Assembly: GCA_021734245.1 (NCBI GenBank)
Contig: JAIPJH010000026.1
Coordinates: 1-33,444, forward strand
Direction of reading: 5' to 3'
Source of the DNA: Candidatus Cloacimonadota bacterium
Lineage (GTDB): Bacteria; Cloacimonadota; Cloacimonadia; Cloacimonadales; TCS61
DNA: 33,444 bases
The notes beneath the pieces were generated by a model. It saw only the letters and a list, made by a program, of their open reading frames with translations, had not been told where the DNA came from and did no database searches. A program made the position numbers and the translations under genes. This document shows positions 1-33,444 of the stretch, one piece after another; position 1 is the first letter of the stretch; every line of letters begins with the position of its first letter.

Positions 1-439
1 TTTGCTCTGGAAAGATACTGCCGTTATTGTAGAAAACCTCATCTTTTACAAATCCTGATCGATTGGGCTGACTTTCGCTCTGCAGTTCCTGTTGGGGATA
101 AACTATTATATTCGAGATGATCTCTTCATCGTAATCTATAATTTCTACAGTTGTTCTGCCGGTATTGGAGATTGCCACCAGGCGGCTGAAACAGGGCAGG
201 TCTGGTTTGCCGACTTCCAGAATCTCGCCCTCGCCAGCATAGCTTAGCTTGGTATATTCAGTTCCTGATTCAGTTACAGTTTCAAATTCATAACCTGGTA
301 AATTAAACTCAACTTCCGTGTTCTCTAAACCAAACGATGTGGAGACAAAAATATCCTGGTTGCTTTTAACTTCCACCCAATCCGACGAGAGAGTCATAAA
401 TCCAAATACTAAAATTACAAGTAAAAATATTTTCTTCAT
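1..439 (-). CDS. Gingipain-like (peptidase C25) secreted protein, N-terminal part only
   Basis: The frame opens at an ATG at 439 and stays open to the left edge, so only the first 146 codons are visible. The product begins MKKIFLLVILVFGFMTLSSD, a classic signal peptide. It then shows the pattern of the C25 (gingipain) N-terminal propeptide: VGKPDLPCFSRLVAISNTG, then a VEIIDYDEE segment, then VYPQQELQSES and a FVKDEVFY block. In that family the propeptide is followed by a caspase-like Cys protease domain and often a C-terminal sorting domain; neither is inside this window. It would be an exported or surface protein, next to another secreted protease on the same strand. The propeptide call is from recognised pattern, not a search; a non-peptidase protein reusing this domain cannot be excluded. 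Confidence 0.7.
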   Translation of the reverse strand, partial: MKKIFLLVILVFGFMTLSSDWVEVKSNQDIFVSTSFGLENTEVEFNLPGYEFETVTESGTEYTKLSYAGEGEILEVGKPDLPCFSRLVAISNTGRTTVEIIDYDEEIISNIIVYPQQELQSESQPNRSGFVKDEVFYNNGSIFPEQ

Positions 440-532
440 TCAATTCCTTCCTTTACACTATTTATTATTTACTTAATGTTAAGCAAATAACATTCCATGT
501 TGTGTTTCTTTTAACAGGGATATCTTGTAAAG

Positions 533-567
533 AAAAAACCTTCCAAACTGACGTCTGGAAGGTTTTT
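533..567 (-). terminator. Rho-independent terminator of the C1 protease gene
   Basis: A 12-bp perfect stem (AAAAACCTTCCA at 534-545 with TGGAAGGTTTTT at 556-567) closes a 10-nt loop and, read on the minus strand, ends in a run of six T. It begins 23 bases after the stop codon of the minus-strand protease gene at 591 and lies before the next minus-strand gene, which starts at 439. Confidence 0.85.
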
Positions 568-590
568 ATCGTTTATTTCCTGATTATTTT

Positions 591-2753
591 CTATTTCATC
601 AAAACCAGTTTCTTAACGTTTGAAACATAACCCGATTCAGATTTTGCATTGAATCTGGCAAAATAAATTCCACTGGAAACTATTCTATTATTAGAATCTT
701 TCCCGTTCCAAATTACCTGTTGCAAGCCAGCGTTTTGTTCTTCATCTAATAATGTTGTGATCTTTTGACCTTTCTGATTGTAAATATCGATAGAAACAAG
801 GCTTTTTTGTTTCAAACTGTAACTGATCGTTGTGGTGGGATTAAATGGGTTGGGATAGATTTCTCGAAGTTCTGTATTTACTGGTATTAGATTTCCAGCA
901 GCATCCGTGTGTTCCACGACTGCAATATTGGATGGATCCGATTGATGATCGCCGGAATAGAGCGCTGTGACGTAATATTCATAGGTACCGGCAGGTACGT
1001 TGATGTCTACATAAAAAGTTGTTGTTGTTGTATTCAACTCTGCTCCATCCCTATAAACAATATATTCTATAAATTCTCTACTTTGTGCTGGCGGCTGCCA
1101 TAAAAGAGCAATATTATTTCCCTGAGAATTCGCAGTTAAATTTTGCGGAGCAGCAAGAACCAGATCGACAGTAATACTTGGAGATGGATCTGATTCACCC
1201 TGATCGTAAACAGCAACAACATAATATGTATACGAACCATTTCCCAGTTCTGCATCTGTATATGCTGTAGTCGGGAACGGAACATTACTTACTTCTGCAA
1301 TCATCTCATCATTTCTGTAAACTTTATAACTCAGAAGTTCACGATCTCCAGGATCCCAGGTAAGATAAATGCTGTTACCATCAATGACTTCGCCCTGTAG
1401 ATTGGCAGGAGGAACAATACCACCGCTTCCTGTTGCTGTGAGTGCTTTGATGCAGAAATTACCCGTATTTTGAAATCCTGAGGGATCATTATAATCATAG
1501 AAATCGAACCAGTCGTTTCCACTTTTGTAATAGCTTTCTCCCGGATTGGCAGAAGATTCCACGATCGTGCGATAATCCGCTCCCAATAAAACGGGAACAT
1601 CTGAAGTTCTATCGTAGGGATGACCGCCTTGAGATAATGATAAATAAACATAGAAATCATCTCCGGCATTTAGTGGAACAACTGTATCCAGATCTACAGT
1701 GTGCAGTCCGGCATGTTCATAGTTTCCGCTTTTACTGGAAAGTTCATTACTGAGAACTGTACCGTCAAAATCAGCATAAATTTTCACTGTGAAATCTACA
1801 TTATCTACAGCAGTAAAAAAATTAACTGAGTTTATTGTTTCATTATCTTCGGCAGTAAATGCATTGAAAGCCTCAGTTGCAACTGTAAGTGTATCGCGCC
1901 AGCCATGATAATCATGATAATAAATTTTATCGTAAGACATCGGTTCCACGTTTTGGAAGGAAATTGCGCCCATTTCGATATTGCGGCAACTGTGTTTATC
2001 GTAATACGAAATCCAGAAATAACCTCCATTACCCCAATTTGCTCCCCAGCTGTTTCGCACCAGCCAGGCTCCGGGCTGTGGAGCTTGTGTTACATGAGAA
2101 TCGTCCCAGCCGATAATTGAAACGGCATGATTTGGCTCCAGATTGCTGGTTGGCGGTTGATAGTGATTATAGTTGCTGATAAAAGAGTTATCATAACACA
2201 TGCAGGTTCCCAGAATTCCATAATCTATAATTATCTGTTTTATAACATCGATATTGGATAGATCATCTTCCAACCTGAACCATTCCACATCGCGTGGATA
2301 ATAATAATGATAATCCGGCATCCAGCGGTTGGGAGCTGTAGCATTGCCGGTATAAGGTGCATCGATTTCTCGAATTGCGCCTTCTCCTCGAGAGAGATAA
2401 GCCGTAGTAACTCGATAATCACCTCCCATGTGAACTTCCAGACCGCTGCCTGTTGGCGGATCGATATCGTCGTTATTGTGCTGATTGAATCCATTCCACC
2501 AATCCAGATGACGCTCTGCCAGATTTGGTTCTCCGGTTTCTCCTGCAGATGTCCAGGCACCGGTCATCAATAGATTCCCTTCCATAGAAGCAAAAGCACC
2601 GAACGCCCAGCAAGTTCCGTATTGTCCTTGATTGCGCACATCAGGAACAAAATTTTCGCCATTAACATCTCGCAGATCATATTGGGCTGGAGGATCTGCT
2701 AAAAGGATCGTCGATAAACAAACTAAAATAATTATTAAAATCAAATTCTTCAT
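591..2753 (-). CDS. Secreted C1 papain-like cysteine protease with lectin-like, FN3 and C-terminal sorting domains
   Basis: 720 residues. A signal peptide (about 1-19) is followed directly by a mature C1-family catalytic domain: QYDLRD, then the oxyanion Gln42 and catalytic Cys48 in GQYGTCWAF, His209 in [11 protein letters not shown] and Asn234 in [10 protein letters not shown]. All key residues are present, so it should be active. There is no long inhibitory prodomain. Residues about 273-437 ([12 protein letters not shown] onward) look like the lectin-like domain often found behind such proteases. Two fibronectin type III domains follow (about 447-530 and 535-615). The C-terminus (632-720) begins [16 protein letters not shown] and folds as a FlgD-like/type-IX-style sorting domain. 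The start is backed by AAGGAAG seven bases upstream. Likely role: extracellular protein degradation. A terminator follows the gene. Confidence 0.9.
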
Positions 2754-3130
2754 ACACTTACTTCCTTTTTGTATTTATTCTCTACTTATGCATTATCTAT
2801 TCCATTATTTACATTTGAACCATTTGAAGAAAGTCACAAATTTTGTCAAAATTAAAAGCAATCCGGAAATTTGGTTGGACTTCTCGTCCCGAGGAGTTCG
2901 TATTTTTTCTTGTTTTCGTCCCGAAAATCAGCACTCAATTCATCTCAGATCGAGACGAATGAACCAACAATTTTAAGATTGGGAATAAACTTATTGTGAA
3001 AGAAACCTTGGCATGATTAATGTAAAACGATCACCCTGATCGTTGTTGTTTTACTGTTGAAAGAAAGCTTAATAAACCTTGAAAGCGTTAAGCAAGAAGA
3101 AATTTCGTAAGAAGCGTTTTCAAGGTTAAC
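2754..3130. other. Non-coding gap with hairpins between two secreted-protein genes
   Basis: No credible gene was found here; a plus-strand frame entering from 2632 overlaps the protease signal-peptide region and lacks family features. The gap holds two inverted repeats: AACGATCA/TGATCGTT with a 3-nt loop (3026-3044), and AACCTTGAAA (3075-3084) pairing with TTTCAAGGTT (3118-3127) across 33 nt. TCGTCCCGA occurs twice near 2888 and 2919. The region must also hold the promoter of the protease gene, which I could not place. Confidence 0.5.
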
Positions 3131-3159
3131 AAAAAAAGGGGAAAGCCGAAACTTTCCCC
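3131..3159 (-). terminator. Rho-independent terminator of the TonB-dependent receptor gene
   Basis: GGGGAAAG (3138-3145) and CTTTCCCC (3152-3159) form an 8-bp stem with a 6-nt loop. On the minus strand this is followed by seven T. It sits 24 bases after the receptor stop codon. Confidence 0.85.
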
Positions 3160-3183
3160 AATTTATCTTATGTGTAAATTAGA

Positions 3184-5889
3184 TTAGAATGATAATGACA
3201 ATCCAGCATTGAAGGTTCTGGGCAGACCAAAGAAGACTTCTGCAGAACTTCCACTATGTGGATAATGTGGAGGTGAACCCCAATCAGCCCAGGCATTGTA
3301 AGCACTGTTATCCACAGCTTCCAGAACATAAACATCATCCAATAAATTGAAGATATGTCCATAAGCTTCTACGTCAAATCCTTTCACGATCGTTGGGAGT
3401 TTATAAGATATATGTAAATCCATCACACCGTAAGCAGGAATCTGCCAGCTTTCTTCATCATCATTTGGATCTTGACGACTGAACGGATCCCAGGCAGCAT
3501 AGAAATCATCAAAATATTTATAATTTACATTGATATCAAGACCTGGTACAGGATAAAGTGTTGTTCCAAAGGAAAGCTGAGTTTGAGGAGCATCACCTAC
3601 TTTCAGATCTTTTACGTAGATATTAAGTGTATCTGTGAAACCAGCATCATCTTCATAAACTACATTTTCCAGATCGTTCAAGTATGTCCAATCACCTTTG
3701 GAAAGTGAAAGATCAAATTTTGCCAGTGAAATTGGTTGATATTCAACTTCCATTTCGGCGCCGATGTGTCTGGAATCGATTCCGCTTACAAAAATTTTGA
3801 TTTCATCATTGGGAGTATCTACAGAAAAGCTTTTGGATTGATCGATCCAGTTTGTATAATATAAACCTGTATTAATATTCAGCATTTCATCTAAACCAAC
3901 AAAATTGAATCCTGTTTCCATAGACAAGAATTTTTCATTTTCAGGATCATCAATCAACTCACCTGTCCAGTCATTGATCACTTCATCAAAGATAGGGCAT
4001 TTGTTGATGTAGCCGGCATTTCCATAAACACCAAAGCTATTGCTGATTCTATAACTGGCACCACCTTTGGTTTGATATCCCATAATCCAATCTGTTTCTG
4101 TATACAATTCATCTCCACCTTCCATTACGAAGTGGTCGGTATATTGATACTGAACAGAAGATAAACCTACCATTAAGGAAGCTTTCAGTTTATCTTTTAC
4201 GTATTCACCTTGGGCGTAACCACCAAACCAGCCAACCTTATTGGTATTGTAATAATCAATTTTGTCACCAAGTTCTTTTTCATATTCATCAGCAGTGTCA
4301 AAATCATTGCCATCGAAGAAGAAATAATCTCCACCCAGAAGATCACGAACTTCTCTGAAGTGGTCAATTTCCGCCGTTCTCCAATCAACGCCAACAGAAC
4401 TTTTCAAATTTTCGTTTATCTGATAATAAGCTCTGGAAATTGCACCAATTGTCCATTGCTGGTTTACGCTGTTACGCAGGATACCTGCTGAACCAGTGCT
4501 TAAAGTATCATTTTCAGCAATTGTGGAATTCCAATCAACAACCCTGGATGGTCCTGAATAATCCCAGTTTACACTACCGAAAGTACCGGTACCACCACCT
4601 TTACCACCAGAATAATAAATAATTGAATAAACATCTAATTTTTCATTCAATTTTGTAAACCAGTTAAGATTGATCTGTGGTTTATGATAATAGTTTTCAC
4701 GTTCGTTGAGGAAATTTGGTGAAAATCTGTCATGAAGATCACCATTCCACCATTGTTTTCCACTATAATTAGGATCTACAGTGTTCCAATTTTCATTGTA
4801 GAACATACCTGCGTCTGATTCTGGGAAATCAGAAAAATAATCAGCGAGTTCACTATCGGGAACGCCAGAATTATCTTCAGCATAATCATGGTTGTAGGCA
4901 GCCATATTTTGTTTATACAAGTTTTGGCCGTGTCTTTGAGGAGCGCCGGCAGCGTAGAATTCAAGACGGTTATTGTCATTTATTTTGTAGCTTGTAGCAA
5001 GATAGTATGACCAGGCATCAGTCCAGGTTGCATCGATAACGCCGTCTCCAGTTTTGCGGGTAACGTTAAAACTAAAAGCGTATTTATCGTTAACTAAACC
5101 TGAATTTGCAATCAAAGTTTTCTTTTGGAAACCACCGGAGCCATATTCCTGCTTAAATCTAACACCTTTATCCATTTGAGTTGGATCGGTGATCATATTC
5201 ATAGTACCACCAATAGAAGGAACAGCAAGATTGATAGCACTCAAACCTCTCTGAACCTGGATCGATGAAGTAGCATCGCCAAGGCCATCCCAGTTTGACC
5301 AGTAAACCCAGCCATTTTCCATATCGTTAACAGGAACACCATTGATCATAACAGCAACATTTGCCTGATCGAAACCTCTAATGTTAATACGGGCATCACC
5401 AGCTCCGCCACCTTGTCCTGTAGAATACACACTTGGTGTAGTAGTAAGAACAAGAGGAATATCACGAGAACCTAATGTAGAAGTAATTTCTTCTTTATCC
5501 ACATCTGTGTAGGCAATTGGTGTATCTGATTCAGCTCTATCAGATAATACACTGATTCCTTCGATATTAATCGATTCCATTTCCATTTCGAATTTAACAA
5601 TTGTGGTTTCATCCACGTTCACTTCAATCTCTTTGGATTGTTTTCTATAACCCATCATACTTACAGTTATCGTGTGAGTTCCAACTGGTACATTTTTCAA
5701 AGTAAATTGTCCATTCTGTTTGGTGTAAGTACCGGTTTTTGAATCTCCCAGATAAACAGCAACATCGGCTAGCGGATTACCGTTTTCTGCGATAGTTACT
5801 TGTCCTGCAATTGTACCAGTTTGAGCAAAAGCAGCAATTGGTACAAGAAGCAGAATTGACAAAACAGCTAACACAAGCAATCTTTTCAT
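3184..5889 (-). CDS. TonB-dependent outer-membrane receptor with carboxypeptidase-regulatory-like N-domain
   Basis: About 901 residues from the preferred ATG at 5889. An ATG two codons earlier (5895) abuts the Shine-Dalgarno with no spacing, while AAGGAGG sits 6 bases before 5889. A signal peptide ending ...PIAAFAQ leads into a CarboxypepD_reg-like beta domain (about 25-105: GTIAGQVT, then DVAVYLGD, then VPVGTHTITVSMMGYR). A plug domain follows (about 110-240: NIRGFDQANVAVMINGVPVND, cut here to its core). The rest is a 22-strand-type barrel rich in aromatic/Asp/Asn turns, ending in a terminal Phe (LSLSF) as outer-membrane proteins do. It imports a ligand using TonB/ExbBD energy; the substrate cannot be read from sequence. 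No SusD-like lipoprotein lies next to it, so it is not an obvious glycan locus. It is monocistronic, with its own terminator. Confidence 0.9.
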   Translation of the reverse strand: MKRLLVLAVLSILLLVPIAAFAQTGTIAGQVTIAENGNPLADVAVYLGDSKTGTYTKQNGQFTLKNVPVGTHTITVSMMGYRKQSKEIEVNVDETTIVKFEMEMESINIEGISVLSDRAESDTPIAYTDVDKEEITSTLGSRDIPLVLTTTPSVYSTGQGGGAGDARINIRGFDQANVAVMINGVPVNDMENGWVYWSNWDGLGDATSSIQVQRGLSAINLAVPSIGGTMNMITDPTQMDKGVRFKQEYGSGGFQKKTLIANSGLVNDKYAFSFNVTRKTGDGVIDATWTDAWSYYLATSYKINDNNRLEFYAAGAPQRHGQNLYKQNMAAYNHDYAEDNSGVPDSELADYFSDFPESDAGMFYNENWNTVDPNYSGKQWWNGDLHDRFSPNFLNERENYYHKPQINLNWFTKLNEKLDVYSIIYYSGGKGGGTGTFGSVNWDYSGPSRVVDWNSTIAENDTLSTGSAGILRNSVNQQWTIGAISRAYYQINENLKSSVGVDWRTAEIDHFREVRDLLGGDYFFFDGNDFDTADEYEKELGDKIDYYNTNKVGWFGGYAQGEYVKDKLKASLMVGLSSVQYQYTDHFVMEGGDELYTETDWIMGYQTKGGASYRISNSFGVYGNAGYINKCPIFDEVINDWTGELIDDPENEKFLSMETGFNFVGLDEMLNINTGLYYTNWIDQSKSFSVDTPNDEIKIFVSGIDSRHIGAEMEVEYQPISLAKFDLSLSKGDWTYLNDLENVVYEDDAGFTDTLNIYVKDLKVGDAPQTQLSFGTTLYPVPGLDINVNYKYFDDFYAAWDPFSRQDPNDDEESWQIPAYGVMDLHISYKLPTIVKGFDVEAYGHIFNLLDDVYVLEAVDNSAYNAWADWGSPPHYPHSGSSAEVFFGLPRTFNAGLSLSF

Positions 5890-5895
5890 ACACAT

Positions 5896-5902
5896 CCTCC
5901 TT
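5896..5902 (-). promoter_or_regulatory. Strong ribosome binding site that fixes the receptor start
   Basis: Read on the minus strand this is AAGGAGG followed by ATGTGT and then ATG. The first ATG has zero spacing and the second has 6 bases, so initiation at 5889 is favoured. Confidence 0.75.
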
Positions 5903-6008
5903 ATTTTTTGTGTAACTATAGTCTTTTTAATGTTTTACTTTCAGACTAAATAACACATCGGAAAAATTGAGTTTGGAATCTTAGTTGTCAAGAGCAAAAT
6001 ATAATCTT

Positions 6009-6343
6009 GCATCCCCCGAAAATATTCCTTTTCTGGAATCAATAAAAAAAACACTACAATTTCATTTTTTTCAAGCCCATGAATTAATTCAGGGGAAAAA
6101 CAAACAAAGCCTTTTATAGTAACCATTTCAATGGTTTATTATTTGTGCAAACGGTTGAAACCGTTGTCCGACATATTTCTCGCATCAATATTCCCACGAA
6201 TGACCCGGTGAAATTGAATTGATTTCACAGGTTAAAAATTCGTGGTCTTTACTGGATATGTTTTTGACAGGAAAAATAGCTATAATTTCATTTATTACAA
6301 TAAATTAGGGTTACACTCTCCAAATTTTTCGGGGGGGGGATGC
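6009..6343. repeat. Palindrome-rich element bounded by inverted repeats, MITE-like
   Basis: The left boundary GCATCCCCCGAAAA (6009-6022) is the inverse of the right boundary TTTTC-G9-ATGC (6326-6343), apart from the length of the G/C run. Between them lies a chain of hairpins: CCC-A-TGAATTAATTCA-GGGG (6076-6095, core perfect), AACCATTTCAATGGTT (6121-6136), AACGGTTGAAACCGTT (6150-6165), and a two-part stem CCACGAAT/ATTCGTGG (6194-6201, 6238-6245) enclosing GTGAAAT/ATTTCAC. No protein-coding signal was found; a 61-codon minus-strand frame here runs through the palindromes and has no ribosome site. It is probably a non-autonomous repeat element or decayed repeat cluster. A target-site duplication was not evident. 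Confidence 0.5.
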
Positions 6344-6416
6344 GTGAAAAATATTATATAGAAAATGAATATTTACTAATCATTATTTAAAATTCTATTA
6401 ATGAATTGTTATTCAA

Positions 6417-7220
6417 TTATTTAAGTAAAGCTTCTTTTTCCAGAAGGAATCTTTCGTTCTCGCTCAGATCTCTTTTATACTGGTAGATTGTCTTGATCCA
6501 TTCACCGTAAACTGGATTTGGCAAAACAATAAATTTTCTCCCAAATTCAGTTTTTAAACTATCGGCAAGAAATGCTCTTTGTTCTATAGTTTTTTGTCGG
6601 AAGACATCAGAAAAATCTATCAAATTATCACCAATAAATAGTGCAATATGGAAATTCTCTGAAACCATATTTCTCCTTGGTTGTTTGCTGGAAGTTGTTG
6701 TCCTCATGAAAAGGTGTTCTTTATCTGCAAATGGTAAATTCAATTCCTTAAGATTTTTCAGCGTTCCATCAAAGTGTTTATCTTCATCTCTATTCGTAAT
6801 ATAGAAAATTTCTACATCATTCTTATTGGCATAATTCAAGAATTCCAATGCTCCCGGTACAAGTCTGGAATTATTGTTTTCGTTCCACTCTGCAAAATGT
6901 TTGGAATAACTTTTATTCTCCAAAATCGATAAAATTTCAAACTCCATATTATCCAAAACCGTTTCATCCAGATCGACAACAACCGCCAAAGGTTTGGGAA
7001 ATGTTTTCTGCAGAGCAACTGACAATCTGAAAGTAGCCAGATTATAAGCCTGGTAAGCCAGAGCTTTATATTCTGCAGAGGTTTTCTGCCAGAGAACGGG
7101 ATATAAAATTTCCTGATTATAAAATTTAATCGTTTCTGCTTTTTTTGTTTGGATCGCATCCTGTGAAAATAAACAAAATACAACCAGTAAAATCAATGAT
7201 ATCAGATATAATCTATTCAT
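6417..7220 (-). CDS. Exported acid phosphatase / 5'-nucleotidase, e(P4) (HAD class B-C) family
   Basis: 267 residues from the ATG at 7220. The frame extends upstream to 7271, but AGGAGG sits 6 bases before 7220 and the reading overlaps the kinase stop, so the longer form is rejected. An N-terminal hydrophobic signal (MNRLYLISLILLVVFCLFS) exports it; the Cys inside lacks a good lipobox. HAD motifs are complete: motif I VVDLDETVLDN (Asp83 nucleophile, Asp85), motif II YITNRDE (Thr142), motif IV FIGDNLIDFSD (Asp198, Asp202). Family members dephosphorylate nucleotides such as NMN or 5'-nucleotides in the periplasm so that the nucleoside can be taken up. Start and kinase stop overlap by 8 bases, so the pair is translationally coupled. 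Confidence 0.87.
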   Translation of the reverse strand: MNRLYLISLILLVVFCLFSQDAIQTKKAETIKFYNQEILYPVLWQKTSAEYKALAYQAYNLATFRLSVALQKTFPKPLAVVVDLDETVLDNMEFEILSILENKSYSKHFAEWNENNNSRLVPGALEFLNYANKNDVEIFYITNRDEDKHFDGTLKNLKELNLPFADKEHLFMRTTTSSKQPRRNMVSENFHIALFIGDNLIDFSDVFRQKTIEQRAFLADSLKTEFGRKFIVLPNPVYGEWIKTIYQYKRDLSENERFLLEKEALLK

Positions 7221-8625
7221 TATAATCCTCCTGAAAAATTCTGTGAATTCCATCAAAAATATAGCCGACATGAATGCGGTTGGTAAAATCCAGTTTTTCT
7301 ACATCGATCTCCATAACTTTGCCTTTATGAAATCCAAATCTTGTTACATCAGTGGAATAAGTTCGATAATATTTATTCAAGGATTCTATCTCATTTTTGT
7401 TCCAACCACCGGCGATTTCCATTTCTCTGCCCCGCTGCTGAATTCTACTCCAGGCCAGATCACTTCTACCGTTCAATAAGATCAGAAGATCGGCGGGAGG
7501 AATTTCGTTGCAAACCGCTTTGAATCTTGCTGTAAGATCATCCAGCTGGTTTGCCGTAAGATAACCATCTTCATGAAATTGGTAGCAGAAAACCAGCAGG
7601 TCTTCCGGCAGAGAGCGATCCATTACAAAGCTTTCCTGCTTTGCCTTTCCTTTTAGTTGGAGTTCTTTTCGCATTTTCAAAAAGTGGAGCTGAAGATCGT
7701 AACAAAAAGTTTGTTTATCTGCCAGGAATTTTTCCAGAAGCGGATTTTTCTCCGGATTTTCGTACAAACCATTTATCTTAAGACTTCTCTGCATAATTGC
7801 AGCCAGAGTTGATTTTCCCAGCCCCACATTTCCGGCAACCGCAATAAGTTTAGGATTTTCCTGGAGATATTTTTCCAATTTACTTTCAGCATCGATGGCT
7901 TTCAAAGTGGCTGCCGTTTCCGGCAATGTTACCCATTTACTGATGCCGGGAGTCGTTACGCGCAAGTTCAGATTTTTTATCTCTTCCACTATTTTCTGGA
8001 TCGTATTTTTTAAATATTTTGGCAGAGGTGTATCTATATTGGCATCGATCACCAAAACCGGGCATTTTACATGACGATTGATAAAAAGATCGTAGAGTTC
8101 ATTTAGTTGTGACAGATATTTGGGAGGAATGGATGCTTCACTTTCTCTACCGCGTTCTTTAATTCGTGCCAGAAGGGTTTCCACATCCGCTTTCAAATAA
8201 ACCATCAAATCAGGTTCTGGAATTTTGGAAGTCATCAGATTGTAATTGCGTTGATAAGCCAGGAATTCTTCTTCGGTCATATTTCCCAATATTTTCTGAG
8301 CCATACCAAAAATATGATAATCTTCGGGAAGTGTACGATCTTCCAGAATAATGCCTTTGCAACCTTCTATCTGACGTTGCCTATCCAAGCGACCATTAAA
8401 AAATTCAATTTGTGCCATGAAAGCATTTCCCGCCGGATCTTCATAAAATGCATCCAGCACTTTGGGATTGAATTTTTCCTGAAATGCATAAACTTTTTCT
8501 TCTCCCGTTTTATCGGGTATCGTAGATAAAAGCAGATCACAAAGCGGTGTTTGCGAGGCAGCTTCCACTATAGTTGATTTTCCCACTCCGATATTTCCGA
8601 CAATTCCAATTCTGAGATGTTCCAT
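7213..8625 (-). CDS. Tandem deoxynucleoside kinase fusion (two dNK domains)
   Basis: 470 residues made of two complete kinase domains of the deoxynucleoside kinase family, each about 210-220 residues. Domain 1 (about 1-220) has P-loop GNIGVGKST (10-18), the EDR signature (95-97) and lid ARIKERGRE (about 153-161). Domain 2 (about 258-470) has P-loop GNVGLGKST (265-273), MDR (335-337) and lid SRIQQRGRE. Each is expected to phosphorylate deoxynucleosides with ATP in the cytoplasm. The halves differ clearly, so they may have different substrates or one may be regulatory. The usual family form is a single-domain homo- or heterodimer. The gene is coupled to the exported phosphatase, which suggests salvage of external deoxynucleotides. 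The start is supported by AAAGGAAG upstream. Confidence 0.88.
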   Translation of the reverse strand: MEHLRIGIVGNIGVGKSTIVEAASQTPLCDLLLSTIPDKTGEEKVYAFQEKFNPKVLDAFYEDPAGNAFMAQIEFFNGRLDRQRQIEGCKGIILEDRTLPEDYHIFGMAQKILGNMTEEEFLAYQRNYNLMTSKIPEPDLMVYLKADVETLLARIKERGRESEASIPPKYLSQLNELYDLFINRHVKCPVLVIDANIDTPLPKYLKNTIQKIVEEIKNLNLRVTTPGISKWVTLPETAATLKAIDAESKLEKYLQENPKLIAVAGNVGLGKSTLAAIMQRSLKINGLYENPEKNPLLEKFLADKQTFCYDLQLHFLKMRKELQLKGKAKQESFVMDRSLPEDLLVFCYQFHEDGYLTANQLDDLTARFKAVCNEIPPADLLILLNGRSDLAWSRIQQRGREMEIAGGWNKNEIESLNKYYRTYSTDVTRFGFHKGKVMEIDVEKLDFTNRIHVGYIFDGIHRIFQEDYNE

Positions 8626-8727
8626 TAATCAGCTTCCTTTCTAATAAAATATTTTCCAAATTCCAGCCTGAAAATCGATTGGGATGCCAAATTGTCAACG
8701 CTAAAGTTCTTTACAAGAAAATGCCCA

Positions 8728-8741
8728 TTTCAAATTTGAAA
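8728..8741. promoter_or_regulatory. 14-bp perfect palindrome in a divergent promoter region
   Basis: TTTCAAATTTGAAA lies in the 146-base gap between the divergently transcribed kinase and queD genes, 31 bases before the queD start. It is a plausible dimeric repressor site, but an AT-rich palindrome of this length can also be chance. Confidence 0.3.
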
Positions 8742-8771
8742 CTGATTTAGGTTTAATATTTTGGAGGAGTT

Positions 8772-9140
8772 ATGTTTAAGCTGAATGTAACATCGCAGTT
8801 TGCTTCGGCTCATAAATTGAACGGCTACGATGGAGCCTGCAAAAATCTGCACGGTCACAATTGGAAAGTGCGGGTTGGAATTGAGTGCGAGAAAACCGAC
8901 AAGATCGGAATGACGATAGATTTTGGAATTGTGAAAACTGAATTGAATGATCTGATGGAATATCTTGATCATAGTTTTTTGAATGATCTTCCCAGTTTTA
9001 AAGATCAAAACCCTACCTCGGAAAACATCGCAAAATATATTTACGATGAAATGAAAAAAAGAATTTCCGTGGAAGGTTGTAAAGTAGCAGATGTGGAAGT
9101 GTGGGAATCGGATAAATCATCGCTGGTTTATTACGAATAA
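8772..9140 (+). CDS. queD: 6-carboxy-5,6,7,8-tetrahydropterin synthase
   Basis: 122 residues, the usual size for the QueD/PTPS family. Zinc ligands His14, His27 and His29 are present, the latter two in NLHGHNW. Cys23 in the CxxxHGH arrangement favours QueD over the folate-type PTPS-III, which lacks this Cys. YLDHSFLND (Asp66, His67) and PTSEN (81-85), plus Glu112 in VWESDKSS, complete the active site and pterin pocket. The enzyme converts 7,8-dihydroneopterin triphosphate to 6-carboxytetrahydropterin in queuosine synthesis. GGAGG sits 4 bases before the ATG. No other queuosine gene is in the window; it heads an operon with engB only 3 bases downstream. Confidence 0.9.
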   Translation: MFKLNVTSQFASAHKLNGYDGACKNLHGHNWKVRVGIECEKTDKIGMTIDFGIVKTELNDLMEYLDHSFLNDLPSFKDQNPTSENIAKYIYDEMKKRISVEGCKVADVEVWESDKSSLVYYE

Positions 9141-9143
9141 AAT

Positions 9144-9749
9144 ATGCGAATTGTTGAATCAAAATTCATAAAAAGTGCCGTGAAGCCTTCCCAATATCCG
9201 GCGTCTGCTTTTTCCGATTTTGCCTTTGTAGGAAAATCAAATGTCGGTAAATCCGCTTTGATCAATACCATACTGAACCGAAAAGCAATTGCCAAAGTAA
9301 GCGGAACTCCCGGTAAAACCAGATTGATAAATTTTTTCGAAATCCGCTTCAAAAATGAAAATGATGAAGATGGATTTATGAACTTCGTGGATTTACCCGG
9401 ATACGGCTATGCCAAAGTAAGCAAAAAAGAACGTGAATCCTGGCAGACAATGATTTTGAATTATTTTGCCAAACGGATTCAATTGAAGGGCGTGATAATG
9501 CTGGCAGATATTCGCCACAAAGCCGATCCCAAAGACAAAATAATGCTGGATATGCTGATTCAGAATAATATTCCATTTATCATCGCAGCAACCAAATCTG
9601 ATAAGCTGGCAAAAAGTAAAATCAATAGAATTGTTAAAAAGCTGGCTGTTGGATTGCAGGTAAAGAATGCTCAGATAAAAGCTGTTTCATCTCTCAAAAA
9701 AACCGGTTTTGAAGAAATTTTGGCTTGGATATCCCAACAGATAAGTTGA
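9144..9749 (+). CDS. engB: Ribosome biogenesis GTP-binding protein EngB (YsxC/YihA)
   Basis: 201 residues, normal for EngB. G1 is GKSNVGKS (30-37), G2 lies in SGTPGKTR (53-60), G3 is VDLPGYGYAKV (82-92), G4 is TKSDK (150-154) and G5 is AVSS (180-183). The LPGYGYA signature separates it from Era and Der. It is a GTPase needed for late assembly of the large ribosomal subunit. The start follows the queD stop by 3 bases with no separate strong ribosome site, so translation is probably coupled. Confidence 0.95.
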   Translation: MRIVESKFIKSAVKPSQYPASAFSDFAFVGKSNVGKSALINTILNRKAIAKVSGTPGKTRLINFFEIRFKNENDEDGFMNFVDLPGYGYAKVSKKERESWQTMILNYFAKRIQLKGVIMLADIRHKADPKDKIMLDMLIQNNIPFIIAATKSDKLAKSKINRIVKKLAVGLQVKNAQIKAVSSLKKTGFEEILAWISQQIS

Positions 9750-9828
9750 TTTTATATTTGACACACAACCACGGTTTTTTAATTAATTTCTTTTGAAGTT
9801 TGTTATATGATAAAAAAAAGGAAGTTTA

Positions 9829-11691
9829 ATGTTAGAAAAGATAAAAAAGCCGACTGATGTTCAGCAGCTTTCATTAGCAGAACTTCAGGAACTGGCAAAA
9901 GATATACGAAAAAGAATTATCGAAGTTACCGCAAAAAACGGCGGTCATGTAGCTCCAAGTCTGGGAGCAACAGATCTTACAGTTGCACTGCTAAAAGTTT
10001 TCGATCCCAAAAATGATAAAATGGTTTGGGATGTAGGTCATCAATCTTATGCCTACAAAATTCTAACTGAAAGAAATGATCGTTTTAATACTCTGCGCCA
10101 GCTAAACGGAATAAGTGGTTTTAATAATATTTTTGAAAGCGAATATGATGCTTTCGGAGTAGGACATGCCAGTACATCCATTTCTGCTACGCTGGGCATC
10201 ACGGTAGCTCGGGAAAAGAGGCAGGAAAAAGGTTATAACATTGCCATTATCGGTGATGGTGCTCTCACGGGAGGTATGTCTTTCGAAGCCTTGAATCATG
10301 CAGGGCATCTGCAAAAAGATATGATCGTTATCCTGAATGACAACAACATGTCGATTTCCAAAAATGTGGGAGCTTTGCAGGCATATCTTACCAATATTCT
10401 GGTAAGCCGTTCTTACAATGCTTTTAAAAATGCGATTTGGGATTTTGTTCACCTTATGCCCAGCAGAATTCGTAGAAGGATGATCTTAAGTGCCAGAAAA
10501 ATCGAGGAAAATCTGATCAATTCTCTGGCTCCAAATATTATTTTTGAAGATCTCGGTTTTAAATATGTCGGTCCGATCGATGGACATAATGTGCCCAGGA
10601 TGGTAAGGATTTTCAAAAAAGTTATCCGCAACATGAATGGCCCGATCTTTATCCATATCGTTACTAAAAAAGGCAAAGGTTACGATCATGCCGAAGATGA
10701 TGCATCACGTTTTCACGGCTTGGGACCTTACGAAATTGAATCGGGAAAATGCAAAGGAAAGAACGGAACTTCCTATTCTCTGGTTTTGGGAAACAGTTTG
10801 TGTGAAATAGCCGAAAAAAACAAAAATGTAATCGCAATTACTGCTGCCATGACCGATGGAACCGGTTTATCTAAATTTGCTGAAAAGCATCCCGAAAGAT
10901 TTTTCGATGTGGGAATTGCCGAACAGCATGCAGTTACTTTTGCAGGTGGATTGGCAACGCAGGGCTTCAAACCGTTTGTAGCAATATATTCCACCTTCCT
11001 GCAGCGTGCTTTGGATCAGGTTATCCACGATATTGCACTGCAAAAACTGCCGGTTGTATTTTGCCTGGATCGAGCCGGCTTGGTGGGCGAAGACGGGGCA
11101 ACTCATCATGGCGCTTTCGATCTTTCCTATTTGAACATAATTCCCAATCTGGCAATCATGGCTCCGTCTGATGCAGATGAATTTGAAGCGATGCTGCTCT
11201 TTGCTGCAAATTATTATGACGGTCCAATCGCGATCCGTTATCCGCGCGGTTCTGCACGTAAATGCCAGATCGATCACAAACCAATTGAAATCGGCAAATT
11301 TGAGATGCGGCAAAAAGGCGGGAAAATTGCTGTTATTGGAATTGGAAAATCATTTATCGATGCCGAGATGATCGTGGATAAAATGAAGATTGATTTTCCA
11401 GAAATAAAACCCTGTCTGGTTAATGCCCGTTGGATGAAACCGTTGGATGAAAAATTTCTGTCTGAATTGGAAGAAAATTTCGATATTGTTTTTACAATCG
11501 AAGAAAATTGTCTGAAGGGCGGTTTTGGCGAAGCAATAAAATCTCGCCTCGTGAATGCCAGAGCACAAATATATTCCTTTGGTCTGCCCGATGAATTCGT
11601 TACCTATGGCAAAACAGATGAATTGAAGAATCTGATCGGACTCAGCACTGATCAAATCTACGAAAAAATCAAGAATATTTTGCAGAATTAG
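9829..11691 (+). CDS. dxs: 1-deoxy-D-xylulose-5-phosphate synthase
   Basis: 620 residues, full length. It is a three-domain thiamine-diphosphate transketolase-like enzyme. His40 in NGGHVAPSLG and His71 in VGHQSYAYK fit the substrate site. The ThDP/Mg motif runs from GDGALTGG (142-149) to NDNNMSIS (170-177). Glu365 in GIAEQHAVTF is the catalytic glutamate of the pyrimidine domain, and DRAGLVGEDGATHHG (414-428) and RYPRGSARK mark the rest. It makes DXP from pyruvate and glyceraldehyde-3-phosphate, the first step of MEP isoprenoid synthesis and a feeder for thiamine and pyridoxal. AGGAAG lies 4 bases before the ATG. It is followed by mnmE after 18 bases. Confidence 0.97.
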   Translation: MLEKIKKPTDVQQLSLAELQELAKDIRKRIIEVTAKNGGHVAPSLGATDLTVALLKVFDPKNDKMVWDVGHQSYAYKILTERNDRFNTLRQLNGISGFNNIFESEYDAFGVGHASTSISATLGITVAREKRQEKGYNIAIIGDGALTGGMSFEALNHAGHLQKDMIVILNDNNMSISKNVGALQAYLTNILVSRSYNAFKNAIWDFVHLMPSRIRRRMILSARKIEENLINSLAPNIIFEDLGFKYVGPIDGHNVPRMVRIFKKVIRNMNGPIFIHIVTKKGKGYDHAEDDASRFHGLGPYEIESGKCKGKNGTSYSLVLGNSLCEIAEKNKNVIAITAAMTDGTGLSKFAEKHPERFFDVGIAEQHAVTFAGGLATQGFKPFVAIYSTFLQRALDQVIHDIALQKLPVVFCLDRAGLVGEDGATHHGAFDLSYLNIIPNLAIMAPSDADEFEAMLLFAANYYDGPIAIRYPRGSARKCQIDHKPIEIGKFEMRQKGGKIAVIGIGKSFIDAEMIVDKMKIDFPEIKPCLVNARWMKPLDEKFLSELEENFDIVFTIEENCLKGGFGEAIKSRLVNARAQIYSFGLPDEFVTYGKTDELKNLIGLSTDQIYEKIKNILQN

Positions 11692-11709
11692 AACATCTAA
11701 AAAAAACAA

Positions 11710-13065
11710 ATGAAATACCAAGGCGATACAATTTCTGCCATTTCCACGCCAATTGGAATCGGTGGAATTTCAGTAATTCGAGTTAGCGGCGAAAAATCAA
11801 TTCAGGTTGTCGACCAGGTTTTCCAGGCAAAAAAATCTTTGGAAGAATATCCATCACATAAAGCTGTTTTCGGCAGGATCGTTGATGATAAGCAACTTAT
11901 CGATGAAGTTGTAGTCACGGTTTTTATCGCACCACACAGTTACACGGGAGAAAATGTAGTAGAAATTTCCTGCCACGGCAGCACCTTTGTTACCAATAAA
12001 ATCCTGGAAATTCTGCTTCGCAAAACACGTTTGGCGGAACCGGGAGAATTCACGCAACGTGCTTTTCTGAACGAAAAGATCGGTCTAACTCAGGCAGAAG
12101 CAGTCGGAGACCTGCTCAGTTCTCAAACCAGAATAGCGCATTTAGCTGCTGTTCAGCAATACGAAGGAAGCCTGCGTAGAAGAATCGAAAAACTGCTCAA
12201 TAAAATTACTGAGTATCGAACACTTTTGGAACTCGAAATTGATTTTATGGAACAAGGTTTAGACCAAATCGACACCGATGATCTTTTGGAGAAAATAAAA
12301 ATTCTGCAATCCGATATTGAAAAATTAGCACGCACCGGAGCGGAAGGAATGATCATCAAAGAAGGTTTGAAAGTAAGTTTGGTGGGAGCACCAAATGTAG
12401 GAAAATCCAGCATTTTCAATGCCTTTTTGCAAAATGAAAGAGCAATCGTAACACCACATCCCGGCACAACGCGAGATTATCTGGAAGAAGCGGTAAGCTT
12501 AAACGGTTATCTGGTTCGCTTTTTCGATACAGCCGGAATTCGTAAAACAGAAAATCAAATCGAGCAGCTGGGAATTGATCGCTCTTACGAAATTATTAAA
12601 CAATCCCACAAAATTCTGTTCATTATCGATGGCGAAGAAAACGAAACAGAATATCAGAAATTAGCTGAATTAGTTCCAAAAGAAAATATCATCAAAGTTA
12701 TAAATAAAACTGATCTCATCGATAAAAATGAACTTTCCAAATTTATCGAATCTGATTATATCCCCTGTTCAGCAATTTCTGATGATGGCTTGGAAAAACT
12801 GAAAGAGATTTTGCTCAACGATATTCAAATTTCCCAAGCAGAATTACAATCCGGCATTCTAACAAATACACGTCAAATCGCAGCTGTTCAACGTGCCAAT
12901 GAATCTATCAGGAAAGCTGTTTCTTCACTGCAAAATGAATTGGGTTATGAATTTACAGCTTTCGACTTGAAAGAAGCCAGCACAGCTTTAGAAGAAATTA
13001 TCGGGAAAATTACCACCGATGATATTTTGAATCAGATCTTTGAGAATTTTTGTGTGGGAAAGTGA
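11710..13065 (+). CDS. mnmE: tRNA uridine-5-carboxymethylaminomethyl(34) synthesis GTPase MnmE
   Basis: 451 residues. The N-terminal folate-binding domain starts DTISAISTPIGIGGISVIR. The helical domain contains PGEFTQRAFLNEKIGLTQAEAV (112-132; first 20 residues are diagnostic). The inserted G domain has GAPNVGKS (226-233), the TRDY loop (254-257), DTAG (273-276) and NKTD (332-335). The C-terminus is the family's hallmark FCVGK (usually FCIGK) carrying the catalytic Cys447. With MnmG it modifies the wobble uridine of several tRNAs. mnmG is not in the window. No good Shine-Dalgarno precedes the start; the leader is a plain A-rich stretch, and the gene is probably read through from dxs. Confidence 0.96.
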   Translation: MKYQGDTISAISTPIGIGGISVIRVSGEKSIQVVDQVFQAKKSLEEYPSHKAVFGRIVDDKQLIDEVVVTVFIAPHSYTGENVVEISCHGSTFVTNKILEILLRKTRLAEPGEFTQRAFLNEKIGLTQAEAVGDLLSSQTRIAHLAAVQQYEGSLRRRIEKLLNKITEYRTLLELEIDFMEQGLDQIDTDDLLEKIKILQSDIEKLARTGAEGMIIKEGLKVSLVGAPNVGKSSIFNAFLQNERAIVTPHPGTTRDYLEEAVSLNGYLVRFFDTAGIRKTENQIEQLGIDRSYEIIKQSHKILFIIDGEENETEYQKLAELVPKENIIKVINKTDLIDKNELSKFIESDYIPCSAISDDGLEKLKEILLNDIQISQAELQSGILTNTRQIAAVQRANESIRKAVSSLQNELGYEFTAFDLKEASTALEEIIGKITTDDILNQIFENFCVGK

Positions 13066-13074
13066 TAGATAAAA

Positions 13075-13100
13075 TAGCTCACGGATTTCACAGATAAACA
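13075..13100. repeat. Dispersed short repeat, copy 1
   Basis: TAGCTCACGGATTTCACAGA followed by TAAACA, just after mnmE. A close relative occurs at 33160-33186, TAGCTCACAGATTTATACAGA followed by TGAACA. Both lie in intergenic DNA directly beside the end or start of a gene. The function is unknown. Confidence 0.5.
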
Positions 13101-13121
13101 CGGATTATATAACTTAATTTA

Positions 13122-13646
13122 TCAGTTTTCCAGTTGGTTTATTAATTCTGTTAGACTCTTGATATCAATTTTAATTCTACTGAAAAATGAAATCATTTTG
13201 ATTTTTGAAGGAAAGTTTATGAACGAATTTATTAAACTCAAAACTATTAAAATGAAACCAATAATTATATAGATTATTTCCTGCTCTCCAGAATTTATTA
13301 TTGTATTACCGATTACCAGAAAACCCAATATAGAAACTGGAACATAAATTATTCCACGCAGAAAATAATAAAGAATATAAGTTAGATTATTCTTGTATAA
13401 TTCTTCAGCTTCTTTGGAAATCTTCATGCGCAGATCAAGTTGATTTATTCTTCTGCCTTTTCGCAGTTGAGATAAACCAAAATATATAAAAATCGGAGTA
13501 ACAATAGCTACTGCAATGAAAATTCCATTTGTTGGAAAAAGATCAACTGTATTTTGATCTTTTGTAAAATGTCCATTTAATATTGTAATGCCAATAATTG
13601 ATAAAAACAGAAAAATAAAGTGCAGTGCAATGATGCTATAATACAC
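13122..13646 (-). CDS. Small integral membrane protein of unknown function (174 aa)
   Basis: I do not recognise the family. Four hydrophobic segments are visible: IIALHFIFLFLSIIGITI near the start, IFIAVAIVTPIFIYFGL, a third around YFLRGIIYVPVSILGFLV, and IIYIIIGFILIVLSLINSF. Short basic loops (RKGRR, then FPSKIK) lie between them. The frame's first ordinary start is GTG at 13646, which has no clear ribosome site. A strong AGGAGGG (13690-13696) lies 39 bases further upstream and leads, in the same open frame, to ATT (13688) and ATC (13685), so translation may begin at a rare codon and add the residues ISYLKRELKKYKT. It is likely co-transcribed with the next upstream gene, whose stop lies 2 bases before this ribosome site. 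Confidence 0.65.
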   Translation of the reverse strand: MYYSIIALHFIFLFLSIIGITILNGHFTKDQNTVDLFPTNGIFIAVAIVTPIFIYFGLSQLRKGRRINQLDLRMKISKEAEELYKNNLTYILYYFLRGIIYVPVSILGFLVIGNTIINSGEQEIIYIIIGFILIVLSLINSFINFPSKIKMISFFSRIKIDIKSLTELINQLEN

Positions 13647-13698
13647 TGTTTTATACTTCTTTAATTCCCTTTTTAGATAACTGATAATTCCCTCCTGT

Positions 13699-14004
13699 TT
13701 AAAAGTATTTTTCCCAGTGAATTATGTAATGAACTATGTAACTTAACAATCTTAATAAACCTACAAGAATTCCTTGTAAACCCAATAATGTAAAGAACTT
13801 GTCTCTGAATTCAGCTTCTTTGAACAATTTCTTGAAATTTATACTTTTCAAGCCATTTCTTCTGATGTAAGTTTTTGATGGAAAATTTAGAGAATGAAAA
13901 ATGAAAAAACACCCTGCTGCAATTATTGCAAGCATATGAAGAAATACTCCACCAATTGGATCATCTAATGGAGGAATGAATAATCCAATTAATTTATCTA
14001 ACAC
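13699..14004 (-). CDS. Small membrane protein of unknown function (101 aa), GTG start
   Basis: It starts at GTG with GAGG 6 bases upstream. Two hydrophobic segments (about 18-37, GGVFLHMLAIIAAGCFFIFH; and about 72-95, LLGLQGILVGLLRLLSYIVHY) flank a basic middle (KTYIRRNGLKSINFKKLFK). The family is not recognised. It forms a two-gene unit with the four-helix protein downstream, and a joint membrane function is possible but unproven. Confidence 0.65.
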   Translation of the reverse strand: MLDKLIGLFIPPLDDPIGGVFLHMLAIIAAGCFFIFHSLNFPSKTYIRRNGLKSINFKKLFKEAEFRDKFFTLLGLQGILVGLLRLLSYIVHYIIHWEKYF

Positions 14005-14079
14005 TATTTTCCTCGTTTACCATTAATCCAATAAAAAAGCATTTTCATTCTTCAATAATTTCATCTAAATTTTTATCTG

Positions 14080-14532
14080 TTATTTTTCTATCAAATAACC
14101 TGATTTCTCTAAAATCTTAATTGCCAGCGGATCCATTTCGGGCAGATCATTCAATTCGAAAAACTTAAAATCCAAGCTTTCATGATCGTTAACTTTTGGA
14201 ATTCCTGCCCAATCTGTAACTTCATAAACCGCCGTTGCCAGGTTAATTTCATCTCCATTTGGATAAGTGTGGTACATGTCTTTGCCAGCTAAAATTCCTT
14301 TCAATTCCAGATTCTTGATCTTTAGACTGGTTTCTTCTTCCACTTCCCGAATCGCAGTTTCTTCGAAACTTTCTCCAATTTCCATAGCACCGCCAATCGT
14401 GCTCCACAAACCGGTATCGGCTCTTTTCTGTAATAAAATTTCACCTTGTTTATTCTTGATGATAACAGTCGAACCAACCATTATCAACGGCATTTTTCCC
14501 ACTTTTTGTCTAAGTTCCATCATGTAATTCAT
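14080..14532 (-). CDS. Nudix hydrolase
   Basis: 150 residues. The Nudix box runs from Gly48 to Leu70: G-x5-E (Gly48, Glu54) then Arg62-Glu63-Val64-x-Glu66-Glu67, with Ser69 in place of the usual Gly. The fold before it (VGSTVIIKNKQGEILLQKR) and the GLWSTIGGAMEIGES segment are typical of the ADP-ribose/NTP-pyrophosphatase-like group. It hydrolyses a nucleoside diphosphate linked to another group; the substrate cannot be assigned. It lies 10 bases after the DUF4143 ATPase stop, so the two are probably co-transcribed. The start is uncertain, as ATG codons at residues 1, 4 and 5 all lack a strong ribosome site. Confidence 0.85.
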   Translation of the reverse strand: MNYMMELRQKVGKMPLIMVGSTVIIKNKQGEILLQKRADTGLWSTIGGAMEIGESFEETAIREVEEETSLKIKNLELKGILAGKDMYHTYPNGDEINLATAVYEVTDWAGIPKVNDHESLDFKFFELNDLPEMDPLAIKILEKSGYLIEK

Positions 14533-14542
14533 AACTACTCTT

Positions 14543-15664
14543 CTAATAATTTAAACTGTTCAAAAATTTTATGCCATTCCGAATATCAATTCCCGATTGC
14601 ATTCTTTCATTCCTGATCTTAAAAACCAATTGCGTGGAAGGAATGTTATATTTTTCCTTAAAATAGAGAAGATGTCGTGATGGATTAGCATCACTCAATT
14701 TCACTTCGATCAATTTGATCAATTCCTCTTCCTTCGAAATACAAAAATCAACTTCGCGTTTGTCGCGAGTTCTTAAATAATAAAGTTTGGTATCGTTTCC
14801 TTTAAAATCCTGCTCTCCATAAACATGCTTCAACAAATGAACGGCAACTAGATTTTCCAGTTTTACATCTTCATTTCCTCTTGCCAAACCGGTATCATAA
14901 AAATATATTTTTGCTTCTTTTTTTAAGGATCGTGCGATATTTTTGGAGAAAGGATAAATCCTGAAAATTATAAATAAGCTTTCCAGAATTTCAATATATT
15001 TGGATATCGTGTTGGGAGATGTTCCAATATCTTCCGCAATCGATTTATGGGAAATCGGAGAACCAACTCGATAGCGCAGCATTTCTAAAAGAGTGTGCAT
15101 TGCTCTCAAATCTCTGATATTCTCAAAATTTAGAATATCATTTCTAATTATTCCGTCTTTATATTGCCTTCTCCATCTTTTCACGTCTGTTTCTGTTTCT
15201 GCCAGAAACGGTTCGGGAAAACCGCTGCTGAAAATAAAATTGTTTAATTCTTTTTTGATACCGGATAACTGCATTTCCTTAAATGAAACAGGCAGCAATC
15301 GAAAGCTGAAAAATCTACCCGATAACGCATCCCCACTTTGCCTGAAAACATCCAGGCGCGTACTTCCGGTTACTATAATTTTCTGGTTTTCCGGCTTTGT
15401 GTCATAAACCCCTTTTAAATAGTTTTTCCAGGATGGCATTTTGTAAATCTCATCAAAAATTATCAGATCTTCATTGGGAAACCAACTTTGATTCTTTACA
15501 ACCATTCTATCATCAGGATTATCGTAATTTATATATAACGTATTTGTGTGATTTTCAGCAATTTTTTTGGCTAACCAGGTCTTACCAACTTGTCGAGGTC
15601 CTACAATAAACACCATTTTTCTTTCAAGATCTTTAACTATCTGTTTTTCCAAGTATCTATCCAA
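14543..15664 (-). CDS. AAA ATPase with DUF4143 C-terminal domain, UUG start
   Basis: 373 residues from a TTG at 15664. AGGAGG lies 6 bases before this codon. A longer frame from a TTG at 15691 would put that ribosome site inside the coding region, so it is rejected. The AAA domain has Walker A FIVGPRQVGKT (residues about 19-29), Walker B LIIFDEI and sensor TGSTRLD. A short winged-helix segment (HKSIAEDIGTSPNTISKYI) follows. The DUF4143 part contains a nuclease-like arrangement EVDFCI...IEVKLSD, resembling PD-(D/E)xK cores. These ATPases are common and often present in many copies; their role is unsettled, with proposals around toxin or repeat-associated mobile behaviour. A twin palindrome sits just upstream of the gene, suggesting self-regulation. 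Confidence 0.88.
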   Translation of the reverse strand: MDRYLEKQIVKDLERKMVFIVGPRQVGKTWLAKKIAENHTNTLYINYDNPDDRMVVKNQSWFPNEDLIIFDEIYKMPSWKNYLKGVYDTKPENQKIIVTGSTRLDVFRQSGDALSGRFFSFRLLPVSFKEMQLSGIKKELNNFIFSSGFPEPFLAETETDVKRWRRQYKDGIIRNDILNFENIRDLRAMHTLLEMLRYRVGSPISHKSIAEDIGTSPNTISKYIEILESLFIIFRIYPFSKNIARSLKKEAKIYFYDTGLARGNEDVKLENLVAVHLLKHVYGEQDFKGNDTKLYYLRTRDKREVDFCISKEEELIKLIEVKLSDANPSRHLLYFKEKYNIPSTQLVFKIRNERMQSGIDIRNGIKFLNSLNY

Positions 15665-15684
15665 TTTTATCCTCCTTTTTATGG

Positions 15685-15749
15685 GTGACAATTTTTCACT
15701 CTAATGCAAAATTGTCACGACTTTTTCTCATTACGCTAAAAAATTGTCG
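15685..15749 (-). promoter_or_regulatory. Twin palindromic operator upstream of the DUF4143 ATPase
   Basis: GTGACAATTTT (15685-15695) and AAAATTGTCAC (15708-15718) form an 11-bp perfect inverted repeat with a 12-nt centre. A second, looser palindrome abuts it: CGAC-TTTTT (15718-15726) with AAAAA-ATT-GTCG (about 15738-15749). On the minus strand the two units align as a tandem repeat (G[C/T]GACAATTTT ... AAAA). The block lies 21-85 bases before the start codon, as expected for an operator overlapping promoter or leader. Confidence 0.55.
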
Positions 15750-15752
15750 CCC

Positions 15753-16038
15753 TTGAAAATGCGGTTTTATAAATTGAAAATGATATTTTCCATAAATTAT
15801 TTCGCAGGTTTAGATTCAGATTTTGTCTGTAAAATTGAGTTCGGAAAAAAGGATGAGTGTAAAAAAAATCAAATCTCATCTGGACAAAAACAGCAGGTAA
15901 AATATACAAAGAAGAGAGAGAAGAAATGAAGCAGAATAGTGGAAGAGAACCAGGCAGAAACGGATATTCTGGTTCAGGCGGGGCATTAAATCCACCGTTC
16001 TCTTGTTCTGTATTCAATTTTCTTCTGGAGGTAAAAAA
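15753..16038. other. Intergenic region between divergent genes
   Basis: This is the gap between the divergent ATPase and lipoprotein genes. A 38-codon plus-strand frame (ATG at 15926, ending in a TGA that overlaps the lipoprotein ATG) has only a weak purine-rich leader and no recognisable product. I regard it as doubtful. No terminator or RNA gene was seen. GGAGG near the right end is the ribosome site of the lipoprotein. Confidence 0.4.
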
Positions 16039-16554
16039 ATGAAAAAAATATTTATGATTCTATTAAGTTTGCTGGCATTGATTTCCTGCTCCACCATTTA
16101 TGTGGTTCGCGATTATGATGTAACCGCAGATTTCAGTAATTTCAAAACTTTTCGCTGGGATATGACACGTTCCAACAGTCGTTTCAAAAATGAGCTTCTG
16201 GATAAAAGACTGCGTCATACAATAAACCAGGAACTTATCGCAAAAGGGTTTGAACACCAATCCAGATATGCCGATTTTATTCTAACTTATGAACAGACAA
16301 CACGAAGCGAGAAAGATGTTTATGTAACGCATTCCTATCATGGCTGGCGTCATGGTGGCTGGGGTCACAGGAACGTATTTGTGGATAAGCGCAAAGAAGC
16401 TCTGATGACTTTGAAAATATTTGATGCCAAAACCGATCAACTGGTCTGGCAAAGCTGGGCTTCAGGAATCGAAGTTAGAATAGAATTTGTAGAAGAGATC
16501 ATTAATGAAACAGCCGAAAAACTGGTAGAAGATTTTCCACCCGGAAAAAAATAA
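16039..16554 (+). CDS. DUF4136-type lipoprotein
   Basis: 171 residues from the ATG at 16039, chosen because GGAGG lies 7 bases upstream and the product then begins with a clean lipoprotein signal (MKKIFMILLSLLALISC, Cys17). A longer frame from 16003 would bury this signal. The mature part matches the DUF4136 layout: YDVTADFSNFKTFRWD at the start, LDKRLRHTINQELIAKGFE, ADFILTYE, and a late LVWQSWASG followed by a terminal helix. A His/Gly-rich stretch (HSYHGWRHGGWGHRN) sits in the middle. The family is a membrane-anchored periplasmic protein of unknown function. It is followed by a TonB-like gene after 129 bases. Confidence 0.85.
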   Translation: MKKIFMILLSLLALISCSTIYVVRDYDVTADFSNFKTFRWDMTRSNSRFKNELLDKRLRHTINQELIAKGFEHQSRYADFILTYEQTTRSEKDVYVTHSYHGWRHGGWGHRNVFVDKRKEALMTLKIFDAKTDQLVWQSWASGIEVRIEFVEEIINETAEKLVEDFPPGKK

Positions 16555-16683
16555 AACATCCTATTTAGAAAGGATTGAAATGGATTCAAGGAATTTGATA
16601 ACGGGATTGCTGGTTGCAAGATGATCATCAAAAAATATAGACAGCAGAAATACCTCCAAATAGTTTGAGGACAGGAAAGAAAA

Positions 16684-17508
16684 ATGAAAAATAAGATGAG
16701 AAAAATAACGATACTGATCTCCATCTTGCTGCACATTCTTATCTTATTACTATTCCAGATCGATGAAATAAACATTTTGAATCCTCGAATTTCTGAAAAG
16801 CAAAAGGCGGTAGAGGATCGCCTGGTTTTTGAATTGGTAGAAACTCCTGATGATGCAGAAGAACAAGCTCCCGAAGAGAACAGTGATTATGTTTCCGATA
16901 AAAATACCAAAGCTGCCGATCAGAGAGAAAATCAACTTCCGGAAATTGAAAATCCCTATCAACAGGGATTGGTGGACATTCCTGAATTTGCCAGGCAGAA
17001 TCCACCAGAAGAACAACAAGAAAATGAGCCGGAAGAACAAAACGATGTTGCGCAAATATTGAGTGAAATGCAGCAAAACAAAAAGTCATTTCTGGAAACT
17101 TATGAAGCTAAAAAAGAGATGCAGGTTTTAAATGATCAAACTGCGGATTATGAAAATCTTTTATCGGAAGTAAAAGATCACGGTGGCATGAGCTTGAATA
17201 CTTATCAATGGGAATTTGCACCGTATCTTCTGGAAATGAAAAGAAAGGTTCAGGCTCATAACAATCCACCCTTTGCTTTTACGCATTTAGGTGCAATCGA
17301 CGGAGATATTTTGTTGCGTTTCAAAGTGTTGCAGGATGGCACAGTTCAAGATCTGGAAATTTTAAAAAGCACAGCACATTATTCTCTGGAAAATTCCAGT
17401 ACACGTGCTATTCAATTTTCTGCTCCGTTCAAACCTTTACCCGAAAATTTTCCCAAAGAATATCTGGAAATTACAGCGTTGTTTTCCTATATTCTGCGGA
17501 AAAAATAA
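16684..17508 (+). CDS. TonB-like energy transducer protein
   Basis: 274 residues. One N-terminal membrane helix (about 8-26, ILISILLHILILLLFQI) follows a basic start. A long, acidic, Glu/Gln/Pro/Asn-rich linker (about 40-150) crosses the periplasm. The C-terminal 85 residues (LLEMKRKVQAHNNPP, GAIDGDILLRFKVLQDGTVQDLEILKS, then an IQFSAPFKPLP segment) have the TonB C-terminal fold pattern, where a conserved G-x-V-x-V-like strand carries 'ILKSTA'. It should couple the ExbB/ExbD proton channel, encoded 373 bases downstream, to outer-membrane receptors. The linker is acidic rather than the classic Pro-Lys type. A ribosome site AGGAAAG precedes the ATG. A TolA-like role is the alternative. Confidence 0.8.
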   Translation: MKNKMRKITILISILLHILILLLFQIDEINILNPRISEKQKAVEDRLVFELVETPDDAEEQAPEENSDYVSDKNTKAADQRENQLPEIENPYQQGLVDIPEFARQNPPEEQQENEPEEQNDVAQILSEMQQNKKSFLETYEAKKEMQVLNDQTADYENLLSEVKDHGGMSLNTYQWEFAPYLLEMKRKVQAHNNPPFAFTHLGAIDGDILLRFKVLQDGTVQDLEILKSTAHYSLENSSTRAIQFSAPFKPLPENFPKEYLEITALFSYILRKK

Positions 17509-17881
17509 ATTATAGAGTGTAGAATAAATCGTCATCCTGAGTCCTCGGAGGGTGAAAAAAGGCGTCATATTGAGGAATTCATCTTGCTTTTTTGACGAAA
17601 TATTAGCGAGAAAACCCCTCTATTTCTCCCCTTACCAAGGGGAGCTTGAAGATGAAAAATCGTCATCCTGATGTTTCTTGTAGCTTCGTTGTGGACTGTG
17701 TCCGGCGAAGCTTTGCGAAGACGGAAGGATCTCGTGAAAGTTCTATCAGCTTCACTTCTCGGAGAAAAAAAGATTCTTCATAATTGTGGTGTAAACAACA
17801 CACCCCGCGGCTAAAGCCGCACCCCTCTCAAGAGGGGAATTACATTATGCTGACGAAAAAAAATAGTTTTATAGGAGAAAC
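17509..17881. repeat. Repeat-rich intergenic block with several hairpins
   Basis: No gene was seen here. TCGTCATCCTGA occurs twice (17529-17540, 17660-17671). CTCCCCTT (17626-17633) pairs with AAGGGGAG (17637-17644). GCGGCT (17807-17812) pairs with AGCCGC (17815-17820). CCCCTCT (17822-17828) pairs with AGAGGGG (17831-17837). The CCCCTTAC-AAGGGGA-CTTGAA unit at 17628-17650 is nearly repeated at 24458-24480 (21 of 23 bases). The block splits the TonB-like gene from exbB, so these may not be one transcript. Confidence 0.65.
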
Positions 17882-18511
17882 ATGTTAACAGAAATCTGGT
17901 CGTTCCTGGTAAAGGGTGGAATTTTGATGATACCACTGCTGATCTGCAGTGTGTTGTCATTAGCCATAATAATCGAAAAACTGCTGACCTTACGCAAACA
18001 CAAAGTTATCGTTCCCGAAGTAAAAAGTGTGATAGAAAACATTGAATCGGAAGAAGATATTCCACTGGCGTTATCGGTCTGCAAAAAACATAAAAGCGTG
18101 CTATCCAATCTGATAATCCTGGTTTTGAAACACAAAGGCACCTCATATTCTTTGATGCGCGAAGAACTTTCCGACAGCGGTCGTCAGGAAATCCGCAGTT
18201 TGGAACGCGGTCTGGGAATTCTGGAAACTATCGCTGCGGTAGCACCGGTTCTGGGTCTGCTGGGAACAGTGGTGGGAATGATCAAAGTTTTCAGTGTGAT
18301 CTCGGTACAAGGAGTGGGAGAAGCGTCTGCACTTTCCGGTGGAATATCGGAAGCTCTAATAACAACAGCAGTGGGACTTTCTGTGGGAATTCCAGCTTTG
18401 ATCTTTTACAATTATTTTGCCAGCAAAGCAGAAGAATTGATCCTGGATATTGAAAACATTTCCAACCAATTACTTAAGAAGATCATCGTTTTTAGAACCG
18501 GAGAAAAATAA
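17882..18511 (+). CDS. exbB: MotA/TolQ/ExbB proton channel family protein
   Basis: 209 residues, the size of ExbB/TolQ. A first membrane helix (about 12-33, GGILMIPLLICSVLSLAIIIE) is followed by a cytoplasmic loop. The channel signature comes next: ERGLGILETIAAVAPVLGLLG (about 107-127; core AAVAPVLGLLGTVVGMI) and then GISEALITTAVGLSVGIPAL (about 153-172). It forms the pentameric pore that, with ExbD, converts the proton gradient into work on TonB or TolA. The start has AGGAG 4 bases upstream. Its TAA overlaps the exbD ATG by one base (TAATG). Choosing ExbB over TolQ rests on the TonB-like neighbour. Confidence 0.9.
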   Translation: MLTEIWSFLVKGGILMIPLLICSVLSLAIIIEKLLTLRKHKVIVPEVKSVIENIESEEDIPLALSVCKKHKSVLSNLIILVLKHKGTSYSLMREELSDSGRQEIRSLERGLGILETIAAVAPVLGLLGTVVGMIKVFSVISVQGVGEASALSGGISEALITTAVGLSVGIPALIFYNYFASKAEELILDIENISNQLLKKIIVFRTGEK

Positions 18512-18912
18512 TGCGCCTGCTGGAAAAGAAAAAGCGCAAAGTTACCATCAATATCACTTCACTTATCGATGTGGTTTTGCTGCTGCTGATCTTTTTCATG
18601 CTCACCACCAGTTTCGTGGAACAACCAGGCATGAAACTCGATCTGCCGGAAACCAAAAGTTCGCAAGGTGAAAAAAGCGGCAAACTGCAAATTTCAGTAA
18701 ATTCAGACGGCTCGATCTTCGTAAATAATGAAGCTGTGGAAATGAGTGATCTGGAATCTAAAATCAAAACTATTTCTGAGGAATTGGAAGATAAAAGTCT
18801 GCTTTTGAAAGCAGATAAAACTGTGCACCACGGCATAGTTGTACAAATTATGGATATCGCACGCAGCCTTGGCTTGCAGAAAATAATTATTGCCTCTGAG
18901 CAGAAGAAATAA
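18511..18912 (+). CDS. exbD: ExbD/TolR family protein
   Basis: 133 residues. A basic N-terminus (MRLLEKKKRKVTINIT) leads to a single helix with the essential proton-carrying Asp20 (SLIDVVLLLLIFFML). The periplasmic domain begins at the conserved TTSFVEQPGMKLDLPE and ends with LKADKTVHHGIVVQIMDIAR and GLQKIIIA, as in ExbD/TolR. It partners with ExbB, overlapping it at TAATG. The next gene begins on the base after its stop codon. Confidence 0.92.
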   Translation: MRLLEKKKRKVTINITSLIDVVLLLLIFFMLTTSFVEQPGMKLDLPETKSSQGEKSGKLQISVNSDGSIFVNNEAVEMSDLESKIKTISEELEDKSLLLKADKTVHHGIVVQIMDIARSLGLQKIIIASEQKK

Positions 18913-19410
18913 ATGAATATCTTTATTCTGGATGAAGATATGCAGAAATGCGCAGAATATCATGCCGACCAGCATGTGGTAAAGATGATCCTAGAGAGCA
19001 CGCAGATTCTGTGTACAGCGCTTAACGAAAACGGTATAATTGCACCTTACAAATCTACTCACGTCAATCATCCTTGTACATTGTGGACAGGAAAGTCATT
19101 GTCAAACTGGATCTGGCTGAGAAATTTCACACTGAAATTGAATGAAGAATTCAAATTTCGTTTTAATCACAAGGATGATCACAAATCTGCAAAGGTTACT
19201 CTTGAATTGAAAGAGCCGCCTATTCCTGATCTTGGTTTAACAGAATTTGCTCAGGCAATGCCGGAAAAATATCGTGTGCCAGGCAATGCTGTTAAGGCTT
19301 ATCGAAGTTTCTATATTGGGGAAAAATCTGGTTTTACAACCTGGACAAAAAGATCTGTACCTGCCTGGTTTGAAGCAGGTTTTCAAGACTTTAAAAGGAC
19401 TATAAAATGA
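18913..19410 (+). CDS. Conserved protein of unknown function with CAEYHADQHVVKM motif
   Basis: 165 residues. I recall proteins of this pattern in bacteria and tailed phages, but no established function. The N-terminal signature is FILDED..KCAEYHADQHVVKM (Cys13, His17, Asp19, His21, Lys24), then ILESTQILCTAL (Glu28, Gln31), then THVNHPCTLW (His50, Asn52, His53, Cys55). Later come SLSNWIWL, an EFAQAMPEKY-like block (here LTEFAQAMPEKYRVPG) and a YRSFYIGEK end. Conserved Cys, His, Asp and Glu hint at an enzyme or metal site; this is inference. No signal peptide or membrane segment is present, so it is cytosolic. It begins at the base after the exbD stop and its TGA overlaps the next gene's ATG, so it is tightly coupled. 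Confidence 0.8.
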   Translation: MNIFILDEDMQKCAEYHADQHVVKMILESTQILCTALNENGIIAPYKSTHVNHPCTLWTGKSLSNWIWLRNFTLKLNEEFKFRFNHKDDHKSAKVTLELKEPPIPDLGLTEFAQAMPEKYRVPGNAVKAYRSFYIGEKSGFTTWTKRSVPAWFEAGFQDFKRTIK

Positions 19411-19913
19411 AACCGAAAAAAGTGGAAGTTAACGATAAAATGCAACAAGGTTATATTTATTATCGCACCGAACCTGTCGGTACAAATTTTCATCCAGAAT
19501 TTAAACCGGAACTTACACCCAAACAGATGCTGGAAATGGGAGTTTTTGGCGGAAAATATATGACTGATTGCAAAGACGAATTTCCAATCGAATGGTTTGA
19601 AAATGCCAAATTATGCTCTACGAAACACGATCCTGAACTGAATTTTTTCAAGATAAATGCTTCCCAACCACTCAAGATTTGGCGAGAAAAAGACTGGATT
19701 TACCCGGAAGATCCGCGCGGCTGGTTTCAGTGGTATTGCCGATATTTTATGGGACGTCGCTGCTTAGATGACGAACGCCAGATAAAACGCTGGAAAGCGA
19801 TGACGCGTCACATCGCACAAATAAAAAAGAACTGCACTCCAGGTGATTATTACTGTCGCAGAAAACAACGGCAAGCTCTGCTGCATTGGGCTTACGATTC
19901 CAGGAAATATTAA
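19407..19913 (+). CDS. Conserved protein of unknown function with WYCRYFMGRR and WAYDSRKY motifs
   Basis: 168 residues, overlapping the previous gene by 4 bases (ATGA). Similar proteins appear in bacteria and, as I recall, in fungi and algae, with no assigned function. Conserved blocks are MGVFGGKYMTDCKDEFP (47-63), WFENAKL, NASQPLKIWREKDWI, DPRGWFQWYCRYFMGRRC, then DERQIKRWKAMTRHIAQIKKNC and RRKQRQALLHWAYDSRKY. The second half is very basic and Trp-rich, which fits nucleic-acid binding; that is inference. There is no signal peptide. The overlap with the preceding unknown gene suggests that the two work together, perhaps unrelated to ExbBD. Confidence 0.8.
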   Translation: MKPKKVEVNDKMQQGYIYYRTEPVGTNFHPEFKPELTPKQMLEMGVFGGKYMTDCKDEFPIEWFENAKLCSTKHDPELNFFKINASQPLKIWREKDWIYPEDPRGWFQWYCRYFMGRRCLDDERQIKRWKAMTRHIAQIKKNCTPGDYYCRRKQRQALLHWAYDSRKY

Positions 19914-20016
19914 AAGTTGTTTCGTCGCACAACTCAAGCTAAGCAACAAGATTTATTAGCTAATAGTTTTCAGCCTTTTCCATTGACACCAAATATCTCA
20001 ACTTTTCTTTGCATTT

Positions 20017-20997
20017 ATGAAGAAGATAGAAAAAAGAAATTTGAATATAGATGAAATACCGCAGGAAGCGGGATATTACTTTCTGTCGGGCGAAGCAAAT
20101 ATACTTTTTTGCGGTAAAACTCAAAATTTAAGAAAAAGTATCCAGAATATTCGTTCTGTAGGAAAGGATGATAAAAATATTTTCCAACTCTTTTCGCTGA
20201 CTCGAAAAATTAATTACCAGGTTACAGACTCTCTTTTTTCTGCCCTGTTAGAAGAAAAAAAGATCATTGAAAAACATCATCCACAGTTCAACGATACGAT
20301 AAAACAATATCAAAATTACGTTTATCTTGCCATCGATTTTTATAATGTTCCATTTTTTAAAATTACAGAGCACACAACAGAAAATTATTATTATCTGGGG
20401 CCATTCAAGAATAGATTTTATCTTTACGATCTCATCGATGTGATGGCAGATTTATTTCGGCTTCCTTCCTGCGAAGATGAAAACTTTCCCTGCCGAAAAT
20501 TAAAAGATAAAACCTGCCTGGGCTGGTGCCTCAAAAGTAAACCAGAGCTCGCTGAAATGCTGCTTTTAAACTACCTTCAGATAAACGTTGAATTAGTTCC
20601 AGAGCTTCAGAAAAAATTAGAAAAACTAGAATCTGATTTGGAATTTCAAAAAGCAGAAAAATTAAAAAAGCAGATCGCGATCATAAAAGATTTTTATGAT
20701 AAAATAAGATTTTTTCATGTAACTAAAAAGTTGGATTCCAAACTGAAAATAAATGATGCTGATATTGATATTTCAGCTGGAATGGTGTTGCAAATATCTT
20801 CCCAAAATAAGATTTATGATTTTGTTGTTTTAAATCCGGAATATCGCGATAATGAATTTCTGGCTCATGACAAAAGCGAATATTCCGAAAGATTTATAAT
20901 TTTCAAAGAATTTTGCAAAAATAAACTTGAACAAATAGAGAGTATTTATAAAGCATCCACTATGGAAATGAAAAAGAAGTTGGAGATGAATGATTAG
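20017..20997 (+). CDS. UvrC-N/Cho-like GIY-YIG protein with four-Cys motif and UVR helix
   Basis: 326 residues. Residues about 14-95 resemble the UvrC GIY-YIG nuclease: EAGYYFLS (Tyr20/21), ILFCGKTQNLRK (Gly33, Arg39) and ALLEEKKIIEKHHPQFN with the candidate catalytic Glu79/80. YLGPFKNRFYLYDLI then matches the UvrC 'GP' block. It is followed by Cys152, Cys159, Cys167 and Cys171. The last three keep the C-x7-C-x3-C spacing of the UvrC cysteines reported to hold an Fe-S cluster. A UVR motif (about 203-232, LESDLEFQKAEKLKKQI) follows. The RNase H-like nuclease and HhH domains of full UvrC (about 600 residues) are absent. A DNA repair or structure-specific role is likely. No clear ribosome site; the next gene starts directly after the stop. 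Confidence 0.8.
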   Translation: MKKIEKRNLNIDEIPQEAGYYFLSGEANILFCGKTQNLRKSIQNIRSVGKDDKNIFQLFSLTRKINYQVTDSLFSALLEEKKIIEKHHPQFNDTIKQYQNYVYLAIDFYNVPFFKITEHTTENYYYLGPFKNRFYLYDLIDVMADLFRLPSCEDENFPCRKLKDKTCLGWCLKSKPELAEMLLLNYLQINVELVPELQKKLEKLESDLEFQKAEKLKKQIAIIKDFYDKIRFFHVTKKLDSKLKINDADIDISAGMVLQISSQNKIYDFVVLNPEYRDNEFLAHDKSEYSERFIIFKEFCKNKLEQIESIYKASTMEMKKKLEMND

Positions 20998-21369
20998 ATG
21001 AAAATTCTGGTGGTAGATGACGAAGTATCGATGACAGACTTCCTGAAAGTGGAGCTGAAACAGTGCTGCAAAGATCTGGAAGTGATCACCAAAAATACCG
21101 GCTACGAGGCTTTGAATCGCTTAATGCAAGGCGATATCGATTTGCTTCTTACCGATATTGCCATGCCCGATATGGATGGTTATGAGCTTTATAAACGAGC
21201 CAGAGATTATGATGAGAATATCCCGATTATCATGATGACGGGATTTGGTTACGATCCCAATCATACAGTTGTAAAATCGCGTCAGGATGGTCTGCAGGAT
21301 GTTCTATTCAAACCTTTCGATGTAGATAAACTTTTCGCTCTTATCAAAAAACGCATCAAGGGAGAATGA
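20998..21369 (+). CDS. Single-domain response regulator (receiver only)
   Basis: 123 residues, one CheY-like receiver domain and no output domain. The acidic pair Asp7/Asp8 (LVVDDE), phospho-acceptor Asp53 (LLLTDIAMPDMDGYEL), Thr81 (IIMMTGFG) and Lys105 (VLFKPFD) are all present, so it should be phosphorylated. It starts on the base after the UvrC-like stop and overlaps the peptidase gene by 4 bases (ATGA). A membrane histidine kinase lies 1.8 kb downstream on the same strand and is a candidate partner. Its output is unknown and must be by protein contact. Confidence 0.92.
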   Translation: MKILVVDDEVSMTDFLKVELKQCCKDLEVITKNTGYEALNRLMQGDIDLLLTDIAMPDMDGYELYKRARDYDENIPIIMMTGFGYDPNHTVVKSRQDGLQDVLFKPFDVDKLFALIKKRIKGE

Positions 21370-22268
21370 TCACGAAAAAATTTGTTGTTCTGCTGTTAAT
21401 CTTGCCTCTTTTCCTTTTTGCCCAGTCGCAAAAACAATTTGAAAATATAACCCTGATCGGAAATGACAATGATATTCACGTTTTGGAAAGTACTCTTTCT
21501 CAATTCGATAACTCAATTTTCGGATTTCAGAAAAGCGTGGGATATTATCTGGATGATCGCATCAAAATCCATATTGCAAAAGATAAAGCCGAATATCAAA
21601 CCTGGACCGGAAGCAGCAATAATATCCTGGAATTCAGCCAGGCATTTTACAGCAGAAAATCTGATTCCATCTACCTGCGAAATCCATCTGAATTGAAAAG
21701 TATAATTACTTTGCAGAGAATTCTTCTGCACGAATATATCCACCATTTTATCTCTAAATTTTACAAAAATGCACCCCTCTGGTTTCATGAAGGAATGGCA
21801 GTTTATTTTAGCGGAGATATGGGATTTGATCGGGAATTTAATTTTGCCAAAAATTATGTTTTAGGGAATTCTCGTCCACTTGCTTTGATGGCTTACAGTT
21901 ATCCCAAAAATCGCATCGAATGGGAAAGCTTTTATGCCAAATCGGGATTGGCAGTTAAATATTTATACAACAAAAAACGAGTTGAATTTTATCGTTTCTG
22001 GGATTTTTCCAGACGGGATGGCTCGTTTGAATCTGCTTTCAGGAAAGCCTTCCTGATGAGCACTTCCGAATTTTCCAAATATTTTGAAGATTATGCCAAA
22101 TCTCATTTCCGCACGGAAATATTACTTGCCTCCACCGGCATGATCTGGAGTATTTTACCACTGTTTCTGATCATCGGTGTGATCAGGAAAAAGATCAGGA
22201 ACAGAAAGCGAATAAAAGAGTGGGAAGAAGAGGATTTGACAAATGATCTTTCAAACCCTTCTCCTTGA
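21366..22268 (+). CDS. Membrane-anchored gluzincin peptidase (peptidase MA-like)
   Basis: 300 residues. A signal peptide (about 1-20, ending LFAQ) is followed by an extracytoplasmic domain with the zinc motif HEYIHH (His122, Glu123, His126) and the downstream glutamate ligand Glu142 in PLWFHEGMAVYF. This is the gluzincin pattern of the peptidase MA group. A C-terminal membrane helix (about 252-273, ILLASTGMIWSILPLFLIIG) and a basic tail (KKIRNRKRIK) anchor it facing the periplasm. It probably cleaves an envelope substrate. Its ATG overlaps the receiver gene's stop, so the regulator and the peptidase are made together. Confidence 0.85.
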   Translation: MITKKFVVLLLILPLFLFAQSQKQFENITLIGNDNDIHVLESTLSQFDNSIFGFQKSVGYYLDDRIKIHIAKDKAEYQTWTGSSNNILEFSQAFYSRKSDSIYLRNPSELKSIITLQRILLHEYIHHFISKFYKNAPLWFHEGMAVYFSGDMGFDREFNFAKNYVLGNSRPLALMAYSYPKNRIEWESFYAKSGLAVKYLYNKKRVEFYRFWDFSRRDGSFESAFRKAFLMSTSEFSKYFEDYAKSHFRTEILLASTGMIWSILPLFLIIGVIRKKIRNRKRIKEWEEEDLTNDLSNPSP

Positions 22269-22286
22269 ATATAAGATTCCTTATTT

Positions 22287-22304
22287 GCTCCCTGTCAAGG
22301 GAGC
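22287..22304. repeat. Hairpin in the intergenic gap before mazG
   Basis: GCTCCCT and AGGGAGC pair around a 4-nt GTCA loop 19 bases after the peptidase stop. CTGTCCGGCGAA follows; TGTCCGGCGAA is also found near 17699. No T-run follows, so it is a repeat-family hairpin rather than a standard terminator. Confidence 0.5.
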
Positions 22305-22441
22305 TGTCCGGCGAAAGTAGGACTGAGGGTTTATGAAAAATATAAAAAACCTTTGTTCTGTGGAAGTAAAAATCAATAATAACGCAGAACATTCCTTCTT
22401 AAAATGGGGAAAATTAAGGAAAAAGGAAATTTATTTATTTT

Positions 22442-23215
22442 ATGAAAGAATTTGATAAACTGGTAGAAATTATAGAAAAATTACGTGACCGGGAAAACGG
22501 CTGTCCCTGGGATATTAAGCAAACTCATGAATCGCTGATTCCCAATTTCGTGGAAGAACTTTACGAATCCATCGAAGCGATCGAAAATAAAAATTTCGAT
22601 CACCTGTCAGAAGAACTGGGAGATTTGATGCTGCATATCATCATGCAGGCACAGATAGCCGGAGAAGCCGGACAATTCGAGATCGCTGAAGTGCTTCAAA
22701 AAATTAACGATAAACTTATTCGCCGTCATCCTCATGTTTTTGCCGATGGACATGCCACCGATGCCGACGGCGTGAAGATGAATTGGGAGCGGATTAAATT
22801 CCAGGAAAAAAAGAAATCGCGCAAATCGGCAATTGACGGAATTCCCAAAGCAATGCCGGCTCTTATCGTAGCTCAGAGAATGCAGGAAAAAGCTGCTTCT
22901 GTTGGTTTTGACTGGCCGGACGTAGAACCTGCCGTGGATAAATTGAAAGAAGAAATTCATGAATTTATCGATGCCTTCCAACAAAAAGATGTGGAAGAAA
23001 TGCAGGATGAACTTGGCGATATGCTGTTTTCTATCGTAAATATTTCCCGCAAACTGGGATTTGATACAGAATCGGCTCTGCGCCGAACTATCGACAAATT
23101 TGACAGAAGATTTAGAAAAGTGGAAGAACACTATCAAAAAAGTGATAAAAATATGCTGGATGCCAGCCTGGAGCAGTTAGATGAAATCTGGGAAATTGCA
23201 AAAGAAGACGAGTAG
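22442..23215 (+). CDS. mazG: Nucleoside triphosphate pyrophosphohydrolase MazG
   Basis: 257 residues with two MazG domains. The first has the hallmark CPWDIKQTHESL (21-32), the metal-binding VEELYESIEAI (Glu38, Glu39, Glu42) and EELGDLMLHI (57-66; Glu57, Asp61), then RRHPHVF. The second repeats the pattern as LKEEIHEFIDAF and DELGDMLFSIVNISRKLG. It hydrolyses NTPs/dNTPs to monophosphate and pyrophosphate, cleaning aberrant nucleotides or tuning ppGpp-linked stress. The leader AAGGAAAAAGGAAA is rather far (about 12 bases) from the ATG. The next gene starts inside its last codons. Confidence 0.94.
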   Translation: MKEFDKLVEIIEKLRDRENGCPWDIKQTHESLIPNFVEELYESIEAIENKNFDHLSEELGDLMLHIIMQAQIAGEAGQFEIAEVLQKINDKLIRRHPHVFADGHATDADGVKMNWERIKFQEKKKSRKSAIDGIPKAMPALIVAQRMQEKAASVGFDWPDVEPAVDKLKEEIHEFIDAFQQKDVEEMQDELGDMLFSIVNISRKLGFDTESALRRTIDKFDRRFRKVEEHYQKSDKNMLDASLEQLDEIWEIAKEDE

Positions 23216-24410
23216 AAGAAGTCAGTTCGTAACATTTTATTTTATTCTCGGCAGCATAACTCTGCTGATATTTTTCATTTTATACACGAATTCCCTGCTG
23301 CGAGATATCAGAAAAGATGTAAAAGTAGTTCCCGATCTTTATTCCAAATTTCTGGGACTTCCCGCCGATGTAAATCTGGAACATTTTCTCTTTCAATATT
23401 TTATGGAAGAGATCATTCCCCGCATCGATTATCCCATCATTCTGGTCGATAGCCTGAAGACACCATTCAGTTGGGAAAATATCGATATTGAAAATAAAGA
23501 GTTCGAGGAACTGGATATAAAAGAAAAAGAAGAACTGCTTTCCATGCTGAAAAAGATGGAAGCTCAAGGCGGAATGATTCCGCTTAAATTCAACAAGAAC
23601 GATCCGAAAGTTCACAGCTGGGTTTATTATGGCGATTCTCACACGCTTACCCAACTGAAAATGATGCCATATATTGATATGGGATTAATCGTAATCTTTT
23701 TATTATTAGGAATTTACGGAATTATTGTTCTAAAAAAAGGTGAACGGAATATCATCTGGGTTGGGCTGGCAAAAGAAACTGCACATCAATTTGGAACGCC
23801 GCTTTCATCCTTGCGCGGCTGGATCGACATCATGGAAATGAAACTGCAGGAAAAAGGCGATGATCCTGATATGATTTCCATGCTGGAAAACATGAAAGTC
23901 GATGTGGATCGGCTCAGCAAGATCGCTTCCCGCTTTGGAAAGGTTGGCTCTGTCATCAAATGTCAGGATTGCAGTTTACATGAGATCATTGCCAATACTA
24001 TCGAGCATTTCAAGCATCGCCTGCCGACTGCTTCCAAGAAGATCGAGATCAAATTTATCAGCAAGATTCAAGATCTAAAAATTGAAATCGATCCTGACCT
24101 GATAACCTGGACGCTGGAAAATATGATAAAAAATGCTATCGATGCCATGCAGCAGAAAGGTGGAACGATCACCGTAAAAGCTTTTGAAAAGAAAGGAAAA
24201 ACCTTTATCCATATTTCTGATGAAGGTGTGGGAATGCCGAAATCTTCTTACAAGAAAATCTTTATTCCCGGCACCACCAGCAAAGCACGCGGCTGGGGTT
24301 TGGGACTGAGTTTGGCAAAACGGATCATCGAAGAATATCATAAAGGCAAGATCAGAGTGTTGGAAAGTGAAGTGGGCAAAGGAACCACGTTTGAGATTGA
24401 GTTGAAGTGA
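23181..24410 (+). CDS. Membrane sensor histidine kinase
   Basis: 409 residues. It begins 35 bases inside mazG, in another frame, with GGAG 7 bases upstream. This start keeps the basic leader (KLQKKTSRRSQ) before the first helix (about 17-36). A periplasmic sensor region (about 37-163) and a second helix (about 165-184) follow. The phospho-acceptor is His202 in AKETAHQFGTPLSSL. The ATPase has an N-box with Glu313 and Asn314/Asn318, a G1 box DEGVGM (347-352) and a G2 box GWGLGLSLAKRI (371-382). No receiver or DNA-binding domain is attached. The lone response regulator at 20998 is a possible partner. The signal sensed is unknown. Confidence 0.92.
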   Translation: MKSGKLQKKTSRRSQFVTFYFILGSITLLIFFILYTNSLLRDIRKDVKVVPDLYSKFLGLPADVNLEHFLFQYFMEEIIPRIDYPIILVDSLKTPFSWENIDIENKEFEELDIKEKEELLSMLKKMEAQGGMIPLKFNKNDPKVHSWVYYGDSHTLTQLKMMPYIDMGLIVIFLLLGIYGIIVLKKGERNIIWVGLAKETAHQFGTPLSSLRGWIDIMEMKLQEKGDDPDMISMLENMKVDVDRLSKIASRFGKVGSVIKCQDCSLHEIIANTIEHFKHRLPTASKKIEIKFISKIQDLKIEIDPDLITWTLENMIKNAIDAMQQKGGTITVKAFEKKGKTFIHISDEGVGMPKSSYKKIFIPGTTSKARGWGLGLSLAKRIIEEYHKGKIRVLESEVGKGTTFEIELK

Positions 24411-24603
24411 ACTCAACTATGAAAAAATACATTATAATGTGCAACACCCTTTTATTCCCCCTTACAAAGGGGAACTTGAAAGAAATTTCTTCTTATAAAA
24501 ATTTTAATTTAAGCTACCCGTTGAAAAGGGATAAGATCAGCTTGCTGATCAGAGGCGTTCGAAATAGAAATTGATCATAAATTGAGAAATCCAGGAGTGA
24601 AAA
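24411..24603. repeat. Intergenic gap with dispersed palindromic repeats
   Basis: CCCCTT (24458-24463) and AAGGGG (24467-24472) pair and belong to the unit also seen at 17628-17650. GATCAGC (24535-24541) and GCTGATC (24544-24550) pair with a TT loop. Their core TCAGCTTGCTGA is the exact reverse complement of TCAGCAAGCTGA near 33325. Nothing coding was seen. AGGAG near the right end is the ribosome site of the next gene. Confidence 0.6.
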
Positions 24604-26166
24604 ATGTACGTTTTAAGTCGTGAAGAAATGTATACCTTCGATAAATATACGATCGAGAAAATAGGAATTCCCGGCAAAAAACTGATGGAAAATGCCGGCA
24701 GAGGTTGTGCCGAATTCATCAGGAATGAACTGCTGGTTTATCCAAAAGATGAGAAAGAAACCTTGAAAGAGTCGAGTAAGGAGAATATTGAGGAAGAGAC
24801 TTTTTCAAGGTTCAAGATAGCTCTTTTCTGCGGAGCAGGAAATAACGGCGGTGATGGTTTTGTGATAGCACGTTATCTGAAAAAATGGAATTTTTATCCG
24901 GAAATCTTCCTGCTGGGAAACGAAGACAAAATGAGCCCGGAAACTTTGGAAAATTTTCAAGATTGCCAGAAGTTGAGAATCCCGATCCAAAAAATAGAGG
25001 ATGCAGAGTTTGAACTAACGGATTTTGATTTGATCGTTGATGCGATTTTCGGTGTTGGTTTAAAAGGAACAGTGCGCGGTTGGCGAGCTGAAGTGATCAC
25101 TAAAATTAATGCAACAAATCTTCCTGTCGTTGCCATCGATATTGCCAGCGGGATCGATGCCGATACCGGACAGGCAGAAATTGCCGTAGAAGCTGATTTT
25201 ACACTGACAATGGCAAATTACAAATACGGGCATTTCCTGGAAAAAGGACGCGAAAAAAGTGGTGAAACCTTAGTTGTAGATATCGGCATTCCCGAACCTG
25301 TTTACGAAAAATTTCCGCCCAAAGCAAAATTAATAACAACTGAAAATGTTGTTTATCCGCTGCGTTCCCGATTTTCTCACAAAGGAAATTATGGTCGAAT
25401 TGGAATCATCGCCGGATCTCCAGGTTTCAGTGGTGCTGCTGTAATGGCTTGCCGTTCTGCGCTGCGTTCCGGTGCTGGAATTATCACGCTTTTTCATCCT
25501 GCCGGAATGGAGTTGATCTTCGAGAGTCAACTCCTGGAAGTGATGACTTATTCCATTCCTGCAGATAATGATGATTTGGAGAAGATTGCTGAGTTTCAGA
25601 AAAAGCTAAATTCAATGGATGTTCTTCTCATCGGTCCCGGAATCGGAGTAACAAATAAAGCCAGACAGCTTCTGGAAGAAATCTTGAAAACCTGGCATAA
25701 ACCTCTGGTTTTGGATGCAGATTCGTTAAATATTCTGTCTCAAAATCGTGATCTTGTAGATTTGATCAAGAGCAAACAGATCATTCTCACTCCGCACATT
25801 GGTGAATTTGCCCGACTTTGCCAAAAAACAATTCCTGAAATACAGGCTGATCCGCTGAGATGTTTGGAAGAATTCGTTAAAGAATATAAATGCCATATCC
25901 TGCTGAAAAGTTCCACCACGATCTTTGCCGACAAATCCGGATTTGTTTTTGATATTTCCGGAAACGACGGACTTTCCACCGGTGGCAGCGGCGATGTGCT
26001 GGCAGGTATTATAGTTTCATTTCTTGGTCAGAAATTAGATTTGCGAAATTCAGCAATTTCAGCTTCCTACCTGCTGGGAGAAACTTCTGAAAAACTGGCT
26101 GAGATCAGAAATCCGGCTTCGATCATTCCATCAGATATTATTGAAAATTTATTTAAGATAACGTAA
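24604..26166 (+). CDS. nnr: Bifunctional NAD(P)H-hydrate epimerase / ADP-dependent dehydratase
   Basis: 520 residues. The N-terminal YjeF_N epimerase half (about 1-235) has GAGNNGGDGFVIARYL (77-92), VDAIFGVGLKG (145-155) and AIDIASGIDADTG (177-189). The C-terminal kinase-like half has HKGNYGRIGIIAGSPGFSGA (259-278), LLIGPGIG (341-348), LDADSLNIL (370-378), LTPHIGEFARL (395-405) and the ADP-site GNDGLSTGGSGDVLAG (453-468). It repairs damaged NADHX and NADPHX in the cytosol. A charged stretch at about 47-70 (many Lys/Glu/Ser) looks like an insertion before GAGNNGG. AGGAG is 6 bases before the ATG. A lipoprotein gene follows after 22 bases. Confidence 0.95.
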   Translation: MYVLSREEMYTFDKYTIEKIGIPGKKLMENAGRGCAEFIRNELLVYPKDEKETLKESSKENIEEETFSRFKIALFCGAGNNGGDGFVIARYLKKWNFYPEIFLLGNEDKMSPETLENFQDCQKLRIPIQKIEDAEFELTDFDLIVDAIFGVGLKGTVRGWRAEVITKINATNLPVVAIDIASGIDADTGQAEIAVEADFTLTMANYKYGHFLEKGREKSGETLVVDIGIPEPVYEKFPPKAKLITTENVVYPLRSRFSHKGNYGRIGIIAGSPGFSGAAVMACRSALRSGAGIITLFHPAGMELIFESQLLEVMTYSIPADNDDLEKIAEFQKKLNSMDVLLIGPGIGVTNKARQLLEEILKTWHKPLVLDADSLNILSQNRDLVDLIKSKQIILTPHIGEFARLCQKTIPEIQADPLRCLEEFVKEYKCHILLKSSTTIFADKSGFVFDISGNDGLSTGGSGDVLAGIIVSFLGQKLDLRNSAISASYLLGETSEKLAEIRNPASIIPSDIIENLFKIT

Positions 26167-26188
26167 AAAAAATAGCCAAGGAGAAAAG

Positions 26189-26932
26189 ATGAAAAAGTTT
26201 TTGATTTTTGTTGTTTTAGCGGTAATCCTGCTTTCGGCATGTACCAAAAAGGTAACTCCGAAAGATTGGGAATATCTGGCTTCATCTATGCAGAAAGTAG
26301 ATGAAATTGTTCAGAATGAATTAAATCGTCTGCAAAATATTGCAGCAAGTGATGTCGTGAAATCGGGAGAATGGGAAGAAATTAAGCCAGCACTCATTCT
26401 GGATGCGGAGAATCGAACTGAAGCACTTTACTGGTATTGTCTGCCCGATGGAAGTTATTACACTTCCGAAAAAGATAAAGTTGATGCCAATTTGAGTTCA
26501 CGCGGATATTTCCCGGATCTGCTGGCTGGAAATGCTGTTGTCGGTTATCCGATAATCGGCAAAACCAGCGGTCGCAAATCTTTCGTGATTGCTGTTCCAA
26601 TTTTTGATAATCAGGAAGTTACAGGTATTCTGGGCACTTCTATTTTTCTGGGAGAAATGTGGGATATTCTAAAAAATAAGATTAGCATTCCAGAAGAGTA
26701 CGACTTCTATGCTGTGAATACAAATGGTTTTACAATGTTCGATCTGGAAACAAAAGATCATTTATTGGATGATGTTCTGAATCAGTCTTCTCCTACTCTG
26801 GTGGAAGCGATCAAGGTGATTATCGCAAGCGAAAACGGCTCTGTAAGCTACAAGTGGAACGACAAAAATAAAATTGCCATTTATAAAAAATCCCCTGTTT
26901 CAGACTGGAGATATGTTCTTTCTTTTTATTAG
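26189..26932 (+). CDS. Lipoprotein with a Cache-like sensor domain
   Basis: 247 residues. The lipobox LSAC gives Cys18 after MKKFLIFVVLAVILLSAC. The mature part has a helix with coiled-coil look (about 24-60), then a Cache/PDC-like fold: ALYWYCLPDGSYYTS, SSRGYFPDLLAGNAVVGYPI and FVIAVPIFDNQEVTGILGTSI are typical of methyl-accepting and kinase sensor domains. There is no signalling domain after it, so it is an isolated lipid-anchored ligand-binding module. A second small Cache-like half may be at 175-247. It could feed a partner protein. It is close behind nnr and 14 bases before the next gene. Confidence 0.8.
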   Translation: MKKFLIFVVLAVILLSACTKKVTPKDWEYLASSMQKVDEIVQNELNRLQNIAASDVVKSGEWEEIKPALILDAENRTEALYWYCLPDGSYYTSEKDKVDANLSSRGYFPDLLAGNAVVGYPIIGKTSGRKSFVIAVPIFDNQEVTGILGTSIFLGEMWDILKNKISIPEEYDFYAVNTNGFTMFDLETKDHLLDDVLNQSSPTLVEAIKVIIASENGSVSYKWNDKNKIAIYKKSPVSDWRYVLSFY

Positions 26933-26946
26933 GAAAGGTTATCTGA

Positions 26947-27618
26947 ATGAATGAAAAGCAAAAAGCTTTGATCAAATATGCCGGAATTGCACTCCTTCTC
27001 ATCATAATAATTTTCAGTATTTCCAAATGTATAAGACGTTCTTCAGTTTTAGTCGAAGGATTACCGGAAGTTCCGGTTTATTTCAATGAAAATGGTAAAG
27101 AATTAAAAGTTGGAAAAACTAATGATGATGGGCTGACCAGCCTTAACCAGAAATTGCAGCCTGGCAGCTACATTATCTACTATCAGGAAGATTATCTTAC
27201 CAGATATTATGCAACTTTAAGAGTGCGAAAAAGCCGCAAGGAAACAAAAGTGAGATTTCGCAAACATCGTTTGCCGGCTATTTCAAGACAATTAGTTCTC
27301 AATAAGAGTGAGGATGTAGAACTGGCATCAACTTTAAAACATTATTCCATCTATTCCAAAAGTGGAAATGCTGTAGAATATGACGCAGATATAAATATGT
27401 CTGTTCGCGGTTCTAATGATGGACTCGATTCTTATTTTATACTTAAATGGAACCTGAACCTGGAAGGAAGAAATGTGAGTAATGAAGAATTGGAAATTGC
27501 CGAAAATACTTCCAAGACGATGACTGTTTGGGAAGATAAATTACATTTATATGAGATCGAATATTCAGTAAATGGAGATGTTGCTTCACTTTCCTTGAGA
27601 GCAAAATACAAAGAATAG
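26947..27618 (+). CDS. Membrane-anchored protein of unknown function
   Basis: 223 residues. One N-terminal helix (about 9-27, IKYAGIALLLIIIIFSIS) is followed by a basic turn (KCIRRSS) and a mostly beta extracytoplasmic part. Residues about 40-80 (VPVYFNENGKELKVGKTNDDG, here shown to its key turns, then QPGSYIIYYQEDY) resemble a small carboxypeptidase-regulatory or PEGA-like beta-sandwich. The rest (about 110-223) is not recognised. It probably shares a transcript with the Cache lipoprotein. A strong terminator lies 19 bases downstream, closing the operon. Confidence 0.75.
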   Translation: MNEKQKALIKYAGIALLLIIIIFSISKCIRRSSVLVEGLPEVPVYFNENGKELKVGKTNDDGLTSLNQKLQPGSYIIYYQEDYLTRYYATLRVRKSRKETKVRFRKHRLPAISRQLVLNKSEDVELASTLKHYSIYSKSGNAVEYDADINMSVRGSNDGLDSYFILKWNLNLEGRNVSNEELEIAENTSKTMTVWEDKLHLYEIEYSVNGDVASLSLRAKYKE

Positions 27619-27636
27619 AAAAACACATTTTCACAG

Positions 27637-27666
27637 GCGGATGAGAATATTTTCATCCGCTTTTTT
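27637..27666 (+). terminator. Rho-independent terminator of the nnr-lipoprotein-membrane protein operon
   Basis: GCGGATGA (27637-27644) and TCATCCGC (27653-27660) form an 8-bp stem with an 8-nt loop, followed by six T. It is the clearest plus-strand terminator in the window. Confidence 0.9.
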
Positions 27667-27688
27667 CTACGTGGTATTCAATAATTCA

Positions 27689-27717
27689 TTGACATAATAA
27701 TTGCAATTCTCAATATT
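27689..27717 (+). promoter_or_regulatory. Candidate promoter of the lamin-tail protein gene
   Basis: TTGACA (27689-27694) is separated by 17 bases from AATATT (27712-27717). The -35 is perfect for a sigma-70 type factor, the -10 only fair. A terminator just upstream and a gene start at 27782 fit this placement. It is not known whether this phylum uses this consensus. Confidence 0.4.
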
Positions 27718-27781
27718 CGCATCATCAAGAGTATAATGAACTTGGAAATAATGTAATCTTAATCCTGTAAAGAGGATTGCT

Positions 27782-30175
27782 ATGAAGAAGTTTTTTGTAT
27801 TTATTTTTGGATTGCTATGTCTTCATATTTATGCACAGAATGTTGTAATAAATGAAGTCCTTTACGATCCCGATGGGTCGGATGGTGGTTATGAATGGAT
27901 CGAACTGTACAATAATTCTAACGATCTTATCAATCTTCATAATTGGACAATTGTAAAAGCCGGAACCAGTTTTTCTCTGGTTTTTATTTTACCTTCAATC
28001 AATATTCAGCCGCATGGTTTTCTTCTGATCGGTGAAGAATTTGTCCCAGATACTGATTTGATAACTGATCTTTCTTTTCAGAATGGTGGTTCTGCCACCG
28101 ATGGAATTCGCATTATTTCTTATGACGGTTTTTACACCGATACTATTCTCTACGATTCACCAAACTCAAATAATCTTCCTGATGATATTTCCAGTCCGGG
28201 CAGTTTTTTTGCGGTGGATGTGAGTAGTGGAAATTCCCTGGCTCGCAAGCAGGATGGAATAGATTCCAATAATTGTGAACAGGATTTTTTTGAATGTGAA
28301 AATCCTACACCAGGTGAAGAGAATTTTTATCCGATAGATTTAGCAGTTTACGATGTTGAAATCGTGCTGAATAACGGTGATTACTGGCTTGAAACAGAGG
28401 TCTTTAACTTATCCACAGAAAATGTGGATAACTACGAAGCAAGCGTAGAAATCACTATAAATACTGAATTTTATGGAAGTTATGATCTGCCAGAGATTCC
28501 GGCTGAAAGTTCCATCCCGTTTTCCTGCAATCTTGAACAGTTTTCAGCAAATTACAATCTGATCTCTGCTGAAGTTATTTACATGTATGACAATATATTA
28601 GACAACAACTTTGCAGCTAATTCCATCTTAACTGCAAATTCTGATCTTGTTCTAAATGAAGTTTTGTTCCGTCCACAAAGTACCAATCAGGAGTGGCTGG
28701 AAATTTTTAATCGCGGAGATTGTGGATATCTTGTGGATAACTGGAAAATAATTGATGCAAGTGGCGGTCAAATCAACTTCTCATGCGTCTTGCAGCCAAA
28801 TGACTTTATAGTAGTCTGCGAAGATGCAAATTTGATGTTTCAGATCTATCCCGAAATCGATCCAAATCTGGTAATTCAAAGTGATGATTGGACTTCGTTG
28901 AACAATACAGAAGAAAGCCTGACTTTTATGGATAATTATTCCGTTGTTTTTGATTCGATGTATTATGATGGTTCAGGTTGTCCTTCAGATTTTTCGCTGG
29001 AAAGAGTAAATCCTTTTGATGATGAAAATATTGAGTGGCTGGTCAGTCTGGATTCCCTGGGAACTCCGTCTTTACAAAATAGCGTTTTACCAATTGAAAA
29101 AGATCTTTCATTAGAATTCAGAGATATAGAAGAAATTGATGGGGAAATCCAGCATACGATTTTTGTGGAAAACCGTGGTTTGGAAAATATTAATTCTGTT
29201 TTGTTAACCTGTTTTAAAACCGAATTAGAAACAGGAAATCAGCAAGAAGTCTATATAGAAAATTTAATTATTACAGATAGTTTGGAAATTGTTTTTAATA
29301 CTGATTTTCCTTCCAATGGTTATTATGAATTTAATTACGAAATTTATTCTGATGAAGACATGGATGAAAGCAACAACTTTGCGCATTCTTTCTTTAATCG
29401 TTCTGCTCTGCCGTTTGTGATAAATGAGATCATGTACGATCCTTCTGATGATCTGCCCGAATGGTTGGAAATCAAACAGAATTTTCCAGTTCCAGATTTG
29501 GAAGAGTTTTATCTGGTTGTAGATGAAGACACGCTTTGTTTGCCGTTCTTTGATGAAGAATTTGCTCTTGTAACTTCTTCGTATTCGGATGCCGATACTT
29601 TGCAGCAGCTTTATGATCTATCTGAAATCGAGATTTTCCTGGGATTGTCTTCACTTTCCAATAACGGAGAACAAATTTCTCTTCTGGATGAATGCGGAAA
29701 TTTGATCGAAACTTTCTTCTATTTTCCCGAATGGAATGACGATCTGTCAGGAATTTCCATTGAACGTGTGAACAGCTGTCTTCCAGCCACGGAAAATAAT
29801 TGGGGACCAGCGGTTAACGGCTGCACTCCCGCTACTGAAAACAGCATTTTTGTGCAAATTCTGCCTGCTAATACAAAACTGAAACCCGAACCAAATCCAT
29901 TTTCTCCCTATCGTGGTGAACACACGATTTTTAACTACAAATTGCCGGAAATTATCAGCAGAATGACATTGCGGATTTTTGATCTGAAAGGAAGGTTGGT
30001 GCGCAAACTTGTAAATCAGCAGCTTATGGCAGCAGAAGGTGGAATTGTGTGGGATGGCAAAGGTGATAATGGTAAAAAACTGCCAATTGGGGTTTATATA
30101 GTTTTGATGCAGGCAACCGCGCGAGACAGCGAGAAAGTTTATGAAAAGAAGATTACGATTGTAATCGGGAAATAG
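27782..30175 (+). CDS. Large secreted protein with three lamin-tail domains and FlgD-like C-terminus
   Basis: 797 residues. A signal peptide (about 1-19, ...LHIYAQ) is followed by a repeating design. Lamin-tail (LTD) domains start at about 20 (VVINEVLYDPDG..EWIELYN), 285 (LVLNEVLFRP..EWLEIFN) and 542 (FVINEIMYDPSD..EWLEIKQ). CARDB-like adhesion modules lie between them (about 180-285 and 440-540). The C-terminal 90 residues (PNPFSPYRGEHTIF, IFDLKGRLVRKL, VWDGKGDNGKKLPIGVY) are a FlgD-like/sorting domain. LTDs in bacteria are mostly in cell-surface or secreted proteins; a binding or structural role is likely. The start is supported by AGAGG 6 bases upstream. Not related in sequence to the C1 protease except for the end domain. 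Confidence 0.88.
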   Translation: MKKFFVFIFGLLCLHIYAQNVVINEVLYDPDGSDGGYEWIELYNNSNDLINLHNWTIVKAGTSFSLVFILPSINIQPHGFLLIGEEFVPDTDLITDLSFQNGGSATDGIRIISYDGFYTDTILYDSPNSNNLPDDISSPGSFFAVDVSSGNSLARKQDGIDSNNCEQDFFECENPTPGEENFYPIDLAVYDVEIVLNNGDYWLETEVFNLSTENVDNYEASVEITINTEFYGSYDLPEIPAESSIPFSCNLEQFSANYNLISAEVIYMYDNILDNNFAANSILTANSDLVLNEVLFRPQSTNQEWLEIFNRGDCGYLVDNWKIIDASGGQINFSCVLQPNDFIVVCEDANLMFQIYPEIDPNLVIQSDDWTSLNNTEESLTFMDNYSVVFDSMYYDGSGCPSDFSLERVNPFDDENIEWLVSLDSLGTPSLQNSVLPIEKDLSLEFRDIEEIDGEIQHTIFVENRGLENINSVLLTCFKTELETGNQQEVYIENLIITDSLEIVFNTDFPSNGYYEFNYEIYSDEDMDESNNFAHSFFNRSALPFVINEIMYDPSDDLPEWLEIKQNFPVPDLEEFYLVVDEDTLCLPFFDEEFALVTSSYSDADTLQQLYDLSEIEIFLGLSSLSNNGEQISLLDECGNLIETFFYFPEWNDDLSGISIERVNSCLPATENNWGPAVNGCTPATENSIFVQILPANTKLKPEPNPFSPYRGEHTIFNYKLPEIISRMTLRIFDLKGRLVRKLVNQQLMAAEGGIVWDGKGDNGKKLPIGVYIVLMQATARDSEKVYEKKITIVIGK

Positions 30176-30184
30176 GAGAAAAGG

Positions 30185-31723
30185 ATGTACAGTAAAACAA
30201 TTTCTTACGCAATTCAGGGAATTGGAGCTCAGCAGATTACGGTGGAAACAGATATCAAGGGAGGCACTTTTTTCTTCAATCTTGTGGGATTGCCTTCCAA
30301 TTCGGTAAAAGAAAGTCGAGATCGGGTTCTGGCAGCAATTAAAAATTCCGGTTTTCGCATTGGTAATTTTGGTTTCACGGTAAACCTGGCTCCGGCAGAT
30401 ATCAAAAAAGACGGTGTTGCTCTGGATGTTCCCACAGCTTTAGCTTTGCTGCATGGTCTGGGAAGGATCGACACCCACAAACTGGATAAACTGGCATTTA
30501 TCGGAGAGCTTTCTTTGGATGGAAATCTGCGACCCGTAAAAGGAGTTTTACCTATCGCAGTTGCCTGTTGGAAGGACGGATTCGATGGTCTTGTTCTGCC
30601 GTATGAAAATGCTAAAGAAGCTGCTATTATCGATGAATTGGAAATTTATCCAGTTTCATCTTTGAATGAAGTCATTAATTTTCTGGAAGATAAGATCGAG
30701 ATCGAACCGCTCAAAGTTGATAAGAATTCCATTTTCAATCACCTTGATGACAGTCCGGTAGATATGTTCGATGTGAAAGGACAATATCACGTGAAACGAG
30801 CTTTGGAAGTAGCTGCAGCCGGTGGACACAATGTTTTAATGCTAGGACCTCCAGGATCAGGTAAAACCATGCTGGCTCGCAGAATTCCCACTATTCTTCC
30901 CAGCCTTACTCTGGAAGAATCTCTGGAAACTACCAAAATCCATTCTGTTGCCGGTCTTACAGGGAGCAAGATCGGAATTATTACAAGCCGTCCTTTTCGT
31001 TCTCCGCATCACACGATCAGCGATGTTGCTCTCATTGGTGGTGGAAGCTATCCCAAACCGGGAGAAGTTTCACTTTCTCATAACGGCGTACTGTTTCTGG
31101 ATGAACTTCCCGAATTCAAAAAATCTGTATTGGAAGTATTGCGACAACCTTTGGAAGACGAAATTGTTACAATTTCCCGCGCAACGCAAAGTCTGGAATT
31201 TCCCGCCAAATTTATGCTGGTTGCTTCTATGAATCCCTGTCCCTGCGGTTATTTTGGCAGTAATGTGGAAGGTCATGCCTGCAGTTGCGCAATTGCTCAA
31301 ATTCAGCGTTATCGTTCCCGCATTTCCGGTCCGCTTCTGGATCGCATCGATATTCACGTGGAAGTTCCAGCTGTGAAATATGAACAACTCAGCGGAGCAC
31401 CTTCCGGTGAAAGATCAAAAGATATCAGAAAGCGGGTAAATGACTCCAGAAATCTACAGTTGCAACGTTTTACAGAAGAAAATATTTTCAGTAATTCTCA
31501 GATGAATCCCAAGCAAATACGCAAATACTGCCAGTTGGAAGAAGATAGCAAAGACATCCTGAAAAGAGCGATGGATAAAATGGGGCTTTCAGCTCGAGCT
31601 TACGATAGAATCTTAAAAGTAAGCCGCACCATTGCCGATCTGGAAGGCAGTGAAAATATAAAAGTGAATCACATCAGCGAATCTGTGCAGTATCGCAGTT
31701 TGGACAGGAAATTCTGGGAGTGA
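30185..31723 (+). CDS. comM: YifB/ComM-family AAA+ ATPase (Mg-chelatase-like)
   Basis: 512 residues, full length. The N-terminal Lon-like ChlI domain (about 20-150, FNLVGLPSNSVKESRDRV) precedes a Mg-chelatase AAA+ domain. It has Walker A GPPGSGKT (221-228), Walker B GVLFLDELPE (301-310) and a sensor segment after the MNPCPCGYFG cysteine cluster. The last ~100 residues are the Mg_chelatase_C domain (LSARAYDRILKVSRTIADLEG). In naturally competent bacteria ComM acts as a branch-migration helicase in recombining imported DNA. The gene follows the lamin-tail gene by 9 bases with AGGAG upstream. It is convergent with ruvB, another branch-migration motor. Confidence 0.92.
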   Translation: MYSKTISYAIQGIGAQQITVETDIKGGTFFFNLVGLPSNSVKESRDRVLAAIKNSGFRIGNFGFTVNLAPADIKKDGVALDVPTALALLHGLGRIDTHKLDKLAFIGELSLDGNLRPVKGVLPIAVACWKDGFDGLVLPYENAKEAAIIDELEIYPVSSLNEVINFLEDKIEIEPLKVDKNSIFNHLDDSPVDMFDVKGQYHVKRALEVAAAGGHNVLMLGPPGSGKTMLARRIPTILPSLTLEESLETTKIHSVAGLTGSKIGIITSRPFRSPHHTISDVALIGGGSYPKPGEVSLSHNGVLFLDELPEFKKSVLEVLRQPLEDEIVTISRATQSLEFPAKFMLVASMNPCPCGYFGSNVEGHACSCAIAQIQRYRSRISGPLLDRIDIHVEVPAVKYEQLSGAPSGERSKDIRKRVNDSRNLQLQRFTEENIFSNSQMNPKQIRKYCQLEEDSKDILKRAMDKMGLSARAYDRILKVSRTIADLEGSENIKVNHISESVQYRSLDRKFWE

Positions 31724-31814
31724 GAGCTTTAGCAACGAACGAAACGAACAAATCTAACATTCTTTGATATAAGTAAATCTCACTTTCTCACTACTCAACT
31801 CTCATCTCTGAAAT

Positions 31815-32846
31815 CTATTCATCCACCACTTCAAACACATTCATTTGAGATTCATTTGGTTTGATGCCAAAATGTTTGTAAGCTTTGTAGGTTGCTTTCC
31901 TGCCTTGTGCAGTTCTGTCCAAAAATCCCTGCTGGATCAGATAAGGTTCATAAATTTCTTCCACTGTTCCGGCATCTTCGCCCACAGCAACTGCCAGCGT
32001 TTTCAGTCCAACCGGCCCGCCACCGTAATTTTCCATGATCGTCAGCAGAATTCGCTTATCCATATCATCCAAACCAGCGTTGTCCACCATCAGCATCTTC
32101 AGTGCTTTGATGGCAATTTCTTTGGTGATGATGCCGTCGCCTTTGATCTGAGCATAATCCCGCACACGGCGCAGCAGACGATTTGCCACTCGCGGTGTGC
32201 CACGACTGCGGCGAGCGATCTCTTTGGTTCCTTCCTGCTCCAGAGGAATATTTAACAGGCCTGCTGATCGTTTAACGATGTGCTCGATACTTTTCACATC
32301 GTAATAATCCAGCCGCAGGACAAGCCCGAAACGAGCTCTGAGCGGCGAAGTGAGAAGTCCGGCACGCGTGGTAGCACCGATCAGTGTGAACGGCTCAATA
32401 TCGATGGAGAGTGAACGAGCGGAAGGACCGCTGTCGATAATGATTTCCATTTCAAAATCTTCGATGGCAGGATACATGTATTCTTCCACCACGTGATTGA
32501 GACGGTGAATTTCATCGATAAAGAAAACATCGTTTCTCTGCAGATTGGTCAAGATTCCAGCCAGGTCGGGAGCTTTTTCCAGAACCGGTCCGGCACTTAC
32601 TTTTATTTCTACGCCCAGCTCGTTGGCAATTATGTTTGCCAAAGTAGTTTTACCCAAACCGGGAGGTCCGTAAAAAAGCACGTGGTCGAGTGGCTCTTTT
32701 CGCATTTTGGCAGCTTGAATGGAAATATCTAAAATCTCTTTTATCTGTTCCTGCCCCACGAATTCATTTAATGTTTTAGGGCGCAGCGTTCTATCAAAAT
32801 CTTTTTCTTCCGGTATCTCCACCGGGTCGGTAATTCTTTCCAGCAT
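31815..32846 (-). CDS. ruvB: Holliday junction branch migration DNA helicase RuvB
   Basis: 343 residues, standard length. [14 protein letters not shown] (21-34), Walker [10 protein letters not shown] (59-67), Walker [10 protein letters not shown] (108-116), sensor GATTRAGLL (157-165) and the arginine finger region TSPLRARFG (166-174) are all present. The C-terminal winged helix ends with [16 protein letters not shown]. RuvB hexamers drive branch migration at Holliday junctions with RuvA. ruvA and ruvC are not here; instead a small membrane protein precedes it by 16 bases. AAGGA lies 6 bases before the ATG. The end converges on comM. Confidence 0.97.
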
Positions 32847-32862
32847 ATTTATTCCTTCTAAA

Positions 32863-33144
32863 TTATTCTCCGTATCTTTTCCATAACATCAATGTGATTA
32901 AAGCAAAAATAACGATAATGATGACAAGTAAAAAAATTGGAACGGAGTCACCATAAATAAAAAGCTTGGAAAAAATTTTATAAATATAAGCTAATTGCCC
33001 GATGATAATGAGAAATCCAAACATCCAGGCCAGAAGTGGTTTTTCTTCATACTCTTTGCGCAAAGGATAGGCTTTGAAGATAGCATTCCAGATGAAAAAA
33101 CCACCACCGATGATAATTAGTGCTAAAAGTCTTTCAAATATCAT
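32863..33144 (-). CDS. Small three-helix membrane protein of unknown function (93 aa)
   Basis: Three hydrophobic segments are visible: about 4-22 ([19 protein letters not shown]), 38-56 ([19 protein letters not shown]) and 69-86 ([18 protein letters not shown]), with a charged loop [12 protein letters not shown] after the first. The family is not recognised. AAGGAGA sits 5-6 bases before the ATG, so it is a real gene. It is transcribed with ruvB 16 bases downstream; a functional tie is not evident. Confidence 0.75.
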
Positions 33145-33159
33145 AAAATTCTCCTTGTT

Positions 33160-33398
33160 TAGCTCACAGATTTATACAGATGAACAAAAATAAATAATTC
33201 CAAATACGCAAATTATTTATTTATTTTGCGTATACTGTCCCCCTCCATAAGGGGAAATTAAACAAAATTCTTAAATTTGACTATCACCGTGGCAGAGCCA
33301 AGGTATATTTCGCTAAATTTATTTCAGCAAGCTGAAAATCGAATTTTCATTATTTACCCCTCTCCGGCAACTGCCGGATCTCCCCTCAAACAGGGGAG
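33160..33398. repeat. Repeat-rich intergenic DNA at the right end
   Basis: There is no gene from 33145 to the window end. It holds copy 2 of the TAGCTCACAGATTT repeat (33160-33186), ATACGCAAA/TTTGCGTAT (33204-33212, 33225-33233), CCCCT/AGGGG (33240-33254), TTTCAGC/GCTGAAA (33322-33337), TCCGGCA/TGCCGGA (33363-33378) and CTCCCCT/AGGGGAG (33380-33398). The last two are adjacent stems, like the double stem at 17807-17837. Confidence 0.65.
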
Positions 33399-33444
33399 AA
33401 AATTTGGAAAACCCCGATGCAGAGCAGCGAGGAATTCTTTCGAT

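Follow-up and report, generated by a model that had tools for sequence, protein, structure and literature searches.

Deoxynucleoside kinases (dNKs) are known from pairs as well as from single genes. Lactobacillus possesses a heterodimeric dAK/dGK, in Bacillus subtilis (L079) the genes dgk and dck are adjacent with an overlap of 4 bases, and Priestia also carries adjacent overlapping dNK genes. Motifs with known roles in dNKs are the P-loop, the catalytic glutamate, DR[S/T] and the LID arginines, and an Arg/Asp pair divides the purine/deoxycytidine enzymes from the dNKs accepting thymidine. The TK1 family has a fold that differs from the non-TK1 dNK fold. In the e(P4) family of phosphatases, the catalytic aspartates reside in the motifs DxDET and GDNxxDF.

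A 2024 study (PMC11662666) describes dNKs as mostly dimers and the Giardia deoxyadenosine kinase as a homotetramer whose affinity is raised by higher-order assembly; according to the same study, an affinity gain via extra subunits or domains had before not been demonstrated for non-TK1-like dNKs. For the Haemophilus e(P4) nucleotidase Hel, PMC10694654 states that it most likely degrades deoxynucleotides, too.

In this study, we analyzed a stretch of 33,444 bases from Candidatus Cloacimonadota (hereafter the window), in which one gene encodes two dNK domains and is followed by the gene of a phosphatase. The two halves were characterized, the arrangement was followed in relatives, and possible functions of the locus were weighed.

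Materials and Methods

The window comprises all bases of its contig; the source genome has 3.11 Mb and is 98.5% complete. Relatives were scanned with window-specific peptides, which yielded at least 45 named loci (a lower bound). For the archaeal and Myxococcota loci, 32 regions were analyzed, which were picked partly for showing two matches, with many weaker matches excluded. The annotated regions in the trees are hand-picked matches; L123, L127, L139, L140, L145 and several duplicates were omitted from the tree, as were L078, L083, L084, L087 and some near-identical rows. Genomes, loci and families are denoted by G, L and f, with f1 as the window's own family.

Results

One frame with two dNK domains

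Two matches to the dNK family PF01712 were obtained in the kinase gene (Table 1), one at 7972-8610 (129.5 bits, E 1.9e-37) and one at 7279-7845 (99.3 bits, E 3.6e-28), both above the Pfam cut-off of 27. They lie in one frame with no stop between them (ORF 7213-8625), and both P-loops are intact (GNIGVGKST in D1, GNVGLGKST in D2), in agreement with the original prediction of one polypeptide holding two complete dNK domains. An AlphaFold2 model of the kinase reached a mean pLDDT of 81.7; with a pTM of 0.53, the mutual placement of D1 and D2 is not fixed by it. In the predicted models both halves adopt the dNK fold (Table 1), and D2 also matched M. mycoides dAK (2jat; Z 21.5, rmsd 2.2, 191 residues). 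Judged from the sequence, both domains are real and apparently active.

Table 1. Position and properties of the features of the kinase locus in the window
Feature	Coordinates	Strand	Properties
TonB-dependent receptor-like protein	3184..5895	-	downstream neighbor in several relatives
e(P4)-family 5'-nucleotidase/acid phosphatase	6417..7220	-	TIGR01533; signal-peptide-like N-terminus; no lipobox
Fused double deoxynucleoside kinase, 470 aa	7213..8625	-	single frame; ATG 8625; AAAGGAAG upstream
First half D1, residues 1-222	7960..8625	-	best fold match of predicted model: human dCK (Z 24.8, rmsd 1.6, 201 residues)
D1 motifs			P-loop G10-T18, E50, Q72, R79, D96-R97, D102, LID R154/R158/R160
Linker, residues 223-249	7879..7959	-	invariant at 9 of 27 positions (41 fused proteins)
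Second half D2, residues 250-470	7216..7878	-	best fold match of predicted model: Giardia dAK (8puu; Z 23.2, rmsd 2.9, 205 residues)
D2 motifs			P-loop G265-T273, E289, Q312, R319, D336-R337, D342, LID R394/R398/R400, GGW 406-408

Conservation of the active sites

Among 41 aligned fused proteins, 72 of 222 positions in D1 and 65 of 196 in D2 are invariant. P-loop, Gln, Arg, DR, Asp and the LID arginines are retained in both halves of all 41 with few exceptions, namely Thr for Ser in the D2 P-loop (two proteins), Val for Thr98 in D1 (one protein) and Thr for Ser after DR in D2 (one protein). The catalytic E50 of D1 is present in 41 of 41. The catalytic glutamate of D2 is put into a gap by this alignment, which is an artefact, and other comparisons lead to E289; in alignment A1, E50 and E289 are invariant in all 39 rows. 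An invariant signature of D2 is the GGW after the LID. The distance from the P-loop lysine to E50 is 34 residues in D1, which carries about 16 extra residues there, and the corresponding spacing is 18 in D2 and in the mycoplasma dAK (counted by eye).

With respect to base recognition, R79/D102 of D1 and R319/D342 of D2 align with the Arg/Asp pair of the mycoplasma and Giardia dAKs; the fruit-fly dNK has Met/Ala at these positions in the alignments. The titles of PDB entries of R104M/D133A dCK with L-dT, where the same pair is altered, agree with the rule given above. Both active sites are thus predicted to be of the purine/deoxycytidine type (dA, dG, dC).

Spread of the fusion

The two-domain architecture proved to be spread over 41 of 124 genomes of the Cloacimonadota, where a single open frame held both dNK matches, and over 5 of 371 sampled genomes of the archaeal phylum of the Woesearchaeota (G127, G516, G564, G574, G695). 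Because it recurs in 41 genomes of the phylum, the fusion is no assembly accident. The Cloacimonadota genomes belong to f1 (19), f2 (21) and f4 (1), and the frames are 461-542 aa long in 39 cases and shorter in two (G075, G098). Four more genomes hold kinase fragments only (G002, G052, G073, G099), and f13 genomes carry single-domain dNKs at separate sites instead of the fusion. In the relatives' loci, the kinase is 61-85% identical to that of the window, and in all 15 loci, wherever measured, it is better conserved than QueD, EngB, DXS and MnmE.

Not labelled Cloacimonadota are L048 and L049, whose neighbors differ from those of the window; with them, Myxococcota have at least two fusion loci among the matches listed. 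In L045, a MAG labelled Armatimonadetes, the Cloacimonadota gene order surrounds the kinase, so that it is probably mislabelled or mis-binned. A "fusion" on a Stutzerimonas plasmid (H19) was rejected, as its two ORFs are separate and follow a Bacillus-like gene order. For L078 (NZ_CP078512.1, labelled Stutzerimonas stutzeri plasmid), the order gyrA, dgk, dck, serS, pdxT read by eye suggests a Bacillus-type chromosome piece and not a Stutzerimonas plasmid. Two scans of viral contigs revealed no viral carriers of kinase relatives; phage records match the kinase, and the three inspected are single-domain genes. Another dNK fusion, of 439 aa, was observed within the window's family in L087 (G085:C132:1500-4800, minus strand), where the part behind a dNK (117 bits) weakly matches DUF4062 and nucleoside deoxyribosyltransferases. 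A fusion-type gene in L125 (G642:C20:5000-8200) appears to be disrupted by a frame change inside D1.

Archaeal fusions and unfused gene pairs

Two of the 45 named loci, L050 and L063, come from MAGs labelled Woesearchaeota. On the contigs of three of the five archaeal two-domain genomes, the fusion has archaeal genes in its vicinity. These are aCPSF1 (837 bits against a cut-off of 580) and a proteasome beta match (198.6, under the cut-off of 224) in G574, PRK09602 (556 bits, cut-off 387), a YchF-related GTPase of archaeal character, in G695, and a partial Hel308-like helicase, below its cut-off, in G564. The four newly found archaeal fusions share 39-59% identity with the window's kinase and retain the key catalytic residues with small P-loop changes; the archaeal fusions are more diverse than the Cloacimonadota ones. 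In the Woesearchaeota MAG locus L063, a single D1-like dNK gene (4188-4913) ends 87 bases before the fused gene, resulting in three related kinase domains in a row.

The comparison of the halves with the dAK, dGK and dCK clades, as envisaged originally, gave a divided answer. In a tree of 86 rows with a weak backbone, D1 and D2 each form one clade versus the other (100/99 each), but neither lies within a characterised dAK, dGK or dCK clade. The D2 clade includes unfused genes of G672 and G687 and has unfused genes of G514, G694 and G774 as its sisters (92/95). All five are the second gene of an overlapping dNK pair, with overlaps of 11, 14, 4, 14 and 14 bases (five of five measured, from the most plausible starts), and by eye, L119, L121 and L122 show a stretch ahead of the P-loop that is similar to the linker between D1 and D2. 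These archaeal pairs related to D2 support the reading of the fusion as a heterodimer joined in one chain, and they strengthen the originally noted likeness to the two-gene dAK/dGK(dCK) pairs. Solitary unfused D1-type genes were found nested within D1 (G595, G857) and in a sister clade (G621, G663). That D2 never stands alone is an impression drawn from a sample picked partly for two matches. For the genes that come first in the archaeal pairs, the tree gives a position outside D1, but a clade shared with D1 is not rejected (p-AU 0.451), and they are not clearly orthologous to D1. A recent internal duplication, with D1 and D2 as one clade, was rejected with 58 rows (p-AU 0.0058) but no longer after addition of the archaeal relatives (86 rows, p-AU 0.442).

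Phosphatase gene and its linkage to the kinase

From its first ATG, the phosphatase ORF covers 6417-7271 on the minus strand. A later ATG at 7220 is preceded by the strong Shine-Dalgarno sequence CAGGAGG and opens the signal-peptide-like stretch; from this start, the overlap with the kinase gene, ending with its stop at 7213, is exactly 8 bases, as had been proposed. The protein passes the NCBIfam e(P4) model TIGR01533 with 258.3 bits (cut-off 216.05), and its translation holds VVDLDETVLD and GDNLIDF. Together with its N-terminus, the TIGR01533 match bears out an e(P4)-type phosphatase with predicted export. No lipobox was found in the window phosphatase or in 10 of 10 neighbors, which have hydrophobic signal-peptide-like N-termini instead.

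Genes for e(P4) are present in 40 of the 124 genomes of the phylum, 27 of those in f1. Among the 19 two-domain f1 genomes, 14 possess e(P4), and in 12 of these 14 it follows directly downstream on the same strand (with a gap of about 530 bases in G100). Kinase and e(P4) are on different contigs in G064, where the kinase is at a contig end, and in G068. The two-domain f1 genomes lacking e(P4) are G065, G075, G076, G094 and G096, some having the kinase at the end of a contig, and the 22 two-domain genomes belonging to f2 or f4 all lack e(P4). The gene order of the window recurs in 18 of the at least 45 named loci; the phosphatase follows the kinase in 10 of the 18, is missing in L033 and L043, where other genes take its position, and is not seen in six that are cut off at contig ends. 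No phosphatase was found in the flanks of the remaining 27 of 45 loci.

The phosphatase is 43-52% identical to that of the window in the relatives' loci, as compared to the 61-85% of the kinase. These values and the linkage counts identify the kinase as the conserved element and the phosphatase as a local companion. Since the 22 fusion genomes outside f1 and the near relative L033 (kinase 84%) lack e(P4), the kinase does not depend on the phosphatase. The originally noted link between the two genes is supported for the own family, where they are mostly adjacent, but not for the fusion genomes elsewhere.

Neighboring genes and pathway context

In the 521-base gap between the genes of the phosphatase and the TonB receptor-like protein, a cytosine run of the minus strand is present at 6331-6340; scans for promoters and terminators remained at chance level. 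The TonB receptor-like protein may possibly belong to the same uptake route. In many own-family relatives, the gene directly before the kinase (L034:3633-4442 and orthologues) encodes a membrane protein whose cysteines resemble those of a zinc ribbon. As an upstream partner it was rejected, having no Pfam match and being absent in the window and L033.

Thymidine is served by a separate TK1, which is present in the own genome (199 bits) and in 110 of the 124 genomes of the phylum (E 0.001), in a few by weak matches only. The own genome also encodes NrdD and a second ribonucleotide reductase, so that salvage is not obligatory; it saves energy and does not replace synthesis. A Bmp-type binding protein of a nucleoside importer (298 bits) in the own genome could serve nucleoside import. 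PnuC was not found in the own genome, nor was a CNT-type nucleoside transporter, and salvage of NAD/NR by kinase and phosphatase is less likely because of the missing PnuC. An independent arrangement was observed on a Prevotella nigrescens plasmid (L081:32-2786), where an unrelated, exported phosphodiesterase-family gene is located 14 bases before two dNK genes that are 38 bases apart.

Discussion

We consider it likely that the 470-aa protein pairs two non-TK1-like dNKs of the purine/deoxycytidine type in one chain for salvage, with a local link to a phosphatase, and that it probably works as a built-in pair recapturing DNA breakdown products. Each half is predicted to phosphorylate a deoxynucleoside at its 5'-hydroxyl with a nucleotide as donor, because the dNK fold and every catalytic motif are retained. 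Most likely, the fusion represents a built-in pseudo-heterodimer in place of a heterodimer, with D1 presumably pairing with D2, since dimers prevail among dNKs and the unfused genes closest to D2 come second in overlapping pairs. In one chain, the two kinases would be kept at a fixed ratio with two sites, and by analogy to the tandem TK1 of trypanosomes the fusion may perhaps raise affinity. In the own family, the exported e(P4)-type phosphatase could produce deoxynucleosides outside the inner membrane, which the kinase would then trap. Kinase activity, substrates and a pathway common to kinase and phosphatase are what we infer here.

The adjacency of both genes could also be due to chance, with a phosphatase scavenging phosphate or NAD(P) and a kinase acting alone; this is possible, though we regard it as rather unlikely. 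The gene order shared by most own-family two-domain genomes with both genes, the 8-base overlap and the lack of PnuC in the own genome argue against it, and the Prevotella plasmid offers an unrelated exported enzyme encoded before two dNK genes. It would agree with e(P4) genes lacking a full two-domain kinase frame in 13 of 40 own-family genomes (G073 with a kinase fragment), with L095, where a TonB receptor-like gene comes after e(P4) and no kinase was found in the stretch, with the kinases lacking e(P4) in L033 and outside the own family, and with the action of Haemophilus e(P4) on NADP, NMN and nucleotides given in PMC10694654.

As a wider proposal, which we put forward only tentatively, D1-D2 would be an inter-domain family of Cloacimonadota and nanosized archaea and an obligate pair, in which D2 forms a new partner-dependent dNK subfamily and an archaeal gene pair became a single chain that reached bacteria. 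In that case, a gain of affinity or of a second specificity through covalent pairing would become known for a non-TK1 dNK for the first time.

It appears improbable that one half is silent, only binding nucleotide or stabilising a catalytic other half as in the tandem thymidine kinase of T. brucei. P-loop, Glu, Gln, Arg, DR, Asp and the LID Arg are retained in D2 as in D1, unlike in Giardia TK, whose second half is without many important residues according to PMC9190010. In the same paper, one half of the tandem TK is inactive or degenerate in T. brucei and in Giardia, and in the loci sampled D2-type genes occur only beside a partner and D1-type genes alone (L131, L132, L137, L138), as would fit a silent half. 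Very unlikely is a new substrate of the pair in place of dA/dG/dC, for instance a deoxynucleoside that is modified or damaged, or some other molecule resembling a nucleoside: both halves sit on long stems off the characterised dNKs, followed by strong conservation, and D2 has invariant signatures not shared by D1, for example the GGW behind its LID, but the base-recognition Gln, Arg and Asp of both halves match dCK/dGK/dAK enzymes and the stems are shortened by archaeal sequences.

Compared with described systems, the preferred reading of a salvage pair in one chain has several counterparts. The phosphatase belongs to the same family (TIGR01533) as e(P4)/Hel of Haemophilus influenzae, an exported nucleotidase (PMC10694654), and differs by the missing lipobox and by a genome without PnuC. 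The tandem TK1s of T. brucei and Giardia also have two consecutive kinase domains per chain and act in deoxynucleoside salvage; following PMC9190010, one of their halves is inactive or lacks key residues, which the fused dNK retains in both. The Giardia deoxyadenosine kinase (PDB 8puu) is a non-TK1-like dNK and, among solved structures, one of the nearest matches to D2 in sequence and fold, with one domain per chain versus two in the window's kinase. With dgk-dck of B. subtilis, the locus shares two dNK units, there made as two polypeptides from adjacent genes, and the purine/deoxycytidine-type site residues of the dck product, but the halves do not group with these genes in the tree; both dgk-dck and the Lactobacillus dAK/dGK consist of two chains, whereas the window's kinase is a single one.

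No fused non-TK1 dNK was found in the open literature searched, a scope outside which most subscription journals lie. As a natural one-chain pair with two intact sites and unfused archaeal counterparts, the window's kinase makes the question of affinity by added domains directly testable, and it could be a ready two-specificity enzyme for nucleotide production. The fused non-TK1 dNK adds a new variant to what is already known, namely dNKs encoded singly or as two-gene pairs, and the tandem TK1s.
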